Source: Lachnospiraceae bacterium (lineage in GTDB: Bacteria; Bacillota; Clostridia; Lachnospirales; Lachnospiraceae). Taken from it: a stretch of 64,000 nt of DNA. Below the pieces are notes generated by a model, which saw nothing but the letters and a program-made list of their open reading frames with translations, did no database searches and was not told the origin of the DNA. Where the stretch lies: positions 1-64,000 of the forward strand of contig CAJTBO010000008.1 of the NCBI GenBank assembly GCA_910573755.1, in the 5' to 3' direction. Numbering within the stretch: position 1 is the stretch's first letter; every line of letters begins with the position of its first letter. Below, one piece after another: positions 1 to 64,000 of this stretch. Position numbers and translations under genes: made by a program.

Positions 1-2
1 CA

Positions 3-131
3 GATAAATATGCAAAATCTTATCCTCATAAGGATTGTGTAAAATTTTCAAGGTACTATATAGGAAGTCAGAGAGTTTCTAAAAACTCTTTTGACCCCAA
101 CATCATGACATTGAAAAATTCAATAAATTGA
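3..131 (+). CDS. possible C-terminal end of an upstream gene
   Basis: Frame 3 is open from the window edge to a stop at 129-131 and reads as plausible protein (about 42 residues, ending MTLKNSIN). It may be the tail of a gene lying left of the window. The same stretch has an 8-bp hairpin (71-78 with 83-90) followed by TTTT, so a terminator is a competing reading. The AT-rich DNA makes a chance open frame quite possible. No family is recognised. From 132 to 373 I see only AT-rich promoter-like sequence (TATGAT near 276) and the ribosome binding site of the next gene. Confidence 0.25.
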   Translation, partial: DKYAKSYPHKDCVKFSRYYIGSQRVSKNSFDPNIMTLKNSIN

Positions 132-373
132 TGATCAAAATTGTTGGAGGGATGTTCCCTTACGATCCACAAGGACGGAAAACCTGATAAAAACAGGTTC
201 CTGGTCCTTTTTGCCCTTAAATGTAAATTTTTTGTGAATTTGATTAAAAAGTCTTTAATAAAACATTTCCGGTGGTATGATGAAAATAATATTATTGAAA
301 TGATCAGGATGTATAAGAAGGGGGAACGCAGGCAATATGGGACTGTATTTGAACCCGGGAAACGGAGGGCATC

Positions 374-1525
374 ATGGGATTGTTCGGCAAAAAGAAAACA
401 GAGAAACCTGAAGATAAGCAACCGGAAAAGCAGCCGGAAAAACAACCGGAAAAACAACCGGATAAGCAGCCGGAAAAACAGAAGGAAAGAAAACCGTATA
501 TCAGAGGAGCGGGCGGAACCATTGTCACAAAATCGATTCTGAACGGTACTTCAAAGCTGAAATGGCTGTTCCGGCAGGAGGGCGGGCCGGGGAACGGCTG
601 GATTGCCTTTGGAGATAAGGATTCGCAGGAATATGTGAATGACGCGAAGAATATGCAGGTCGTGGATTTTAATACGCTGATCGATATTGAGCCTGCGGCG
701 GCAATGGTATTTTATATGCCGATGGGAAGTGATCTGGAATTCCGCTGCGACAGAAGCGGAAAGTATTTTGTGGATACCAGAACCGGAAAAGAGATCAGGG
801 AGCCGGTGAAGCATCCGGCGCAGATCGCTTTCGAGAAGAATCTGAAATTTTTAAATAAAAAGAGTTATCCTGCGGAGTTCTTTCAGAGTTTATTCACAAA
901 AAGCGATAAAATAGATGTGTTTATGGCGGGAAAGGCGGATTTTCCTACAGGAGAGGCAGTGCTTGCAGATCCGCTGGCTTATTTGGGCAGCAAGTATGAG
1001 ACTGTTCTGGATCGAAAGATCCCGGCAGGGAGTTATCCGGTGGAGCTTTCCATCTGCCGTTCCCAAATCGCAGGACTGCGTGTTTTAGCCGCAAGGATCC
1101 TGCTCGGTGATAAGCAGGCCGTCTGTTATGAAATCGCAATGCCGAAAGGAAAGAAAAGTGAAGATTCCGGGAAGCCGGGGGTGCTTACTTTTTTCGGTGT
1201 GGACACAGGGCTCGCCTGTTTTGCGGATGCGCAGGTGTCGGAGGAATACAGGGCATTTTTTGAAAACTGGCAGAAAGAAAATCCGGGAAAGAATAAATAT
1301 ACGGATTATTTTGAGGCGCTTTTTCAGAAAAGCTATGAGGAATATCCAAAAGTGCAGAATCCGGGCGGAAGCTTTCTGGAGTGGAAACTGCCGGAAAGCG
1401 GACATAGTATCGTCATGTTCGCGAGCGGCATGGGAGACGGCATATACAGCGGATATTGGGGGCTGGATGCGGAAGGGGAGGCTGTGAGCCTGACAGCGCT
1501 GTTTATGAATCCGGAGTATTTCTGA
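374..1525 (+). CDS. DUF2185/DUF4241 protein, immunity-type
   Basis: This 383-aa cytoplasmic protein starts at an ATG behind GGAGGG. Residues 1-40 are a charged low-complexity leader made of repeated PEKQ tetrapeptides. Residues about 48-140 resemble DUF2185 (Imm33-like: GGTIVTKS, then GNGWIAFGD and a conserved FNTLIDIEP stretch). Residues about 190-290 resemble DUF4241 (FPTGEAVLADP, then a VDTGLACFAD motif). Both families are frequent in immunity loci next to polymorphic toxins, which suggests but does not show a toxin-neutralising role. There is no signal peptide. The genes downstream have the same flavour. The PEKQ repeat is a 12-bp tandem repeat and may vary in copy number. Confidence 0.75.
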   Translation: MGLFGKKKTEKPEDKQPEKQPEKQPEKQPDKQPEKQKERKPYIRGAGGTIVTKSILNGTSKLKWLFRQEGGPGNGWIAFGDKDSQEYVNDAKNMQVVDFNTLIDIEPAAAMVFYMPMGSDLEFRCDRSGKYFVDTRTGKEIREPVKHPAQIAFEKNLKFLNKKSYPAEFFQSLFTKSDKIDVFMAGKADFPTGEAVLADPLAYLGSKYETVLDRKIPAGSYPVELSICRSQIAGLRVLAARILLGDKQAVCYEIAMPKGKKSEDSGKPGVLTFFGVDTGLACFADAQVSEEYRAFFENWQKENPGKNKYTDYFEALFQKSYEEYPKVQNPGGSFLEWKLPESGHSIVMFASGMGDGIYSGYWGLDAEGEAVSLTALFMNPEYF

Positions 1526-1738
1526 CAGGAAAGTATCCGCAAAACGGAAATCAGTAAATCGAATACAGCTAAAGAAGTGCCCGGAGAAATGACCGGAGAA
1601 ATGGCTGTTGAATTAGAACAACTGATGAAAGGGAATCAGATGATCATTGCGAATGAAATTGCATAGCGCTTGAGAGTTTCAGCGGAGATTATCAGATTAT
1701 CGTATCAAAGTTATGAAGAGAATGGGAGAAGTAAAAAA

Positions 1739-3226
1739 ATGGAACCGGAAAAAATCAGGATAGATATGACACTGTTAAGCTGTATTGTTCAGAGTCTGGG
1801 CAGAATACCAGAGACCATGTACGATTTCCAGAAAGTAAAGAAATTATCCTGCGGTGGGGAGCCGGTAAAACTGATCGATCCTTATAATGAGCCGCTTCCG
1901 GATCGGCTTGAGATTGCGGAGGGGGATTTCGGCATGATCGGTAAGATGTCAAGACTGAAAAAACTGACGATATCCGCTATGCCGATTCAGGATTTCTCGT
2001 TCCTGAAAACCTGCATTGGGCTGGAAGAGCTGGAAATTTCGGGATGCGGCGTGATCGACTGCGCCATTTTAGAGGAGGTGAAAAGCCTGAAGAGCCTTAG
2101 CCTGCACTACTGCAGCGGCTTAGAGCACCCGGAAAGACTTCTGAAACTGTTCCGGTTAAAAAGACTTTCTCTGGAAGGCACCAAGATCGAGGATGCCGGC
2201 TGTTTTATGCATTGCTGGATTCCGGAGGTTCATCTGCCGGCATATATCCTGAAGGAAGAAAAGAAGGAAGAGCAGAAGGAAGAAAAGGAGGAAGAGCAGA
2301 AGGAAGAAAAGAAGGAGAAAGCGATTTCCAGAAAGAACAGCGGAACGGTATCGTGCGGGGAAGGCGTGCCGTTCCGGAAGAGAAGCAGAGAACAGGGAGT
2401 GCATCCTTATACAACGGTGGATCAGGATTCGCCGCTCTGGGAAATTTACAGGGGCGCTTACGGCAGTGTGAGGGAATACATAGTCATTTTGACAGGAGAA
2501 AGAGACAGAGCGCCCGAAACCTTCAAACTGCGTCGGCTTGAGACGGCGGTGAAGACAAATTATGAACTAGCCTTTGATAACCTGCTGGAAAATCTGTATC
2601 ATCAGATGAGTTTTTATCGGGCGTCCTGGCTGGTTCTGCCCTATCTGGCAAGGCTGATGGAGGGCTGGGAAAAAGAGAAAGACAGAGAATGGCTGTTTCG
2701 GGGGATCATGGCGGCGGGAAGTATTCTGGCGACGGATGTATACGGGGAAAAGCCGGAGGATGATTTGTATGTAAGTTACCGAAATGCCATCCTGCAGATC
2801 CGTGATATAACGATCAGCTTTTTGGCGGAATGTATGGATCATGTTCTGGAGAAGGATATTGGCTTAAGGCGCGAGTTTGCGGTTTCTGTTCTGGCAGTTC
2901 TGGGAGAGGAAAAGCTGGCGTTTATGCTGTTTCTTTCCGGATTTGAGTCCTGTTATATTGTCTGTCCGTCCTGTGAAAACTGTGATGAAGAGATCGAGTT
3001 CGGGTACTGTGAGCCGTCGGAAAAGATTAATATGGCAAAGGAGCCTTTGAAAAGATGGGACGGGGAGAGCCTGAAGGATGTAAAGCAGTGGGTATTTAAT
3101 CTGTTTGATTTGATCGGGGACAGTGAGGGAAAGGAAAAACTCTGTTACTATTTCGGGACTTATGTATGTCCGGAGTGCGGGGAAAAAGTGCCGGTACTGA
3201 AAGGGATGGAAGAATATTACGGATAG
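1739..3226 (+). CDS. leucine-rich-repeat protein with C-terminal zinc-ribbon region
   Basis: The protein is 495 aa from the ATG at 1739, which has GGGAG upstream. The frame is also open from a TTG at 1670, but no ribosome site precedes that codon. Residues about 50-165 contain irregular leucine-rich repeats (LKKLTISAMPI, LEELEISGC, LKSLSLHYC, LKRLSLEGT). A Lys/Glu tract (KEEQKEEKEEE type) follows, and then a mainly helical C-terminal half that carries a CPSCENC pair and, near the end, a CPECGEK pair. These cysteines probably bind zinc. LRR plus helical domains of this sort occur in immunity and effector-neighbour genes of Clostridia. The function is unknown. Confidence 0.65.
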   Translation: MEPEKIRIDMTLLSCIVQSLGRIPETMYDFQKVKKLSCGGEPVKLIDPYNEPLPDRLEIAEGDFGMIGKMSRLKKLTISAMPIQDFSFLKTCIGLEELEISGCGVIDCAILEEVKSLKSLSLHYCSGLEHPERLLKLFRLKRLSLEGTKIEDAGCFMHCWIPEVHLPAYILKEEKKEEQKEEKEEEQKEEKKEKAISRKNSGTVSCGEGVPFRKRSREQGVHPYTTVDQDSPLWEIYRGAYGSVREYIVILTGERDRAPETFKLRRLETAVKTNYELAFDNLLENLYHQMSFYRASWLVLPYLARLMEGWEKEKDREWLFRGIMAAGSILATDVYGEKPEDDLYVSYRNAILQIRDITISFLAECMDHVLEKDIGLRREFAVSVLAVLGEEKLAFMLFLSGFESCYIVCPSCENCDEEIEFGYCEPSEKINMAKEPLKRWDGESLKDVKQWVFNLFDLIGDSEGKEKLCYYFGTYVCPECGEKVPVLKGMEEYYG

Positions 3227-3267
3227 GCTGTGGTCAGCTCAATCAGTAAAGTGACGGGAGAAGAGCA

Positions 3268-3819
3268 ATGAAAAAAATCGGTGTGAAGGATATCGATCTT
3301 CTTCCTTTCTGGATCAATTACGTCGGCTGCTGTTATCCGAACGGTTATGACGAGGAGAGGGATATTTCCGTTTCGGAACTTATGCAGGAGTTGTATACGG
3401 AAGAGATCGGAGAATGGTGGGAGAAATTTACCGGATATTATGAAGGAGTCCTTGAGGAAAGCGATGGGTATCTGGACGAGCCTGTTACGCTGGAAGAGGC
3501 GGCAGCAGAAGGGAAAATTTTGAACATAGAATTTCATCCGGGAGATATCCTGTATTTTATGAACGGAAAGCAGATTGGGAGTGCAGGGCCGCATTGGGAA
3601 CTGCAGACAATACCTTATAAAGAGGTAGAGCAGTTGCTGGCTTTCCCAAACGGGGGACAGCTATTTTTACTTCTGTTGCCGCTTGCCTGTATAGAGGAAA
3701 AAGAGGTGGAGGCAGTTATAGACGAAGTAAAAAAACAGATGGGAAATTATTTTCCGGAGAGTTTATGCGAGCGTGTTTCAAGATGTATTGCTGCGGGGTT
3801 GCTTCCGGATGAAGATTGA
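3268..3819 (+). CDS. hypothetical acidic protein, possible Imm19-like immunity protein
   Basis: A 183-aa acidic soluble protein begins at an ATG behind GGGAGAAG. It shows the pattern of small immunity proteins: an N-terminal helix-rich part with WWEKF, then GDILYFMNGKQIGSAGPHWELQT and a hydrophobic stretch (LFLLLLPLACI). It sits 41 bp behind the LRR gene in the same orientation, consistent with one immunity-gene row. The Imm19 suggestion comes from overall look only. No catalytic motif is visible. Confidence 0.55.
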   Translation: MKKIGVKDIDLLPFWINYVGCCYPNGYDEERDISVSELMQELYTEEIGEWWEKFTGYYEGVLEESDGYLDEPVTLEEAAAEGKILNIEFHPGDILYFMNGKQIGSAGPHWELQTIPYKEVEQLLAFPNGGQLFLLLLPLACIEEKEVEAVIDEVKKQMGNYFPESLCERVSRCIAAGLLPDED

Positions 3820-3899
3820 GCGGAGGCAGGAAATAAAATGAATAATAACATTTGTTATTGAATAAAACATCAGTATGTGCTGATGAGAAGGAGCGGTCT

Positions 3900-4238
3900 G
3901 TGACAGAGAAAAAAGAAGCAATAGCATATTGCCTGACGTTGGAGGATGCCTATGAGGATTATCCCTTTCATGATCCCAACTGGTGTGTTATCAGGCATAA
4001 AAATAATCAAAAAGTGTTTGCCTGGATCTTTGACAGAAACGGCCATGTCTGGATCAATGTGAAATGTGATCCCCGGTGGAGGGATTTCTGGAGAGAGGCT
4101 TTTCCCTCTGTGATTCCGGCTTATCATCTGAACAAGGAGCACTGGAATTCTATTATACTGGACGGAACGGTGCCAAAGGAGGAGATCAGGCGGATGATCG
4201 CGGAAAGCTACGATCTGACGAAAAAAGGAAAATCATGA
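3900..4238 (+). CDS. MmcQ/YjbR family DNA-binding-fold protein
   Basis: The chosen start is GTG 3900, because AAGGAG lies six bases upstream; the frame continues upstream to a TTG at 3852 without a good site. The 112-aa product has the MmcQ/YjbR layout: an N-terminal helix ending YPFHDPNW, a beta-sheet with KVFAWIF and VWINVKCDP, then YHLNKEHWNSIILDG and a C-terminal helix with the conserved IAESYDL end. The family has a CyaY-like fold and is often called DNA-binding, but no specific job is established. It is convergent with the MocR gene. Confidence 0.85.
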   Translation: MTEKKEAIAYCLTLEDAYEDYPFHDPNWCVIRHKNNQKVFAWIFDRNGHVWINVKCDPRWRDFWREAFPSVIPAYHLNKEHWNSIILDGTVPKEEIRRMIAESYDLTKKGKS

Positions 4239-4280
4239 TCATTCAGGGAGCGTGGAACGTGCGGATCGTTTGGGAGAATA

Positions 4281-5663
4281 TTATTGTATCAGCAGTGCTT
4301 TTAACCGTGTCACCCCGTCCGTCAGGATTTCTAAAGAGGGAGGCGTTATGACAGAGATCCTTATTGTTTTTTCGGGAACTTTGTTTCCGACGAAGAAACG
4401 CTCCGCGCCGTAAACCTCTACCCCTGCTTCTCTGGCACAGATCTCAAAACTTTTTCCGGTAAAGTGTCCGGGTAATTGTACGGATCTGAGCGGTGATGTA
4501 AGTCCGCTCGGTGTGACAAATCCGTCCAGTATTTTATTGACAACCAGATTTCGCTCCGTGAGTTCTTTTTTCCGTTCGGCAAGAATCTTGTCGGCGGTGC
4601 CGTCTTCGATCAGGGCGGCAGATACCGTTGCGAGCAGCGGCGAGATGGAAATATTCATGGAATACAGGGCTGCCGTCAGTTTTTCACGGAATCTGCCGGG
4701 GACATGGATAAATGCGGTCCTGAGTCCCGGCGAAATGGTTTTGGAAAGGCTTGATATGTAAACTGTCTGATCCGGCGCAAAAGAGGCGATGGGCGGCATG
4801 GGCTCCGGCACTAAAAGATTATTGATGCCGTCCTCTATCACAAGCAGATTTTCGGATTTTGCCGTCTTTGCGATCATCTTTCTTGTCTCAAGAGACATGA
4901 TACGGGAGGTGGGATTCTGATAATCGGGGATGACATAAAGTCCTTTTATATTTTCATTCTGCATGGCATAGCGGATGCCTTCTTCTGTTATCTCATGGCG
5001 GGAACTCTGAACCGGCAGTAAATGAATGCCGAATAGTTTCGCGGCTGTTTTTATGCCGGGAAAAGTCATGGGTTCCGTTCCGATTTTATCTCCTGTTTCA
5101 AAAAATGCGCCGAGAATGGCTGCCAGTGCGTTTTGACCGCCGGCTGCCGGAAGAATATGTTCCATATCTGTATGAAATCCTGATTTTTCAAGCCATGCCG
5201 CACCTGCATTTCGCTGTCTTTTTGTACCTTCCGGCACACCATAGGAAAACAGGTTCAGGGCGTCCGGCTTTTTCATCAGGTGTTCCGCATACTGTTTTAC
5301 TTTCGCATTACATGAGACGGAGGGAATGATCGCCCCCATCTCAATCATATGGGAATCTTCTTTTGCACAAAGCAGCATCGGATCTGCGGCGGCATCGGAT
5401 GAAACATAAGTACCGTTGCCGACGGACGCCGAAAGCAGTCCCTTTTGGCTGCATAGTTTATACACTTTGGATATGGTGCTCAGATTCAGATCCAGAAAAT
5501 CAGCCAGTTCCCGTTGGGGCGGCAGCTTTGTTCCCGCTTTCAGTTTTCCGCTTTTGATATCGCTTTCTAACAGTTTTGCCAGCGCAATATATTTGGGGCC
5601 TGTTATATCGTTTAAGTCAGGCTTCCAGCTCATGGGGTAATTATCAAATGAATTTACCGGCAT
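4281..5663 (-). CDS. MocR-type regulator (GntR HTH fused to PLP aminotransferase)
   Basis: The 460-aa protein starts at the ATG at 5663 behind AGAGGTG on the minus strand; an upstream in-frame ATG at 5753 lacks a ribosome site. Residues about 18-85 form a winged-helix GntR domain (AGTKLPPQRELADFL, LNLSTISKVYKLC). The rest is a class I aminotransferase fold with PDYQNPTSR and SLSKTISPGLRTAFI, where the lysine would bind pyridoxal phosphate. MocR proteins usually sense PLP or an amine and control a divergent gene. Here that would be the aminotransferase gene at 5947, and the intergenic region carries matching inverted repeats. Confidence 0.88.
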   Translation of the reverse strand: MPVNSFDNYPMSWKPDLNDITGPKYIALAKLLESDIKSGKLKAGTKLPPQRELADFLDLNLSTISKVYKLCSQKGLLSASVGNGTYVSSDAAADPMLLCAKEDSHMIEMGAIIPSVSCNAKVKQYAEHLMKKPDALNLFSYGVPEGTKRQRNAGAAWLEKSGFHTDMEHILPAAGGQNALAAILGAFFETGDKIGTEPMTFPGIKTAAKLFGIHLLPVQSSRHEITEEGIRYAMQNENIKGLYVIPDYQNPTSRIMSLETRKMIAKTAKSENLLVIEDGINNLLVPEPMPPIASFAPDQTVYISSLSKTISPGLRTAFIHVPGRFREKLTAALYSMNISISPLLATVSAALIEDGTADKILAERKKELTERNLVVNKILDGFVTPSGLTSPLRSVQLPGHFTGKSFEICAREAGVEVYGAERFFVGNKVPEKTIRISVITPPSLEILTDGVTRLKALLIQ

Positions 5664-5678
5664 AATGCACCTCTGTTT

Positions 5679-5762
5679 TTGTATGGATTGCTTTTGGACA
5701 ATCGGTAGAATTGTCTGCCATACAATTCTAACATTGTTATCCTGCGGATTCAAGATTATAAT
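5679..5762. promoter_or_regulatory. divergent control region with inverted repeats and promoter
   Basis: Between the MocR gene and the aminotransferase gene there is an 8-bp inverted repeat, TTGTATGG (5679-5686) and CCATACAA (5718-5725). Nested inside are GACAAT/ATTGTC (5697-5702, 5710-5715) and GAATTG/CAATTC (5708-5713, 5723-5728). A sigma-A type promoter for the rightward gene is TTGTTA (5734-5739), 17 bp, TATAAT (5757-5762). Spaced half-sites are typical of MocR operators. The rightward transcript would have a leader of about 175 nt (to 5946) with a short GC hairpin; I recognise no riboswitch in it. Confidence 0.6.
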
Positions 5763-5946
5763 GAGGGTTATCGGGGAGAATGATATGGCTGGTTATTATT
5801 TCATATGGATAAAAAGTCTGCCCGGATAAAATCAGATGCGCCATTGCCGCCCTTTCGGGAGGGAGAGTTGTAAAAAGCGCAGTGCCGTCAGGCTTTTATG
5901 GGAATAATACAGGGAGATTTTCCAGAGGAAACCGGGGTATACAGCT

Positions 5947-7137
5947 ATGAGTATGAAACATTTATTATCAGATGGAATAAAAGCAACACCGCCGTCTTTT
6001 GTCAGAGGGATTTTGAAAGCGGCATCCGATCCGGAGGTGATCTCCTTTGCGGGCGGCCTGCCGAATCCGATTTCCTTTCCGCAGGAGGCGCTCCTTGAGT
6101 CAATGGAACGCGTTGTAAAAACTTATGGAAGCAGTGTATTCCAGTATTCGGTGACAGCGGGCCTGCCGGAGCTCAGGCAATATATTGCGGACAGATATAA
6201 CAGGATCTTCGGGCTTGCGCTTACGGTGGATCATGTTATCATTACGACCGGTTCTCAGCAGGCGTTGGATTTGATCGGAAAGGTATTGCTTGATAAGGGG
6301 GACGGCGTGATCGTGGAGAAGCCGACTTACCTTGCGGCAATACAGGCTTTTTCCATGCAGCAGCCGGTATTTTATCCCGTGGATCTGACAGAAGAAGGGA
6401 TGGCGCCGGAACAGCTTGAAGCGGCTTTGCAGAATCCGGTAAAGTTTATCTATGCGATTCCTGATTTTCAAAATCCCACGGGGCTTACCTATTCTGCCGG
6501 AAACCGGGAGCGTATCCGCGGCATACTCAAAGACCGCGGGGTTGTTCTGGTGGAAGACGATCCTTATGGCGATCTGCGTTTTGAGGGGGAACGTCTGCCT
6601 TACATCGGAGTGGGAAAGCTGCCGGGCAGTATTTTGCTGGGGACTTTTTCCAAAACGGTTACGCCGGGTATGCGCACGGGTTTTATCATCTCTGAAAACA
6701 GGGAACTGCTGAAATATATATCCGTTGCAAAAGAGGCGGGCGATCTGCACACCAATATTTTTTCCCAGTATGTGATCTGGGATTACATAAAGAATCATGA
6801 TCTGGATCAGCATATCGCGAAGATCAGAACGTTATACAGGCAGCAGGCGCAGGCAATGATGGATGCTATGGAACAATATTTCCCGCCTGAGGTAAAGTAT
6901 ACAAGACCGGAAGGCGGCATGTTTTTATGGGCAACGCTGCCGGAAGGCGTGAGCGCCATGTCCCTGTTTCCGAAGGCGCTGGAGAAGAAGGTTGCGTTTG
7001 TCCCGGGAGATCCGTTTTATACCGATATGAAAAATTTAAGGACAATGCGGCTTAATTACACCAATGCGGACTGTGAAACGATCAGGGAAGGGATTCGCAG
7101 GCTGGGAGGATTGCTGGAGGAGTTGATTGAAAGGTGA
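5947..7137 (+). CDS. PLP-dependent class I/II aminotransferase (2-aminoadipate/LysN-like)
   Basis: This 396-aa enzyme lacks the HTH of its divergent neighbour. Visible family marks are the substrate loop FAGGLPNP near residue 36, Y in QYSVTAGLPELR, IPDFQNPTG, the PLP lysine in GTFSKTVTPGMRTGFI and the carboxylate-binding arginine in MRLNYTN. This pattern fits the LysN/ARO8-like branch that transaminates 2-aminoadipate, branched-chain or aromatic amino acids; the exact substrate cannot be read. The ribosome site is weak (GAGG well upstream of ATG 5947; a second ATG follows at 5953). It is probably under control of the divergent MocR protein. Confidence 0.85.
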   Translation: MSMKHLLSDGIKATPPSFVRGILKAASDPEVISFAGGLPNPISFPQEALLESMERVVKTYGSSVFQYSVTAGLPELRQYIADRYNRIFGLALTVDHVIITTGSQQALDLIGKVLLDKGDGVIVEKPTYLAAIQAFSMQQPVFYPVDLTEEGMAPEQLEAALQNPVKFIYAIPDFQNPTGLTYSAGNRERIRGILKDRGVVLVEDDPYGDLRFEGERLPYIGVGKLPGSILLGTFSKTVTPGMRTGFIISENRELLKYISVAKEAGDLHTNIFSQYVIWDYIKNHDLDQHIAKIRTLYRQQAQAMMDAMEQYFPPEVKYTRPEGGMFLWATLPEGVSAMSLFPKALEKKVAFVPGDPFYTDMKNLRTMRLNYTNADCETIREGIRRLGGLLEELIER

Positions 7138-7197
7138 TAGATTTATTTGACAAAGGGCGACCGGTTCGGCATTTAGCCGTTTTCGCATACCGGCACA

Positions 7198-8127
7198 CTA
7201 ACCGGTAATTTCGTCCGCGCACCGCTTCGGCTCATATCCGGTTACATCTCCTGTTTGGTAAGTATCGATCTGCCGCAGATAAGTGTCTTCATCCACCGCT
7301 TCCCCGCTTATATAATATTCTCCCCAGTCCCCGACAGCCAGTGTTTCCTCAATCCAGCTCCCGCTATCAAATCGAATATGTTTCCAATGATTGCAGGCGG
7401 CGCCGCCGGAAGAGAGATAGACGCCGCTTGTCTGGAGTACCTCAAAGCCTCTGTACATAATTTCCCATCCGTAAAATTTTTCATTTTCACAGTGCAACAC
7501 CAGAAAATCGCCGACCGGCGTCCACTCCACAATTAATTCTTGTATTCCATCCTGGTCCAGATCAAACACCCGCACTTCCCTTATCATCATTTCCTCGATA
7601 TCATTCTCGGCATAGGCCTTCACATAACGGCTGAGATCTGTTGTTTCCTTAGGATCATATCTGCGGAATACAGTATTTATGCTATCTTCTGTAATGCTGC
7701 CATCTTTGTCAAGCGCTGTATACTCTCCAAAGTCTGTCAGTTCAAAAGCGGCGTTTTCTTTCAAAACAGGGAAATACTGCTTAAATCCTTCCCATTCTTC
7801 ATCTGTCATCCGGCTCTGAAACGAATCGTAATCTATTTGAGATACTTTTACAGGTCCGTAATTATCTGTAGTCATTTCTGATTCTGTTTCTGATTTTGTT
7901 TCCGGCTCGGTTTCCGTTTCCGGTTTTGCATCTGGTTTTGCAGGCTGCTGCTGAGTTTCTTCTTTTCGGCTGTCGTCTTTGCTTTCCGGTACCGGGGTCT
8001 GTGTTTGTGTCTGATGTGCGTTTTCCTCTCCGTCATGAACCGTCTGATCTGCACAGCCGGCAAAGGTCAGGGCTGTCATGATCATAAAGATGCATATCAG
8101 TATTTTTATCCGCTTTATCCTTTTCAT
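7198..8127 (-). CDS. secreted lipoprotein with VCBS/FG-GAP-like segment
   Basis: The 309-aa product opens with a basic-hydrophobic signal peptide ending in a lipobox (LTFAGC), so it should be lipid-anchored outside the membrane after cleavage before Cys25. A Pro/Glu/Thr-rich spacer with repeated PETE units follows (about residues 35-88), then a globular domain that contains VFDLDQDGIQELIVEW, a calcium-loop-like DxDxDG element known from FG-GAP/VCBS repeats. The gene is convergent with the aminotransferase gene. The function is not known. Confidence 0.8.
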   Translation of the reverse strand: MKRIKRIKILICIFMIMTALTFAGCADQTVHDGEENAHQTQTQTPVPESKDDSRKEETQQQPAKPDAKPETETEPETKSETESEMTTDNYGPVKVSQIDYDSFQSRMTDEEWEGFKQYFPVLKENAAFELTDFGEYTALDKDGSITEDSINTVFRRYDPKETTDLSRYVKAYAENDIEEMMIREVRVFDLDQDGIQELIVEWTPVGDFLVLHCENEKFYGWEIMYRGFEVLQTSGVYLSSGGAACNHWKHIRFDSGSWIEETLAVGDWGEYYISGEAVDEDTYLRQIDTYQTGDVTGYEPKRCADEITG

Positions 8128-8320
8128 ATGTATATCACCGTTCCAATTTATCCGTTTTGATTAACAGGTCCTGATTTCCTGATTATAAGCTGTTTTCAGA
8201 AAAAACACAAGTAACTGTTCGGCTTTTGACCGGACTGTTGCAAACATAATTTCGGAAACGGGAAATAAAGATGAATGTTGGTGATCGTTATGCTATAATC
8301 AGAAGGAAACGGAAAACAGA

Positions 8321-8433
8321 GGGATCAGAGTTGCCTCTTTGGAGGCGACGCCTATGGAGACTACGACGAATTGGCAGGGGCAGGAGCGGCATTTATTGCC
8401 GAGAGGCCGTCGGATATCCTGAAATATGTATAG
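8321..8433 (+). pseudogene. C-terminal fragment of a HAD-type phosphatase
   Basis: Frame reading from 8344 gives a 29-residue tail (GDAYGDYDELAGAGAAFIAE and a SDILKYV end, stop at 8431) that looks like the end of a phosphoglycolate-phosphatase-like HAD hydrolase. The expected preceding residues (GIRVASL) are present at 8321-8341 but in another frame. The rest of the gene is missing, so this is a decayed remnant just upstream of the GNAT gene. Confidence 0.5.
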
Positions 8434-8487
8434 AGAATTGATACGGAAAATGGAATGTTTTATGGGAATAACGGAACGAAGGTTAAA

Positions 8488-8955
8488 ATGAATTACGAAA
8501 TAATACGTCTGACAGATAGGCCGGAAATAAAAAAACAGGCTGCACAGTGGTTTCATGAAAAATGGGGTATTCCGCTGGAAGCATATACAGAAAGCATGGA
8601 AGAGTGCCTGGCCCAGAGAAGTCCTGTTCCTCAATGGTATATGGCAATGGAGAAAGACAGGATCATTGGGGGACTTGGGGTTATTGAAAATGATTTTCAC
8701 AGCAGAAAAGACCTTGCGCCCAATGTCTGCGCCGTCTATACGGAAAAGGAGAAACGGTGCAAGGGGGTAGCCGGCGCCTTACTGGGTTATGTATGTACTG
8801 ATATGAAGGAGAAAGGAATTGATATCCTATATCTTATAACAGACCATACTTCGTTTTATGAACGTTATGGATGGGAATTTTTGTGTATGGTACAGGCAGA
8901 CGGCGAGCCCGGGATGACAAGAATGTATATACACGAAAGCAGGCAGACCGGATAA
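8488..8955 (+). CDS. GNAT family N-acetyltransferase
   Basis: The 155-aa protein starts at ATG 8488 behind GAAGGT. It has a GNAT fold: a beta strand with IIGGLGVIEND, an acceptor-side loop, then the acetyl-CoA pyrophosphate loop in the form KRCKGVAGALL (the usual RxxGxG/A), and a late FYERYGWEF strand. The substrate is unknown. The C-terminal codons (ESRQTG) lie inside the first copy of a 35-bp tandem repeat, so the end of the protein may have been altered by repeat expansion. Confidence 0.85.
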   Translation: MNYEIIRLTDRPEIKKQAAQWFHEKWGIPLEAYTESMEECLAQRSPVPQWYMAMEKDRIIGGLGVIENDFHSRKDLAPNVCAVYTEKEKRCKGVAGALLGYVCTDMKEKGIDILYLITDHTSFYERYGWEFLCMVQADGEPGMTRMYIHESRQTG

Positions 8956-9056
8956 TAATGTATATCTGCACAAGCAGGCAGACCGGGTAATAATGTATAT
9001 CTGCACAAACCGGCAGACCGGATATCAGTGTATATATGCGCAAGCCGGTACAGCGG
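8937..9056. repeat. 35-bp tandem repeat, about 3.4 copies
   Basis: Units begin at 8937, 8972, 9007 and 9042 with AAGCAGGCAGACCGG or a close variant, and each ends with a TGTATATCTGCAC-like part. The period is exactly 35 bp with no unique spacers, so this is a tandem repeat and not a CRISPR array. A partial earlier copy (AATGTATATACAC, from 8922) lies inside the GNAT gene. The repeat spans the stop codon of that gene. Confidence 0.85.
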
Positions 9057-9122
9057 ATACTGATGCAGCAGAGAGGCATCCGATCCGTACCATTATGTGA
9101 AAAAAGAAGGGCAGGGTTTCTT

Positions 9123-9341
9123 TCAGATCTCAATAATGAACCGGGCTGTACGGTTTATAAGCTGAGAGTGCTTTCCTGCCAATAAGGATAAACTGAAATA
9201 ATTTATAAACAGCGCCGAGAAGAATATGAAAATATCTTCTTCGGTGCTGTTTTTTAATAGAGCCATGTTTTGCTGATAGATTTTCAAAAATCCGTCCTCT
9301 GTAACATTTCGCGGACATTTGGGTTTTACAATATCCTTATC
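9123..9341 (-). pseudogene. C-terminal remnant of a TetR-family regulator
   Basis: Minus-strand frame with CPRNVTEDGFLKIYQQNMAL and then EEDIFIFFSALFINYFSLSL, resembling the ligand-binding C-terminal domain of TetR regulators that sit beside FtsX-type permeases. The N-terminal HTH is missing: the sequence further upstream on this strand is occupied by the permease remnant on the other strand. It is therefore a truncated, non-functional copy. Confidence 0.45.
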
Positions 9342-9375
9342 AACAGGCAGAAAGCTTTGAAAGCTGTTTTTCCTG

Positions 9376-11443
9376 CTTACAAACTTGCGTCCTATGTGTA
9401 TTGTGACGCGCAAATGATGGAGATTACCAAGGCGCAGATGGAGTTGTTAGAGGGGCGGGTTCCCGAAAAAGCAAATGAAGTTGTCGTAAGCGAATACTTT
9501 CTTTCCACCTATGGAAACAATGCCGGGATCGGGGACATTGTGACCTTGGATACAGAGAGTTTTCATGGCGATTATGTCGTTAGCAGCATTATGGACAGCA
9601 TAAATGAAAAAGAAGCGAATACCTGCGCTATCATTCTTTCCAAAGCTGCCCTGACAGAATGGGATGGATTTGACCCGGCTGGCTATCGCGCCTATGCCCA
9701 TTTCAAAACAGCGACCGGTTGGGAGAAGAACTGATGACCTCTTATTGCAGGGAGATTACAGAGGAATATCAGCTTCCTAATCCCCGCATGAACAACAGGT
9801 ATTTTACTTATGTTTCTAAGTCCTTTGATTTTGCACTGATGGCTGGCGTGATTGCCATTGTGCTGATCGGCGGCTATATTGTGATCCAGAGTATCTTCCG
9901 TATCTCCATCAATGACAAAATCAAGAGCTACGGGCAGCTACGGACGATTGGTGCGATGCCAAAGCAAATCAAGCGGATTGTAAAGCGGGAGGGACGCAAA
10001 CTCGGCAGTATCGGAATTTTGATTGGTACAGTGCTGGGCGTATGTGGTGGTTTTCTTCTGTTTTCCAAGGGTTTTAACGCTGTTTCCTATGTCGTTATGG
10101 TTTCCCTGACACTCATAAGCAGTTGGATCATGGTATCTGTTTCCATCCGTAAGCCTGTAAAGATTGCGGCAGGGATTTCCCCCATTGAAGCCGTCCGTTT
10201 TACTCCGGCATAAAAGAACATCCGCAGACGGAAAAAGAATATCAAGCTCAATCCTGTTTCAATGGGAATTGCGAATTTTAAGCGTGACCGAAAAAAGACA
10301 ATCAGTATTGTAGCATCTTTGAGTATAGGCGGAATTTTTCTGATGGTGGTATCTTCGTTGGTTTTGGTACACTCGCCAGAGGCGATAGCAAGACAGCGTT
10401 TCCCGAATGGTGACTATAAAATTTATTTGCATTCTGAGTTGGCAGAACACGAAGTTATGGCGGTAGGAAATCCACTAAATGAAGAACTAAAGCAGGAGAT
10501 TTTGGCCATTGATGGTGTAACTGATGTGATTACAAAAAGGCAGAGCCTTCATATAAATTATCGTGCCAACGGAATTGAGTGTGCTGGTATGTGTGATATG
10601 CTGACCGACCAGAATTATAAGACCCTTGAAGCGGCTCTGACAGAGGGAACTATGCCAACAGATTCACATAGTATTATAATTGATCAGACCACAAGTAACC
10701 GTGAAAATATAGGAGTGGGAGAAACGGTTGAAGTTACCTCTGGGAAATCAACTATTCCTGTTACTATATCTGGGATATATTACACTGGTGATATAAAAAA
10801 TGGACATAAGACGCTTACACTTGACGCTGCACTTGAATTTGCACCAGAAGTATTATTCCATGAATTACATCCAGAAATAACTTTGTTTGACTATTCGTGG
10901 AATATTGTGAGCAATCCGAGAAAAGCGGATCATGTGAGGGATGAATTGAAAAATATTGTAGCCACTCATACTGATATTGCATTAGATGATATTGACACTA
11001 TAATTGAGTTTGAAAAATGGCAAAATTCTGTGGTTTTTGGCAGTATGCAGGTCTTTTCGTGGCTGATATTCCTCTTTGGCGTTATCAACCTGATTAACAC
11101 GACCCTCTCTAATCAAATGTCCAGAAAACAGGAAAACAGTGTTTTGCGTTCCATCGGACTGACCCAAAAGCAGCTATGTAAAATGAACATCTGCGAGGGC
11201 CTATGCTATGCGTTCTTTGCAACATTAGCGATGCTGATCGTTGGGTTTCCCACTTCTATCTTTGCTTGCAGAAAAATGAGCATAGGTGCTTTTGCCGGAA
11301 ATGTAGTACCCTACAAATTCCCGGTTTTGGAAATGGGCCTGTTCATTCTGGTGTTGTTCGGAATGGAACTGGTCTTGTCTGTCTGGACAATCCGCGGACA
11401 GAAAAAACAATCCCTGATTGAACAAATGCGGGCGACGGAATAA
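9376..11443 (+). pseudogene. broken FtsX/MacB-type ABC transporter permease
   Basis: Three consecutive reading segments belong to one large permease. Segment 1 (about 9376-9734) is the periplasmic-type domain (QMELLEGRVPEKANEVVVSE). Segment 2 (from about 9719 to 10213) is in another frame, so a frameshift lies near 9715, and it has TM helices and the FtsX signature GQLRTIGAMPKQIKRIV. A TAA at 10211 then interrupts the frame, which goes on unchanged into segment 3 (MGIANFKRDRKKTISIVASL, a second FtsX domain with SVLRSIGLTQKQL, end 11443). The first TM helix and the partner ATPase gene are absent. The last segment (10262-11443, 393 aa) might still be translated but would be a half permease. Confidence 0.7.
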
Positions 11444-11469
11444 GCGTATAAAATTCGGAGGAATTATCT

Positions 11470-11553
11470 ATGGATAACGATAAAAGAAAATTAACGGAAA
11501 AAGAATTGAAACGTAAAGATTGCTTTGAAAAATCCAATTCAGAAATGCAGTAA
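11470..11553 (+). pseudogene. 27-codon remnant, possible DUF3267 N-terminus
   Basis: ATG at 11470 behind GGAGG opens a 27-residue frame (MDNDKRKLTEKELKRK, CFEKSNSEMQ) stopped by TAA. The sequence resembles the start of small DUF3267 membrane proteins, which continue after the MQ. It is most simply a gene truncated soon after its start. A genuine micropeptide is possible but less likely in this decayed stretch. Confidence 0.3.
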
Positions 11554-11571
11554 ATAAGGAGGCGGCAGGTT

Positions 11572-11634
11572 ATGACATGGCCTTTTGAGAATGACACCAG
11601 CACAATTATAAAGAAACTGGCGAAAGCTCCATAA
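11572..11634 (+). pseudogene. N-terminal remnant of a second FtsX-type permease
   Basis: ATG 11572, with GGAGG upstream, encodes MTWPFENDTSTIIKKLAK followed by two residues and a stop. This is the usual opening of the long FtsX-type permeases of Firmicutes (MTWPxENDTS, then KKLAK). The remainder is deleted. Since the larger remnant upstream lacks just this end, the two pieces may be parts of a duplicated or rearranged locus. Confidence 0.5.
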
Positions 11635-11779
11635 GACAGCAAGTTATGCACATTACGCACAGTGCCGACTACTACGGAATCCCCCTGCTCCTACTTTTCA
11701 TTTGGTCTACATAGTTTTGTTGACGGGGAGGCTAAAGATAAACTTACCATGAAGCACTGAAAGGAATGTTGAAATTTAA

Positions 11780-11865
11780 TTGATAAATAGGCTAAAATCG
11801 TGTATAGTAATTTTAGTGACCATGTGGTCACTAAAATTAAACATATAAAGTGACCGTGTGGTCAT
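11780..11865 (+). promoter_or_regulatory. TetR promoter with two palindromic operators
   Basis: A promoter TTGATA (11780-11785), 17 bp, TATAGT (11803-11808) is followed by two near-palindromes, GTGACCATGTGGTCAC (11816-11831) and GTGACCGTGTGGTCAT (11850-11865), 34 bp apart. Both lie between the start of transcription and the TetR start codon, so the adjacent TetR protein very likely binds them to repress its own operon. Confidence 0.75.
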
Positions 11866-11883
11866 TGAAGAAAGGAGATTATA

Positions 11884-12510
11884 GTGCCAACACCTTTATT
11901 TTGGGGACTGGATATTGAAAAACAGCAAAATATTTTTATGGCAGGAGTTTCTGAATTTGCCAAGTATGGTTATGAAAACAGTTCTACAAATCGAATTGTA
12001 AAAAAAGCCGGTATCAGTAAAGGAAGTTTATTCAAATATTTTCCGACAAAAGAGGATTTTTATTTTTATATTCTTGATGAAATCACTGCGGAGCTTAATT
12101 CCAGCTTAGAAGAAAAAATAAATACCCTTTCCGCTGATTTATTTCAACGGATAGTAGAGTATTCTGTTTTGGAGTTTTCATGGTATATTTTGTATCCCGA
12201 AAAATCCAAAATGATTGTCAAGGCATTCACCAAAAACGACACCGACATTTATAAGAAAACCGTATTAAAATATGGCAATAGAGGACAAGAGATATATTAT
12301 TGGTTTTTACAGGATATTGATACAACTCAATTTCGGTGGGGCAGACATAAAACACTTGATGTGGTGAAGTGGTTTCTTAAAGGTTTTAATGATGATTTTT
12401 TGACAAAAATACTAGAACAAGCCTATGCGGACTTCGAAATGATAGAAAAAGAATATGTAAAAGAGTTATCAGAGTATGTAGAAATTCTAAAGGCAGGAAT
12501 CGTAAAATAA
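11884..12510 (+). CDS. TetR/AcrR family transcriptional regulator
   Basis: The 208-aa repressor starts at GTG 11884 behind AAAGGAG. The HTH is at residues about 12-58 (AGVSEFAKYGYENSSTNRIV, AGISKGSLFKYFPTKEDFYF), the classic TetR signature. The C-terminal helical part is the ligand and dimer domain. Two palindromic sites lie directly upstream, indicating autoregulation. The alpha/beta hydrolase gene follows by 11 bp, so a hydrolase substrate or product may be the inducer (inference). Confidence 0.9.
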   Translation: MPTPLFWGLDIEKQQNIFMAGVSEFAKYGYENSSTNRIVKKAGISKGSLFKYFPTKEDFYFYILDEITAELNSSLEEKINTLSADLFQRIVEYSVLEFSWYILYPEKSKMIVKAFTKNDTDIYKKTVLKYGNRGQEIYYWFLQDIDTTQFRWGRHKTLDVVKWFLKGFNDDFLTKILEQAYADFEMIEKEYVKELSEYVEILKAGIVK

Positions 12511-12521
12511 AGGAGGTTGTT

Positions 12522-13328
12522 ATGCTTTATAATGCTTATAATGGAAGTGTCCGTGTTGGAAATTCTGAAATGGATTATGTATCTTTTGGAAATGGAAATA
12601 AAAATCTTATTATGCTGCCCGGTTTAGGAGATGGACTGGCTACAGTAAAGGGAATGGCTTTTGTTTTTTTAATGATGTATAGGATATATGCCAAAGAATT
12701 TACCGTGTATGTTTTCAGCCGGAAAAATCATTTGCAAGAGGGCTATTCTACAAGGGAAATGGCAAAAGACCATGCAGAAGCTATGACCGCTCTTGGTATT
12801 TCAAAAGCAGACGTTTTAGGCATATCCCAAGGCGGTATGATAGCGCAGTATCTTGCGATTGATTATCCGGATATGGTCAATAAACTCATTTTGGCGGTAA
12901 CAAGCGCAAACTCTAATGAAATAATTAAACGAGTAGCTGGTGTCTGGATTGAAATGGCAAAGCAAGGAAATTATAAGGATTTAGTGATAGATACAGCGGA
13001 AAAATCATATTCGGAGAAATACTTAAAAAAGTACCGTCGAATTTATCCGTTTATTGGAAAAACAGGAAAACCCAAAAGTTTTAAGCGTTTTCTTATACAG
13101 GCAGCTTCCTGTATCAGCCACAATGCTTATGCGGAATTAAGTAACATAGTATGCCCTACATTAGTGATTGGTGGGGATTGCGATAAAATTGTTGGAACAA
13201 CTGCGGCTTCTGCAATAGCCAAAAAAATTAGTCATAGCGAATTGTTTATTTATAATGGTCTTGGACATGCGGCGTATGAAGAAGCTAAAGATTTTAATGA
13301 ACGGATTTTGAATTTTCTAACGAGATAA
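12522..13328 (+). CDS. alpha/beta fold hydrolase
   Basis: This 268-aa cytoplasmic hydrolase has ATG 12522 behind AAAGGAGG and is co-transcribed with the TetR gene. The nucleophile elbow is GISQGG (Ser about 102), the acid is probably the Asp in IGGDCDKIVG, and the catalytic His is in GLGHAAYEE near the end. The oxyanion region LPGLGDG is near residue 32. The fold covers esterases, lactonases and lyase-type enzymes; the substrate is not evident. The pairing with a TetR repressor suggests an inducible detoxification or signal-cleaving enzyme. Confidence 0.88.
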   Translation: MLYNAYNGSVRVGNSEMDYVSFGNGNKNLIMLPGLGDGLATVKGMAFVFLMMYRIYAKEFTVYVFSRKNHLQEGYSTREMAKDHAEAMTALGISKADVLGISQGGMIAQYLAIDYPDMVNKLILAVTSANSNEIIKRVAGVWIEMAKQGNYKDLVIDTAEKSYSEKYLKKYRRIYPFIGKTGKPKSFKRFLIQAASCISHNAYAELSNIVCPTLVIGGDCDKIVGTTAASAIAKKISHSELFIYNGLGHAAYEEAKDFNERILNFLTR

Positions 13329-13500
13329 TGGAAAGTCCAGTCAACAATAAAAATAAATACGGTTTTGCATTGGTGTTGATAACCACGCTTGTAGATAATC
13401 AAGGAGCAATAGCATATAAGTGTTGTTACTGCCCCTCTGAATTAAAAAAGTAACCGTAAACCATGCACCCGCCCCATGTGGGAGAAAGGGGGAATTTTCT

Positions 13501-13743
13501 ATGGCTTGTACAGAAGCATACAAGGAACACATCATGTATACTTTTAATGGTTTTTGCAAAGTTGTTATCCACAATGCAGCTATCACTGCATGGCGTGACC
13601 AGCACAGGCGGCACAAAAGAGAAATATCCCTTGAATAACTCACAGAAGAAAAGTTTTACCCTTTAGGCACAACAGACGAATATTTTGAAGCACCCTATGA
13701 AGAATACCCCATTACAATCTGCGGTCAGACAGTTAAACTGATA
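13501..13743 (+). pseudogene. broken conjugative-element sigma-70-like factor
   Basis: ATG 13501 starts MACTEAYKEHIMYTFNGFCK, typical of the sigma-like regulator of Tn916/Tn4451-type elements. The reading is cut by TAA within the conserved ISLE-LTEEKFYPLGTTDEYF stretch, and after EEYPITICGQTVKL the helix-turn-helix half is missing. Its presence marks the surroundings as remains of a conjugative or mobilisable element. Confidence 0.65.
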
Positions 13744-13824
13744 TGCGGAATATATTTGTTATTTATTGCAAAACCATCAAAATACATTCCTAATATGATA
13801 AAATAGCGAATGTACAAAGAAACA

Positions 13825-14179
13825 ACTTCCAGTTTGACATACTGGAAAATCGAGATTTGAAAGGAGTAACAGACATGGAATTTCCTTTTTATGATTCACC
13901 CGATACTGCTACGATTATCTGCTGTCATATATTGAAGCGTCAGGCACCTATTCTATATGTATCACATGATGAAGATGACGGAATGTGGCAATTTCTATGC
14001 GGAGGAACACACGAAACAGATGAAGCAAAGTTAGTATCTTTAAAATGGGTTTTTGATTTAGATAACTCTGTCAGTACCTTAAAGGATATGCCTTGCGGCT
14101 ATTATGCAGAAAGAAAAACTCAAGATAACGATTGGATTATCAGAAAGCGATGACTTCCCATTTGACATACTGGAAAATC
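13825..14179 (+). repeat. 27-bp direct repeat flanking a small gene
   Basis: The segments 13825-13851 and 14153-14179 agree at 25 of 27 positions (core TTTGACATACTGGAAAATC) in the same orientation. The gene at 13875-14153 lies exactly between them, so repeat plus gene forms a 328-bp unit. The first copy also contains the inverted repeat CCAGT/ACTGG. In the second copy the TTGACA works as a promoter element for the next gene. The structure suggests a duplicated or cassette-like unit. Confidence 0.8.
13875..14153 (+). CDS. small hypothetical protein, possible immunity-type
   Basis: The 92-aa protein starts at ATG 13875, nine bases behind AAAGGAG; the frame opens earlier at a TTG without a proper site. 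It shows a compact beta-rich pattern (PILYVSHDEDDGMWQFLCGG, then LVSLKWVFDLDNSV and GYYAERKTQDNDWI). Proteins of this look occur as single small genes in Firmicutes immunity contexts and resemble the DUF2185 fold, but I cannot assign it firmly. It lies between two direct repeats. Confidence 0.6.
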   Translation: MEFPFYDSPDTATIICCHILKRQAPILYVSHDEDDGMWQFLCGGTHETDEAKLVSLKWVFDLDNSVSTLKDMPCGYYAERKTQDNDWIIRKR

Positions 14180-14189
14180 AAAATATGAT
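14162..14189 (+). promoter_or_regulatory. promoter for membrane-protein gene
   Basis: TTGACA (14162-14167), 16 bp, TATGAT (14184-14189) is a near-consensus sigma-A promoter formed inside the downstream copy of the 27-bp direct repeat. It faces the gene at 14251. Confidence 0.6.
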
Positions 14190-14250
14190 ACCTTTGTCTT
14201 AATCATTAATAAGGTGTACTGAGGTTATTTATTTTACGGAGGAAACGTAG

Positions 14251-14682
14251 ATGGAACGAAAAAATAAAATTTTGAAAACAGTTTCAGTTGTTCTATTGTT
14301 ATGCAGTTTTTCTGTACCAATGTATAATATTTTTCCTAATGGGTTGATAGTCAATCAGGATTCATGGTTTTTTACTGAAACTTTTAAAATACTTTTTCAA
14401 GAGGGGGTAGGAGCATTTAATTATCTTGGTGTTGTATTTCATCTGGCTGTATGGATTCCCGCTATCATACTGTGTATCGGTTCTTTTTCACAGATAGACA
14501 AGATTGTTCGCTTTTCGGCAGGTATCGGCATTGTTCTTCTTTTGATAGGTCTTCTGCTTGCTGTTGTTTTGACAAATGAAATAAAATTGATCCATCCGAT
14601 TGTTGGGTACATTTGTATTGGATACTGGATTGACTTAATTTTGCTTGTAGTTTGCGCCGCCGTTTCTTCAAAAAAGCACTGA
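14251..14682 (+). CDS. small integral membrane protein, 4 TM
   Basis: The 143-aa product, with ATG 14251 behind GGAGG, has four hydrophobic segments: about 9-27, 63-80, 86-108 and 118-138. There is no signal-peptidase site and no recognised domain. It has its own promoter within the direct repeat and a terminator-like hairpin at 14766, so it is probably monocistronic. The role is unknown. Confidence 0.7.
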   Translation: MERKNKILKTVSVVLLLCSFSVPMYNIFPNGLIVNQDSWFFTETFKILFQEGVGAFNYLGVVFHLAVWIPAIILCIGSFSQIDKIVRFSAGIGIVLLLIGLLLAVVLTNEIKLIHPIVGYICIGYWIDLILLVVCAAVSSKKH

Positions 14683-14765
14683 AAATATTAAAAAATTCCT
14701 ATTTGTAGAATTGCAGCCAGTTAAAAACTGGATAACCGCCATACATACAGAACGGCACACTAAGA

Positions 14766-14797
14766 CAGGAAATCAAGAAAAGGTTTCCTGTTTTTTT
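14766..14797 (+). terminator. rho-independent terminator
   Basis: CAGGAAA (14766-14772) pairs with TTTCCTG (14784-14790), followed by seven T residues. It lies 83 bp behind the 4-TM gene. The following stretch, 14798-15111, has no gene; it is an AT-balanced leader with short inverted repeats of the kind that precedes TnpV in Tn4451-like elements. Confidence 0.75.
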
Positions 14798-15111
14798 GCG
14801 CCCATTTTTGGCATTTTCAAAAATTGTTGGTATTATGCCGTGCAAAGGGGGATAGAAAGAAATTCCCTGTCCCGTTTGGCAAATCCACAGGCTGTCCGTG
14901 GAGGACGGACGAAAAGAATTTTTCGCAAATTCCCGCCTATTCCGGCTTGCGTGGTGTTGTAAGGAATAGAGGGGAAATTTCCGCAAATCAACGTCCATGT
15001 GCATATCGTAATCAATTCTTTGCGGATTGAGGAAGTGCCCTTGCTGCCCTACATGTGTAGGACGGATTTTGCGGACATTCAAGATAAAAAAGAATGTGGA
15101 GGTAACAGACA

Positions 15112-15486
15112 ATGGCAAAGACGATTTTTGAGGAACTGGGCGGCAAATACGAACGGCAAGGAGATTATTTAATACCGTGCTTAACTGTACCCGCCGAAGA
15201 AGAACAGCCGATAGGCACATGGGGACAGCGGCATCTGGACTATCTGAAGCAATACCGAAGGGTTACATACATCAATCTTCTCACAAGCGGCAGGCTGAAC
15301 ACTTATCTTGCCGACATCAACAGGCAGGCGCAGGAACGCTTTGAAAGGCTCATAGAGGGCATGAAACACGCACAGGGCATAACGGAACGTCTAAAGGAAG
15401 AAAACGCCTTAGAATGGGTACAACACCTAAATAATATAAGGGCGTGTGCGAGGGAGATTGTGAACGAGGAAATTATTTATAGTTAG
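15112..15486 (+). CDS. tnpV: TnpV-like transposon-encoded protein
   Basis: The 124-aa protein behind GGAGG has the characteristic TnpV opening (MAKTIFEELGGKYERQGDYL) and the conserved LTVPAEEEQPIGTWGQRHLD and YKRVTY-like part (YRRVTYINLL). TnpV is an accessory gene of Tn4451/Tn4453 mobilisable transposons with no defined biochemical role. Its length is normal and the frame intact, unlike the sigma factor upstream, so this part of the element may be a separate insertion. Confidence 0.85.
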   Translation: MAKTIFEELGGKYERQGDYLIPCLTVPAEEEQPIGTWGQRHLDYLKQYRRVTYINLLTSGRLNTYLADINRQAQERFERLIEGMKHAQGITERLKEENALEWVQHLNNIRACAREIVNEEIIYS

Positions 15487-15525
15487 ACGTTGATGGCGGT
15501 AGAGAGAAATCTTTGCCGCTTTTTA

Positions 15526-15573
15526 TTGACTTCCAGACACATGTGTCGTATAATAGTTTCAGACACACATGTC
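15526..15573 (+). promoter_or_regulatory. TetR promoter with operator inside the spacer
   Basis: TTGACT (15526-15531), 17 bp, TATAAT (15549-15554). The perfect palindrome GACACATGTGTC (15536-15547) occupies the spacer, and a second site GACACACATGTC (15562-15573) overlaps the start of transcription, 26 bp downstream. Binding by the TetR protein encoded next would directly block RNA polymerase. Confidence 0.8.
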
Positions 15574-15590
15574 GGAAAGTGGGGTTGCTT

Positions 15591-16193
15591 ATGAATAAAA
15601 GAGGACAGGAAACAAGGAAACATATAAAGAAATGTGCATGTTCTTTGTTTGCAGAAAAAGGCTTTAAGCAAGTTACAATGAAGGATATCTGCGATGCGGC
15701 GAAATTAAGCAGAGGCGGGCTGTATTGCCATTACGAAAGCACACGTCAAATCTTTCAAGAGATGATTGATGATATGACCAGTGAGCAGGATAATGAGATT
15801 GATTTAAGGATTGAACAAAATTGTTCGGCAGTGACTATTTTGGATGAAATTTTAAACAAGTATGAGGATGAAATGCTTGACAGCCAAGCTTCATTAAGCA
15901 TAGCAATATATGAGTATTTTAGCATTCGTGATATTGCGAATCAGAGCAATACGCTATATGAACAATATTTAATTTCAGCAAATACATGGAAGAAGTTAAT
16001 ACAATACGGGATGGACAGGCATGAATTTAATGAAGTGGATATTTCTGCGGTATTTGATTTAATTGTGTTCTCGTATCAAGGGGTAAGGATGTACAGTAAA
16101 CTTATGCCTATGGATAAAGAAACACCTTCCAGAATCATAAAAGAAATAAGAAGAATATTAGTGAAAAGCGGCAGTAATAGCGGTATTGCTTAA
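15591..16193 (+). CDS. TetR/AcrR family transcriptional regulator
   Basis: The true start is ATG 15591, downstream of the operator-bearing promoter; the frame also runs upstream through the promoter, which is an artefact. The 200-aa protein has a TetR HTH at residues about 8-55 (CSLFAEKGFKQVTMKDICDA, LSRGGLYCHYESTRQIFQ) and a helical C-terminal ligand domain. It is followed by a metallo-hydrolase and a GNAT gene in the same direction, which it probably controls. Confidence 0.9.
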   Translation: MNKRGQETRKHIKKCACSLFAEKGFKQVTMKDICDAAKLSRGGLYCHYESTRQIFQEMIDDMTSEQDNEIDLRIEQNCSAVTILDEILNKYEDEMLDSQASLSIAIYEYFSIRDIANQSNTLYEQYLISANTWKKLIQYGMDRHEFNEVDISAVFDLIVFSYQGVRMYSKLMPMDKETPSRIIKEIRRILVKSGSNSGIA

Positions 16194-16202
16194 ATATTTA
16201 AC

Positions 16203-17081
16203 ATGAATAAAAACGCATTATTATTCTTTGCGATTCATGCGAAAGGCGGTGTGAAAGATTTGAAATTGAAAATTATTGGTAGTGGCGGCATGTCAATTAT
16301 TCCGAGTTCATTTTGTAAATGTAAAATTTGTGAAGAAGCCAGACAAAAAGGCGGCAGGTATGAACGGTTAGGACCAAGCCTGTATATTGACGATATAAAA
16401 ATGTTGATAGACACACCCGAAGATATTGCGGTAGCCTGCAACAGACAAAGAATATCGGAAGTGAAACACCTTTCCATTTCCCATAGCGACCCAGACCATG
16501 TCAGGGGTATTCGGATTGTTGAAAAGATAGGTTGCGACTTTATTAAAGGAACGAGTATGCCTATTGGCTTTTATGCTCTTCCAGAGGTCATTAGAGATAT
16601 AAACCAAATGAACCGTGACTGTTTTAAATATTATGGTGACGTTCTTCATTGTATTTCTGTTAATGAAACACCGCATATAAAAATAGATAATATTAATATA
16701 GACTTAATCAACAATAACCCAAGCCGAAACATCACTTTTTATGTTCTGAAAGAGCATGAAAAAAAGGTTATCTATGCCTGTTGCAATCCGAAACCTTTTG
16801 CTCATAATGACTTATATTTTGATGCAGATATTTTGATTATAAGCATGGTTTCTGATGATGGAATATTAAATGATGGAACGAAGCTTATGGATACGCCTTT
16901 GAAAGATGAAATATTCACTTTGGATGAGGTTATAGAACTGAAAAATTATTATAGAATCAAGAAGATTATAGTTACACATATTGATGAAATATGGGGAAAA
17001 TCATATGGCTATTACAAGGAACTTGAAAAAGAACTTGATAATATCTTATTCGCTTATGATGGCATGGAAATCATGGTTTAA
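16203..17081 (+). CDS. PhnP-like metallo-beta-lactamase-fold hydrolase
   Basis: The 292-aa protein has the PhnP pattern: LKIIGSGG, then a CKCKICEEA cysteine cluster (probable structural zinc), GRYERLGPSLYIDD, LIDTPEDI and SHSDPDHVRG. In the usual HxHxDH metal motif the second histidine is replaced (HSDPDH), so metal binding may differ. The start is uncertain: ATG 16203 has no ribosome site, while TTG 16260 lies behind AAAGGCGG and begins right at the fold. Relatives act on cyclic phosphodiesters; the substrate is unknown. It follows the TetR gene by 9 bp. Confidence 0.75.
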   Translation: MNKNALLFFAIHAKGGVKDLKLKIIGSGGMSIIPSSFCKCKICEEARQKGGRYERLGPSLYIDDIKMLIDTPEDIAVACNRQRISEVKHLSISHSDPDHVRGIRIVEKIGCDFIKGTSMPIGFYALPEVIRDINQMNRDCFKYYGDVLHCISVNETPHIKIDNINIDLINNNPSRNITFYVLKEHEKKVIYACCNPKPFAHNDLYFDADILIISMVSDDGILNDGTKLMDTPLKDEIFTLDEVIELKNYYRIKKIIVTHIDEIWGKSYGYYKELEKELDNILFAYDGMEIMV

Positions 17082-17110
17082 AAAATTAAATTTTTAAAAT
17101 GGAGGAATGA

Positions 17111-17641
17111 ATGATGGCATACGAAGAAATACGGCTTGTAAAGCCGAGTTTAGGATTGAAGGATAAAGCGCTTGAATACCGGCAGGAACATTTTGATTTT
17201 GAAGAACAGGTCATAAATGGGAGTGAATTATTTGATAAGATTCCTTCTTATGAGGAATGGTTTAAGAAAGTCATTGCCAATGCAAGTGCGGAGACTGTTG
17301 ACCCTAATTGGGTTTTAACAGATACATTTTTTGCAGTTAGGGTGTCGGATAATAAAATTGTTGGCATTGTTGATTTGAGGTATCAATTAAATGATTTCCT
17401 AAAAGATTTTGGTAATTGTGGATATAGCGTAAGACCGTCAGAAAGAAGAAAAGGGTATGCTACTGAAATATTAAGACAAATATGTTTGGTTGCGAGAAAA
17501 TACGGTCTGAAACAGTTGCAGTTATCAGTTGAAAAGGATAATGCTGCTTCGATAAAAACAATCGAGAAAAACGGTGGAAATTATTGTAGGAGCTTTACTT
17601 TTGATAATGAGGAAGCATATGTATATTTGATAAATCTTTGA
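17111..17641 (+). CDS. GNAT family N-acetyltransferase
   Basis: The 176-aa enzyme sits behind GGAGG with two adjacent ATG codons (17111 and 17114). GNAT elements are VSDNKIVGIVDLRYQL, then GNCGYSVRPSERRKGYATEIL (acetyl-CoA loop RRKGYA) and LQLSVEKDNAASIKTIEKNGG (the typical N-x-AS pattern). The layout fits small-molecule acetyltransferases of Firmicutes. It is third in the TetR operon. Confidence 0.88.
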   Translation: MMAYEEIRLVKPSLGLKDKALEYRQEHFDFEEQVINGSELFDKIPSYEEWFKKVIANASAETVDPNWVLTDTFFAVRVSDNKIVGIVDLRYQLNDFLKDFGNCGYSVRPSERRKGYATEILRQICLVARKYGLKQLQLSVEKDNAASIKTIEKNGGNYCRSFTFDNEEAYVYLINL

Positions 17642-17655
17642 GGAGGATATATGTC

Positions 17656-17853
17656 GTGTTACATAAAATAGAATGGGTATATTGTCCTATATGCGGAAAC
17701 AAAACCCGTAACAAAATCAGAGAGGATACTATTTTAAAAAACTATCCTCTCTATTGTCCAAAATGCAGACAGGAAACATTAATTGAAGTAACAAATTTGA
17801 GGATGACAGTCATCGCAGAGCCAGACGCAAAGACGCAGATGACCGTGTTATAA
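17656..17853 (+). CDS. cysteine-rich KTR domain protein
   Basis: The 65-aa protein starts at GTG 17656, nine bases behind AGGAGG. It has two CxxC pairs (YCPICGNKTRNKIREDT and YCPKCRQETLIEV) with the KTR element after the first pair, which defines the Cys-rich KTR family. This small zinc-ribbon protein is a frequent passenger of Tn916- and Tn4451-type elements. The role is unknown. It ends at a strong terminator. Confidence 0.85.
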   Translation: MLHKIEWVYCPICGNKTRNKIREDTILKNYPLYCPKCRQETLIEVTNLRMTVIAEPDAKTQMTVL

Positions 17854-17855
17854 TA

Positions 17856-17918
17856 GGGACAAGTTAGAGGAACCCAGTAAAATCAAGGGGTTGCACTAAC
17901 TTGTCCCCTTATTTTTTT
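17856..17918 (+). terminator. strong two-stem terminator
   Basis: GGGACAAGTTAG (17856-17867) pairs with CTAACTTGTCCC (17896-17907), and an inner stem AACCC/GGGTT (17871-17875, 17888-17892) stacks inside it. Seven T residues follow. The 12-bp stem makes this a boundary between the mobile-element remains and the non-coding stretch to the right. Confidence 0.85.
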
Positions 17919-18441
17919 GCCCTTAAAAGGGCGAACGGAATCACCGCATTTCTGGTTTCCGTCTGGGAGCCGTACATATATTGCTGGCCAGCAGTATGAA
18001 AGTCTGATAGCGATTAAAGCAACCATACCATCCTCTGGTGATGGATTTGAAGGTCCGAAGTCCTTATAAATGCTGACGGGTTGCAACGGGGGCGTTGTAA
18101 TATTGGTTGACAGGTTTCGGCTGGGTTTAATGTGAACCGGGCGCCATGGGAGGGTTAAACCTGTGTTTCTGTACCATGGGAACAAATGAGATTTATTTAC
18201 GGAAAGCCGGGGAACTTACAGCGCCCATATTGTTGTGATGGTTTTGAAGTTTTTGTGTAGCGGAGTTTTTGATTTTTGTAGATGGCATATCGTTTCGTTC
18301 GGAAACAAATAGTTCTGTTTTGCAGGGAGAGGCACGGGCTGTTACGCCTGGGGCGGTCTCTGTAAAATCCCAGGGTTAGTTCAGTGACGGAGAAACAATG
18401 GATAGTCCGGTCTGCGGGCCGGTGGAAAGGGCGGGATATAG
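17919..18441 (+). ncRNA. candidate structured RNA region, unassigned
   Basis: About 520 bp without a credible gene but packed with short inverted repeats: GCCCTT/AAGGGC (17919-17932), TGCTGG/CCAGCA (17982-17993), CCATC/GATGG (18028-18044), TTGCAAC/GTTGTAA (18081-18100), ACAGGTTT/AAACCTGT (18110-18117 with 18157-18164) enclosing GGTTT/GAACC (18124-18138), and two CCATGG boxes. Many of these allow G-U pairs, as in structural RNA. The position, before a parAB block and next to a phage, would suit a large phage or element RNA or a centromere/attachment region. I could not match a known RNA class. Confidence 0.35.
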
Positions 18442-18684
18442 ATGAAGAAGGATGTTCGGAAGATTAAGGTGTATGAGCAGAGCGGGCGTAATTATAAGCC
18501 GACGCCTACAATTATGTTGAAGGGGCTTTGGCTGGAAGAATTGGGCTTTGGGGCGGGGACGCTCCTGACGGTTCGGTGTGAGGAAGGGAAGCTGGTAATT
18601 GAGCCGAGGGAGTCGGTGGATTACATAGATGTGTTTGAGGAACAGCAGTTGAGCATGGTGGCAGAGAGGAAAGTGAGGTTTTGA
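18442..18684 (+). CDS. SymE-like small protein
   Basis: The 80-aa protein matches the SymE-like family (AbrB-type swapped-hairpin fold): KIKVYEQSGRNYKPTPTIML, then the conserved LKGLWLEELGFGAGTLLTV core and KLVIEPRE. SymE itself is an SOS-induced RNA-directed toxin in E. coli; phage members are uncharacterised and may be DNA-binding. It directly precedes parA (3-bp gap) and so heads the partition operon. A second relative lies on the minus strand at 37694-37921. Confidence 0.7.
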   Translation: MKKDVRKIKVYEQSGRNYKPTPTIMLKGLWLEELGFGAGTLLTVRCEEGKLVIEPRESVDYIDVFEEQQLSMVAERKVRF

Positions 18685-18687
18685 TAT

Positions 18688-19473
18688 ATGGGTAAGATTT
18701 ATATGATCGGTTCACAAAAAGGGGGTACGGCGAAGACGACAACTACGTTCAATCTGGCGTACTGCCTGCGGAAAATGGGGAAGAGGGTTCTGGCTGTGGA
18801 TTTTGACAGCCAGGCGAATCTGACAACGTGCTTCGGCGTGGAAGGAACGGGAGTGCTGGATGATACTATCGGGCATCTGATGATGGCGCAGATTGAGGAT
18901 ATGAAGCTGCCGTCCCCGAAGAAGTACATACGGACGAAGGAAGGGGTGGACTTCATCCCATCGTCTATTTATCTGTCGGTGGTGGATGCGAAGCTGCGGC
19001 TGGAGATGGGGGCGGAGAAGATGCTGTCCGGGATTCTGGAGCCGCTGCGAGAGAAGTATGATTATATCCTGATTGATACCTGTCCGTCCCTTGGGACTCT
19101 GACAATAAATGCGTTGGCAGCTGCCGATGAGGTCATTATCACGGTGAACCCCCAGCTTCTGGCTATGATGGGGATGCAGGATTTTTTGCGGACGGTGGTG
19201 AAGATCAGGAAGCGGATCAATCCGGGGCTGGGGATTGCAGGCATCCTGATGACCATGTGCGAGTCCAGGACGAAGCTGTGCAGGGTTCTGACGGAGGAAG
19301 TGACAGAGAGTTTCCAGGAGCAGATACGGGTGTTTGAAACGAAGATTCCAAATACGGTGAAAGTGGGGGAGAGCATTTATTACAGTTTGCCGGTGGCGGA
19401 GTACAGCCCGAAGGCGAGCGCGGGGATGGCTTATAAAAAATTTGCAAAGGAGCTGGTTTTGTATGAAGGCTAA
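18688..19473 (+). CDS. parA: ParA-type partition ATPase
   Basis: This 261-aa P-loop ATPase has a deviant Walker A, QKGGTAKTTTTFNLA (KGGxxKTT), a switch with DFDSQANLTTC and a Walker B-like YILIDTCPSLG. It would bind DNA non-specifically and move a ParB-parS complex during segregation. The length is that of plasmid/phage type Ib-like ParA or Soj without an N-terminal HTH. It is co-translated with parB (11-bp overlap). Chromosomal Soj is less likely, as there is no rsmG/gid neighbour. Confidence 0.93.
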   Translation: MGKIYMIGSQKGGTAKTTTTFNLAYCLRKMGKRVLAVDFDSQANLTTCFGVEGTGVLDDTIGHLMMAQIEDMKLPSPKKYIRTKEGVDFIPSSIYLSVVDAKLRLEMGAEKMLSGILEPLREKYDYILIDTCPSLGTLTINALAAADEVIITVNPQLLAMMGMQDFLRTVVKIRKRINPGLGIAGILMTMCESRTKLCRVLTEEVTESFQEQIRVFETKIPNTVKVGESIYYSLPVAEYSPKASAGMAYKKFAKELVLYEG

Positions 19474-20464
19474 TGGGACGAAGAGGAAGATTTTTAATGA
19501 CGCTGTGGATCTTCTGGCGGGGGCGGAAGAGGTTTCCGCTCCGGAGAACGGGATCAGGATGCTGCCTATTGACAGTATCCGCCCGTTCCGGAAACATCCT
19601 TTCCGGCTGTATGAGGGGGAGCGTCTGGAGGATATGGTGGAGAGCATTAAGGAGCATGGGGTTCTGAATCCGGTGATTGTGTGGCAGGAGGGGGACGGGT
19701 ATGAGATGCTTGCGGGGCATAACCGGCAGGTGGCGGGGAGGATGGCAGGCTTGACGGAGATTCCGGCCATTGTGAAGACGGATCTGACGGAAGAGGACGC
19801 TTATGTGTATGTGATTGAGACCAATGTGATACAGAGGGGATTTGCGGAGCTTCTGCCCAGTGAGAAGGCGGCGGTGCTGGCGGAGCGGTATGAGAAGGTC
19901 AGCAGCCAGGGGCGGCGGAATGATATTTTGGAGGAGATCGCAAGGCTGAATGGGCAGGACACGGCGGGGACTTGTGGACATGATGTCCACAGGTTGAAGA
20001 GCCGGGATGCCATTGGGGAAGAGTATGGGATGACCGGGAGGAATATTGCCAGGTACATGCGGGTGCAGAAGCTGGAGGAGCCTTTGAAGGGGCGGCTGGA
20101 CGAGGGGACGCTGCCTTTGGTGGCGGCAGTGGACTTGTCTTATCTGTCGGAGAAGGAGCAGGAGGTGGTGTCCGGGCTGGCGGATACAGGGAAGATTAAG
20201 CTGGATGCGAAGACGGCGAAGTGCGTCAGGGGCATGGCGGGGAATGTGACGGAAGAGGCTGTGCTGGGGGCGCTGGATGGTGGAAAAGGGAAGAAAGCGG
20301 CCGCCGGAAGGAGTGTGAGGCTGTCGGCGGAGGTGTATGAGAGGTATTTTGGCGGGGTGAAGCCTGGGGAGGTGGCGAGTATCGTGGAGGACGCGCTGGC
20401 GGCGTGGTTCGGGAAAGGGGGAGTGTCTGATGTTCCGGGCGGAAGAAATCGGGCGGCTGGATAG
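19463..20464 (+). CDS. parB: ParB/Spo0J-type partition protein
   Basis: The chosen start is ATG 19463 (AAAGGAG ten bases upstream), giving 333 aa. Residues about 33-120 form the ParB/Srx-type CTPase domain (LPIDSIRPFRKHPFRLYEGE, GYEMLAGHNRQVAGRMAGL, TNVIQRGF). The HTH region includes MTGRNIARYMRVQKL. The C-terminus contains an Ala/Lys-rich dimerisation part. In sequence style it is the ParB variety found in ICEs, plasmids and phages. A parS site was not identified. Confidence 0.92.
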   Translation: MKANGTKRKIFNDAVDLLAGAEEVSAPENGIRMLPIDSIRPFRKHPFRLYEGERLEDMVESIKEHGVLNPVIVWQEGDGYEMLAGHNRQVAGRMAGLTEIPAIVKTDLTEEDAYVYVIETNVIQRGFAELLPSEKAAVLAERYEKVSSQGRRNDILEEIARLNGQDTAGTCGHDVHRLKSRDAIGEEYGMTGRNIARYMRVQKLEEPLKGRLDEGTLPLVAAVDLSYLSEKEQEVVSGLADTGKIKLDAKTAKCVRGMAGNVTEEAVLGALDGGKGKKAAAGRSVRLSAEVYERYFGGVKPGEVASIVEDALAAWFGKGGVSDVPGGRNRAAG

Positions 20465-20705
20465 GTCTTATTTTAACATTATTCTGGCGGAGGAATATGA
20501 TGTGACGCTCCAGTCGAAGAATACGGGGCATATCTGGTATATCCATAATCCGGAGTATCCGGGGGAGGGGGAGTGTGTTATTTTTCATAAGCACAGGGCT
20601 TCCCAGCCGTATCATCAGCATGGGAGGGCCAGGAGTCTGGGGCAGGCGGTGAAGAGTATCAAAGGGCATGATGTGTTTCAGATGAATGGACGGAAGCGTT
20701 CGTAA
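20430..20705 (+). CDS. hypothetical protein of the parAB operon
   Basis: The 91-aa protein overlaps the end of parB by 35 bp and has a ribosome site GGGGGAG. It contains the pattern SKNTGHIWYIHNPEYPGEGECVIFHKH and a Gln/His-rich PYHQHGRARSLGQAVKSIKGHD. No domain is recognised. Translational coupling to parB points to a role in the same partition or maintenance unit. The operon ends at a hairpin 25 bp downstream. Confidence 0.7.
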   Translation: MFRAEEIGRLDRSYFNIILAEEYDVTLQSKNTGHIWYIHNPEYPGEGECVIFHKHRASQPYHQHGRARSLGQAVKSIKGHDVFQMNGRKRS

Positions 20706-20729
20706 TATATGGCTTGAAGGTAAAATAGG

Positions 20730-20768
20730 GAAAATTCTGGCATATTGATATATGTCGGAATTTTCTTA
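20730..20768 (+). terminator. long hairpin closing the parAB operon
   Basis: GAAAATTCTGGCATAT (20730-20745) pairs over all 16 positions, with two G-U pairs, with ATATGTCGGAATTTTC (20750-20765) around a 4-nt loop. The T run after it is short and broken, so it may terminate in one direction only or act as an RNA stabiliser. The near symmetry would also terminate from the other side, where the stem is followed by CCC. Confidence 0.6.
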
Positions 20769-20836
20769 TGTAAGTACATTGTAGCTGTATATGTATTGAT
20801 TTGTTTTTGGTAAGTTCTTAGAAAGTCCGTTCCATT

Positions 20837-20858
20837 GGCGGGCGATATGCTGTATAAT
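20837..20858 (+). promoter_or_regulatory. promoter-like GGCGGG...TATAAT element
   Basis: GGCGGG (20837-20842), ten bases, TATAAT (20853-20858), about 40 bp before the first gene of the island. No good -35 hexamer is present. A nearly identical GGCGGG/AGCGGG-N8-TATAAT box occurs before two cargo genes in the phage tail region (57379 and 59094). Confidence 0.5.
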
Positions 20859-20899
20859 AGAGTCTGTTATGGAAGACGATCTATTAGGGAGGCGGAAAA

Positions 20900-21412
20900 G
20901 TGATTTGTAAAATAAGAAAATGGGATTTGGCGGATGCGGCGGATTTGGCGGCGGCTCTTTCCAATAGAAAAATACAGGATAATCTTAGAGATGGGTTGCC
21001 GTATCCTTATACGGAACAAGACGGAGTGGATTTTATTTCTGCTATGCTGTCTGCTGATGAAAATGAAACATTTGCTTTTGCCATAACTGCAGATGGACGG
21101 GTGGTGGGAAGTATCGGTGTTTTCCGTCAGGGGAATATCCACAGGCAGACAGCCGAGCTGGGATATTATATTGCGGAAGGATACTGGGGAAAAGGGATTA
21201 TGACAGAGGCTGTAAAACAGGTCTGCAAATATGTTTTTGAGAAAAGTGATATTCTCCGTATTTATGCAGAGCCATTTGCGTATAATACGGCATCCTGCCG
21301 TGTCCTGGAAAAAGCAGGTTTTCAGTATGAGGGGACGTTAAGAAATAATGCGGTAAAAAACGGGAAAGTGATCGATATGAAAATGTATTCTCTGTTGAAA
21401 GAGGAAGTATAG
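20900..21412 (+). CDS. GNAT N-acetyltransferase (RimJ/RimL-like)
   Basis: A GTG start behind GGGAGGCGG gives 170 aa. The RimJ/RimL-like pattern is clear: LADAADLAAALSNRKIQDNL, VVGSIGVF, ELGYYIAEGYWGKGIMTEAV (acetyl-CoA loop) and FAYNTASCRVLEKAGFQYEG. Such enzymes acetylate ribosomal-protein N-termini or small amines; the substrate here is unknown. It leads a seven-gene island of small-molecule modifying genes. Confidence 0.9.
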   Translation: MICKIRKWDLADAADLAAALSNRKIQDNLRDGLPYPYTEQDGVDFISAMLSADENETFAFAITADGRVVGSIGVFRQGNIHRQTAELGYYIAEGYWGKGIMTEAVKQVCKYVFEKSDILRIYAEPFAYNTASCRVLEKAGFQYEGTLRNNAVKNGKVIDMKMYSLLKEEV

Positions 21413-21448
21413 ATTTTAGAATTTGGATTGGGCATTGTGGAGACTAGA

Positions 21449-21880
21449 ATGGAGAAAAAAGTGTTAATATGGGAACCATGGTTCTTCATGGCTTTTGGGC
21501 TGTTCCATCTGCATAGGATATGGGGAGTGATAGACAGAGATTCTTATGCCGGGTTTTGGATGGGCATATTAGGAAGTAAAGGGCCGTTTTACTTTACGCT
21601 GATGGGAGTATTGGCAGGATTGTGCGTTTTAGGAATCTTTACTTTTACGAAATGCCGGGGTAACAACTATTGGTGGAGATGGATATATCTATTTGGCGGC
21701 GCTTATGTGCTATTTGATCTATATGCGATTGCGTCTGGATTGGAATTTTGGAATAAACTTTTGTTGTGGATGTTTGATGTAGATTCGATTTATTGGAATG
21801 CGGTATGGTTATTCTTTGTATTGCTTGGTGGGTTTAGCTTTCTATTAGGGATGAAACTATTAAAGCAGAGAAAAGGATGA
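21449..21880 (+). CDS. small integral membrane protein, 4 TM
   Basis: The start at ATG 21449 has GTGGAG six bases upstream; the 143-aa product is Trp/Phe-rich with four hydrophobic segments (about 8-24, 40-60, 73-92, 114-135). There is no recognised domain. It lies between a GNAT gene and an alpha/beta hydrolase gene with short gaps, so they probably share a transcript. Confidence 0.7.
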   Translation: MEKKVLIWEPWFFMAFGLFHLHRIWGVIDRDSYAGFWMGILGSKGPFYFTLMGVLAGLCVLGIFTFTKCRGNNYWWRWIYLFGGAYVLFDLYAIASGLEFWNKLLLWMFDVDSIYWNAVWLFFVLLGGFSFLLGMKLLKQRKG

Positions 21881-21904
21881 TTTTGGCTATATGGAGGCAA
21901 TTTT

Positions 21905-22507
21905 ATGGAAAAAGTAATTTTATATATTCATGGAAAAAATGGAAGTTATATGGAAGTTGAACAGTACAGGAAAAATTGTATTGGCTTTGATATGGTTGGG
22001 ATAGACTACCAGGATGATGTCCCGTGGGTTGTGCAGGATCAGATTCGGGCGGCATACGATAAAGCCTGTGAAAGATATAACCATATTTATATCATTGCGA
22101 ATAGTATAGGAGCTTACTTTGCAATGCACGCATTACAAAATTGTGATATTGAGAAGGCTTTCTTTATATCGCCTGTACTTGATATGGAAAGGCTTATACT
22201 GGATATGATGGGGTGGGCAGATGTATCGGAGAGGGAACTGTGCGAAAAGGAGGAAATTATTACTGATTTTGGAGAAAAGCTGTCATGGACATATTTATGT
22301 TTCGTCAGGGATAATCCAATAACATGGAATATTCCTACGGAGATCTTATATGCAGGAAACGATACCCTTATATCCCGTCAGACAGTGGACATGTTTGTCA
22401 GTAGTCATCATGTGGCTCTTACTGTGATGGAAAATGGGGAGCATTGGTTTCATACAGATAAACAGCTTGCCTTTTTAGATGGCTGGATGAAAAGGGTAAT
22501 ATGTTAA
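21905..22507 (+). CDS. alpha/beta hydrolase, YqiA-like
   Basis: The 200-aa protein has a GGAGG site. It opens VILYIHGKNGSYMEVEQY (oxyanion HG motif), carries an ANSIGAYFA nucleophile elbow (variant of GxSxG), LYAGNDTLIS for the acid and GEHWFHT for the histidine. The size and motifs match the small esterase-like YqiA/RBBP9-type hydrolases. The substrate is unknown. Confidence 0.8.
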   Translation: MEKVILYIHGKNGSYMEVEQYRKNCIGFDMVGIDYQDDVPWVVQDQIRAAYDKACERYNHIYIIANSIGAYFAMHALQNCDIEKAFFISPVLDMERLILDMMGWADVSERELCEKEEIITDFGEKLSWTYLCFVRDNPITWNIPTEILYAGNDTLISRQTVDMFVSSHHVALTVMENGEHWFHTDKQLAFLDGWMKRVIC

Positions 22508-22540
22508 AATGATAGAAATTGGAGAGAAAGAGGCAGCCAG

Positions 22541-23023
22541 ATGAGGAATGTGGATTTTCGTATGGAGTTGAAGCGGGCGGAATGTCCCGTAAAGGTTGCG
22601 GAGATCGTGGAGAAGACAATAAGGGCCGTCTATCCCCATTATTATCCTTCTGGGGCAGTACAGTTTTTTCTGGATCTGCATAACGAGCGGAGGATAAGGG
22701 AAGCGCTTGCCAGGGAAGATATTTATTTTGCGGAGGTGCAGGGGGAAATTGTGGGAACCGGGAGCATCCGGGGGAATGAAATCTGCAGGCTGTTTATCTT
22801 ACCGGAATGCCAGGCAAAGGGGTATGGAAACAGGCTGATGGATTTCCTGGAAGATATGGTTTTCAGGAAATATCAGGCAGTACATATTGATGCGTCTTTT
22901 CCGGCGGAAAGTATGTATTTGAAACGGGGATACCGGATAAAAACCTATGAGAAGATTGAGACAGGGGGCGGGGATTATCTCTGTTACCATACAATGGAAA
23001 AGGCGGCAGATGGAAAGGGATAA
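22541..23023 (+). CDS. GNAT family N-acetyltransferase
   Basis: This 160-aa GNAT opens with RAECPVKVAEIVEKTIRAVY and has EIVGTGSIRGNEICRLFILP followed by the acetyl-CoA loop ECQAKGYGNRLMDFL and the Tyr-rich end SMYLKRGYRIKTYEKI. The pattern fits small amine acetyltransferases. The gene continues the operon with a 33-bp gap behind the hydrolase. Confidence 0.85.
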   Translation: MRNVDFRMELKRAECPVKVAEIVEKTIRAVYPHYYPSGAVQFFLDLHNERRIREALAREDIYFAEVQGEIVGTGSIRGNEICRLFILPECQAKGYGNRLMDFLEDMVFRKYQAVHIDASFPAESMYLKRGYRIKTYEKIETGGGDYLCYHTMEKAADGKG

Positions 23024-23043
23024 AGATTTTCAGGAGGGAACAG

Positions 23044-23805
23044 ATGGATAAATGGTTTACGGTTGACAGGATAGACGAGGATACTTATATCATCAGCGAA
23101 TACCGGCATTGGGAGGAAACACATTGTTATCTGCTGAATGGTTCCGGGCGGAGCCTGCTGATCGATACGGGGCTTGGGATCTGTAATATTTATGACGAGG
23201 TGGTGAAGCTGACAGACCAGCCAGTTACGGCTGTTGCCACGCATATCCATTGGGACCATATCGGAGGGCATAAATATTTTCCGGATTTCTATGCCCATGA
23301 AGAGGAACTGGGGTGGCTGTCGGGCGGATTTCCTTTGCCTATGGAAACGGTCAGGGGCATGGTAGTTGACCGTTGTGAACTGCCGGAAGGTTATGATGTG
23401 GGCAGCTATGAGATGTTCCAGGGGAGACCGTCCATGATTCTGCACGGCGGGGAAGAGATTGACATTGGCGGGAGGATGATAAAGGTGCTTCATACGCCGG
23501 GACATTCACCGGGGCATATGTGCTTTTGGGAACCGGAGCGAGGATACCTTTTTACAGGGGATCTGATCTACAAGGATACCTTGTTTGCGTATTATCCATC
23601 TACAGATCCGGGAGCTTATCTTTCCTCACTGGAAAAGATGGCGCTTCTTCCTGTGGAAAGGGTGTTTCCGGCGCACCATTCCATGGATATCCAGCCGGAG
23701 ATCATCGGCCGTATGAGGGATGCTTTCCGGGGATTGAAGGAGAGCGGGAAACTGCGTCATGGGAGCGGAACTTTTGATTACGGAGACTGGGCGGTCTGGC
23801 TGTGA
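23044..23805 (+). CDS. MBL-fold metallo-hydrolase
   Basis: The 253-aa enzyme starts behind AGGAGGG. It holds the full metal motif THIHWDHIGGH (His67, His69, Asp71, His72), a GHSPGHMCFWEP strand and LFTGDLIY (bridging Asp). It probably binds two zinc or iron ions and hydrolyses a thioester, lactone or similar bond. It belongs to the glyoxalase-II-like branch. Its stop overlaps the start of the next GNAT gene. Confidence 0.9.
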   Translation: MDKWFTVDRIDEDTYIISEYRHWEETHCYLLNGSGRSLLIDTGLGICNIYDEVVKLTDQPVTAVATHIHWDHIGGHKYFPDFYAHEEELGWLSGGFPLPMETVRGMVVDRCELPEGYDVGSYEMFQGRPSMILHGGEEIDIGGRMIKVLHTPGHSPGHMCFWEPERGYLFTGDLIYKDTLFAYYPSTDPGAYLSSLEKMALLPVERVFPAHHSMDIQPEIIGRMRDAFRGLKESGKLRHGSGTFDYGDWAVWL

Positions 23806-23816
23806 TGGGGGTATTT

Positions 23817-24368
23817 ATGAGGGATGAAGGCAGGATGGAGACAGAAGATATTATTCTAGGAAAGGCAAAATATGAGGATTGGAGATCGATATACCGGAAT
23901 GTGTGGTCAAGGCCGGAAACAGCAGAATATATGGTATGGAAAGTGACGGCTGATGAGGATGGGGCCAGGGAGAGGATACAGAGGACAATCGCGTGGCAGG
24001 AAACCCATGATGCGTGGCTGGTCTATGAGAGGGGCAGCGGGCAGGCCATTGGTTTTGCCGGAGTGGAGGAAACAGAGCCGCGTATTTTTCATGAGACTGG
24101 TATTGCCCTGGGGCCAGAGTATGTGGGAAGGGGATATGGGAAACAGATTCTGCGTTTATTGATGGAATACTGTATTTCTTTAGACGGGCAGGAATTTTAT
24201 TATTCTACACGGGCAGGGAATCTTGCTTCAAGGGCACTGGCCTTATCCTGTGGATTGACTTATCAGTATTCGGAGCGGAGGACAGACCAGCGCAGTGGGA
24301 AAACTTATGAATTGGAGATTTATAAAAAGGATTTGGAAAGTATAGGGGTGGGATATGAAGCCGGATGA
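23817..24368 (+). CDS. GNAT family N-acetyltransferase
   Basis: The start could be GTG 23802, ATG 23817 (GGGG five bases upstream, used here) or ATG 23835; the fold begins at about METEDIILGKAKYEDW. The protein (183 aa with this start) has QAIGFAGVEE, ALGPEYVGRGYGKQILRLL (acetyl-CoA loop) and ASRALALSCGLTYQYSE. It is translationally linked with the metallo-hydrolase upstream and overlaps the next gene. Confidence 0.85.
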   Translation: MRDEGRMETEDIILGKAKYEDWRSIYRNVWSRPETAEYMVWKVTADEDGARERIQRTIAWQETHDAWLVYERGSGQAIGFAGVEETEPRIFHETGIALGPEYVGRGYGKQILRLLMEYCISLDGQEFYYSTRAGNLASRALALSCGLTYQYSERRTDQRSGKTYELEIYKKDLESIGVGYEAG

Positions 24369-24801
24369 GATATTGAAGTATTGTCTGGAAAATCTGGAGG
24401 GCAGCGTCCTTGTGGAGAGCTGGGGAGAAAAGGGGATTTTTTATAATCCCGGACGTGTGCTGAAAAGGGGCGTGTACATATTGACGGTCAAGGAGAAGGA
24501 CGGGGATAATGATAAAGGCTCTAAGCTGGACAGGCCGGGGGTTTACCGGGTGAACCTGGGTGTCCGTAAGGATACGTTTGTGAAGCTGTTCGGGGCTGTG
24601 CCAAAACGTCCGGGGGCAGGCGGGGTTGTGGAAATGGATTATGATTTTTCTGCGGCTGACTGTTTTTTGCCGCATCCGGTCTATGCGTGGATGGGGTGGA
24701 TGTGTGTGCTGAACCCATCGGAAGAGACTTTTGAGGCTTTGAGGCCGTATATTCGGGAAGCATATGAATACGCAAAAGAGAAATTTGCCAAAAGAAAATG
24801 A
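24355..24801 (+). CDS. DUF6194 family protein
   Basis: The 148-aa protein overlaps the GNAT gene by 14 bp. The layout matches DUF6194: an N-terminal helix (PDEILKYCLENLEG), SWGEKGIFYNPG, LTVKEKDGDNDKGSKLDRPG, RVNLGVRKDTFVKLFG and a late HPVYAWMGWMCVLNPS. Members are small cytoplasmic proteins with no known activity, often near acetyltransferases. Confidence 0.75.
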   Translation: MKPDEILKYCLENLEGSVLVESWGEKGIFYNPGRVLKRGVYILTVKEKDGDNDKGSKLDRPGVYRVNLGVRKDTFVKLFGAVPKRPGAGGVVEMDYDFSAADCFLPHPVYAWMGWMCVLNPSEETFEALRPYIREAYEYAKEKFAKRK

Positions 24802-24833
24802 AATGTGTGGGGAAACAAAAGGGAGGAGCTGGG

Positions 24834-25460
24834 ATGAATACTTATCAGGTGATAGACGAGAAAAATTGGGAGAGGGCCATGCACTGTATAGTTTTCAGGG
24901 GAAGCGTGGAGCCTGCTTTCTGTGTGACATTTGAGGCGGATATCACGAATTTCCGGCGGAAGGTGAAGGCGCAGGATCTTTCTTTTACGCTTGCGTTTGT
25001 GTATGCGGTATGTAAATGCGCGGATGAGATTGAAGCGTTCCGGTATCGTTTTCTGGATGGGAAGGTGGTTCTTTTTGAGCATATTGATACTGCGTTTACT
25101 TATCTGAATCAGGATACGGGGCTGTTCAAAGTGGTCAATGTGCCGCTTCGGGGCAGTATCCAGGAATATGTGGAGACGGCGGGGAGGATTGCAAGGGAGC
25201 AGAAGGAATATTTTACAGGCCCTCTTGGAAATGATGTGTTCCAGTGTTCGCCTATGCCGTGGATTACCTATACGCATATTTCACATACCAATTCCGGAAA
25301 AAAGGATAATGCGACGCCTTTGTTTGACTGGGGGAAGTATTATGAGAAGGATGGTAAGATTGTCATGCCCGTATCGGTCCAGGCTCATCATTCTTTTGTG
25401 GATGGGATACATGTTGGACAGTTTGTGGATAGGCTCCAGGAATATTTGGATTCATTTTAG
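24834..25460 (+). CDS. chloramphenicol acetyltransferase family protein (CatA-like)
   Basis: ATG 24834 behind GGGAGGAG gives 208 aa, the usual size of a CatA subunit. The catalytic region is VQAHHSFVDGIHVGQF, where the HHxxxDG motif carries the general-base histidine, and the buried PWITYTHISHT segment is present. Type A enzymes work as trimers transferring acetyl from acetyl-CoA. Many clostridial homologues act on other substrates, so drug resistance should not be assumed. It is the last gene of the island. Confidence 0.85.
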   Translation: MNTYQVIDEKNWERAMHCIVFRGSVEPAFCVTFEADITNFRRKVKAQDLSFTLAFVYAVCKCADEIEAFRYRFLDGKVVLFEHIDTAFTYLNQDTGLFKVVNVPLRGSIQEYVETAGRIAREQKEYFTGPLGNDVFQCSPMPWITYTHISHTNSGKKDNATPLFDWGKYYEKDGKIVMPVSVQAHHSFVDGIHVGQFVDRLQEYLDSF

Positions 25461-25798
25461 GAGCGGAGGTTGGATTTTATATATAGGATTATGTCAATAA
25501 CACGGCCAGATGAAGGTATCACGGTTTGATCTGGATCTGGATATGGATTTGATCTGGGATAGCGCGTAAATATGTGCCGGGATGGAGGGAGAGAGGTTCA
25601 GGAGATTTATAGGCATGGGCGGCGGTTTGGACGTGTTTGTGATAGGACGGAAGAGATAGACGGAGGCACATGAGGAAGAAGGCTTTCCTGACGGGAAAGT
25701 GTTGATAGAAATTTGACAGGAGGTAGACAATGAGACAATCGCCAGGTTAGAGCCCCGGCAGCCAGGAACCGGGGCTGTATACGAGGAGGTGGACATGA
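25461..25798 (+). other. leader region with micro-ORFs and a GC hairpin
   Basis: No gene above 20 codons is credible here. Three very short frames each follow a good ribosome site: 25615-25659 (14 codons), 25670-25705 (11 codons) and 25730-25750 (MRQSPG behind ACAGGAGG). The last is followed at once by the perfect hairpin AGCCCCGG/CCGGGGCT (25751-25758, 25769-25776), then AGGAGG of the zinc-ribbon gene. A GATCTG-rich run lies at about 25527-25558. It may be a translated attenuator-type leader or simply decayed genes. Confidence 0.4.
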
Positions 25799-25960
25799 AT
25801 GGAGAGACTGAAATGCCCAAGGTGCGGAAAGCGTATTATGGATATCTGCACGGAATCCCCGAAGCCAGTGGAGGCACAGACCAGGTGCCCGAACTGCAAT
25901 CATATTGTTACGGTGTACTGGGAACCAAAGAGTGAGAAGAAAAAGCAAAAGAAAAGATAG
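25799..25960 (+). CDS. Com-like zinc-ribbon protein
   Basis: The 53-aa protein opens MERLKCPRCGKRIMDIC and has a second pair TRCPNCNHIVTVYW, then a Lys-rich tail. The four cysteines form a zinc ribbon as in the phage Mu Com translational activator and its clostridial phage relatives. ATG 25799 lies nine bases behind AGGAGG. A second ATG at 25795 opens a 46-codon frame without zinc motifs; I regard that as spurious. A terminator follows 13 bp downstream. Confidence 0.65.
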   Translation: MERLKCPRCGKRIMDICTESPKPVEAQTRCPNCNHIVTVYWEPKSEKKKQKKR

Positions 25961-25972
25961 GTACATAAGCGG

Positions 25973-26009
25973 GACGGCTTCTGCGAGGGTGCGGGGGCCG
26001 TCTTTTTTT
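25973..26009 (+). terminator. rho-independent terminator
   Basis: GACGGC (25973-25978) pairs with GCCGTC (25997-26002) around an 18-nt loop and is followed by seven T residues. It separates the two zinc-ribbon genes. Confidence 0.65.
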
Positions 26010-26118
26010 GCGTTGTGGTGTTTATCCTGCGGGAAATGGGGAATACTTGGATTATGCATGGAAAATTATGGCATGGTTGCCGTGCCGCTGTCCCTGCAGT
26101 GGCAGGAAAGGAGGCGGC

Positions 26119-26271
26119 GTGGGGGAAAAGAAGGTCTGTCCGCTGTGCGGCAGGAGGCTCTTGGACGTGAGGCGGGACCGGGCATATGAGGTTGCTTTTG
26201 AACTGCGGTGTCCGCACTGCGGGAAGATTGTGAGGATTGTGCTGCCAGCCCGTGCAGGATTGAGGAACTGA
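26119..26271 (+). CDS. second Com-like zinc-ribbon protein
   Basis: GTG 26119, with GGAAAGGAGG just upstream, encodes 50 aa: GEKKVCPLCGRRLLDVR and ELRCPHCGKIVRIVLP. The spacing of the two CxxC pairs is like that of the protein at 25799, so the two are probably distant paralogues. Such proteins bind zinc and may bind RNA or DNA. A strong terminator follows, so each zinc-ribbon gene is an isolated unit. Confidence 0.6.
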   Translation: MGEKKVCPLCGRRLLDVRRDRAYEVAFELRCPHCGKIVRIVLPARAGLRN

Positions 26272-26323
26272 ATGTATTTTTACGACCGAGCGAGTGGGAC
26301 CGCATAGTGTCGAGTCACCGAAT

Positions 26324-26370
26324 GGCCGGAGTAAAGCTAGGAATTAAGTAGCTTACTCCGGCCTTTTTTT
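26324..26370 (+). terminator. strong rho-independent terminator
   Basis: GGCCGGAGTAAAGCTA pairs with TAGCTTACTCCGGCC (26349-26363) with one bulged A, followed by seven T residues. It isolates the zinc-ribbon genes from the early phage operon beginning at 26445. Confidence 0.85.
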
Positions 26371-26444
26371 GGTTTTACGGAATTGTCCCGCATAGAGCTT
26401 CCGGCGTTTCTGGCTTTACGAAGGCGTAAAGAAAGGAACGCTTT

Positions 26445-26888
26445 ATGTCTGGAAAGAGGATTGTTACCATCAGGTCCGGGAATGAGGAAGTGAGGATGGA
26501 GGTCACGGAGGAAGAGTACCAGCGGTATTTCCGCCCGTGGTGGAGGCAGAAGAAGAGGGAGCAGAGGAACCGGGAGGCGATGGAGGAAAAGGGGTATACG
26601 GAGGAGTCTTATGAGGAATGGAAGGAGAACGACATGAGGGATGAACTGTTTGCGGAGGATACGGAGGAACTGGCGGAGAAGAGGATGCTGCTGGGAGTAT
26701 TGAAGGACGCTCTGGATAACCTGCTGCCGGAAGAAAGGGAGATAGCGGAGAAGGTGTTTGGGGAGGAAATGAGTGTCTATGAGTATGCGAGGGTTAGCGG
26801 GAAGAACCGGCGGACGCTGGATTTCCGTAAGAATAAGGTGCTGGAAAAGCTGCGCCGCTTTTTTCGAGAGAGGGGGATAGATGTGTGA
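26445..26888 (+). CDS. sigma-70 region-4-like phage regulator
   Basis: The 147-aa acidic protein has an N-terminal beta-rich part (KRIVTIRSGNEEVRMEV), a helical middle, and a C-terminal sigma region-4-like HTH: LPEEREIAEKVFGEEMSVYEYA followed by GKNRRTLDFRKNKVLEKLRRFF. It lacks region 2, so it is not a full sigma factor; phage proteins of this type activate early or middle genes. A hairpin CTTTACG/CGTAAAG (26414-26431) lies immediately before its ribosome site. It is the first gene of the early operon. Confidence 0.7.
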   Translation: MSGKRIVTIRSGNEEVRMEVTEEEYQRYFRPWWRQKKREQRNREAMEEKGYTEESYEEWKENDMRDELFAEDTEELAEKRMLLGVLKDALDNLLPEEREIAEKVFGEEMSVYEYARVSGKNRRTLDFRKNKVLEKLRRFFRERGIDV

Positions 26889-27023
26889 TATGGGGGCGTT
26901 CGACAATATTTTTTGTCTGTGTCGAATGGTTTTTGAAAAAGTTTTAGGATTTCGTTGCCTATTTTTAAAAAAGTGTCATTACGGCAGTGAAGGGGATAGA
27001 TACGACAGCCCCGGAAAGGAGGG

Positions 27024-27203
27024 ATGGAGGCAGTGGAAAGAGAGAATACGCAGGAGCTTATTGGTATCCTGCAGGCGATCAGCATTGTGGCCAAGAGCCT
27101 GGCGGTGAAGCTGATGCAGATTGAGAAAAGTGTGCAGGCGTATGAATCCGGTGCGGCGGCAGTGGCCGGCAGACGGAAAGCGAAGAAAGGATGGAAGTGG
27201 TGA
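27024..27203 (+). CDS. small hypothetical phage protein
   Basis: ATG 27024 behind AAAGGAGGG opens a 59-aa frame (ELIGILQAISIVAKSLAVKL, then a Lys-rich KAKKGWKW end), mostly one amphipathic helix with a basic tail. Its TGA overlaps the ATG of the next gene (TGATG), which supports a real, coupled gene. The gap before it (26889-27023) holds TTCGACA/TGTCGAA (26899-26926), a possible operator. Confidence 0.6.
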   Translation: MEAVERENTQELIGILQAISIVAKSLAVKLMQIEKSVQAYESGAAAVAGRRKAKKGWKW

Positions 27204-27571
27204 TGCGTAAGAAGGTGTTTATCTGCAGCCCTTTCCGTGGGGACATGGAGGGGAATGCAAGGAAGGCGGCCGGGTACTGCCGGGCGGCCTGCGAGAGAGG
27301 GTTCCTGCCGGTTGCGCCGCATCTTTTGTTCCCGCAGTTTCTGAATGAGGGGATCGAGGCGGAGCGGCAGGCGGGGCTTGCCATGGGGCTGGAGCTGCTC
27401 CTGTGCTGTGATGAGGTGTGGGTGTTCGGGGAGGCCACGGAAGGGATGGCTTCGGAGATTGCTTTTGCCGCAGAGCATGGGATTGAGGTGCGGTTCATGG
27501 AGCCGGAAGGCATGGAAGGAGGGAACGGGCATGGAGATGGTGCTGGTTTTGACGCATTTGACGGGGAATGA
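27203..27571 (+). CDS. NDT/DUF4406-like phage protein
   Basis: The 122-aa protein starts at ATG 27203, coupled to the gene before it. It opens KKVFICSPFRGDMEGNARKA, carries CERGFLPVAPHLLFPQFLN and ends with CDEVWVFGEATEGMASEI. This is the Rossmann-like pattern of the nucleoside 2-deoxyribosyltransferase/DUF4406 group, with ICSPFRG as the nucleotide-side loop and the acidic residues near WVFG as the possible active site. A role in phage nucleotide metabolism is plausible; activity is unproven. Confidence 0.75.
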   Translation: MRKKVFICSPFRGDMEGNARKAAGYCRAACERGFLPVAPHLLFPQFLNEGIEAERQAGLAMGLELLLCCDEVWVFGEATEGMASEIAFAAEHGIEVRFMEPEGMEGGNGHGDGAGFDAFDGE

Positions 27572-27926
27572 GGAGCTGGACCGGCAGAGGGCGGAGGAAT
27601 ACTGCCGGTATGCGGCCCATAAGGGGAAGATCCCGGTGAGTCCGTTCCTTTGTTTCCACGGGATTTTCAAGGATGAGCTTGGGAGCGCTGTGGAGGGGAT
27701 TCTGGTGTCCAGGCTGATGGAGAAAGCGGACGGGATCTGGGTGTTCGGCTTTGAGAGGGGCGAGCGGCGCAGGCTGATGGAGGCGGAGGTACAAAAGAGG
27801 TACGGGGAGAAGGCGCAGTATTTCAGCCGCCCGGAGATTGGGAAGGAGATGCTGGTGTGCGCCATGTACTCCGAGGAACTGATAGAACGATTGGAAGATA
27901 TGGAGGGATTGCAAGATGGGAAGTGA
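27531..27926 (+). CDS. NDT/SLOG-like phage protein, paralogue of its neighbour
   Basis: The start is ATG 27531 behind GGAGGG, overlapping the upstream gene by 41 bp in another frame; upstream codons of the frame are not used. The 131-aa product repeats the same plan: VLVLTHLTGNEELDRQRAEE, AHKGKIPVSPFLCFHGIF, ADGIWVFGFERGERRRLMEA. It has lost the CSPFRG loop (here LTHLTG), so the pair may form a heteromer with one altered site. Confidence 0.7.
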   Translation: MEMVLVLTHLTGNEELDRQRAEEYCRYAAHKGKIPVSPFLCFHGIFKDELGSAVEGILVSRLMEKADGIWVFGFERGERRRLMEAEVQKRYGEKAQYFSRPEIGKEMLVCAMYSEELIERLEDMEGLQDGK

Positions 27927-28359
27927 ATTGTTGAGGATCGCGGACGGGTTTTCCATGGTGGCGGACGGGCTTAGGGGGCTTGCCGGTATGGAGTGGAACG
28001 GTGCTGCTGATACGGCGGAGAAGGATGCGGCTGTGACGGAGGCTGATGCTGTTGTGGATACTGCCGGGAAAGCGGGAGAGGCCGGGGATGCCGTGGAGAC
28101 CGGTGCTGCGGAGGCCGGGGATTCTGGTTCCGGGAAGGGGCAGAAGGCCGGGGAAGCGGATAAGAAGGTGGATAAGAAGGCGGCGGATTCTAAGAAGGCT
28201 GTGGCGATTGAGGATGTGCGGGCGGTGATGGCGCAGAAGACCCAGGAGGGGAAGTCGCAGGGGATCAAGGAGCTGCTACAGAAATACGGGGCGGTGAAGC
28301 TGTCCGGGGTGGACCCGGAGCATTACCCGGCGCTTTTGAAGGAAGCGAAGGTGCTTTGA
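27916..28359 (+). CDS. phage protein with Ala/Glu-rich linker (rrp5-annotated family)
   Basis: The 147-aa protein has a short N-terminal helix (ELLRIADGFSMVADGLRGLA), a long low-complexity Ala/Gly/Glu/Asp stretch (about 30-90) and a conserved C-terminal domain IEDVRAVMAQKTQEGKSQGI with KYGAVKLSGVDPEHYPALL. The C-terminal part is found in many clostridial prophages beside DUF2800/DUF2815 genes, where it is sometimes misnamed rrp5. A helper role in DNA replication or recombination is likely from position only. Confidence 0.65.
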   Translation: MGSELLRIADGFSMVADGLRGLAGMEWNGAADTAEKDAAVTEADAVVDTAGKAGEAGDAVETGAAEAGDSGSGKGQKAGEADKKVDKKAADSKKAVAIEDVRAVMAQKTQEGKSQGIKELLQKYGAVKLSGVDPEHYPALLKEAKVL

Positions 28360-28361
28360 TT

Positions 28362-29498
28362 ATGGGGAGACATGCGTTGTTGTCGGCGTCTTCTTCTAGG
28401 CGGTGGCTGAACTGTACGCCGTCCGCAAGGATGGAAGAGCAGTTTGCGGAAGAGACGGGAAATAGTGTGTATGCGGAGGAAGGGACTGCCGCCCATGCCC
28501 TTGCGGAGCATAAGCTGAAACGGTGCCTGAAACGGAGGTCCAAGCGTCCGGTGTCGGATTACCAGTGTGACGAGATGGAGGAATGCACGGACGGGTATGT
28601 GGCTTATGCCATGGAGCAGGTGGAGCTTGCCAGGCAGGAGTGTAAGGACCCGGTGGTGCTGATCGAGCAGCGGCTGGATTATTCGGCTTATGTGCCGGAG
28701 GGGTTCGGCACAGGGGATCTGTTGATCGTGGCGGACCGGGTGCTGACGGTGGTTGATTTGAAGTACGGGAAGGGCGTTGCGGTGGATGCGGAGTGGAACC
28801 CGCAGATGATGCTGTATGGGCTGGGCGCTCTGGAGCTGTTCGGGGCGATCTATGATATTGAGACAGTGCGTATGGCTATTTATCAGCCGCGGCTGGAATC
28901 GGTGAGTACCTGGGAGATTTCCGTATCTGACCTGATGGAGTGGGTGGATAAAGAATTGAAGCCCAGGGCGGCCCTTGCCATTGCGGGCGAGGGGGAGTTC
29001 CGGAGCGGTTCCTGGTGCCGGTTCTGTAAAGCGAAGAATACCTGCAGGGCGCGGGCGGAGGGATTTTTGAGGCTGGCGCAGATGGAGTTTAAGGCTCCGG
29101 CGCTTTTGGCGGATGATGAGGTGGCGGAGGTTTTGAAGGTGGCGGACGAGCTGGCCAGGTGGTCTGCGGACGTGTATGCCTATGCCCAGGACGAGGCTGT
29201 GACCAGAGGGAAGAAGTGGAACGGCTTCAAGCTGGTGGAGGGCAGGACCTGCCGGAAGTATACGGACGAGGAAGAGGCGGCGGAGGCGGCTGTGGCTGCC
29301 GGGTACACGGATATCTATAAGAAGTCGCTGATCGGGATTACGGAGATGGAGAAGCTGCTTGGAAAGAAGAAGTTTGCGGAGGTTCTTGGGAAGCTGGTGT
29401 ATAAGCCCCAGGGGAAGATTACGCTGGTTCCGGAGTCGGACAAGAGGCAGGAAGTAATGGCAGCAACCCCAGAGGCGGATTTTAAGGAGGAAGAATAA
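28362..29498 (+). CDS. DUF2800 protein, Cas4/RecB-like PD-(D/E)XK nuclease
   Basis: The 378-aa protein starts at ATG 28362. It has N-terminal SASSSRRWLNCTPSARMEE (a cysteine that could join an iron-sulfur cluster), the nuclease core GTGDLLIVADRVLTVVDLKYGKG (catalytic D and DLK), WNPQMMLYGLGAL, and a C-terminal cysteine set in WCRFCKAKNTCRARAEGF. That is the Cas4/AddB arrangement with a 4Fe-4S cluster. It probably trims DNA ends for recombination with the DUF2815 protein encoded next. Confidence 0.85.
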   Translation: MGRHALLSASSSRRWLNCTPSARMEEQFAEETGNSVYAEEGTAAHALAEHKLKRCLKRRSKRPVSDYQCDEMEECTDGYVAYAMEQVELARQECKDPVVLIEQRLDYSAYVPEGFGTGDLLIVADRVLTVVDLKYGKGVAVDAEWNPQMMLYGLGALELFGAIYDIETVRMAIYQPRLESVSTWEISVSDLMEWVDKELKPRAALAIAGEGEFRSGSWCRFCKAKNTCRARAEGFLRLAQMEFKAPALLADDEVAEVLKVADELARWSADVYAYAQDEAVTRGKKWNGFKLVEGRTCRKYTDEEEAAEAAVAAGYTDIYKKSLIGITEMEKLLGKKKFAEVLGKLVYKPQGKITLVPESDKRQEVMAATPEADFKEEE

Positions 29499-29499
29499 A

Positions 29500-30054
29500 A
29501 TGAGCAATGAGAATATGAACCTGACAAAAGTGATCGTACCGTGCAGATTTTCCTATCTGCACTGCTGGGAGCCCAATGCGGTGAATGACGGGGACCCGAA
29601 GTATTCGGTGTCGGCAATTATCCCAAAATCGGATACGGAGACCATTGGGAAGATTAAGAGAGCCATTGAGCAGGCGAAGAAGGATTCGGTTTCCAAGTGG
29701 GGCGGAAAGGTCCCGGCGAATTTGAAGCTGCCCCTGCGGGACGGGGATATTGACCGCCCGGAGGATGAGGCTTATGCGGACAGTTATTTCTTTAATGCCA
29801 ACAGCAGGCAGGCGCCGCAGGTGGTGGATAAGAACGTGCAGCCGATCCTGGATCAGTCGGAGGTGTATTCCGGGTGCTATGGACGGATCAGCGTGAATTT
29901 TTACGGGTTCAACAGCAATGGGAACCGTGGGATTGCGGCCGGCCTGGGAAATATCCAGAAACTGCGGGACGGGGAATCCCTGGGCGGGAGGACGAGCGCG
30001 GAGGATGATTTTGACGCAGTGGAAGTGGACGAAGAGGAAGATTTCCTTGGGTAG
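29500..30054 (+). CDS. DUF2815 protein, probable phage ssDNA-binding protein
   Basis: The 184-aa protein begins behind TTAAGGAGG, 1 bp after the DUF2800 gene. The family pattern is visible: FSYLHCWEPNAVNDGDPKYS, SAIIPKSDTETIGKIKRAI, LPLRDGDIDRPEDEAYADSY and FNANSRQAPQVVDK. The acidic C-terminal tail (DFDAVEVDEEEDFLG) is like that of single-strand binding proteins, which use it to recruit replication proteins. It is thought to be a phage ssDNA-binding protein. Confidence 0.8.
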   Translation: MSNENMNLTKVIVPCRFSYLHCWEPNAVNDGDPKYSVSAIIPKSDTETIGKIKRAIEQAKKDSVSKWGGKVPANLKLPLRDGDIDRPEDEAYADSYFFNANSRQAPQVVDKNVQPILDQSEVYSGCYGRISVNFYGFNSNGNRGIAAGLGNIQKLRDGESLGGRTSAEDDFDAVEVDEEEDFLG

Positions 30055-30129
30055 ATGTATCAGGGCGGCGGGGGACTGCCGCCCGTTTCCCGGCGGGGAG
30101 AAATGCAGGAGGAAGGGAGCCGTGGCGTT

Positions 30130-32070
30130 ATGGGACGGATTTTAGAGATGGATATTGAGACGTTTTCGGATGTGGATTTGATTAAGTGCGGGGTCTACGC
30201 TTATGCGGACAGCCCTGCTTTTGAAGTCCTGCTGTTTGCCTATTCCTTTGATGGTGGGGAGACCAGGGTGATAGATCTGGCGCAGGGGGAGGAACTGCCG
30301 GGGGAAGTTGCGGAGGCGGTTTTTGACGGTTCTGTGGTGAAGACGGCGTTCAATGCGAATTTTGAGCGGACGTGCCTTTCTAAGTATTTCGGGAGGTATC
30401 TTCCGCCGGAGTCCTGGCACTGCAGCGCGGTCCAGGCGGCGGTGCTGGCGCTTCCCCGGTCTTTGGAGGACGTGGGCGCGGTGCTGGGGCTGGACGAGCG
30501 GAAGATGAAGGAGGGGAAGGAGCTGATCCGGTATTTCTGCGTGCCTTGTAAGCCGACGAAGGCCAACGGCGGCAGGAGGCGGAACCTGCCCTGCCATGCG
30601 CCGGAGAAGTGGGAACTGTTCAAGGCTTACTGTATGAGGGACGTGGATGTGGAGAAGGCCATACGGGGGAAGCTGTGTAAGTTCCCGATACCGGAGGGCG
30701 AGATGGAGCTGTACCGGCTGGACCAGAGGATCAATGACCGGGGCGTGCCGGTGGATATGGGGCTGGTGCGGCAGGCGGTGAAGTGTGAGCGGCTGCATAA
30801 GGAGGTTGTGACGAAGCGGGCGTATGAGCTGACGGGGCTTGAAAATCCTAACTCCGTGGCGCAGTTGAAGGGCTGGCTGGGGGAGAACGGGGTGGAGGCG
30901 GAGAGCCTGTCCAAGAAAGCAGTGACGGAGATGATTGGGGAATCAGACGGGGAGGTGGAAGAGCTCCTGCGGCTCCGGCTTTTGATGGCGAAGACTTCCG
31001 TGAAGAAGTATGAGGCCATGGAGCGGTCTGTCTGTTCGGACGGGCGGGTGCATGGTTTATTGCAGTTTTATGGGGCGAACCGGACCGGGAGATGGGCGGG
31101 GAGGCTGGTGCAGGTCCAGAATCTGCCCCAGAACCATATTGAGGATTTGGAACTGGCGAGAAGGCTTGTGAGGGAGGGCAGGTTTGAGGATGTGGAGATG
31201 CTTTATGATTCCACGCCGAAAGTGCTTTCCGAGCTGATACGGACGGCGTTTGTGCCGGAGCCGGGGTGCAGGTTCGTGGTGGCGGATTTTTCTGCCATTG
31301 AGGCAAGGGTGCTGGCGTGGCTTGCCGGGGAGCGGTGGAGGCTGGAGGTGTTTTCTTCCCATGGGAAGATTTATGAGGCTTCTGCGTCTGCCATGTTCCA
31401 TGTTCCGATTGAGGAAGTGACGAAGGGCTCCTCTCTGCGGCAGAAGGGGAAGATTGCGGAGCTTGGCCTGGGATACGGCGGGGCGGCGGGTGCGCTGGTT
31501 TCCATGGGGGCTTTGGATATGGGGCTTTCCGAGGATGATCTGCCGCCCCTGGTGGCTGCATGGCGCAGGGCGAACCCGCATATCGCGCAGTTCTGGTGGG
31601 ACGTGGATAAGGCGGCTGTGGAGGCCGTGACGAAGAGGGCGAAGACACGGGCAGGCAGGATTGGGTTTGAGTATCGGAGCGGGATTCTGTTTGTCATGCT
31701 GCCGTCCGGCAGAAAGCTGGCGTATGTGAAGCCCAGGATGGCGGTGAATAAGTTCGGGCGGGAGGGCCTGACTTATGAGGGGATTCTGGAAAATAAGAAG
31801 TGGGGACGGATTGAGACCTACGGGCCGAAGCTGGTGGAGAATATCGTGCAGGGGACGGCCAGGGACCTGCTGGCGGAAGCCATGCTCCGGGTGGAGAGGA
31901 AGGGCTATCCCATTGTGATGCACTGCCATGATGAGATCATTGCGGAGGTGCCGGAGGGCATGGGTTCCGTGGAAGAGATGTGTGAGGTGATGGCGGTGCG
32001 GCCTTCCTGGGCGGAGGGGCTGCCGCTGCGGGCGGACGGGTATGAGTGCCCGTTTTATCAGAAACAGTAG
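30130..32070 (+). CDS. phage family A DNA polymerase
   Basis: The chosen start is ATG 30130, just before the exonuclease motif, giving 646 aa; the frame also extends 25 codons upstream. The 3'-5' exonuclease domain begins MDIETFSDVDL. Polymerase motif A is VVADFSAIEARVLAWLAGE, motif B is the helix around KIAELGLGYGGAAGAL, and motif C is MHCHDEIIAEV, with both metal-binding aspartates present. It replicates the phage genome together with the VapE primase-helicase downstream. There is no 5'-3' exonuclease domain, as usual in phages. Confidence 0.93.
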   Translation: MGRILEMDIETFSDVDLIKCGVYAYADSPAFEVLLFAYSFDGGETRVIDLAQGEELPGEVAEAVFDGSVVKTAFNANFERTCLSKYFGRYLPPESWHCSAVQAAVLALPRSLEDVGAVLGLDERKMKEGKELIRYFCVPCKPTKANGGRRRNLPCHAPEKWELFKAYCMRDVDVEKAIRGKLCKFPIPEGEMELYRLDQRINDRGVPVDMGLVRQAVKCERLHKEVVTKRAYELTGLENPNSVAQLKGWLGENGVEAESLSKKAVTEMIGESDGEVEELLRLRLLMAKTSVKKYEAMERSVCSDGRVHGLLQFYGANRTGRWAGRLVQVQNLPQNHIEDLELARRLVREGRFEDVEMLYDSTPKVLSELIRTAFVPEPGCRFVVADFSAIEARVLAWLAGERWRLEVFSSHGKIYEASASAMFHVPIEEVTKGSSLRQKGKIAELGLGYGGAAGALVSMGALDMGLSEDDLPPLVAAWRRANPHIAQFWWDVDKAAVEAVTKRAKTRAGRIGFEYRSGILFVMLPSGRKLAYVKPRMAVNKFGREGLTYEGILENKKWGRIETYGPKLVENIVQGTARDLLAEAMLRVERKGYPIVMHCHDEIIAEVPEGMGSVEEMCEVMAVRPSWAEGLPLRADGYECPFYQKQ

Positions 32071-32126
32071 GAGGACGTTTTCATGGGGTACAATGATGCG
32101 GGAAGAGGGACAGGGGGTATGTGTGT

Positions 32127-34508
32127 ATGAAGGTTTATGTTTCTACGGGCAATTCGAGGATGGAGAAGCGGTGGAACGGCGGGGAGATGGAGCTGGAGGA
32201 TTTTGTCCGGCGTATTTCCCGGACGATACGGACGGCGGAGACGGTGGAGCAGTACCGGAAGCTGTCCAAGGCGAGGCAGGATTCCATCAAGGATGTGGGC
32301 GGCTTTGTGATGGGGAAGTTAAAGGGCGGCAGGCGGAAGAAGGACTGCGTGGTGTTCCGGTCCGCCCTGACGCTGGACATGGACCATGCCGAGGCGGATA
32401 TCCCGGAGCGGATGGAGATGTTCTTTGATTTCCGGTGCCTGATCTATTCCACGCATAAGCATACGCCGGAGGGTCCCAGGTTCCGGCTGGTGGTCCCGCT
32501 GTCCAGGAATGTGTCGCCGGACGAGTACGCGGCGGTGGCGCGGAAGGTGGCGGAGGATATCGGCATGGAGCTGTTTGACGATACCACTTATGAGCCGTCC
32601 CGCCTGATGTACTGGCCGTCCACGTCTGCGGACGGGGAGTTTGTGTTCCGGGATGTTGCAGGGGAGATCCTGGACCCGGACACTGTGCTCTCCAGGTATA
32701 AGGACTGGCGGGATTCTTCGGAGTGGCCGGTGAGCGGGCGGCAGCAGGCGGTGGTCTTGAGGGAGATGAAGAAGCAGGCGGACCCGCTTGAAAAGGAGGG
32801 TGTGGTCGGGGCGTTCTGCCGGACGTACAGCATTGAGGAAGCGGCGGAGGTGTTCCTGGCGGACGTGTATAAGCCGAGCGCCATGCAGGGGCGGTATGAT
32901 TATGTACCGGCGGATTCCCAGGCGGGGGTGGTGGTTTATGAGGGGAAGTTTGCGTATTCCCACCATGCCACGGACCCGGCCTGCGGGAAACTGATGAACG
33001 CTTTTGACATGGTGCGTATCCATAAGTTTGGGGAGCTGGACGTGAGGGCTCCGGAGGATACGGAGGCTTCTAAGCTGCCGTCTTTTAAGGCAATGAGCGA
33101 ATTTGCGGTGAAGGATGAGCGGGTGAAGGAGACCATTGCCGCGGAGCGGAAGGAGCGGGCGGAAAAGGAGTTTTCCGGGGAGGATGCGGAGTGGGAGAAG
33201 CAGCTTGAATATGAGCCGCGCTCCACGGTGATCAAGAATACCCTGCGGAACCTTCTGCTGATTTTAAATAATGACGAGAGGCTGAAAGGGATCGTGTTCA
33301 ACCGGCTTAGTGACGGCATGGAGATCAGGGGGGAAGTGCCCTGGGAGCATCCGGGGAAGTTCTGGCGGGATGCGGACGATGCCCAGCTTATTTCTTATGT
33401 GGACCTGAATTACGGGACGTTTTCCATGCGGAATTATAATATCGCAGTGGCGAAGGCGGCGGATGACCGTTCCTACCATCCGGTGCGGGAGTTCCTGGAG
33501 GGGCTGCCGGAGTGGGACGGGGTGCCGAGGGCGGACAGGCTTTTGATTGATTATCTTGGGGCGGAGGATACGGCTTATGTCCGTGCCGTGACCAGGAAGA
33601 CACTGTGCGCGGCGGTGTGCCGTGTGATGAGCCCCGGCTGCAAGTTTGATACCATGCTGGTGCTGAACGGGCCCCAAGGCGTGGGGAAGAGTACGCTGAT
33701 CGCGAAGCTGGCGGGGGAGTGGTTTTCGGACAGCCTGAATTTAAGCGATACGAAGGACAAGACAGCGGCGGAGAAGCTGCAGGGATATTGGATCATGGAG
33801 ATCGGGGAGCTTGCGGGGCTGAAAAAGGCAGAGGTGGAGACACTGCGGAGTTTCCTTTCCAGGCAGAATGACATTTACCGGGCTTCTTTCGGCAGGAGGG
33901 CGACGCCCCATCTGCGGCAGTGCGTCTTTTTCGGTACTACCAATGCGGAGAAGGGATATCTGCGTGACACGACAGGGAACCGGCGGTTCTGGCCGGTGAA
34001 GACGCCGGGAGGCGGCAGGAGGCATTCCTGGGAGCTGACGAAGGAGGATGTCTGCCAGATATGGGCGGAGGTGCTGGTGTATGTGGGGAAGGGGGAGAAG
34101 CTGTACCTTGACGGGAAGGATGAGACGGCGGCGAAGCAGGAGCAGCGGGAGGCCATGGAGAGCGATGAGCGGGAAGGGCTGGTCCGTGAGTATTTGGAGA
34201 CGCTCCTGCCGGAGAACTGGGATAAGATGTCTTTGTTTGAGCGCAGAGAATTCCTGCATGGGGACGAGTTCGGGAAGCCGGACGTGAAGGGGACGGTGCG
34301 CCGGACGGCGGTGTCCAATATGGAGATATGGTGTGAGTGTTTCGGGAAGGAGCGGGCGAACCTGAAACGCATGGACAGCGGTGAGATTTCTGCTATTATG
34401 GCGAAGATTGGCGGGTGGGATTCCGGCAGGAAGAAAGAACGGATTCCGCTTTATGGGCCGCAGTGGGTATATAAGCGTGCCAAAGGGGATGTTCCAAAAA
34501 CCGAATAG
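32127..34508 (+). CDS. VapE-type primase-helicase
   Basis: The start at ATG 32127 gives 793 aa. The N-terminal 250 residues look like an archaeo-eukaryotic primase-type domain (CVVFRSALTLDMDHAEADIP, FRLVVPLSRNVSPDEY, PSRLMYWPST). The C-terminal virulence-associated-E domain is a SF3-like ATPase: Walker A LNGPQGVGKSTLIAKLAG, Walker B-like WIMEIGELAGL, sensor FFGTTNAEKGYLRDTTGNRRF. It should prime and unwind at the phage origin, which probably lies directly after the gene. Confidence 0.9.
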   Translation: MKVYVSTGNSRMEKRWNGGEMELEDFVRRISRTIRTAETVEQYRKLSKARQDSIKDVGGFVMGKLKGGRRKKDCVVFRSALTLDMDHAEADIPERMEMFFDFRCLIYSTHKHTPEGPRFRLVVPLSRNVSPDEYAAVARKVAEDIGMELFDDTTYEPSRLMYWPSTSADGEFVFRDVAGEILDPDTVLSRYKDWRDSSEWPVSGRQQAVVLREMKKQADPLEKEGVVGAFCRTYSIEEAAEVFLADVYKPSAMQGRYDYVPADSQAGVVVYEGKFAYSHHATDPACGKLMNAFDMVRIHKFGELDVRAPEDTEASKLPSFKAMSEFAVKDERVKETIAAERKERAEKEFSGEDAEWEKQLEYEPRSTVIKNTLRNLLLILNNDERLKGIVFNRLSDGMEIRGEVPWEHPGKFWRDADDAQLISYVDLNYGTFSMRNYNIAVAKAADDRSYHPVREFLEGLPEWDGVPRADRLLIDYLGAEDTAYVRAVTRKTLCAAVCRVMSPGCKFDTMLVLNGPQGVGKSTLIAKLAGEWFSDSLNLSDTKDKTAAEKLQGYWIMEIGELAGLKKAEVETLRSFLSRQNDIYRASFGRRATPHLRQCVFFGTTNAEKGYLRDTTGNRRFWPVKTPGGGRRHSWELTKEDVCQIWAEVLVYVGKGEKLYLDGKDETAAKQEQREAMESDEREGLVREYLETLLPENWDKMSLFERREFLHGDEFGKPDVKGTVRRTAVSNMEIWCECFGKERANLKRMDSGEISAIMAKIGGWDSGRKKERIPLYGPQWVYKRAKGDVPKTE

Positions 34509-34733
34509 GCGGTTGGAACGGAACAGTACGGCGGTTTGTTCCAAAACGGCTCTTTTTGGAACAGATTTCCGGAACATGGGAACAGAGGGTAAACACTGGG
34601 GAAAGCGGCTGTGTTCCTATGTTCCATAAAATTATTATTTAGATGGAATATATAAAATAAAGGGAGACTGGCAGGTGCATACACACATATGCGCGTAATA
34701 AGGGATTTTTTGGTTTTTCGGAACTTTTGGAAC
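34491..34733. other. candidate replication origin with GGAAC iterons
   Basis: Eleven GGAAC or GTTCC pentamers occur in about 240 bp: 34491, 34515, 34520, 34538, 34558, 34571, 34579, 34613, 34621, 34720 and 34729, often extended to TTGGAACA. They surround an AT-rich core (34626-34670, TAAAATTATTATTTAGATGG and following). The stretch has no gene and sits right behind the VapE primase-helicase gene, as is typical for phage origins. Confidence 0.6.
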
Positions 34734-34759
34734 AGAAGGGCAGAAAGGGTATGGGTTTT

Positions 34760-35047
34760 ATGGCGATAAGGGAGAGTGAGATTGAACGGCATCTGGCCGT
34801 ATCGGTGAAAAAGCTGGGAGGCATGGCGGTGAAGTTCGTTTCTCCCGGCTTGGATGGGGTGCCGGACCGGATTGTCTTATTACCGGGGAGGAAGATTGCT
34901 TTTGTGGAGTTGAAGGCCCCTGGGAAGAAGACAAGGCCTTTGCAGGAGAAGAGGAAGAGGCAGTTGGAGGGTCTGGGTTTTCCGGTTTATGTGATAGACG
35001 GCCTGGGGCAGATTGGAGGTGTGCTGGATGAGATATGTTCCGCATGA
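34760..35047 (+). CDS. VRR-NUC nuclease
   Basis: The start at ATG 34760 is ten bases behind AAAGGG. The 95-aa protein is a stand-alone VRR-NUC domain: ESEIERHLAVSVKKLGGMAV, then GVPDRIVLLPGRKIAFVELK with the catalytic D...E-x-K of the PD-(D/E)XK fold, and a KRQLEGLGFPVYVID end. Such phage nucleases are thought to cut branched DNA such as Holliday junctions. It overlaps the helicase gene by 20 bp. Confidence 0.92.
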   Translation: MAIRESEIERHLAVSVKKLGGMAVKFVSPGLDGVPDRIVLLPGRKIAFVELKAPGKKTRPLQEKRKRQLEGLGFPVYVIDGLGQIGGVLDEICSA

Positions 35048-36395
35048 GTATCAGGAGTATGCGAAGGAATTTATCATCAGGGAGAAAGTGAGCGCGCTGT
35101 TTTTGGACTGCGGGCTTGGGAAGACGGTGATCACGCTGACGGCGGTGTGGGAGCTTCTGTTTGACTATTTTGATATCCGTAAGGTGCTTGTGATTGCGCC
35201 TCTGCGGGTGGCGAGGGACACCTGGGGCGGCGAGCTGGAGAAGTGGGAGCATCTGTCCGGGATCGGGCTGTCAAAGGTGCTGGGGCCGGAGAAGCAGCGG
35301 CTGGCGGCACTGGAGCGGGAGGCGCAGGTGTATGTCATCAATCGGGAAAATGTGGAGTGGCTGGTGGATTCCTGCAGGTGGGAGTTTGACATGGTGGTGA
35401 TTGATGAACTGTCTTCTTTCAAGTCCCACAGGGCGAAGCGGTTTAAGGCGCTAAAGAGGGTGCGCCCGAAGGTGAGGCGGATAGTGGGGCTGACCGGGAC
35501 GCCGGCGCCGAACGGGCTGATCGATTTATGGGCGGAGATCGGGCTGCTGGACATGGGGCAGAGGCTTGGGCGGTTCATCGGCGGATACCGGGAGCGGTTC
35601 TTCCTTCCGGATAAGCAGAGCAGGCAGATGGTGTTCTCCTACAAGCCCAGGGACGGGGCGGAGGAAGCAATCTATGGATTGATCTCTGATATCTGTATCA
35701 GCATGAGGGCGTGTGACTATCTGGATATGCCGGAGTGTGTGTATAACCGGGTGGAGGTTGCTATGAGCGGGAAGGAGATGGAGCTGTATGGGAAGCTGGA
35801 GAAAGATATGCTGCTGCCTTTTGCGGACGGCGACATTGACGCAGTGAACGCCGCCGGGCTCTCCAACAAACTGCTGCAGATGGCGAACGGGGCGGTTTAT
35901 GACGAGAACGGCAGGGTGAGGCATATCCATGACAGGAAACTGGAAGCCCTGGAGGATTTGATAGAGGCGGCGAACGGGAAGCCGGTGCTGGTGGCTTACT
36001 GGTATAAGCATGATTTACAGAGGATTGTGGAGCGGGTGAAAGCCGTGGAGCTGGATACGGCGGAGGATATGCGGAAGTGGAATGCCGGGGAAATCCCGGT
36101 GGCAGTGATTCACCCGGCGTCCGCAGGGCACGGGCTGAACCTGCAGGCGGGAGGCTCCACGCTGGTATGGTTCGGGCTTACCTGGTCTCTGGAACTGTAC
36201 CAGCAGATGAACGCAAGGCTGTGGCGGCAGGGGCAGGAGGATACGGTAGTGGTGCATCATCTGATTGCGAAGGGGACGCTGGACGAACGGGTGATGGCGG
36301 CCCTGGAGAGGAAGGACTGCGGGCAGGCGGCGCTTGTGGAAGCGGTGAGGGCGAGGATTGGAGGCGGAAAGGATGGAGACAGAGAAGCTGTTTAA
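35028..36395 (+). CDS. SNF2-type DEAD/DEAH-box helicase
   Basis: ATG 35028 behind GGAGGTG gives 455 aa. Helicase motifs are FLDCGLGKTVITLTAVW (I), VLVIAPLRVA (Ia), VIDELSSFK (II), GLTGTPAPNGLIDLW (III), HPASAGHGLNLQAGG (V) and QMNARLWRQGQ (VI). This compact SNF2-like ATPase is a standard neighbour of VRR-NUC in clostridial phages. It probably remodels recombination or replication intermediates in partnership with that nuclease. Confidence 0.92.
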   Translation: MRYVPHEYQEYAKEFIIREKVSALFLDCGLGKTVITLTAVWELLFDYFDIRKVLVIAPLRVARDTWGGELEKWEHLSGIGLSKVLGPEKQRLAALEREAQVYVINRENVEWLVDSCRWEFDMVVIDELSSFKSHRAKRFKALKRVRPKVRRIVGLTGTPAPNGLIDLWAEIGLLDMGQRLGRFIGGYRERFFLPDKQSRQMVFSYKPRDGAEEAIYGLISDICISMRACDYLDMPECVYNRVEVAMSGKEMELYGKLEKDMLLPFADGDIDAVNAAGLSNKLLQMANGAVYDENGRVRHIHDRKLEALEDLIEAANGKPVLVAYWYKHDLQRIVERVKAVELDTAEDMRKWNAGEIPVAVIHPASAGHGLNLQAGGSTLVWFGLTWSLELYQQMNARLWRQGQEDTVVVHHLIAKGTLDERVMAALERKDCGQAALVEAVRARIGGGKDGDREAV

Positions 36396-36858
36396 GGAAT
36401 ACCGGAACTGGAAGAAGGATATGGGGCTTTTGGAGTTTGAGCTGTCCCGGTTTGAGGGTGTTCCGTATGAAGATGTGATAGAGAGCATGTGCCTGGGGCA
36501 GCCCCAGGGGGAGCGGGTGCAGGGCGGCGGGATTTCCGATAAGACCGGGAATGCGGCGGTGAAGTACCGGCAGGTGAAGGAGCACCTGGACGACGACTGG
36601 TTTGATTACCTGCTTGGGAGGTATCAGGCAGTGAAGGAAGAACTGGAGTTTTTTGAGTATGCCGTGGGGCAGTTGAGCGGGAGGCTGCCGGAGGTGGTGC
36701 GGGATATGGTGATGGAGGATATGACGTGGAGGGCGCTTTCCGAGAAGTACAGCGTGAGCGAGGCCATGATTGGGAAGTACCGGAAGAGGGCGCTGGCGGA
36801 GATGAGGGAGCTGTACCTGATGAGGGAGAGGACGGCGGGGCAGTATCTTCTGGACTGA
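36373..36858 (+). CDS. phage late-gene regulator, sigma region-4-like (ArpU/DUF1492 type)
   Basis: The 161-aa protein starts at ATG 36373 inside the end of the helicase gene. It is helical, with a C-terminal HTH: MTWRALSEKYSVSEAMIGKY followed by RKRALAEMREL. Proteins of this size and position control late transcription in Gram-positive phages (ArpU, DUF1492 and similar). Twelve bases after its stop lie three phased 11-bp repeats and a promoter, the likely target. Confidence 0.75.
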   Translation: METEKLFKEYRNWKKDMGLLEFELSRFEGVPYEDVIESMCLGQPQGERVQGGGISDKTGNAAVKYRQVKEHLDDDWFDYLLGRYQAVKEELEFFEYAVGQLSGRLPEVVRDMVMEDMTWRALSEKYSVSEAMIGKYRKRALAEMRELYLMRERTAGQYLLD

Positions 36859-36869
36859 TTCTGTGATAC

Positions 36870-36949
36870 GGTTGAGTGATGGTTGAGTAAAGGTTGAGTA
36901 AGAGTATAGGGAAGGTTTATTGAAAGTTTATTGGCATCTGTGCTATGAT
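36870..36949 (+). promoter_or_regulatory. late-control region: three 11-bp repeats and a promoter
   Basis: GGTTGAGT starts at 36870, 36881 and 36892, giving three tandem 11-bp units, one helical turn apart. A promoter TTGAAA (36920-36925), 18 bp, TATGAT (36944-36949) follows about 20 bp later. The arrangement is typical of an activator array that contacts RNA polymerase, and the regulator gene lies just upstream. Confidence 0.65.
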
Positions 36950-36971
36950 TAGGATGCGAAGAACTGTAAGG

Positions 36972-37052
36972 AGCTCTGTGGATATGTCCATGGGGCTTTT
37001 TCTTTTGTCTTTGCGGGGCAGCGGGCTTTATCCTTTCACCGCTGCCTTTTTT
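36972..37052 (+). terminator. two tandem terminators after the late promoter
   Basis: The first hairpin is AGCTCTGTGGA (36972-36982) with TCCATGGGGCT (36987-36997), 11 pairs including G-U, then T residues. The second is GGCAGCGG (37017-37024) with CCGCTGCC (37039-37046) and six T residues. Both lie between the promoter at 36944 and the next gene at 37081, so transcripts would stop after 50-105 nt unless antitermination occurs. A short RNA may accumulate. Confidence 0.75.
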
Positions 37053-37080
37053 GGATTGAGAGGATGGAAGGGGGATTGTA

Positions 37081-37284
37081 ATGGATTGTTTTGCGGTGAA
37101 TGATAGAGGGAAGTGCAGCATTTTAGGCAGCGGGATGTGCCAGGGGAAGTCCTGCGGGTTCCATAAGACGAAGGCGGAACAGGAGCGTTCATTGGAGAAA
37201 GCGAGGGAGAGGCTTAGGAGCCTGCCGGGGCATCAGCAGGATGCCATAGCGGATAAGTATTACGGCGGAGTGAGGCGGTGGTGA
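37081..37284 (+). CDS. small Cys-rich hypothetical phage protein
   Basis: The 67-aa protein (ATG behind GGGGGA) begins MDCFAVNDRGKCSILGSGMC and has CGFHKTKAEQERSLEKARER. Four to five cysteines near the N-terminus followed by a helix suggest a small zinc-binding protein. It is a common gene just before HNH and terminase genes in clostridial phages. The function is unknown. Confidence 0.7.
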   Translation: MDCFAVNDRGKCSILGSGMCQGKSCGFHKTKAEQERSLEKARERLRSLPGHQQDAIADKYYGGVRRW

Positions 37285-37286
37285 CC

Positions 37287-37640
37287 ATGCCGAGAAGGCC
37301 GAAGAAGCCGTGCAGGCATCCAGGATGTCCGGAGCTGACGGACGGTGATTTCTGTGAGGGACATGCGGCACTGCACAGGGCGGACCGTGTGGATGCATCC
37401 GGGCGCGGGTATGGCAGCAGGTGGCGGAAAGCGAGGAAACTTTTTCTGAAAAGGCATCCGCTGTGTGAGAAGTGTAAGGAGCAGGGGCGGTTCGTGAAAG
37501 CGGAAGTGGTTGACCATATCGTGCCGCACAGAGGGGATGGGAAGCTGTTCTGGGATGAAGGGAACTGGCAGGCGCTTTGTAAGAGCTGCCATGACAGCAA
37601 GACCATGACCGAGGACAGGTATCAGGAATACAGGTACTGA
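37287..37640 (+). CDS. HNH endonuclease
   Basis: The 117-aa protein has an N-terminal Cys/His cluster (KPCRHPGCPELTDGDFCEGH), an RDRV-like linker, and the HNH core with LCEKCKEQGRFVKAEVVDHI, VPHRGDGKLFWDEGNWQALC and CKSCHDSKT (zinc CxxC pairs; catalytic DH). Phage HNH proteins of this size next to terminase genes assist DNA packaging by nicking. Here packaging genes lie 5 kb downstream, separated by the modification genes. Confidence 0.9.
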   Translation: MPRRPKKPCRHPGCPELTDGDFCEGHAALHRADRVDASGRGYGSRWRKARKLFLKRHPLCEKCKEQGRFVKAEVVDHIVPHRGDGKLFWDEGNWQALCKSCHDSKTMTEDRYQEYRY

Positions 37641-37693
37641 CGGCAGAAAAGCCCTGGGAGCTTCCAGGGCTTTTGCGGTATATGCTGTTTTTG

Positions 37694-37921
37694 TCATGCG
37701 GGTTCGGCGGGACAGTCCGGCTCCGGCGGCGCGGGGTGGATATGTATGGAGCCTTCTTCATAGTCCACCTGCAGGCGGTCCCCGATGTGGAAGCCGAGGG
37801 ATTCCAGCCAGTTTCCCTCTATCTGGATTTTGGGCGTCCGGATGTATTTGGTGTCATCAAAAGGGTTTTTGGGATAGGTAAGGCGTGAGGATGTGATTAC
37901 TTTGATCAGCTTTGATTTCAT
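37694..37921 (-). CDS. SymE-like protein on the minus strand
   Basis: The 75-aa protein has ATG at 37921 behind AAAGGAGG. It carries the SymE/AbrB-type core KIQIEGNWLESLGFHIGDRL followed by VDYEEGSIHIHP. It is the only minus-strand gene in the phage part, pointing against the surrounding operon, so it must have its own promoter in the 37.93-38.3 kb non-coding region. It could be a lysogeny-expressed regulator or toxin. It is a distant relative of the protein at 18442. Confidence 0.75.
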   Translation of the reverse strand: MKSKLIKVITSSRLTYPKNPFDDTKYIRTPKIQIEGNWLESLGFHIGDRLQVDYEEGSIHIHPAPPEPDCPAEPA

Positions 37922-38304
37922 AGACGTGTGCCTCCTTTAGATTTGGTGTGGTGCTGGCTATTATTTTACTGTGGAACCGTGCGGATCTCCAGTGAAATTT
38001 GGCCGGTGATCTCCACAAAGATTTTTCATGTGAGCTGTGGGTTCTGTATATAGCCGTAGGGGAGGGGCGGTGGAAATCTCCGGAAGCTCTCCCTCTGGAC
38101 ACCGCCGCCCCCTCAAACGTGGATTTTCGCAGAAATTGACAGGGGGGATAGGCAGGGCGTTGTTCTGTTATACATAAATGCGGGATTTATAAGGATTTCC
38201 GGGGAGGAAGCGGTTTCGGGAGCCTTTATAAATCCTGCATTTTGGGGCTGAAAAACTATCGGGAAAAGGTGGTTTTCGGCTCTTTTTATTTGGGGGGTGA
38301 AGGT
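37922..38304. other. non-coding region with two large imperfect hairpins
   Basis: No gene is credible here. One hairpin joins GAGGGGCGGTG (38062-38072) with CACCG...CCCCTC (38100-38114), with a GCCG bulge. The other joins 38178-38194 (ATGCGGGATTTATAAGG) with 38223-38240, pairing except for one mismatch and one bulge. The region lies between the minus-strand SymE-like gene and the rightward HTH gene and should contain divergent promoters; RNA-level regulation is possible. Confidence 0.5.
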
Positions 38305-38505
38305 GTGACGAAGGAACAGGCGGAGCGGATTAAAGAGCTTCGGATGCAGGGGAAGGGCTATAAGGCCGTGGCCTCTGTCGTGGGGCTGTCCCGTGACATT
38401 GTGCGGAATTACTGCAGGGCGAACGGGATGGAAGGCTATGGTGAAGCGGTGAAGCTGAACCTGCAGAGAAAAATGGCGGAAGATACCGCCATGCCGGGTG
38501 CATGA
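38305..38505 (+). CDS. small HTH protein
   Basis: GTG 38305 behind GGTGAAGG gives 66 aa. It is almost entirely a recombinase-type helix-turn-helix: KEQAERIKELRMQGKGYKAV then ASVVGLSRDIVRNYCRANG. Such single-HTH proteins are common in clostridial phages just before DNA modification or terminase genes and probably bind DNA. It overlaps the PP-loop gene by 8 bp. Confidence 0.75.
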   Translation: MTKEQAERIKELRMQGKGYKAVASVVGLSRDIVRNYCRANGMEGYGEAVKLNLQRKMAEDTAMPGA

Positions 38506-39304
38506 GGACGGCGGAAAGGAAAAGCTGTATGCGGCTTCGCTGTCCGGCGGGAAGGATTCCACGGCCATGGTCCTGCGGCTGGTGGAGGAAGGCTGTCCTT
38601 TGGATTTTGTGATGTTCTGTGACACGGGGCTGGAATTTCCCCGGATGTATGAGCATGTGGAGAAGCTGGAGAAGGCGCTGCCGGTTCCGGTGGTGCATTT
38701 GAAAGAAGAAAAAGGATTTGAGTATTACCTGCTCCGTTATACGCCGGAGCGGAAGGACCCGGATTCCCCCTATGCGGGCAGGCCGGGCATGAGCTGGGCG
38801 GGGCCTAAGAACCGCTGGTGTACTTCGGTGTTGAAGACGGCGGTGATCAACAGGTATCTGTCCGGGCTTAGGAAGAATTATGAGATTGTGCAGTATATCG
38901 GCATAGCGGCAGATGAGCCGCAGAGGGTGAGGGAGTACCGGTATCCCCTGGTGGAATGGGGGATGACGGAGAAGGACTGCCTGGATTACTGCTATGAGCG
39001 GGGGTATGACTGGGGCGGGCTGTACCGGCTGTTTGACCGGGTGTCTTGCTGGTGCTGCCCCCTGCAGGGGCTGGAGGAACTGCGGACGCTGCGCCGGGAG
39101 TTTCCGGAGCTGTGGGAGCGGCTTCTGGAATGGGAAGCGCAGACATGGCGGAATTTCCGGAAGGATTTTTCCGTACAGGAGCTGGAAATCAGGTTTCGGT
39201 TTGAGGAAGAGCGGATACGGGAGGGAAAGCGTATCCGGGGGAAGGAATTTTTTAAGGAGCTGTATGGGAGGTTAGGCAGGGATGGAGACAGGGCAGAAAT
39301 ATAA
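38498..39304 (+). CDS. PP-loop PAPS-reductase/sulfotransferase-like protein
   Basis: The 268-aa protein starts at GTG 38498, within the end of the HTH gene. It has the PP-loop AASLSGGKDSTAMVLRLVEE, the DFVMFCDTGLEFPRMYEHVE follow-up and a cysteine group (NRWCTSVLK; RVSCWCCPLQG) that could hold an Fe-S or zinc site. It activates a substrate with ATP, as PAPS reductase and DndC do. In phages this family is a frequent neighbour of DNA methyltransferases, but its product is unknown. No dnd genes are nearby. Confidence 0.85.
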   Translation: MHEDGGKEKLYAASLSGGKDSTAMVLRLVEEGCPLDFVMFCDTGLEFPRMYEHVEKLEKALPVPVVHLKEEKGFEYYLLRYTPERKDPDSPYAGRPGMSWAGPKNRWCTSVLKTAVINRYLSGLRKNYEIVQYIGIAADEPQRVREYRYPLVEWGMTEKDCLDYCYERGYDWGGLYRLFDRVSCWCCPLQGLEELRTLRREFPELWERLLEWEAQTWRNFRKDFSVQELEIRFRFEEERIREGKRIRGKEFFKELYGRLGRDGDRAEI

Positions 39305-39866
39305 TATCGTCTATGCCGATCCTCCGTGGCGGTATGACAACAAACGGGTGCAGGGCGGAGCGGAGAAGCATTACGAGACGATGGGCACGGAGGATATCTG
39401 TGCGCTGCCTGTGGAGGATATCTGCGCGGAAGACTGTACTTTGTTCTTATGGGTTACGTTCCCGCAGTTGCCGGAGGCCCTGCGTGTGATGGAGAGCTGG
39501 GGGTTCCGGTATAAGACGGTGGCTTTCGTGTGGCTGAAACAGAACCGGAAGTCTCCGGGCTGGTTTTACGGTCTGGGGTTCTGGACCAGGGGGAACGCGG
39601 AGATCTGCCTGCTTGGTGTGAAGGGGCATCCGCGGCGCAGGTCTGCCCGTGTCCATCAGTTTATTATCTCTCCGCTGGAAGCCCACAGCAAGAAGCCGGA
39701 CGAGACACGGGAGAAGATTGTGGAACTGATGGGGGATCTTCCGAGGGTGGAGCTGTTCGCAAGGCAGCGTGTCCCCGGCTGGGAAGCGTGGGGGAACGAG
39801 GTGGAGAGCAGCGTTGTCCTGGAGCCGGAAGGAGACGGAAGAAAGAGAAACGGGGAGGCGGAGTGA
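39282..39866 (+). CDS. MT-A70 family adenine-N6 DNA methyltransferase
   Basis: The 194-aa protein opens with KYNIVYADPPWRYDNKRVQG, the DPPW catalytic motif of beta-class MT-A70 enzymes, followed by LFLWVTFPQLPEALRVMESW, WYFGLGFW-like (WFYGLGFWTRGNAEICL) and SKKPDETREKIVELMGDL with GWEAWGNE at the end. It transfers methyl from S-adenosylmethionine to adenine in a short DNA site, probably protecting phage DNA from restriction. It overlaps the PP-loop gene by 23 bp. Confidence 0.93.
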   Translation: METGQKYNIVYADPPWRYDNKRVQGGAEKHYETMGTEDICALPVEDICAEDCTLFLWVTFPQLPEALRVMESWGFRYKTVAFVWLKQNRKSPGWFYGLGFWTRGNAEICLLGVKGHPRRRSARVHQFIISPLEAHSKKPDETREKIVELMGDLPRVELFARQRVPGWEAWGNEVESSVVLEPEGDGRKRNGEAE

Positions 39867-39868
39867 CC

Positions 39869-42568
39869 ATGGGAAGGCTTACATTTCTGGATATCTGTTC
39901 GGGGATCGGCGGGTTCCGGCTGGGGCTGGAATGGGCCGGGCATAAGTGTATCGGGTATTGTGAGTATGATAAATTTGCAAGGGCTTCCTATGAGGCCATG
40001 TATGATACGGAGGGAGAATGGAAGGCGGAGGATGTGACGAAGCTGACGCCGGAAGAGATTCCTTATGCGGATGCGTGGTGCTTCGGGTTCCCCTGCTTTG
40101 AGGCCGGGACGCTGGTGATGACGGACCGGGGGTATAAATGTATTGAGGATATTCGGGAGGGAGACAGGGTGCTGACGCATAAGGGCCGGTTCCGCCCGGT
40201 GGTGAGGCCCATGAAGCATAAGGCCGGGGAGATTTATGAGCTGGACGTTTTCGGCGTGGAGAATCTAAGAGTGACCGGGGAGCATCCGTTTCTGGTAAAA
40301 GACGGGGATTCTGCCAAATGGAAAGCGGTACAGGAACTGGAGGCAGGTGATCTGATTGCGGTTCCGGTGAATCGGAAAGCGGAGCTGCCGGAGTGGGACG
40401 GCATTACTTATGAACGGCGCGGGAAGGAGTGCAGGCTGGACGGCCTTGACCTTGGGAGCCGGGATTTCTGGTGGTTCGTGGGTTGTTATATGGGTGACGG
40501 CTGGTATCGTGTCACCAAGAGGAAGAATGCGTCTGATAATTACCGTGTGGTGGTTGCCTGTAATGGGGAAAAGCTGGAACGGCTGAAAAGGCATGTGGAC
40601 GGAATGTTCCGTTACAGCGTGGCGAAGGAACGGACGGTTTATAAGGCGCATTTTACGAATAAAGAGCTGACGGTATTTTTGATGCGGTTTGGGAAAGGCG
40701 CGGGAGGAAAGCGGCTGACGGAGACGGTCTTCAATCTGCCGGAGGATCTGCTGCGGGCGTTTCTGGAAGGGTATTTTGAGACGGACGGGTGTATGGTCGG
40801 TAAGTACCGGCAGGCATCCACGATTTCCAGGGAGCTTGCTTATGGAATACGGGACTGTGTGCATAAGGCGTACCGTATGCCCTGTGCGGTTTACAGAAAT
40901 GAGATGCCGGAGACCTGCGTGATCGAGGGCAGGACGGTACGGCAGCATGATTTTTATACGGTGAGGTTTAAGGAAGGGCGGTCTGACAGGGACGGCTCTT
41001 TTTTTATGGACGGGTATGTCTGGTGCCGTTTCAGGGGCAGCAGGAAGGTCCCGTTTGACGGATATGTCTACAACATGGAGGTGGAAGATGACAATTCATA
41101 CACAGCAGGAGGGCTGGCAGCCCACAACTGCCAGGATATCTCCATCGCAGGGAAGCAGCGGGGGCTTAGAGGGAAGCGAAGTGGGATCTATTACAGCATT
41201 ATTGACCTCATCAAAGGCAAAGAGGAAGGTGATAAGCCCACATACCTACTTGTTGAGAACGTTAAGAACCTGTTATCAGTCAATGCAGGATTCGATTTTG
41301 CCGCCGTTCTCTCTGAAATGGACGAGGCAGGGTATGACGTGCGGTGGCAGGTGCTTAATTCTAAAGACTTCGGAGTCCCGCAGAACCGGGAGAGGGTATT
41401 CCTTATCGCAGTTCTTAGAAGCAGGGGTGGACGGGAAGTATTACCTGTCACCGGAGAAGACGGCGGAGCTCTTAAAGAGGTTATAGGCGGGATGCAGGGA
41501 TACCGGGTGTATGACCCGTCCGGGGTTTCGGTGAGTATCGGGGCGAATGGCGGAGGCATGGGATCGAAGACCGGGCTGTACTGCGTGGGAGATGCAGAGC
41601 CGGGCGGCCGGATATTTGTTGACCAGACGCTGAACCATCCGAAGGTCACAGAGGTTGCCCGGTGCCTGGTGGCACAGTATAATGGCGGGCTGACAAATTA
41701 TGGCAATTCCGGGGTATTGGAGACTGATTCTGCTGTGCAGGAAGCCAGGGCGGTGCTGACGCCGGACCGGGTGGAGAAGCGGCAGAACGGCAGGCGGATG
41801 AAGGAGGCGGGGGAGCCGATGTTTACGCTGACGGCACAGGACCAGCACGGGGTTTATCTGACGGAAGAGGTGTCCGGGGATGTGGAGACGGCGCTGCCGG
41901 TGAGGAACGGCACGAAGCAGGGGTATGACCTGGCTTATCCGGGGGACGGCGTGTGCCTGTCATACCCGAAGAGTGAATCCCGGCGGGGCCGGGTTGGAAA
42001 GGGCTGTTCGCAGACGCTGGATACGGGGTGCATGATGGGGACGGTGACGAAGTGCGGGAAGATTCGGAGGCTGACGCCTCGTGAGTGTTTCCGCCTGCAG
42101 GGGTTCCCGGATGAGCTGTATGAGCGGGCGGCGGCTGTCAATTCGGAGACACAGCTTTACAAGCAGGCCGGGAATGCGGTCACTGCGACGGTGGCTTATG
42201 CGGTGGCCATGGCGCTGCCGGAGAGCCGGGAGCTTCTGGCGCGGACAGAGGCTGTGTGGGAAGAGTTCGGGGATTCCGTGAGGGCGGATGGCTGGAAAGG
42301 CGCTGCCGGTTTTGTGCCGGGGACGGCGTGGGAGGACTTTGGCGATTCTGTCCGGGTTATATCGCGGGAAGATTTCAGCGGCTCTATACGGGATACAGCA
42401 TGGGAAGATTTTTCTGATTCCGTGGAGGAAATGGAAAGCGGAGAATTTAAGGGTTCTGTATCAGATACGGTATGGGATGGTTTTGAAGATATGAAGGATA
42501 TGGAAGCAGGGGATGTGTCCGGGGATTCCGGGGCGGAGCCTGACGGGGAGTTTGATTTTCTGAATTAG
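39869..42568 (+). CDS. C5-cytosine DNA methyltransferase precursor with intein
   Basis: The start at ATG 39869 (GGGGAGGCGG upstream) gives 899 aa; the much longer open frame upstream overlaps the MT-A70 gene and is not used. The N-extein (1-75) has motif I FLDICSGIGGFRLGLEWAG and ends FGFP. The C-extein begins CQDISIAGKQRGL, so splicing restores the motif IV GFPCQ with the catalytic cysteine. It continues with LLVENVKN (VI), VPQNRERVFLI (VIII) and LTPRECFRLQGFP with QAGNAV (IX-X). An acidic tail of repeated WEDFGDSVR-like units (42250-42500) closes the protein. Confidence 0.92.
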   Translation: MGRLTFLDICSGIGGFRLGLEWAGHKCIGYCEYDKFARASYEAMYDTEGEWKAEDVTKLTPEEIPYADAWCFGFPCFEAGTLVMTDRGYKCIEDIREGDRVLTHKGRFRPVVRPMKHKAGEIYELDVFGVENLRVTGEHPFLVKDGDSAKWKAVQELEAGDLIAVPVNRKAELPEWDGITYERRGKECRLDGLDLGSRDFWWFVGCYMGDGWYRVTKRKNASDNYRVVVACNGEKLERLKRHVDGMFRYSVAKERTVYKAHFTNKELTVFLMRFGKGAGGKRLTETVFNLPEDLLRAFLEGYFETDGCMVGKYRQASTISRELAYGIRDCVHKAYRMPCAVYRNEMPETCVIEGRTVRQHDFYTVRFKEGRSDRDGSFFMDGYVWCRFRGSRKVPFDGYVYNMEVEDDNSYTAGGLAAHNCQDISIAGKQRGLRGKRSGIYYSIIDLIKGKEEGDKPTYLLVENVKNLLSVNAGFDFAAVLSEMDEAGYDVRWQVLNSKDFGVPQNRERVFLIAVLRSRGGREVLPVTGEDGGALKEVIGGMQGYRVYDPSGVSVSIGANGGGMGSKTGLYCVGDAEPGGRIFVDQTLNHPKVTEVARCLVAQYNGGLTNYGNSGVLETDSAVQEARAVLTPDRVEKRQNGRRMKEAGEPMFTLTAQDQHGVYLTEEVSGDVETALPVRNGTKQGYDLAYPGDGVCLSYPKSESRRGRVGKGCSQTLDTGCMMGTVTKCGKIRRLTPRECFRLQGFPDELYERAAAVNSETQLYKQAGNAVTATVAYAVAMALPESRELLARTEAVWEEFGDSVRADGWKGAAGFVPGTAWEDFGDSVRVISREDFSGSIRDTAWEDFSDSVEEMESGEFKGSVSDTVWDGFEDMKDMEAGDVSGDSGAEPDGEFDFLN
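40094..41128 (+). mobile_element. 345-aa LAGLIDADG intein in the methyltransferase
   Basis: In frame, 1035 bp long. Block A is CFEAGTLVMTDRGYKCIEDI followed by REGDRVLTH. Block B is VTGEHPFLV (TxxH). The homing endonuclease has two LAGLIDADG-type helices, FVGCYMGDGW and FLEGYFETDG. The C-terminal blocks are GYVYNMEVEDDNSYTAGGLA and then the splice end HN followed by Cys. Nucleophiles are Cys1, Asn at the end and Cys+1, as expected for standard splicing. All key residues are present, so it should splice and may still home. Confidence 0.92.
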
Positions 42569-42604
42569 AAGGTGTGTGGGCCGGTACAGAGGGAGGTGAG
42601 CGCG

Positions 42605-43084
42605 GTGGCGCAGAGAGGGCGGAAGCCGAAGCCTACGGCGGTGAAGGTGCTGGAGGGGAATCCTGGGAAGAGGGGGCTGAATGCGGGGGAGCCGAAGCCG
42701 GAGAAGAAGGCTCCCAGGTGTCCGGCGTGGCTGGAAGCGGAGGCGAAGAAGGAATGGAAGCGGATGGCGAAGCAGATGGAGCGGCTTGGTATCCTGACGG
42801 AGAGTGACATGGCGGCTTTTGCGGGGTACTGCCAGGCGTATGCCAGGTGGAAGGAAGCGGAGGAATATATTTCCGAGCATGGGGCGATCATGGAGACGCC
42901 TTCGGGGTACTGCCAGCAGGTCCCGCAGGTGTCCATTGCGCAGACTTACCTGAAGATCATGAACCGGTTCTGTGAGCAGTTCGGGCTTACGCCTTCTTCC
43001 CGGAGCCGGATTGTGGCGGATGCCGGGGAGGATAAAGAGAGCGACGCCATGGAGATCCTGTTGTTCAAGGGAGGCAGAGGATAG
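42605..43084 (+). CDS. phage terminase small subunit (P27 family)
   Basis: The start at GTG 42605, about nine bases behind GGGAGGTG, gives 159 aa. P27-type marks are QRGRKPKPTAVKVLEGNPGK at the N-terminus, PRCPAWLEAEAKKEWKRMAK and LTESDMAAFAGYCQAYARW. It recognises the phage packaging site and guides the large subunit. The stop overlaps the start of the large subunit gene. Confidence 0.92.
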   Translation: MAQRGRKPKPTAVKVLEGNPGKRGLNAGEPKPEKKAPRCPAWLEAEAKKEWKRMAKQMERLGILTESDMAAFAGYCQAYARWKEAEEYISEHGAIMETPSGYCQQVPQVSIAQTYLKIMNRFCEQFGLTPSSRSRIVADAGEDKESDAMEILLFKGGRG

Positions 43085-44631
43085 TGTTTGACGAGGCGAA
43101 GGCGCAGAGGGCTGTGGAGTTTATCCGCTGCCTGAAACATACGAAGGGGAGATGGCGGGGGCAGGCGTTTGACCTGCTGCCGTGGCAGGAGACGATCATC
43201 AGGGACGTGTTCGGGACGGTGAAGGAGGATGGGTTCCGGCAGTATAATACGGCCTATGTGGAGATTCCGAAGAAGAACGGGAAGTCGGAGCTGGCGGCGG
43301 GGGTGGCGCTTTACATGACCTGCGGGGACAATGAGTGGGGTGCGGAGGTTTATGGGTGCGCTTCGGACCGGCAGCAGGCTTCTATTGTGTTTGATGTGGC
43401 GGTGGACATGGTGGAGCAGTGTCCGGCGTTGAAGAAGCGGATCAAGCCGGTGATGTCGGTGAAGCGGCTGGTGTATAAGCCGACGAACAGTTTTTACCAG
43501 GTGCTGTCTGCGGAGGCTTATACGAAGCACGGGCTGAATGTCCATGCGGTGATCTTTGACGAGCTGCACAGCCAGCCGAACCGGGAGCTGTTTGACGTTA
43601 TGACGAAGGGCTCCGGGGATGCCAGGACACAGCCTTTGTTCTTCTTGATCACTACGGCGGGGACGGACCGGCATTCTGTGTGTTTTGAGCAGCATCAGAA
43701 GGCGGAGGATATCCTATGCGGGAGGAAGGCGGACCCGACATTTTATCCGGTAATCTACGGGGCGGCGGATGATGCGGACTGGACTTCGGAGGAAGTGTGG
43801 TACCAGGCGAACCCGTCCCTTGGGCATACGATTGACATTGGGAAGGTGCGGAATGCGTGTATGAGTGCCAGGGACAATCCGGCGGAGGAAAATATTTTCC
43901 GGCAGCTCCGGCTGAACCAGTGGGTGAAGCAGTCTACACGGTGGATGCAGATGGAGAAGTGGGATGCCTGTGCTTTCCCGGTGGACGAGGGGGAGCTTCT
44001 GGGGCGGGAGTGTTACGGCGGGCTTGACCTGTCCAGCTCTATTGATATCACGGCTTTTGTGCTGGTGTTCCCGCCCAGGGACGATACGGAGAAGTATGTG
44101 TTCCTGCCGTATTTCTGGATACCGGAGGAAAACATGGTGCGGAGGGTGCGGCGTGACCATGTGCCGTATGATGTGTGGGAGAAGCAGGGGTTTCTGGAGA
44201 CTACGGAGGGAGATGTGATCCATTATGGGTTTATTGAGAGTTTTATAGAGGATTTGGGGAAGAGGTTTCACATAAAGGAGATCGCTTTTGACCGGTGGGG
44301 AGCGGTGCAGATGGTTCAGAACCTGGAGGGGCTTGGGTTTACGGTGGTTCCGTTCGGGCAGGGGTTCAAGGATATGTCGCCGCCGTCCAAGAGGCTGATG
44401 GAGCTGGTCCTGGAGAGGAATGTTGCCCACGGCGGGCATCCGGTGCTGCGGTGGATGATGGACAATATTTTTGTGCGGACGGACCCGGCGGGGAATATCA
44501 AGCCGGATAAGGAGAAGTCCACGGAGAAGATTGACGGCGCGGTGGCGGCGATCATGGCGCTTGACAGGGCAATCAGGCATGGAGGAAGTACGGGGAGCGT
44601 GTATGATGAAAGGGGGATTTTGTCCTTTTAA
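43084..44631 (+). CDS. phage terminase large subunit
   Basis: This 515-aa motor has a GTG start overlapping the small subunit stop. The ATPase part has DLLPWQETIIRDVFG (Q-motif side), Walker A EIPKKNGKSELAAGVAL and Walker B HAVIFDELHSQ. The nuclease part includes YGGLDLSSSIDITAFVLVF (first catalytic Asp) and EIAFDRWGAVQMVQ plus EKIDGAVAAIMALDRA. It is of the Terminase_1/YmfN type that packages DNA into HK97-like heads. Confidence 0.95.
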   Translation: MFDEAKAQRAVEFIRCLKHTKGRWRGQAFDLLPWQETIIRDVFGTVKEDGFRQYNTAYVEIPKKNGKSELAAGVALYMTCGDNEWGAEVYGCASDRQQASIVFDVAVDMVEQCPALKKRIKPVMSVKRLVYKPTNSFYQVLSAEAYTKHGLNVHAVIFDELHSQPNRELFDVMTKGSGDARTQPLFFLITTAGTDRHSVCFEQHQKAEDILCGRKADPTFYPVIYGAADDADWTSEEVWYQANPSLGHTIDIGKVRNACMSARDNPAEENIFRQLRLNQWVKQSTRWMQMEKWDACAFPVDEGELLGRECYGGLDLSSSIDITAFVLVFPPRDDTEKYVFLPYFWIPEENMVRRVRRDHVPYDVWEKQGFLETTEGDVIHYGFIESFIEDLGKRFHIKEIAFDRWGAVQMVQNLEGLGFTVVPFGQGFKDMSPPSKRLMELVLERNVAHGGHPVLRWMMDNIFVRTDPAGNIKPDKEKSTEKIDGAVAAIMALDRAIRHGGSTGSVYDERGILSF

Positions 44632-44649
44632 GAAGCGAATTTTTATGAT
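44620..44649 (+). promoter_or_regulatory. promoter of cargo block 1
   Basis: TTGTCC (44620-44625), 18 bp, TATGAT (44644-44649) lies across the end of the terminase gene and faces the XRE gene. The -35 is only moderate and a second TATGAT at 44649 offers an alternative. Confidence 0.4.
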
Positions 44650-44689
44650 ATGATTATATTGAAAATACGATAAGGAAGAAGCAGGTATT

Positions 44690-45580
44690 ATGTGGGATAA
44701 GTCGGAAATCAGATTAGGTGAAAATATAAAAAAATTGAGAAAAATCCACGGGGAAACATTACACGATCTTGCGAAAGTGGTTGATTATGGAAATACGACA
44801 ATTAAAAATTATGAGTCTGGTGAACGTCAACCAGACATTCAGACTTTGCGAGCGATAGCAACTCATTATGGGAAAACTGTAGATGAGTTATTGAATGTAG
44901 ATTTATCGGATTTAACTGCTATGAATTTTACTATAGAAAATAGTAATGAACTTGTAAAAATGCTAGAGATATTATTACCGTTTTCATATTCAGAGACTGC
45001 ACTGAAAAATGCTGATTTCAAAAAGGGATATGATTATTGTAATAGGATATTGGATGCATTTTCTAAAAACGATAGCATACGTGGATCGATATTATCGGAT
45101 TGCTTTGAAGCATTTGGTAAAGCGATTGAGGATGTAGATGAAAATGGAAATTTGAAGGTGCCAGAGGCAGTTGCTAACATGGTCTGGTTGATTTTTCTGG
45201 AATGGACGCAAATATATGATAACGAGATGATTAATGTATACCAGTCATTATTAGTTCCAAGAAAAAAAGATGATATTCCATTTATAAAGAAATTTCTAAA
45301 GTTAAGGGAAAATGAAAGCATTGAGTTAAAACAACGGAAAACAAGTTTTATAAAAGACTTTGATGAACCATTAGCAGAGTTGCTTGCTATGTTGAAAACA
45401 GATATTGCGTGGGTGCAGTTGGCGGATTACTATTTAGCGTTACAGTATATGATTTCGATGATTGATACAGGGCTTAGCCCTGAAATGAATACAACAATAG
45501 GAATGCATATGATGTTGTCATTCTTGCGACAGGGAAATCAGTATGCTTATCGCATGATGGATTTTCTTAATAAGTTTTAA
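44690..45580 (+). CDS. XRE-family regulator with large helical C-terminal domain
   Basis: The 296-aa protein has a Cro/CI-type HTH at residues about 8-65 (RLGENIKKLRKIHGETLHDL, VVDYGNTTIKNYESGERQPD). About 210 residues without a recognised domain follow, mostly helices with FLEWTQIYDNEMINVYQSLL. The codon use is AT-rich (AAA, ATT, GAT), quite unlike the GC-rich terminase and portal genes on either side, so the gene was inserted. A 15-bp palindrome after the gene is a probable operator. Confidence 0.75.
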   Translation: MWDKSEIRLGENIKKLRKIHGETLHDLAKVVDYGNTTIKNYESGERQPDIQTLRAIATHYGKTVDELLNVDLSDLTAMNFTIENSNELVKMLEILLPFSYSETALKNADFKKGYDYCNRILDAFSKNDSIRGSILSDCFEAFGKAIEDVDENGNLKVPEAVANMVWLIFLEWTQIYDNEMINVYQSLLVPRKKDDIPFIKKFLKLRENESIELKQRKTSFIKDFDEPLAELLAMLKTDIAWVQLADYYLALQYMISMIDTGLSPEMNTTIGMHMMLSFLRQGNQYAYRMMDFLNKF

Positions 45581-45614
45581 AATCCAAATAGCTTTGTGTA
45601 TATTTTGCTGTACT

Positions 45615-45657
45615 TTCACATATTGTGAATACCTCATTTTTAAAATTGGTGTATGAT
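45615..45657 (+). promoter_or_regulatory. palindromic operator and promoter
   Basis: TTCACA-TAT-TGTGAA (45615-45629) is a perfect 6+6 palindrome around three bases, just upstream of TATGAT (45652-45657). It precedes the one-TM protein gene and overlaps the -35 zone, so the XRE protein encoded 35 bp upstream may control it. Confidence 0.55.
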
Positions 45658-45723
45658 ATAAGCAAAAGAATACTTAAAAGTGTAGAGAAGGTATTCGCAA
45701 ATAATTTGAAAGGAGCTTTACTA

Positions 45724-46149
45724 ATGGAAAATGAAACTATGTCAGGAAAAAAAGCAGTGGAAGATGCAAAAGAGAAGAAAGATTTAATTGATTTTTTGAA
45801 AGAACATAAAAAATCAATTGTAATTGGCGCAACAACTCTTTGCACGTTGGTGGCAGGGGTATTTATTTTAAAAAATCGAAAGAACATAATAAATGCGACA
45901 GGGGTAAAGGAGATAATTGATAAAAGTATGGAAATATATGAAGATGTAGTTCCTGTGTTGCCAGAAACGATAGAAGCGTCAATAGATAGTGATGTTCCTA
46001 AGAAAATTATTAATGTGCGTGAGCATTTACGAAATCTCCCGAATAATTATAATGCGTCGCAGAGTAAGATTGATTTGGCTGCACAATATGGCATTACTTT
46101 GGCAGAGCACCAAACATGGGTAAATTCTTATCCCAAAACAGTTGCGTAA
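45724..46149 (+). CDS. one-TM hypothetical protein of cargo block 1
   Basis: ATG 45724 behind AAAGGAG gives 141 aa; the frame is open further upstream but runs through the promoter. A charged N-terminus (VEDAKEKKDLIDFLKEHKKS) precedes a single TM helix (SIVIGATTLCTLVAGVFIL), then a cytoplasmic or external helical domain to QYGITLAEHQTW. There is no recognised domain. AT-rich codons match the XRE gene. A membrane effector, superinfection-exclusion factor or anti-host factor is possible but unproven. Confidence 0.6.
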   Translation: MENETMSGKKAVEDAKEKKDLIDFLKEHKKSIVIGATTLCTLVAGVFILKNRKNIINATGVKEIIDKSMEIYEDVVPVLPETIEASIDSDVPKKIINVREHLRNLPNNYNASQSKIDLAAQYGITLAEHQTWVNSYPKTVA

Positions 46150-46203
46150 AAAATAGAAAAATCAACTTATAGGTTTGCACAAAGATTAGTACAGATTTGA
46201 ATG

Positions 46204-46230
46204 GCATCTCTTTGGAGGTGCTTTTCTTTT
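46204..46230 (+). terminator. hairpin closing cargo block 1
   Basis: GCATCTC (46204-46210), loop TTTG, GAGGTGC (46215-46221), then TTTTC TTTT. It lies 25 bp before the portal ribosome site. Late transcription of the structural genes would have to pass it. Confidence 0.6.
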
Positions 46231-46254
46231 GTTCATTTTTAGCAGGAGGTGTGT

Positions 46255-47589
46255 ATGGGGTTAGCTTCGATTTTGGGTATCAGGGGGGCGAGGGATAAGC
46301 CGGAGGACAGTTACGGGAGTACAGCTTATTCTTTTTTGTTTGGGCGGAGCAGCAGCGGGAAGGTTGTGAATGAGCGGACGGCCATGCAGACCACGGCGGT
46401 CTATTCCTGTGTGCGGATTCTGTCGGAGGCGGTTGCTTCCTTGCCGGTGCATTTGTACCGGTATGCGGGGAGGGGGAAGGAGCGGGTGTATGACCATCCT
46501 TTGTATTATCTCTTGCATGACGAGCCGAACCCGGAGATGACTTCTTTTGTGTTCCGGGAGACCTTAATGAGCCATCTTTTAATCTGGGGGAATGCCTATG
46601 CGCAGATCATACGGGACGGCGGGGGCCGGGTGCTGGGGCTGTACCCGCTGCTGCCGGACAAGGTGGAGGTTGACCGGGACGATAAGGGGGAGCTTTATTA
46701 TGTCTATAACCGGTACAGTGACGAGAACCCGAATTTTGGGGAGTACGGCAGGGTGTATCTTGCGCCGGAGGATGTGCTGCATATCCCCGGGCTTGGGTTT
46801 GACGGGCTGGTGGGGTATTCTCCCATTGCTATGGCGAAGAATGCGGTGGGGATGACGCTGGCCTGTGAGGAATATGGGGCGGGGTTCTTTGAGAACGGGG
46901 CCACGCCGGGCGGCGTGCTGGAGCATCCGGGGGTGTTGAAGGACCCGGCGAAAGTGCGGGAGAGCTGGCACGCTGTCTACGGGGGTTCTAAGAATGCGGG
47001 GAAGGTGGCCGTTCTGGAAGAGGGCATGAAGTACCAGCAGATCGGAATTCCGCCGGAGGAAGCGCAGTTTCTGGAGACCAGGAAGTTCCAGGTGGACGAG
47101 ATTGCCAGGCTGTACCGGATTCCGCCGCATATGGTGGGGGATCTGGACAAGAGCAGTTTTTCCAACATTGAGCAGCAATCTTTGGAGTTTGTGAAGTATA
47201 CGCTGGACCCATGGGTGATCCGGTGGGAGCAGTCTTTACAGAAAGCCTTATTGCTGCCCCAGGAGAAGCGGGAGTATTTTGTGAAGCTGAACGTGGACGG
47301 GCTTCTGCGGGGGGATTACCAGAGCCGTATGAACGGGTATTCTGTGGGGCGGCAGAATGGGTGGCTGTCTGCGAATGATATCAGGGAGATGGAGGACATG
47401 AACCCGATCCCGGCGGAAGAAGGCGGGGATCTGTACCTGGTGAACGGGAATCTGTGCAAGTTGGAAGATGCAGGGCTGTTTGCGGGGAAGAACCTGCAGG
47501 AGCAGGAGCCGCCGGACGGGAGGATTTCCCGGCAGGGTTATCCCAGACAGGGCAGTGAGGCATGGGAACATGAAAGCATAAAGGTATAA
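46255..47589 (+). CDS. phage portal protein (HK97 family)
   Basis: The start at ATG 46255, seven bases behind AGGAGG, gives 444 aa. Family features are TTAVYSCVRILSEAVASLPV, LLIWGNAYAQIIRDGGG, VLHIPGLGFDGLVGYSPI and KFQVDEIARLYRIPPHMVGD. Twelve copies would form the DNA gate at the head vertex. The C-terminal 60 residues are hydrophilic. It resumes GC-rich phage codon use after the AT-rich insert. Confidence 0.95.
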   Translation: MGLASILGIRGARDKPEDSYGSTAYSFLFGRSSSGKVVNERTAMQTTAVYSCVRILSEAVASLPVHLYRYAGRGKERVYDHPLYYLLHDEPNPEMTSFVFRETLMSHLLIWGNAYAQIIRDGGGRVLGLYPLLPDKVEVDRDDKGELYYVYNRYSDENPNFGEYGRVYLAPEDVLHIPGLGFDGLVGYSPIAMAKNAVGMTLACEEYGAGFFENGATPGGVLEHPGVLKDPAKVRESWHAVYGGSKNAGKVAVLEEGMKYQQIGIPPEEAQFLETRKFQVDEIARLYRIPPHMVGDLDKSSFSNIEQQSLEFVKYTLDPWVIRWEQSLQKALLLPQEKREYFVKLNVDGLLRGDYQSRMNGYSVGRQNGWLSANDIREMEDMNPIPAEEGGDLYLVNGNLCKLEDAGLFAGKNLQEQEPPDGRISRQGYPRQGSEAWEHESIKV

Positions 47590-47621
47590 AGGCATAAAAG
47601 CAGAATAAAGGAGTTTTGGAA

Positions 47622-47654
47622 GCTGGCAGTCGGAGATATCTGGCGGCTTTTTTT
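47622..47654 (+). terminator. terminator-like hairpin before the head protease
   Basis: GCTGGCAG (47622-47629) and CTGGCGGC (47640-47647) pair except at one position, then seven T residues. It shows that hairpins of this kind also stand between structural genes where no cargo is present. Confidence 0.45.
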
Positions 47655-47715
47655 ATGCGTCGATTTACGAGAATCGGCGGGAAGTGTTTGGAAAATCGGG
47701 AAGTGAGGTGCAGGG

Positions 47716-48423
47716 ATGAAGCGGAAGTTTTGGAACTGGATACGGAATGAGACGGACGGGGAGAGGACTTTGGTATTGAATGGGGAGATTTCGGATGAGA
47801 CCTGGTACGGGGACGAGGTGACGCCGGCGCTGTTCCGGAAGGAGCTGGATGCAGGGACGGGGGATATCACGGTCTGGATCAATTCTCCGGGCGGGGACGT
47901 TTTTGCGGCGGCGCAGATTTACAACATGCTGATGGAGTACAAAGGGGATGTGACGGTGAAGGTGGACGCTCTGGCGGCTTCGGCGGCGTCTGTGATCGCC
48001 ATGGCTGGGACGGAGGTCCTGATGTCCCCGGTGGGTATGATGATGATCCATAATCCCATGACGATTGCCATTGGGGATTCCAAGGAGATGCAGAGGGCCG
48101 GGGAGATGCTGGACGAGGTGAAGGAGAGCATCATGAACGCCTATGAGATTAAGACGGGCATGAGCCGGGCGAGGATTTCCCATCTGATGGATGCGGAGAG
48201 CTGGTTTAATGCGAAGAAGGCGGTGGAGCTTGGTTTTGCGGACGGGGTTCTGCATGAAGGGGAAGTCACGAAAGATTCGGTGAGAGGCGCGGAGCCGGAG
48301 GGCATGATGTTTTCGCGCATGGCGGTGACTAATTCCCTGCTGTCCAAGCTGGTGCCGAAGGAGCCGGAAAAGAGGGTTCCGGTGGAGCAGTTGAAGAAGC
48401 GGCTGGGGCTTTTGCGGCATTGA
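47716..48423 (+). CDS. ClpP-type head maturation protease
   Basis: This 235-aa protease starts behind AAGTGAGGTG. It has ClpP/S14 marks: VWINSPGGDVFAAAQIYNML, the catalytic Ser in ALAASAASVIAMAG, and the catalytic His in MMMIHNPMT. It removes the delta domain of the capsid protein during head assembly. The C-terminal 60 residues are basic and may serve as a scaffold-like extension. Confidence 0.92.
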   Translation: MKRKFWNWIRNETDGERTLVLNGEISDETWYGDEVTPALFRKELDAGTGDITVWINSPGGDVFAAAQIYNMLMEYKGDVTVKVDALAASAASVIAMAGTEVLMSPVGMMMIHNPMTIAIGDSKEMQRAGEMLDEVKESIMNAYEIKTGMSRARISHLMDAESWFNAKKAVELGFADGVLHEGEVTKDSVRGAEPEGMMFSRMAVTNSLLSKLVPKEPEKRVPVEQLKKRLGLLRH

Positions 48424-48483
48424 GTTTTCGGAGTGGTCATGGGCTACGGCGGTCTGTGAACCGGCAGAGCAGGGGAAGGCTGT

Positions 48484-48594
48484 GAGGTGTTGCGGCTATG
48501 TGGAACCTGGGAAGCGGTTTAGAGGTACTGCGGCTTGTGGAGCCTGGGAAGCGGCTTTGAGGTGCTGCGGCGGTGCAGGGCCTGGAAAAGAGGT
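48484..48594 (+). repeat. three 36-38-bp direct repeats before the capsid gene
   Basis: Units begin GAGGTGTTGCGGC (48484), GAGGTACTGCGGC (48522) and GAGGTGCTGCGGC (48559), each continuing with a CCTGG-AA-GCGG-like part. They occupy the spacer between protease and capsid genes. An open frame runs through them in phase with the capsid gene but no ribosome site supports its use. Confidence 0.75.
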
Positions 48595-48634
48595 TTTTGT
48601 AAATTCAAAAAGTAGATTGACGGAGGTAATGGAG

Positions 48635-49846
48635 ATGAAGAAGATTTTGGAGTTGAGGGAGAAGCGTGCGAAGGCATGGGAGGCAGCAAAGGCTTTCCTG
48701 GACAGCAAGCGGGGCGGGGACGGCCTGCTGTCGGCCGAGGATACGGCTACCTATGAGAAGATGGAGCAGGAGGTTGTGGATCTGGGGAAGGAGATTGAGC
48801 GGCTGGAACGGCAGGCGGCGATTGACGCGGAACTGAATAAGCCTGTCTCCGAGCCGATCACGAATAAGCCGAACAACAATCCGGACGGCGAAGAGAAGAA
48901 GGGCAGGGCGACGGATAGGTATAAAAAGACGTTCTGGAACGCCATGCGGAGGAAGAATTTTTATGACGTGGAGAATGCCCTGCAGGTGGGGACGGATTCC
49001 GAGGGCGGGTATCTGGTGCCGGACGAGTTTGAGCATACGCTGGTGGAGGCTCTGGAGGAAGAGAACTTTTTCCGGAGTATCGCCACGGTGATCCAGACTT
49101 CCAGCGGGGACAGGAAGATCCCGGTGGTGGCGACGAAGGGGACGGCTTCCTGGATTGACGAGGAAGGGGCTTACCCGGAGTCGGATGATTCTTTCGGGCA
49201 GGTTTCCATCGGGGCGTACAAGGTGGCGACGATGTTGAAGGTGTCGGATGAGCTTCTGAATGACAGTGTGTTTGACCTAGAGGCGTATATCTCTAAGGAG
49301 TTCGGGCGCAGGATTGGGACGAAGGAGGAAGAGGCGTTCTTTACCGGGGACGGGAAGGGGAAGCCTACGGGGATTTTTAATGCTGCGGGCGGGGCTTCTG
49401 ACGGGGTGACTACGGCAGCGGCGAGTATTACGTTTGACGATGTGATGGATTTGTTCTATGCGGTGAAGTCGCCGTACCGGAAGAAGGCGGTCTGGGTGCT
49501 GAATGATACCACGGTGAAGGCTTTGCGGAAGCTGAAAGACAATAACGGCAATTATATCTGGCAGCCGTCCGTGCAGGCGGGGCAGCCGGACATGATCCTG
49601 AACCGTCCGTACCATACTTCCGCCTATGTGCCAGAGGTTGCGGCGGGGGCGAAGGTGATGGCCTTCGGGGATTTCTCTTATTACTGGATCGCGGACCGGC
49701 AGGGGAGGTCTTTTAAGCGGCTGAATGAGCTGTTTGCGGCAAACGGGCAGGTAGGGTTCCTGGCAAGCCAGAGGGTGGACGGGAAGCTGATTCTGTCAGA
49801 GGCTGTGAAGACTATGGCGATTAAAGGGAGCAACACCGGGGCGTAA
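48635..49846 (+). CDS. major capsid protein (HK97 fold)
   Basis: The chosen start is ATG 48635, eight bases behind CGGAGG (an ATG two codons earlier is too close). The 403-aa protein has an N-terminal coiled-coil delta domain (ELREKRAKAWEAAKAFLDSK, VVDLGKEIERLERQA), a linker, and the HK97 fold from about TDSEGGYLVPDEFEHTLVEA, with EEEAFFTGDGKGKPTGIFNA and FGDFSYYWIADRQG. It forms the icosahedral shell after cleavage by the ClpP-like protease. Confidence 0.95.
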   Translation: MKKILELREKRAKAWEAAKAFLDSKRGGDGLLSAEDTATYEKMEQEVVDLGKEIERLERQAAIDAELNKPVSEPITNKPNNNPDGEEKKGRATDRYKKTFWNAMRRKNFYDVENALQVGTDSEGGYLVPDEFEHTLVEALEEENFFRSIATVIQTSSGDRKIPVVATKGTASWIDEEGAYPESDDSFGQVSIGAYKVATMLKVSDELLNDSVFDLEAYISKEFGRRIGTKEEEAFFTGDGKGKPTGIFNAAGGASDGVTTAAASITFDDVMDLFYAVKSPYRKKAVWVLNDTTVKALRKLKDNNGNYIWQPSVQAGQPDMILNRPYHTSAYVPEVAAGAKVMAFGDFSYYWIADRQGRSFKRLNELFAANGQVGFLASQRVDGKLILSEAVKTMAIKGSNTGA

Positions 49847-49927
49847 GGTTCCGGGGTATGGTGAGTGATGCCGGGGGTGTGAAATCTCCGGCAGGAAATA
49901 AAGTATGAAAGGCGGGAGGGATGCAGG

Positions 49928-50206
49928 ATGGCGGTTGTGACATTGGAGGAAGCAAAACAGTATCTCCGGGTGGACAGCGCGGACGAGGACGGGTTTATCT
50001 TCGGGCTGTTGGAGACCGGGGAGAGCATGTGTGCGGATATGGCGCGTATGGAAGCGGGAGAGCTGGAAGGGCATCTTCCCATGGCGCGGATTGCCGTCTT
50101 GTATGTCACTGCCTATCTGTATGAGCACAGGGAGCAGGCGGACCATGAGGAACTGGTGCAGACCTTACGCTCCCTGCTGTTCGGTATCAGGAAGGAAGTG
50201 TTCTGA
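49928..50206 (+). CDS. head-tail connector, gp6-like
   Basis: The 92-aa protein begins MAVVTLEEAKQYLRVDSADE and has ESMCADMARMEAG and ARIAVLYVTAYLYEHREQAD, the usual pattern of HK97 gp6/YqbG-type adaptors that bind under the portal ring. Its stop overlaps the start of the next gene. Confidence 0.88.
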   Translation: MAVVTLEEAKQYLRVDSADEDGFIFGLLETGESMCADMARMEAGELEGHLPMARIAVLYVTAYLYEHREQADHEELVQTLRSLLFGIRKEVF

Positions 50207-50601
50207 TGGCGGAGGAATGGGGCAGAAGCAATGGAATTAGCGGGGCTGGCGGGAGTTCCCGGCAGAGGTATCCTTTGGGGGAGTGGAAGGAGCGGATCAC
50301 GGTCCAGAAGAGCTCTTTGGGGAACGATAAGGCGGGGAACCATGTGCTGGCCTGGGAGGATCATTTTTCCTGTTCTGCTTTTGTGAACAGTCTTTCCGGG
50401 AAGGAATACTGGGAGGCGGCGCAGATTAACGCACAGAAGGATATGTATTTCATTATCCGGTACTGTTCGGAGGTGGCTGATATGGACACGGAGCATTACC
50501 GGATTTTGTTTCGGGGGCAGGTTTACAATATCTCTTTTATTGATAATGTGCGGTATCAGAATAGGATGTTGAAGCTGCGGGCTTCTCTGGCGAAGAGGTG
50601 A
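50206..50601 (+). CDS. head closure / head-tail adaptor protein
   Basis: The 131-aa protein has a Gly/Ser-rich N-terminus, then LGEWKERITVQKSSLGNDKA, WEDHFSCSAFVNSLSGKEYW and YRILFRGQVYNISFIDNVRY, the SPP1 gp16/HK97 gp7-like beta-barrel pattern. It seals the head before tail joining. Gene order and size agree. Confidence 0.85.
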   Translation: MAEEWGRSNGISGAGGSSRQRYPLGEWKERITVQKSSLGNDKAGNHVLAWEDHFSCSAFVNSLSGKEYWEAAQINAQKDMYFIIRYCSEVADMDTEHYRILFRGQVYNISFIDNVRYQNRMLKLRASLAKR

Positions 50602-50605
50602 CGGG

Positions 50606-50992
50606 ATGGCTGACAATCGGAGGGTGTCTGTGGACCAGATGGCGGATACCATTATGGATGGACTTATGGAGTATGCGGAGCTTGCCGCGGACGTGATGAA
50701 AGACTGTGTGAAGAAGGCCGGGAACACGGTGAAGAAGGAGACGCAGGCGGGCGCTCCGGTGAGGACCGGGAAGTATAAGAAGAGCTGGGCGGTGAAGCGG
50801 CAGAGGGAGACTTCCAATACGCTGGAGATGGTGGTACACAGCAGGAACCGGTATCAGCTTACCCATCTTTTGGAGAAGGGCCATGCGAAGCGGGGCGGCG
50901 GCAGGGTGAGAGCTGTTCCGCATATTGCCCCGGCGGAGGAAAAGGGCATCCGGGAGCTGGAAGAGGGGATAAAAAGGGGGCTGTCCAAATGA
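50606..50992 (+). CDS. HK97 gp10-like tail-completion protein
   Basis: The 128-aa protein contains AELAADVMKDCVKKAGNTVK, ETQAGAPVRTGKYKKSWAVK and THLLEKGHAKRGGGRVRAVP, the typical HK97 gp10 pattern (APVRTG, LEKGHAKRGG). It joins head and tail. It overlaps the next gene by 4 bp (ATGA). Confidence 0.9.
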   Translation: MADNRRVSVDQMADTIMDGLMEYAELAADVMKDCVKKAGNTVKKETQAGAPVRTGKYKKSWAVKRQRETSNTLEMVVHSRNRYQLTHLLEKGHAKRGGGRVRAVPHIAPAEEKGIRELEEGIKRGLSK

Positions 50993-51306
50993 GCCATGAG
51001 GGCGTGCTGGAAATGATGGAGGAAATGGGGCTTCCTTTTGCCTATGACCATTTCGTGGAAGGGGAGGCGCCGGAGCCGCCGTTTGCGGTGTTTCTGTATC
51101 CCAGGGCCGATAATTTTTCGGCGGACGGGATTGCGTATTTTAAGAAGAATGAGCTGGACATTGAGCTTTATACGGACTTGAAGGACCCGGAGCTGGAAGA
51201 GGCTGTGGAGGCGGTGCTGTTGAGGCACGGGATTTTCTACGGGAAAAGCGAGGTGTGGATTGAGTCGGAGAAGCTGTATGAGGTTCTGTATGAGACGGAG
51301 GTATAG
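50989..51306 (+). CDS. tail terminator-like protein
   Basis: The 105-aa acidic protein has PEPPFAVFLYPRADNFSADG, ELDIELYTDLKDPELEEAVE and EVWIESEKLYEVLYETEV. Size, position and alpha/beta pattern fit the tail terminator (gp17/U-like) that caps the tail tube. There is no strong unique motif, so the call rests mostly on order. Confidence 0.8.
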   Translation: MSHEGVLEMMEEMGLPFAYDHFVEGEAPEPPFAVFLYPRADNFSADGIAYFKKNELDIELYTDLKDPELEEAVEAVLLRHGIFYGKSEVWIESEKLYEVLYETEV

Positions 51307-51309
51307 ACG

Positions 51310-51909
51310 ATGAATAACAAGGTGAAGTTCAATATCTGCAACTGCCATTATGCGCTGCAGAGGGCGGCGGAGGACGGGGAGATGACGTTTGATACGCCGG
51401 TGGCGATGCCGGGCGCGGTTTCGCTGGCGCTGGACCCCAACGGGGAGCCGGAGTCTTTTTATGCGGACGGGATTGAGTATTATATCATTGCCAACAATAT
51501 GGGCTATGACGGGGATCTGGAGCTGGCGCTGATTCCGGAGAGTTTCCGGACGGATGTTTTGAAGGAGGAAGCGGACGGGAATGAGGTGCTGGTGGAGAAC
51601 GCCAATTCGGAGACGGGGGCTTTCGCGCTTTTGTTTGAGTTTGACGGGGATATCAGGAAGATCCGGCATGTGCTGTATAATTGTTCTGCCAGCAGGCCGA
51701 AGATTGAGGGGAAGACCAATGAGGAAAGCCGGGAGGTGCAGACGGAGACGCTGACGGTGAAGGCCAGGCCGCTGGCAAGCGGGTATGTGAAGGCGAAGAC
51801 GGGGAATAAGACTTCGGCGGAGACGTATGAGGGTTGGTATAAGAGTGTATATCTGCCGGTTCCGAGGGCGGAGGCCGGCGGCGGTGTCGAGGAAGAGGGA
51901 CAGGGTTGA
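51310..51909 (+). CDS. major tail protein
   Basis: The 199-aa protein starts 3 bp behind the previous gene. It has KFNICNCHYALQRAAEDGEM, TPVAMPGAVSLALDPNGEPE, FYADGIEYYIIANNMGYDGD and DIRKIRHVLYNCSASRPKIE, the clear pattern of the phi13-type siphovirus tail tube protein. It polymerises into the non-contractile tail tube. Confidence 0.93.
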   Translation: MNNKVKFNICNCHYALQRAAEDGEMTFDTPVAMPGAVSLALDPNGEPESFYADGIEYYIIANNMGYDGDLELALIPESFRTDVLKEEADGNEVLVENANSETGAFALLFEFDGDIRKIRHVLYNCSASRPKIEGKTNEESREVQTETLTVKARPLASGYVKAKTGNKTSAETYEGWYKSVYLPVPRAEAGGGVEEEGQG

Positions 51910-51925
51910 AGGAGGCTGAAAGGGT

Positions 51926-52303
51926 ATGAGTATTGTGAGGAAGGTCGGGATTGACGGGAAGGAGGTGCTGTTTAAGGCATCGGCGGCGATCCCGAGGATT
52001 TACCGGTTGAAGTTCCAGAGGGATATTTATAAGGATCTGCGGATTCTGGAGAAGAGCATTGGGGAGGGGGATGAGGAGCGTTCCAACTTGGATTTGTTTT
52101 CTTTGGAGATGTTTGAGAATATCGCTTATACGATGGCGAAGCACGCAGACCCGGCTATCCCGGACGATGTGGAGGAATGGCTGGACGGGTTTAATACGTT
52201 TTCGATTTATCAGGTGCTGCCGGAGCTGATCAAGCTGTGGGGGCTGAATGTGAAGACGGATGCGGAGGCTAAAAAAAACTTCGGCCAACAGAGCGGGAGA
52301 TGA
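51926..52303 (+). CDS. tail assembly chaperone (G), with -1 frameshift to GT
   Basis: The 125-aa G product has FKASAAIPRIYRLKFQRDIY and a helical middle (DVEEWLDGFNTFSIYQVLPE). Near its end, codons AAA AAA AAC (52271-52279) form the slippery heptamer A AAA AAC. A -1 shift continues LRPTEREMTTPLFLLRCVQL, then GISMADMELLSIG, to a stop at 52462-52464, giving a 179-aa GT-type product. This is the standard arrangement in siphoviruses; G and GT guide tape-measure assembly. Confidence 0.9.
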   Translation: MSIVRKVGIDGKEVLFKASAAIPRIYRLKFQRDIYKDLRILEKSIGEGDEERSNLDLFSLEMFENIAYTMAKHADPAIPDDVEEWLDGFNTFSIYQVLPELIKLWGLNVKTDAEAKKNFGQQSGR

Positions 52304-52464
52304 CTACGCCGCTGTTCCTGCTCCGGTGTGTGCAGCTTGGGATTTCTATGGCGGATATGGAGCTTTTGTCTATTGGGCTGGTGAATGATATGTTTGTGGA
52401 GAGCCGGAATGACGAGTGCAGGTATGCGGAGATTGGGACGCAGGAGGATATGGACCGGTTTTGA
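52304..52464 (+). CDS. T extension of the tail chaperone (frameshift product)
   Basis: The -1 frame from the slippery site to 52464 encodes the T domain of the chaperone, about 60 residues, including LLSIGLVNDMFVESRNDECR and ending EDMDRF. It has no independent ribosome site, so it should be made only as the fused GT protein by ribosomal frameshifting at 52273-52279. Confidence 0.8.
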
Positions 52465-52471
52465 AATCTGA

Positions 52472-52500
52472 TTGATATGGCGGCCTTTTTCTGCTATAAT
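52472..52500 (+). promoter_or_regulatory. strong promoter of cargo block 2
   Basis: TTGATA (52472-52477), 17 bp, TATAAT (52495-52500), with TGC before the -10 (extended -10). This near-consensus promoter starts 8 bp behind the chaperone frameshift stop and faces the 2-TM gene. Confidence 0.7.
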
Positions 52501-52564
52501 TTGGTGGTGGAAAAAGGCTGATAAATAAAGAAGGAATTGTTATATTGTGAAAAGGGGAATTTAA

Positions 52565-53638
52565 TTGAAAAATAAAAAAGGCACACTATATATTTCAGGT
52601 GTTATTGCTATAATAGGAATTGTAGGATTTATTATTTTACAGTTTCGCTGTTATGAGTTGATAGGTATTTCGGGCGGAACAGAGTTCTTATCTAATCTCA
52701 AACAGTTGGGGATAGTTATAACAAGTGGTTTGTTTACAAGTGCTTTGGTTACATTTTTGATTTCTGCTGTTGAATATAGGAATGAACGGGTAGAAGCCTT
52801 GGAAAATATGTATTTAACGGCAGAGGATTTAGAACGGGAGTTTTTGAAAATAAAATACTTTCTTCCAGATGAGCCGAAAGAACTTGTGCAAAGTGTTTTA
52901 GGTGAATTGGATAATAATGAAAGTGATATGAGATTCAATAAACATTTAGCAGAAGGTACTGCAAAGTTTGAGAATCAACAAAAAGCAGATGAAGTATACA
53001 GTCGTAATTATATGAAGTTAGATTATGATGCGCAAAATGCGTTTAGAGATTATGTATGGCAAAATACGGATGAAAGAACAAAAGAAGTTTATAAGGAACC
53101 TTTTCAAATTAAGGAATATTTGGATGAAGAATGTAAAAAGAAAATAGAAAAATATAGCAGACAGTTAGAAGATGCTATGAGATCATTTTTGAGATTTCAG
53201 GAAGTGCGCACGAATGCATTAACAGCGGCATATGGGGAAATGGATTTTCTTTTTGCTAATAAATCTATTCGTAATCGTATATATGAAAAACTGTATCAAA
53301 GACTTTTGAATGAAGTGAGGCTGATAAAAGAAAAGAATTTTCATTTTCAATTATATTTTGATGGGAAAGGTGGAAATAGGGCAGTACAATGTTCTTTTAT
53401 ATGGGAACTCCAAGATAGTCTGCTTAGTGAAGACGAAAACTGTTATTATCAACAGTTCAGCTTTGATTTGGCTGTGGAAATGGTGCAGGTATTGGTGTAT
53501 GCGAATGGAAATGCTAATATGGGTGAATTTCCAGAGAAAAATAGATATATGCTTTGTACTAAACCGGGATATTATCAGCGGTTACAAAAACAATGGGAAG
53601 AAGATAATGGGGAAAATGATGAAAGAGAGGATAACTAA
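52565..53638 (+). CDS. 2-TM protein with long cytosolic domain (cargo block 2)
   Basis: TTG 52565 lies eight bases behind AAGGGG and gives 357 aa. Two TM helices (about 8-26 and 47-69) are followed by a long charged helical region (VEYRNERVEALENMYLTAED) and a mixed domain with NFHFQLYFDGKGGNRAVQCS and FAVEMVQVLVYA-like strands. The topology recalls SLATT-type or other 2-TM effectors of phage defence, but no family is confirmed. AT-rich codons differ sharply from the tail genes around it. It is coupled to the next gene by a 1-bp overlap. Confidence 0.65.
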   Translation: MKNKKGTLYISGVIAIIGIVGFIILQFRCYELIGISGGTEFLSNLKQLGIVITSGLFTSALVTFLISAVEYRNERVEALENMYLTAEDLEREFLKIKYFLPDEPKELVQSVLGELDNNESDMRFNKHLAEGTAKFENQQKADEVYSRNYMKLDYDAQNAFRDYVWQNTDERTKEVYKEPFQIKEYLDEECKKKIEKYSRQLEDAMRSFLRFQEVRTNALTAAYGEMDFLFANKSIRNRIYEKLYQRLLNEVRLIKEKNFHFQLYFDGKGGNRAVQCSFIWELQDSLLSEDENCYYQQFSFDLAVEMVQVLVYANGNANMGEFPEKNRYMLCTKPGYYQRLQKQWEEDNGENDEREDN

Positions 53639-53928
53639 TGAGCCAGGATAAAAGAGCCAAATTATTGAAAGAAATAAATGATATTGTACAGGAACAAGGA
53701 CATATTAATAAACTTCTGAATGAGAATAATATGCAGGAGCTGGAGAACTATTTGGGAGGCGAGTTGACGCAAAAGCATTTTGTGGAGAAATGTATTCATA
53801 ACATGGCGAGTTCCAGTATGCCTAGCACTATCCAGGAAAATGCAAGTAACGCCTATGGTTTTTTAGAAAAACTAAAAAGAGAAAAAGAAGCGGAACTTGC
53901 AAAAGAGACTTTAAGTTCGGATAAATAG
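53638..53928 (+). CDS. small coiled-coil partner protein (cargo block 2)
   Basis: The 96-aa hydrophilic protein starts at an ATG overlapping the stop of the 2-TM gene (TAATG). It is helical: RAKLLKEINDIVQEQGHINK, MQELENYLGGELTQKHFVEK, then ASNAYGFLEKLKREKEAELA. It has no recognised domain. The tight coupling suggests a complex with, or antidote to, the membrane protein (inference). Confidence 0.6.
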   Translation: MSQDKRAKLLKEINDIVQEQGHINKLLNENNMQELENYLGGELTQKHFVEKCIHNMASSSMPSTIQENASNAYGFLEKLKREKEAELAKETLSSDK

Positions 53929-53971
53929 CAATAAAGAATTGAAAACAGAATAGGGAAGATTTTTACATAAG

Positions 53972-54037
53972 GCGTTTGTCAGGAATGGCAGGCGCTTTTT
54001 GTTGCATTTTTATGGGAGCCGGGGTGGCTCCTTTTTT
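53972..54037 (+). terminator. tandem terminators closing cargo block 2
   Basis: GCGTTTGTC (53972-53980), 6-nt loop, GGCAGGCGC (53987-53995), TTTTT, with all nine positions pairing (G-U included). It is followed by GGAGCC/GGCTCC (54015-54020, 54026-54031) with six T residues. Both stand immediately before the tape-measure gene at 54054. Confidence 0.8.
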
Positions 54038-54053
54038 CGTTGGAGAAAGGCGG

Positions 54054-56993
54054 ATGAGGGTTGTGGCATCCAGGATTCAGGGGATTACGGTGGAGATTGG
54101 CGGGGATACTACGAAGCTCTCCACGGCGCTTTCAAAGGTGAATAAGGAAATCCGGGACACGCAGGCGCAGTTGAAGGACGTGAACAAGCTGTTGAAGTTG
54201 GACCCCGGCAATGCGGAACTGATGGCGCAGAAGCAGAGGCTTCTGGCCCAGGCTGTGGGGGAGACCAGGGAGAAGCTGGAGGCGTTGAGGCTGGCGGGGC
54301 AGCAGGCGAATGAGGCTCTGGCGAAGGGGGAGATTTCCCGGAGCCAGTATGATGCCCTGCAGAGGGAGATTGTGGAGACGGAGCAGGCCCTGCGGGACTT
54401 GGAGAGGCAGGCGGAGCGGTCTTCGGTGGCTTTGCAGAAGATTGGGGCTGCGGGGGAGAAGCTGCGGGATGTGGGTCCGGCTATTGAGGGGGCCGGGCGG
54501 AAGCTGATGCCGGTGACGGCGGCTGTGGGCGGGCTTTCTGCGGCTGCGGTGAAGGTGGCTTCTGATTTTGATTCTGCCATGAGCCAGATGGCGGCGGTGT
54601 CCGGGGCTGCGGGGAAGGAGCTGGATGCCCTGCGGGACAAGGCCAGGGAGATGGGGAGTAAGACGAAGTTCTCCGCTTCGGAGGCGGCGGAGGCTATGAA
54701 TTATATGGCTATGGCCGGGTGGAAGACCGGGGACATGCTGGACGGCATTGAGGGGATCATGAATCTGGCGGCGGCTTCCGGGGAGGATCTGGCTACTACT
54801 TCGGATATTGTGACGGACGCTCTGACGGCTCTGGGGCTGTCGGCGGCGGATTCGGGGCATTTTGCGGATATTTTGGCGGCGGCGAGTTCTAATGCGAATA
54901 CGAATGTTGCCATGATGGGGGAGACGTTTAAGTATTGTGCGCCGGTTGCCGGGGCTTTGGGGTTCACGGCGGAGGACACGGCGGAGGCTATCGGTCTGAT
55001 GGCCAATGCGGGCATCAAGTCTTCCCAGGCGGGTACGGCTATGCGGACCATGCTGACGAGCCTGACGGGGGAAGTGACTTTTGTAGGGGATGCGTTCGGG
55101 GAGCTGACGGTGCAGACCACCAATGCAGATGGGAGTATGAGAAGCCTGGGGGATATCCTGACAGACTGTCGGGCGGCGTTTGCGCAGATGTCGGAATCTG
55201 AACGGGCGGCCAATGCGGAGGCCCTGGTGGGGAAGAACGCCATGAGCGGGTTCCTGGCGGTGATGAATGCGGCTCCTGGGGATATTGAGAAGCTGAACAG
55301 TGCCATTAATAACTGTGACGGTACGGCGGAGCGGATGGCCGAGACCATGCAGGACAATCTGGCGGGGCAGCTTACGATTTTGAAGAGCCAGTTGGAGGAA
55401 CTGGCGATTTCAATAGGGGAGATTCTGATGCCGTCTATCCGGCAGGTTGTCGGGTGGATTCAGGGGCTTGTGGACTGGCTGAATGGTTTGGACGAGGGGA
55501 CGAAGAAGGTCATTGTGACGGTGGCTCTGGTGGCGGCGGCTCTGGGGCCGGTGCTGATTGTGGTCGGGAAGGTTGTCGGGGCTGTCGGGACGATTTTGAC
55601 GGTGGTTCCGAAGGTTGCGGGGGCTGTTTCCGGGGTGATCGGGTTTGTGTCGGGGACGGTGGTTCCGGCGCTGTCGGCAGTGGTGGCGGCTATCGGGTGG
55701 GTTCCCATTGCTATTGCTGCGGTAATCGGGGCTGTGGTGCTGCTTTATAATAAGTGTGAGTGGTTCCGGGATGCGGTGGATGCGGTCTGGGCGCAGGTGA
55801 GGGACTTTTTTGTTTCTGCCTGGGAGGTTATCTGTTCGTTTTTTACGGAGACTATACCGGCGGCCTGGGAGGCGCTGGTTTCGTTTTTTGAGGGGATTCC
55901 GGCCTGGTGGTCGGGGCTTTGGCAGTCGGTGGGGGATTTCTTCGGGAGTGTCTGGACGGGCATGATGGAGAATCCGGTGCTGGCCGGGATTGTGGATATG
56001 ATCCGCTCTTTGTGGGAGAATCTTTCTGTTACGTTGCAGGGGATCTGGTCTGGGATTCAGGCTGCGGCTTCGGGGGCCTGGGAGTTGATTAAGAATGTGG
56101 TGCTGGGGCCGGTCCTGCTGCTGATTGACTTGGTGACGGGGAATTTTACGAAGCTGAAAGAGGATGCGCTGCATATCTGGACGAATATCCAGCAGGCGGC
56201 TTCTGCTATCTGGACGGGGATTGGGCAGATGGTTGGTTCTGCGGTGCAGGGGCTGGTGAACCATGTGTCTATTCTGCTGTCGGGGCTTCGGGATTTTATG
56301 GGGAATTTGTGGTCTGTGGTGTCTTCGGCGGCGGTTGTTGCCTGGAACGGGTTGAAAAATCTGGTGGTTTCCGTGGCGGGGAATTTGAGGCAGTCGGCGG
56401 TGGAGGCTTTCCGGGGGATGGTGTCGGGGATTGGTTCGGCGCTGGCTTCTCTGGGGAGTGTGGTGCAGAATGGGTTCCAGTCGGCCATTGGGTTTATTAC
56501 GTCTCTGCCGGGGCGGGCTTTGCAGTGGGGGATGGATTTTATCAACGGGATTGCGGAGGGTATCCGCAGTGCCATAGGGAATGTGGTGAGCGCGGTGTCT
56601 GACGTGGCGGATAAGATACGTTCTTTCCTGCATTTTTCTGTGCCGGACGAGGGGCCTTTGACGGATTATGAGAGCTGGATGCCGGATTTTATGGGCGGTC
56701 TGGCGAGAGGGATTGAGAGGAGCCGGGGGCTGGTGCGGAAAGCCGTGGAGGGTGTGGCCGGGGATATGGTGGTGAGCCCGAAGCTGGCGGATATGCAGGC
56801 GATCCAGGCGCAGGGGGCTTCTCTGGAGGCTGTGCGGCAGATGGTTTCGGGGCCGCGGGAGATGTTTGCGGGGATGCAGAGCGGGGAGAATTTTGGGACG
56901 ATCTGTATTCCAGTGTATGTGGGCGGCACGCTGCTGGATGAGGTGGTAGTGGACGCGCAGGCGAGGCAGAATCTTAGGTCGGGAGGGAGATAG
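54054..56993 (+). CDS. tail tape measure protein
   Basis: The start at ATG 54054 behind GGAGAAAGGCGG gives 979 aa. The order is an N-terminal coiled coil (LSTALSKVNKEIRDTQAQLK, LDPGNAELMAQKQRLLAQAV), the TP901-type core (FDSAMSQMAAVSGAAGKELD, TKFSASEAAEAMNYMAMAGW), hydrophobic segments near 520-600 (TM-like) and Trp-rich repeats (WSGLWQSVGDFFGSVWTGMM). It sets the tail length and is injected with the DNA. Upstream in-frame codons pass through the terminators and are not used. Confidence 0.93.
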   Translation: MRVVASRIQGITVEIGGDTTKLSTALSKVNKEIRDTQAQLKDVNKLLKLDPGNAELMAQKQRLLAQAVGETREKLEALRLAGQQANEALAKGEISRSQYDALQREIVETEQALRDLERQAERSSVALQKIGAAGEKLRDVGPAIEGAGRKLMPVTAAVGGLSAAAVKVASDFDSAMSQMAAVSGAAGKELDALRDKAREMGSKTKFSASEAAEAMNYMAMAGWKTGDMLDGIEGIMNLAAASGEDLATTSDIVTDALTALGLSAADSGHFADILAAASSNANTNVAMMGETFKYCAPVAGALGFTAEDTAEAIGLMANAGIKSSQAGTAMRTMLTSLTGEVTFVGDAFGELTVQTTNADGSMRSLGDILTDCRAAFAQMSESERAANAEALVGKNAMSGFLAVMNAAPGDIEKLNSAINNCDGTAERMAETMQDNLAGQLTILKSQLEELAISIGEILMPSIRQVVGWIQGLVDWLNGLDEGTKKVIVTVALVAAALGPVLIVVGKVVGAVGTILTVVPKVAGAVSGVIGFVSGTVVPALSAVVAAIGWVPIAIAAVIGAVVLLYNKCEWFRDAVDAVWAQVRDFFVSAWEVICSFFTETIPAAWEALVSFFEGIPAWWSGLWQSVGDFFGSVWTGMMENPVLAGIVDMIRSLWENLSVTLQGIWSGIQAAASGAWELIKNVVLGPVLLLIDLVTGNFTKLKEDALHIWTNIQQAASAIWTGIGQMVGSAVQGLVNHVSILLSGLRDFMGNLWSVVSSAAVVAWNGLKNLVVSVAGNLRQSAVEAFRGMVSGIGSALASLGSVVQNGFQSAIGFITSLPGRALQWGMDFINGIAEGIRSAIGNVVSAVSDVADKIRSFLHFSVPDEGPLTDYESWMPDFMGGLARGIERSRGLVRKAVEGVAGDMVVSPKLADMQAIQAQGASLEAVRQMVSGPREMFAGMQSGENFGTICIPVYVGGTLLDEVVVDAQARQNLRSGGR

Positions 56994-56995
56994 GG

Positions 56996-57358
56996 ATGGC
57001 GTTTGTACAGTATCTGGTGTTTGACGGTGTTCCGCTCCCTCTGCCGGATTCTTATGAGGTGCAGATGGTTGACGTGGAGGCAGATTCCGGCGGGGAGACG
57101 GAGGCGGGGACTACCCAGAGGGATGTGGTTAGGCTGGGGGTGGTGTCTATTGCGGTGAGTTTTTCGGTTTCCCCGAGGTGGCTGAAAGTGCTGACGGGGT
57201 TTAAGCAGAGGGAGAAGATTTCTGTGGGGTATTTTAATACGGAGACTTTGGAGATGAAGGAGGCGGAGATGTTTGTTGAGGGGTATAAGGCGGTGCTGGT
57301 GAAGGATACTTCTTTTAAGGGGCTTTGGAAGGTGAGTTTTACGTTGAGGGAATTTTAA
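56996..57358 (+). CDS. distal tail-like protein
   Basis: The 120-aa protein follows the tape measure by 2 bp. It has QYLVFDGVPLPLPDSYEVQM, TQRDVVRLGVVSIAVSFSVS and TSFKGLWKVSFTLREF. Position and beta-rich pattern suggest a distal tail or tape-measure-cap protein. It is shorter than classic Dit proteins, so the call is tentative. Confidence 0.65.
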   Translation: MAFVQYLVFDGVPLPLPDSYEVQMVDVEADSGGETEAGTTQRDVVRLGVVSIAVSFSVSPRWLKVLTGFKQREKISVGYFNTETLEMKEAEMFVEGYKAVLVKDTSFKGLWKVSFTLREF

Positions 57359-57378
57359 GAAAATAGAGAGTGATTTTT

Positions 57379-57398
57379 AGCGGGATATCCTGTATAAT
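57379..57398 (+). promoter_or_regulatory. promoter-like element of cargo block 3
   Basis: AGCGGG (57379-57384), eight bases, TATAAT (57393-57398), 37 bp before the GNAT gene and 20 bp after the last tail gene. There is no clear -35 hexamer. GGATATCC forms a palindrome in the spacer. The same box recurs at 59094. Confidence 0.5.
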
Positions 57399-57434
57399 GG
57401 GAAGCATGGATCAGAATTTGGTGAGGAAAAATGT

Positions 57435-57917
57435 ATGATTAGAATAAGACCATATAAAGCTTCGGATGCAGATACGATATTATCGTGGTGCCAGGATGAA
57501 AAAGCATTTTATCAATGGAGCGCAGGTATACTTGGTAATTATCCTATAACACAAAATGAATTTTGTTTTGTTGAATCTCTAATGCCGTTTACTGCATTTG
57601 ATGAAACGGGAATTATTGGCTTTTTTACACTAAGGAATCCTGATGGATCACTGGATGAATTGCGCTTTGGCTTTGTTATCGTTAATCCTCAAAAGAGAGG
57701 AAAAGGCTATGGAAAAGCTATGCTCCGGTTAGGTCTGAAATTTGTATTTGAAATATATGGGGCAAAAAAAGTATCATTGGGCGTTTTTGAGAATAATCTT
57801 CCGGCTTATTATTGTTATAAAGCAGTCGGTTTTAGCGATGTAGTTCTTGATACAACAGAAAAATATTGTATTCTGGGTGAAGAATGGAAGTGCAAAGAAT
57901 TGATTATGGAAAAATAG
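57435..57917 (+). CDS. GNAT N-acetyltransferase (cargo block 3)
   Basis: The 160-aa enzyme has RIRPYKASDADTILSWCQDE, IIGFFTLRNPDGSLDELRFG, FVIVNPQKRGKGYGKAMLRL (acetyl-CoA loop) and VFENNLPAYYCYKAVGFSDV, a complete GNAT. AT-rich codons and an own promoter-like element show it is an insert in the tail operon. The substrate is unknown; the typical clostridial homologues are chromosomal. Confidence 0.88.
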   Translation: MIRIRPYKASDADTILSWCQDEKAFYQWSAGILGNYPITQNEFCFVESLMPFTAFDETGIIGFFTLRNPDGSLDELRFGFVIVNPQKRGKGYGKAMLRLGLKFVFEIYGAKKVSLGVFENNLPAYYCYKAVGFSDVVLDTTEKYCILGEEWKCKELIMEK

Positions 57918-57977
57918 ATAAATGTCCGTTTGGCTTTGAATAGACCAAACGCGGCAGTGAAAGGCAAGGGTGTTATT

Positions 57978-58427
57978 ATGTCGATGGATACAGCAGAAGC
58001 ATTTGAATTGCTGTTTGATAAAAATAATAAGACGGCATACAGGGCATTACAGGAATTGCAGAAAGAAAGCGTGGAAACGGACAAGGTCTATCCTTATATG
58101 GACAGGCTGGGTGATATGCTTGACAGTGACAATTCCTATATCCGTACCAGGGGGCTTACGCTGATTGCCTATAATGCGAGATGGGATAAGGATAATAAGA
58201 TTGATGAGATTATTGACGGATATTTGAAGCATATAACAGACGTGAAGCCGATCACGGCAAGACAGTGTATAAAGCTGCTGCCCATGATCGCGAAGGATAA
58301 GCCGGAGTTGAGAAATGATATTTGTTCGGCGCTGGAGAGGGCGGATATATCTTTTTATGATGACAGTATGCAGCCGCTTGTTTATAAGGATATTCAAAAG
58401 GCGTTGAAGGAGATACAGAAGTTATAG
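57978..58427 (+). CDS. small HEAT-like helical protein (cargo block 3)
   Basis: The start at ATG 57978 gives 149 aa. It is made of helix pairs (AFELLFDKNNKTAYRALQEL, VYPYMDRLGDMLDSDNSYIR, TARQCIKLLPMIAKDKPELR) that resemble HEAT/SufBD-annotated repeats of clostridial hypothetical proteins. It is probably a protein-binding scaffold. It is in one transcript with the GNAT gene. Confidence 0.65.
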   Translation: MSMDTAEAFELLFDKNNKTAYRALQELQKESVETDKVYPYMDRLGDMLDSDNSYIRTRGLTLIAYNARWDKDNKIDEIIDGYLKHITDVKPITARQCIKLLPMIAKDKPELRNDICSALERADISFYDDSMQPLVYKDIQKALKEIQKL

Positions 58428-58477
58428 GAAGGGATAGATTTTGGTTTTTAGCGGGAGTTTATCCTGCTGGAAATATA

Positions 58478-58617
58478 AACAGCAAAGATAAAAACGCAAC
58501 GTGCATCTTTTGGATGTGCCAGAGCCGGTAGGTAGCCCGGCCGTCCTGATGGTATCAGGGTAAGTAACCTGCCCTCCTGGGTTGTCCGTTCTTTGTTCAT
58601 AACACATTTAAGGAGGG
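58478..58617 (+). ncRNA. yjdF riboswitch
   Basis: The leader before yjdF has the look of the yjdF motif RNA: a purine-rich start (AAACAGCAAAGATAAAAACG), a small CATC/GATG stem (58504-58515), the perfect hairpin CCTGAT-GGT-ATCAGG (58545-58559) and a conserved end. CCCTCCT (58572-58578) is exactly complementary to the ribosome site AGGAGGG (58611-58617), so translation can be switched by pairing. The class binds azaaromatic compounds and controls yjdF genes in Bacilli and Clostridia. The 5' boundary is approximate. Confidence 0.75.
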
Positions 58618-58624
58618 TTTCGTT

Positions 58625-59041
58625 ATGGACAGAGGAAAGGCAGGCTTGACGGTATTTTTTGAGGGGCCGTTCTGGGTTGGCGTGTTTGAGCGTGTTGAGG
58701 ACGGGAAACTTTCGGTATGCCGGGTGGTTTTTGGGAGTGAACCCAGGGACTATGAGGTTTGGGAGTTTATCTTTAAAAATTATTATGGCTTGAAGTTTAG
58801 TCCGGCTGCCCCGGTGGCTGTGAGGGACGGAAAGGTGAACCCGAAGCGGAGGCAGAGGGAGGCCGGGAGGCAGACCATGCAGGCGGGGATAGGTACGAAG
58901 TCCCAGCAGGCGCTGCAGTTGCAGAGGGAAGAGAGGAAGACGGAGCGCAGGCAGGCCGGCAGGGAGCAGAAGGAGGCCGAGAAGCAGCGGATGTTTGAGC
59001 TGAAACAGCAGAAGCGGAAGGAGAAGCACAGGGGCAGGTAG
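58625..59041 (+). CDS. yjdF: YjdF family protein (DUF2992)
   Basis: The 138-aa protein opens GKAGLTVFFEGPFWVGVFER with a beta-rich N-domain up to VWEFIFKNYYGLKF, then a basic helical tail (VNPKRRQREAGRQTMQAG, REQKEAEKQRMFELKQQKRK) ending KHRGR, which is diagnostic for YjdF/DUF2992. The biochemical role is unknown; control by an azaaromatic-sensing riboswitch suggests a response to toxic aromatic compounds. ATG 58625 is seven bases after the sequestered ribosome site. Confidence 0.9.
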   Translation: MDRGKAGLTVFFEGPFWVGVFERVEDGKLSVCRVVFGSEPRDYEVWEFIFKNYYGLKFSPAAPVAVRDGKVNPKRRQREAGRQTMQAGIGTKSQQALQLQREERKTERRQAGREQKEAEKQRMFELKQQKRKEKHRGR

Positions 59042-59093
59042 GCTTTTGTGTTTCGGGTATGGTTGTATCAATGGGTATCAGTCGGGAGCTTTT

Positions 59094-59113
59094 GGCGGGA
59101 TGTCTTGTATAAT
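59094..59113 (+). promoter_or_regulatory. promoter-like element within cargo block 3
   Basis: GGCGGG (59094-59099), eight bases, TATAAT (59108-59113), 44 bp before the 65-aa gene. It matches the element at 57379 in sequence and spacing, and no consensus -35 is present. Confidence 0.5.
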
Positions 59114-59156
59114 GGTGGCAAGGAGCCGAAAACTTTTATTATGAAAGGAGCACATT

Positions 59157-59354
59157 ATGGAAGAATTAAAATCTATTATGGAGAAGTTTGCTGCATCGGG
59201 GTGGGATTTGATATCTGTTCCGGCACAGCAATGGTTAGACGGGAAGTTTGACAGGGAAGCATTCATATCAGCGGTTAAGCAGGCGGATAGGGAATGCGGG
59301 AGCTGCGGCTGTGAGATGGACCCGCTTTATAAAAGGGCTCTGGAATTGATCTAA
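59157..59354 (+). CDS. small hypothetical protein (cargo block 3)
   Basis: The 65-aa protein behind GAAAGGAG has an amphipathic helix (LKSIMEKFAASGWDLISVPA), WLDGKFDREAFISAVKQADR and a CGSCGCEMDPLYKRALELI end with three cysteines. Similar small proteins occur singly in Lachnospiraceae. The function is unknown. Confidence 0.65.
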   Translation: MEELKSIMEKFAASGWDLISVPAQQWLDGKFDREAFISAVKQADRECGSCGCEMDPLYKRALELI

Positions 59355-59428
59355 AGGTATTTTCAATTCATTTTTGTGGAGATAGCGGGCCTTTGGCGGA
59401 TGAGACATGGGAAAGGGGGTGGCGCGTA

Positions 59429-59992
59429 ATGAGCGATCTAATGGAATTTGGGAGCAGAGATGAGTTTAGAAAATGGCTCTGTGATAACTGCCTTTCAAGT
59501 GCCGGTATTTGGGTTTTGTTTGGCAAGGCTGGCGGACCGAAAACAATAAAGGCGGGAGAAGCGCTGGAAGAAGCGCTCTGCTTTGGATGGATTGACGGCC
59601 AGATGGAAAAGATTGACGAGAAAACTTATAAAAAGTATTTTTCGATGCGCAGGGAGAATAGCAAGTGGTCGGACAAAAATAAGGAATTAGCCAAAAGGCT
59701 TGAAGAGCAGGGGCGTATGACTGATCATGGCAGAAAGAAAATAGAGAATGCCAAAAAGAACGGCCAATGGGATGCGGTAAATCCGCTGGCGGTTATTACG
59801 GAAGAGCAGATTGCGCGGCTTTCTGCGATATTGGAAAGCTATGAGCCAGCTTACACAAATTTTCAGGCGATGTCTTTATCTGTGAAGAAGACTTATACAC
59901 GGGCGTTTCTTGACGCAAAGACGGATGCCGGACGGGAAAAGCGGATTGCGTGGATGGTGGATAGACTTAATAAAAATCTAAAACCTATGTAG
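59429..59992 (+). CDS. YdeI/OmpD-associated family protein (cargo block 3)
   Basis: ATG 59429 behind GAAAGGGGG gives 187 aa. Family marks are FGSRDEFRKWLCDNCLSSAG, ALEEALCFGWIDGQMEKIDE, RRENSKWSDKNKELAKRLEE, GRMTDHGRKKIENAKKNGQW and DAKTDAGREKRIAWMVDRL. YdeI proteins are linked to resistance to cationic peptides and bacteriocins in some bacteria, but no reaction is known. It is the last cargo gene before the tail module resumes. Confidence 0.85.
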   Translation: MSDLMEFGSRDEFRKWLCDNCLSSAGIWVLFGKAGGPKTIKAGEALEEALCFGWIDGQMEKIDEKTYKKYFSMRRENSKWSDKNKELAKRLEEQGRMTDHGRKKIENAKKNGQWDAVNPLAVITEEQIARLSAILESYEPAYTNFQAMSLSVKKTYTRAFLDAKTDAGREKRIAWMVDRLNKNLKPM

Positions 59993-60071
59993 TCGGTACA
60001 TGTGCTTATTGATAGAATGTGTTTTGAAAGATTCTTATTTTTTAAGGAGATTATGATTGTTTTTAGGGAAG

Positions 60072-60100
60072 GCATCAGTCTGAAAGGGCTGGTGCTTTTT
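60072..60100 (+). terminator. terminator closing cargo block 3
   Basis: GCATCAGTC (60072-60080), 6-nt loop, GGCTGGTGC (60087-60095), TTTTT, with all nine positions pairing. Its geometry (9-6-9-T5) is identical to the first hairpin before the tape-measure gene at 53972. It ends 20 bp before the tail gene. Confidence 0.75.
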
Positions 60101-60120
60101 GCGTGGAAGGGGGTGTTTTC

Positions 60121-62019
60121 ATGTATCCGGTGAGCGAGGCGTTCCTGCGGGCGGTGCAGGAGAATACCCGGAGGTATTATTGGACGGGGCGGATCACTAC
60201 GAAGGGCGGGGCGGTCTATCCGTTCGGGTATGAGGATATTGTGAAGGGGAGCGGGTATATTTTCGCCCAGTGTTGCGGGAGCGCGGAGATTGAGCTGGGG
60301 ACGGTGTATGCGGCGGAGATGGGCGTTACGTTGTTTTCACAGGTGGATCGGTATACGCTGGACGGGGCGAAGGTGGAGCTTTTCTATCATCTGCGGGTGG
60401 AGGGCGGTGGGTTTGAGGAAGTGCCGATGGGGATTTTTGAGGTGAGCGAGGCGAACCGGAGGTTGCACTGCCTGGAACTGAAAGCCTATGATTATATGCT
60501 GCGGTTTGAGAAGAGTTTTAACGGGTTTGAGTCTGTGGGGAATGCCTGGGCTTTTCTGGAGCTGTGCTGTAAGGCCTGCGGTGTGGAGATGGAGAATACG
60601 CAGGGGGAGATTGAGGGGATGCCCAACGGGAGGGAGCTGCTTTCGATCTACCCGGAGAATGATATTGGGACGTACCGGGACGTGCTGTTTTTTGTGGGGC
60701 AGGTGCTGGGCGGGTTTTTCTGTATCAACCGGCGGGGGAGGCTGGAGCTTCGGAAGTACGGGGCGGAGCCGGTGCTGGAGGTGCAGGGGAGGCACCGGTT
60801 TTCCAGCAGTTTTTCTGATTTTATTACCAGGTATACGGCGGTGAGTTCTACGAACCTGCGGACGCAGACGGCGGAGTATTATGGGCTGGAGGTGGACGAC
60901 GGGCTGACCATGAATCTGGGGGTGAACCCGCTTTTGCAGTTTGGGCTGGAGGAGACCAGGAGGCAGTTGTGCGGGAATATATTGGCTGACCTGGCGGCGG
61001 TGAATTATGTGCCTTTTGATTCCAGTACCATAGGGAATCCGGCGCTGGATCTGGGGGATGTGCTGACGTTTACGGGCGGGCAGGCGGACGGGGAGCAGAT
61101 GACTTGTATCACGTCTTTCCAGTGCAGGATTGGCGGGAGGCAGAGCCTGAAATGTGTGGGTAAGAATCCCAGGCTGGCCCAGGCGAAGTCTAAGAATGAC
61201 AAGAATATTTCCGGGCTTTTGAACCAGATTGAGGCCGGGAAGGTGGGGATTCATACGTTTACCAATGCTTCTGCTTATGTGGTGGCGGAGGACAGGGTGC
61301 GGGTGATCAGTATTGAGTTTGCGGCGAAGGAAGAGACCCATGTGCAGTTTTTCGGGCAGGTGGTTTTGGATGTGAGGGCGGCGCAGGTGGAGCGGAGGGC
61401 TTGTGCGTCCGGGAGTGTTGTGGTCCCGGTTCCTGTGGCGGGGGCTGGCGGAGGAACGGGCGGCGGAGTGGCTGTTGGTGCGGTTTCCGGTGACGGAGAA
61501 GAGGCCGGGAGTGCCGGGGATGATGGCGGAACCGGGGAAAGTACGGAGAATGTCACGGTGGAGGTGGAGCTTCCTGTCATTTGGACGGAGGACGGGCAGG
61601 CGGCTGTTTTTGTTACTTATGAGTTGAATGATTCAGAGATTCTGGCTCACCGGCCGGTGGAGACCTGGGGGAGCGGGAGGCATATTCTGTCTTTGTATTA
61701 TCCGATTGATGGTCTTGTGCCGAATATTACCAATACGTTCAATGTGTATCTGCGGATGGAGGGCGGCACGGGGAAGATTGAGACGGGCGGGTGTATTGCT
61801 TCTATCAGCGGGCAGGGGATGGCCGCGGCGGCTGCCTGGGACGGTACGGTTACGGTAGAGGAACCTATGAGGCGGTTTGCTTTGGGCGGCGGCCTGGGGA
61901 TGAAGGTGTTTGCCGGGGATATGGGGATTGAGACCATGGAGCTGGTGCAAAGGAGTTATGGGGACAGTATGGGGAAGGTATTGATCGGGGCTTTTGGGAA
62001 GCCTTTTGAGATTGGTTAG
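60121..62019 (+). CDS. phage tail protein (Tal/Gp37-like)
   Basis: The start at ATG 60121 behind AAGGGGGTG gives 632 aa. The N-terminal half (MYPVSEAFLRAVQENTRRYY, EEVPMGIFEVSEANRRLHCL, LELKAYDYMLRFEKSFNGFE) is the hub-forming fold of siphovirus tail-associated proteins. Residues about 440-475 are a Gly/Val/Glu-rich flexible linker (GAGGGTGGGVAVGAVSGDGE). A beta-sandwich-like C-terminal part follows. It should sit at the tail tip and help contact the host surface. Confidence 0.8.
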   Translation: MYPVSEAFLRAVQENTRRYYWTGRITTKGGAVYPFGYEDIVKGSGYIFAQCCGSAEIELGTVYAAEMGVTLFSQVDRYTLDGAKVELFYHLRVEGGGFEEVPMGIFEVSEANRRLHCLELKAYDYMLRFEKSFNGFESVGNAWAFLELCCKACGVEMENTQGEIEGMPNGRELLSIYPENDIGTYRDVLFFVGQVLGGFFCINRRGRLELRKYGAEPVLEVQGRHRFSSSFSDFITRYTAVSSTNLRTQTAEYYGLEVDDGLTMNLGVNPLLQFGLEETRRQLCGNILADLAAVNYVPFDSSTIGNPALDLGDVLTFTGGQADGEQMTCITSFQCRIGGRQSLKCVGKNPRLAQAKSKNDKNISGLLNQIEAGKVGIHTFTNASAYVVAEDRVRVISIEFAAKEETHVQFFGQVVLDVRAAQVERRACASGSVVVPVPVAGAGGGTGGGVAVGAVSGDGEEAGSAGDDGGTGESTENVTVEVELPVIWTEDGQAAVFVTYELNDSEILAHRPVETWGSGRHILSLYYPIDGLVPNITNTFNVYLRMEGGTGKIETGGCIASISGQGMAAAAAWDGTVTVEEPMRRFALGGGLGMKVFAGDMGIETMELVQRSYGDSMGKVLIGAFGKPFEIG

Positions 62020-62035
62020 GAAGGAGTGGGCGTGT

Positions 62036-63442
62036 ATGAAACTGAAAGGGACAATGGTTCTGGAACTGACGGATGGGGCCACGGGGGAGGTGGAGACGGT
62101 CACGGAGGAAAATATGGTGACGGAGGCGGTGAATGATATTCTGGGGATGAACCCCATGGGGGTGTTTTATTCGGAGGAACGGCTGGCGGATGTGTTGTCG
62201 TGGAATGATGTTTTGCTGCCGGTCTGCCCGAATATGGTAGGGGGGATTCTGCTTTTTTCCAAGGCGCTGGAGGAGGATGCGGGGCATATTTATGAGTTGT
62301 CGGACAATCTGCCGGTGGCTTATGCTTCCAATAATGTGAATACTACGGCGAATGCGGCCAGGGGGAGTCTGAACCAGACGGAGAGCAAGGTTTTGGAGGA
62401 TGGGTATAAGTTTGTGTGGGAGTTTACGCCGAGCCAGGGGAACGGGACGATTGCGGCGGTGGCGCTGACCAGCGCCCAGGGCGGGCAGAACGGGTACGGG
62501 AGCCTGGTGGGGGATGGCAGCGCATTTCTGCAGATCAAGAAGCTGGATATCGGGGATCTGGGGAAGGCGAGGCAGGTTGTGTTGTTTGAAGCAGTGGAGA
62601 TGGATTTTGAGAGGGATTTGCTGTATTCGATTTGTTTTGAGGATTCCAGTGTGAGGGTGCGGAAGGTGAGGCTGCCGGTTTTCAGTGTGGGGCTGAATGA
62701 GAGGCTGGATGATTCTTCTTACAGGGTGCTGGAGGACCATGCGGTTTCGGTGGAGACATTTTTGTTTCTGGGGAGTTATACGCTGTATGGGGAGTTTCTG
62801 GACGGGAAGGACGGGTATTGGTACGGGTTTTCCAATGAGGGCAATTCTTCCGGGAGCGCGAGGGTGCTTTGGGTGAGGATTTCCAAGGCGGATTATTCGG
62901 TGACGGAGGGGGAGTGGACGCTTTCCAATGCCAGGCTGATGGCTGTGGGGGAGCGGGATATGAGCGGGAGTTATCCGGAGCGGAAGTGCCGGTGCTGTAT
63001 GAGGAATGGGTATCTGTATGTGCCGGCCTATGACAAGAAGGGGATTTATAAGATCAATGTGGCGAATACGGCGGATGTGTCGCTGATTGCTTTTGGGTTT
63101 ACTTCTAAGATGAAGCCGCTTTGTGAGTCGGGGACTTGTGAGCTGTTCTTGACTTTGGTTGGGGATTTGATTGTGGGCGGGGATTTTCAGGTGACGGCAG
63201 AGGATGTGGTTATCCATACCCAGGGGAGCGCGAGGCTGGGGAGCGCGGCTACGCCGCTGTTCCACTATAAGCAGTTTCTGGTGGGGTGGGGAGGCAGTTA
63301 TGGGAATGAGTACCGGCATATGTATCTGCTGACGCCTTATCTGGCTACGATCAATAATCTTTCTTCGGCGGTGGTGAAGGATGCGAATAAGACCATGAAG
63401 ATTACTTATACGCTGACGGAGGCTGCGAGTGGGGAGGGGTGA
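62036..63442 (+). CDS. phage tail/baseplate protein
   Basis: The start at ATG 62036 behind AAGGAG gives 468 aa. It begins KLKGTMVLELTDGATGEVET and includes YSEERLADVLSWNDVLLPVC, GYKFVWEFTPSQGNGTIAAV and a repeated beta-strand pattern with RNGYLYVPAYDKKGIYKINV (propeller-like). Proteins of this type lie between the tail hub and the holin in clostridial siphoviruses and are probably adsorption or side-tail components. No enzyme motif is visible. Confidence 0.65.
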   Translation: MKLKGTMVLELTDGATGEVETVTEENMVTEAVNDILGMNPMGVFYSEERLADVLSWNDVLLPVCPNMVGGILLFSKALEEDAGHIYELSDNLPVAYASNNVNTTANAARGSLNQTESKVLEDGYKFVWEFTPSQGNGTIAAVALTSAQGGQNGYGSLVGDGSAFLQIKKLDIGDLGKARQVVLFEAVEMDFERDLLYSICFEDSSVRVRKVRLPVFSVGLNERLDDSSYRVLEDHAVSVETFLFLGSYTLYGEFLDGKDGYWYGFSNEGNSSGSARVLWVRISKADYSVTEGEWTLSNARLMAVGERDMSGSYPERKCRCCMRNGYLYVPAYDKKGIYKINVANTADVSLIAFGFTSKMKPLCESGTCELFLTLVGDLIVGGDFQVTAEDVVIHTQGSARLGSAATPLFHYKQFLVGWGGSYGNEYRHMYLLTPYLATINNLSSAVVKDANKTMKITYTLTEAASGEG

Positions 63443-63688
63443 GAAAGGTATGGAATGGCGGAGAATGATTGAGATAGGCGGGAACGGCATGGGACGGCAG
63501 GGATGAGCAGGGGATGGTTTGGGATATGGGAGAATGGTATGGAGTGCAGGGAAATGGGCTGAGGTGTGTGGGAATGGGATGAAATGTTAGGGAATGGTGT
63601 GCGGATATTGGGATTGGGAACAGGGCGGCGGCTTTTGGGAGCGGGCCGCTTTTTCCATAGAAAAATCAGAGAAAGCGAGGGATTTTGT
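63443..63688 (+). repeat. G-rich GGAATGG/GGGATGG low-complexity spacer
   Basis: From 63443 to about 63620 the plus strand is dominated by irregular units such as GGAATGG, GGGATGG, GGGATATGG and GGGAATGGG, with many GGG runs. No gene is credible on either strand. Near 63628-63655 a GCGGC/GCCGC hairpin with T residues may be a weak terminator before the holin gene. Confidence 0.5.
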
Positions 63689-64000
63689 ATGAAGGAGTTT
63701 GTGAGTGTGATAGAGTGCGGGTTTGCGGCTATGGGCGGATACCTGGGCTGGGCCATGGGAGGGTTTGACGGTTTTCTGTATGCCCTGGTGGTGTTTGTGG
63801 CGGTGGATTATGTGACGGGGCTGATGGCCGCGGCGGTGGAGAAGAGGTTGTCTAGCGGCGTGGGGTTCCGGGGGATTTTTAAGAAGATTGTGATTTTTTG
63901 TCTGGTGGCGCTGGGGCATATTTTGGACACGCATATTATTCAGAACGGGAGCGCGGTGCGGACGGCGGTGATTTTCTTTTATCTGTCCAATGAGGGGATT
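63689..64000 (+). CDS. phage holin, 3' end beyond window
   Basis: The first 104 residues are present; the gene runs off the window. TM segments are about 12-30, 30-50 (GFDGFLYALVVFVAVDYVTG) and 68-85 (FKKIVIFCLVALGHIL). VDYVTGLMAAAVEKRLSSGV with GFRGIFKKI is the signature of the Holin_4/phage lysis holin family (toxin secretion/phage lysis holin). It should form membrane holes to release an endolysin that is probably encoded next. Confidence 0.88.
   Translation, partial: MKEFVSVIECGFAAMGGYLGWAMGGFDGFLYALVVFVAVDYVTGLMAAAVEKRLSSGVGFRGIFKKIVIFCLVALGHILDTHIIQNGSAVRTAVIFFYLSNEGI

Follow-up and report, generated by a model that had tools for sequence, protein, structure and literature searches.

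PI-PkoII, TliVMA and PI-SceI are inteins in which a LAGLIDADG endonuclease is inserted into a HINT splicing domain. In phages, inteins have been reported at conserved sites of methylases, including the mycobacteriophage DNMT-1 and DNMT-2 inteins (PMC5050341) and an actinophage methylase intein (PMC9957025), as far as the accessible text of these papers goes. The same part of PMC5050341 places mycobacteriophage inteins in active centres beside conserved motifs, and its Table 1 lists the methylase hosts as N4/N6 type. The words cytosine, catalytic and cysteine are absent from the main text of PMC9957025, and PMC11855218, in its accessible portion, concerns another insert of the same actinophage methylase. 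Terminase, ribonucleotide reductase and helicase are the hosts named in the accessible text of other phage-intein papers. In the openly accessible literature we found no paper on inteins at the catalytic cysteine of C5-cytosine methyltransferases (MTases), although an earlier mention elsewhere is possible; where intein and cytosine methyltransferase appeared together in the accessible parts of open papers (PMC8616854 among them), we found only unrelated co-mentions. Here we document the catalytic Cys of C5 DNA MTases as a recurrent intein site, at which an ordinary intein occupies a widespread insertion point that is apparently undescribed in the open literature searched.

The intein that we analysed lies in a window of 64,000 nucleotides from a Lachnospiraceae bacterium (contig CAJTBO010000008.1), within a prophage. 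It shares with PI-PkoII, TliVMA and PI-SceI the HINT domain with an inserted LAGLIDADG endonuclease (Foldseek E 1.8e-18 to 1.7e-14 at 11–17% identity; by sequence, PI-PkoII also ranked first in the PDB, E 3.8e-10), but differs from them in host protein and site. Like the mycobacteriophage and actinophage inteins, it interrupts a phage methylase at a conserved site; its host is a C5 MTase by profile and so falls outside the N4/N6 host type of the DNMT-1/2 family. The DocMcStuffins methylase intein (L079) is 29% identical to that of the window, and its extein gave no match to the C5 profile. The inteins of the Aeromonas phage PS1 thymidylate synthase (insertion LTP/CH) and of Lactococcus phage NrdD (RV/CGY), 29–34% identical to ours, also stand directly before a Cys and were the top two viral structure matches of the window intein model, while their host enzymes differ from the C5 MTase. 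We take both cysteines to be active-site residues, with RV/CGY adjoining the glycyl radical. The long-branched PS1 intein groups with two C5-MTase inteins (SH-aLRT 99), and the two host types have a P-C-[Q/H] site in common. Further related inteins (L093, L245, L252, L234, L235, L237–L240 and L225–L227) are inserted immediately ahead of cysteines with an apparent catalytic or cluster-binding role, in hosts that, judging by motif, are presumably thymidylate synthase, IMP dehydrogenase, ribonucleotide reductase and a radical-SAM protein.

The precursor gene occupies 39869..42568 on the forward strand and is open across 899 codons, from the ATG at 39869 to the stop at 42568. Residues 1–75 and 421–899 form a C5-cytosine MTase (PF00145 DNA_methylase, E 2.6e-59, above the Pfam cut-off; NCBIfam TIGR00675 dcm, E 8.5e-62; both on the precursor), and residues 76–420 form the intein. 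Predicted splicing would yield a protein of 554 aa and 60.4 kDa, in place of the roughly 62 kDa that had been expected from a first inspection. The 75-aa N-extein (39869..40093, forward strand) ends in GFP and contains LDICSGIGGF (39887–39916), which we take to be motif I of C5 MTases; the motif numbers I, IV, VI, VIII and IX/X are used here on the same assumption. Aligned with M.HhaI, the 479-aa C-extein (41129..42565, forward strand) carries ENV (41255–41263), QNRERV (41381–41398) and RRLTPREC, so that the family profile is accompanied by motifs I, IV (PCQ), VI (ENV), VIII and IX/X. Its first residue (41129..41131) aligns with residue 81 of M.HhaI, presumably the catalytic nucleophile of that enzyme, and this motif IV Cys comes to lie directly after Pro only when the intein has been removed. 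The claim of the sequence-only reading that the insertion falls exactly before the catalytic Cys of a phage C5 MTase thus stands. The protein closes with an acidic tail of about 110 aa with WEDFGDSV-like repeats (42236..42565, forward strand), which was matched up to residue 899 in 8 of 69 related viral loci (L001, L004, L005, L007–L010 and L012).

Upstream of the MTase (38498–39863) lie a PAPS-reductase-like gene and an MT-A70 adenine MTase gene, and genes for the small and large terminase subunits come after it. No restriction gene was seen among the scanned neighbours. An azaaromatic (yjdF) riboswitch (58478–58605, 70.1 bits) is located among the prophage genes. Searched with the precursor, the source genome gave no further match at E ≤ 0.001.

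The intein itself spans 40094..41128 on the forward strand, 345 codons in frame, and reads WCFGFP/C(1)FEAGTLV at its start, T61GEH64 in block B and GLAAH344N345/C(+1)QDISIAGK at its end. These boundaries and residues, like the two LAGLIDADG helices, are exactly those first read from the sequence. The class-1 residue set is complete, comprising Cys1 (40094..40096), the block B TxxH (40274..40285), the C-terminal His-Asn (41123..41128) and Cys+1. Among 119 distinct inteins at the same site of C5 MTases (C5-site inteins), Cys1, H64 and N345 are invariant, T61 is Thr in 107 and Ser in 12, and H344 is His in 117. Both endonuclease motifs, VGCYMGDG in helix 1 (40472..40501) and LEGYFETDG in helix 2 (40760..40789), all on the forward strand, retain their acidic residues: D135, which is Asp in 114 and Glu in 1 of the 119, and D231, Asp in 113 and Glu in 1. 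Both acidic residues are kept in 112 of the 119, and 7 are without one.

The proposed comparison with Pfam Hint and LAGLIDADG models bore out the assignment, with Intein_splicing (E 2.4e-11), Hint_2 (E 5.9e-9) and LAGLIDADG_3 (E 4.1e-5) all above their cut-offs on the precursor. NCBIfam intein_Cterm also exceeded its cut-off on the precursor, and intein_Nterm fell slightly under its cut-off of 24.5 (21.3 bits on the precursor, 23.3 bits on the intein). AlphaFold modelled the intein from 42 aligned rows with a mean pLDDT of 95.4 and a pTM of 0.92; the precursor model, built on a 4-row alignment only, had a pLDDT of 35. Using Foldseek, we found that the top solved matches of the intein model were the TliVMA, PI-PkoII, PhoVMA, PI-SceI and PI-PfuI inteins, followed by I-DmoI entries that matched the endonuclease part. 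Profile and fold comparison confirm the 345-aa segment as an intein with a predicted HINT fold and a LAGLIDADG endonuclease, for which splicing and cleavage may be inferred. Chance is excluded by the profile E-values and by the 58 related viral loci, out of 69, that are empty exactly at the junction.

We consider it highly probable that a mobile, selfish class-1 intein with an intact LAGLIDADG homing endonuclease invaded the prophage C5 MTase between the Pro and Cys of motif IV. By analogy with its family, the HINT domain would excise itself after translation by the standard class-1 pathway: an N–S shift at Cys1 would produce a thioester that is passed to Cys+1, and cyclization of Asn345 followed by an S–N shift would leave a native GFP–CQ bond. 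The thiol attacking in trans-thioesterification would then be released as the nucleophile of the MTase. Because the nucleophile required at +1 also serves the enzyme, selection on the MTase would protect the splicing chemistry, and loss of this residue would mean loss of the enzyme. Since the intein stands exactly before the catalytic Cys, the unspliced precursor is almost certainly incapable of methylation. The excised intein would cleave empty alleles across the junction and be copied in by repair, at a site that would suit a parasite in that its DNA is highly constrained and imprecise loss would kill methylation.

Intein-free homologues, the comparison proposed at the outset, were compared at 69 related viral loci on 68 contigs (one contig carries both L041 and L065), each encoding a relative of the precursor; L002 and L003 were excluded as copies of L004 and L005. 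At 58 loci the N- and C-exteins were joined directly with a zero-base gap, and at 4 they were separated by exactly 1035 bases. Two loci were irregular, with gaps of 4 and 124 bases, and 5 were without the N-extein and hence unreadable at the junction. One of these 5 (L007) begins within a window-type intein, so at least 5 of the 69 carry it. The intein is therefore an in-frame insertion that cost the host no residue. Within 15 bases on either side of the insertion site, the differences among 28 close empty alleles fell mainly on third codon positions. The intein was found at E ≤ 1e-15 in 4 of 397 genomes of the window's family, the source genome included. A search of 61 relatives with the precursor at E ≤ 1e-40 gave 3 matches and no intact empty copy, which is why the empty alleles were taken from viral contigs.

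The alleles also differ in their flanks. L008 has no intein, and the first 360 aa of its C-extein are identical to those of the window; at the DNA level its C-extein is 97.8% like that of the window, and its N-extein only 83.5%. Compared with the intein-bearing L004, the window is 99.1% identical in the N-extein, 93.8% in the intein and 92.9% in the C-extein, and compared with its intein-bearing near-twin L001 the corresponding values are 94.7%, 98.1% and 99.6%. On the alignments, these mosaic flanks could reflect copying of flanking DNA (gene conversion) at homing, and ordinary phage recombination could also have produced them. Since L001 differs most in the N-extein, this stretch recombines anyway, and the mosaic is no proof of homing. 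Intein dN/dS was 0.16 against L004 and 0.13 against L005, with values of 0.10–0.18 for the HINT and endonuclease parts taken separately in these comparisons. Against the near-identical L001 it was 0.35, with few changes, and against L006 saturated dS gave no value. Both domains are under purifying selection in the window lineage.

We next considered how widely the site is occupied. Using tBLASTn with the intein alone (E 1e-5), we obtained matches in 142 of 50,697 phage records and 134 of 72,556 plasmid records, some over the HINT part only. From the matches listed, 16 records were fetched, chosen partly by methylase labels; 13 had C5-MTase hosts, all 13 with the intein before the motif IV Cys. 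These hosts belong to phages of Lactobacillus, Pseudomonas, Erwinia (three) and Mannheimia, P1-like coliphages (two) and others, and to plasmids of Rhizobium and Euzebya. The other 3 hosts were the PS1 thymidylate synthase, NrdD (P1048) and a non-C5 mycobacteriophage methylase. Pattern-led scans of viral contigs and genomes then enlarged the set, with the best 80 of 185 relatives retained from one of them. An intein profile matched 189 of 255 loci, and with the window included 178 complete-intein rows were kept after 12 partial or stop-containing ones were dropped. Of these rows, 148 had C5-MTase exteins and 30 had non-C5 exteins, and the insertion preceded the same Cys in 148 of 148 C5 rows, a figure that overstates the exclusiveness of the site because the scan patterns contained a VHNC[QK]-type junction (one wholly, one as one of three patterns); the 13 of 13 from the intein-only searches is the less biased count. 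Repeat fetches, the window's own locus twice among them, reduce the 148 rows to at least 119 distinct inteins. Pro immediately precedes the insertion in 131 of the 148 rows, and the C-extein begins with CQ in 127. A C5 MTase had been thought a rarely reported intein host; at least 119 distinct inteins at one site argue otherwise, and the scarcity is one of the searchable literature, not of sequences. No intein was named in any of the opened annotated records that carry one at this site, so such genes may be annotated with the wrong size and domains.

Near-identical filled and empty alleles also occur in the dmt genes of P1-like phages. The intein is present in OP279344 (labelled P1), RCS47 and Ro157c2YLVW, and absent from reference P1 (NC_005856) and P7, the P7 dam gene being 2019 bp against 3042 bp, exactly 1023 bp shorter. 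Inteins of the P1-like dmt genes (OP279344, RCS47 and others) are about 30% identical to that of the window and share its junction (GTP/C...HN/CQ) and a C5 host domain; unlike the window gene, the reference P1 dmt is annotated as a bifunctional N6-adenine and perhaps C5 MTase. Among 5426 E. coli genomes, 493 had a dmt match and 152 had the intein, at least 99% identical in all 152. Three empty dmt alleles compared base by base were all exactly empty at the junction; by BLAST, their identity to the filled allele was 95.7, 91.5 and 97.0% on the N-extein flank, and just past the junction it was 97.1, 97.0 and 99.2%. No intein was named in dmt in the intein-bearing P1-like records that were opened. 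Such near-identical intein-plus and intein-minus alleles make it directly testable whether the intein imposes a cost, delays DNA modification or merely rides on it.

Intein and extein histories were compared using identities for 111 of the 119 distinct C5-site inteins and trees for 89. The identities correlate (Mantel r 0.78, Spearman 0.33), and the Mantel value implies that much of the inheritance may be vertical. Exceptions occur both ways: L204 and L117 have inteins 53% and exteins 19% identical, and L140 and L159 have exteins 69% and inteins 32% identical. Forcing an eight-member intein clade around L126, which includes long branches, together on the extein tree was rejected (AU p 9.7e-6), as was forcing the window, L096, L120, L075 and L194, the five intein rows of one extein clade (the window's MTase subfamily), together on the intein tree (AU p 2.8e-5); the tested clades were selected after viewing the trees, and some rows, above all L204, are long-branched. 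This conflict between trees makes repeated invasion of the one codon junction very probable, with a single shared invasion rejected even within the window's MTase subfamily.

The presence and absence of the intein among MTases with identical 360-aa C-exteins (L008), and among near-identical dmt alleles, is more readily explained by a selfish element than by a conserved switch, and the suggestion of the sequence-only reading that splicing acts as a timing switch found no support. Under that suggestion, conditional splicing would time or gate phage cytosine methylation, for instance in response to redox state, as both Cys1 and Cys+1 provide a thiol; the precursor would be without a usable catalytic Cys, and the accessible text of PMC5050341 argues that phage inteins can tune splicing. 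The splicing residues are intact both where endonuclease acidic residues have been lost (L088–L091, from three Erwinia phages and one Pseudomonas phage) and in a 171-aa mini-intein (L236), but their retention is expected whenever the MTase is useful, and such a range of forms is what the homing cycle is expected to produce. In the window intein the canonical His-Asn end is preserved. Moreover, the intein is absent from most related MTases (58 of 69 loci) and from most dmt-bearing E. coli genomes (152 with the intein against 493 with a dmt match), which means that it is not required for a conserved function. A switch is possible in principle, yet nothing favours it and we regard it as improbable; it would be compatible with selfishness, as one intein can be both mobile and regulatory. 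We give similarly little credence to the further idea that the use of one thiol for splicing and then for methylation provides a conditional (for example, redox-gated) activation that delays phage methylation to a given stage and so pays for repeated arrival. If true, conditional activation would underlie the repeated arrival of inteins at this site across several bacterial phyla, both in genomes and in phages, P1-like ones among them.

Decay is a still less likely account of the window copy. Splicing or homing would have been lost and the MTase would be inactive in the prophage, as might be imagined from the 7 of 119 C5-site inteins without an acidic endonuclease residue, from the exteins disrupted after the intein in L077, L165 and L166, and from one C5-site intein interrupted by an element of about 8.2 kb. 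However, the window copy has all splicing residues, both acidic residues and an open 899-codon frame, and we rejected a dead element on the intactness of its splicing and endonuclease residues and the purifying selection on both domains. That the 345-aa segment is a normal MTase domain is next to inconceivable: the open frame is all that speaks for it, and the exact absence of the segment from 58 of 69 related loci, the Pfam intein models and the intein fold refute it. A mobile, selfish intein is the reading that we retain.

Individual loci showed further features. In an Oscillospiraceae contig (JAJQHD010000055.1, about 77143–85392; L219 and L241), the C5-MTase intein is split in its endonuclease region by the element of about 8.2 kb, whose open reading frames resemble, on sequence reading, a large serine recombinase and a relaxase; it is one mobile element within another. 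Schaedlerella arabinosiphila carries two window-type intein copies on one contig (L180 and L185). The disrupted C-exteins mentioned above lose their frame shortly past the intein, in Mannheimia phage 587AP2 (L077) and in two viral contigs (L165 and L166), and the disrupted C-extein of 587AP2 is followed by a gene annotated as an HNH homing endonuclease. Finally, a gut phage (MT835926; L074) has in-frame TGA codons at 3319, 3352 and 4921, where Trp seems to be expected; they fall in the intein and the C-extein, as if TGA were read as Trp.
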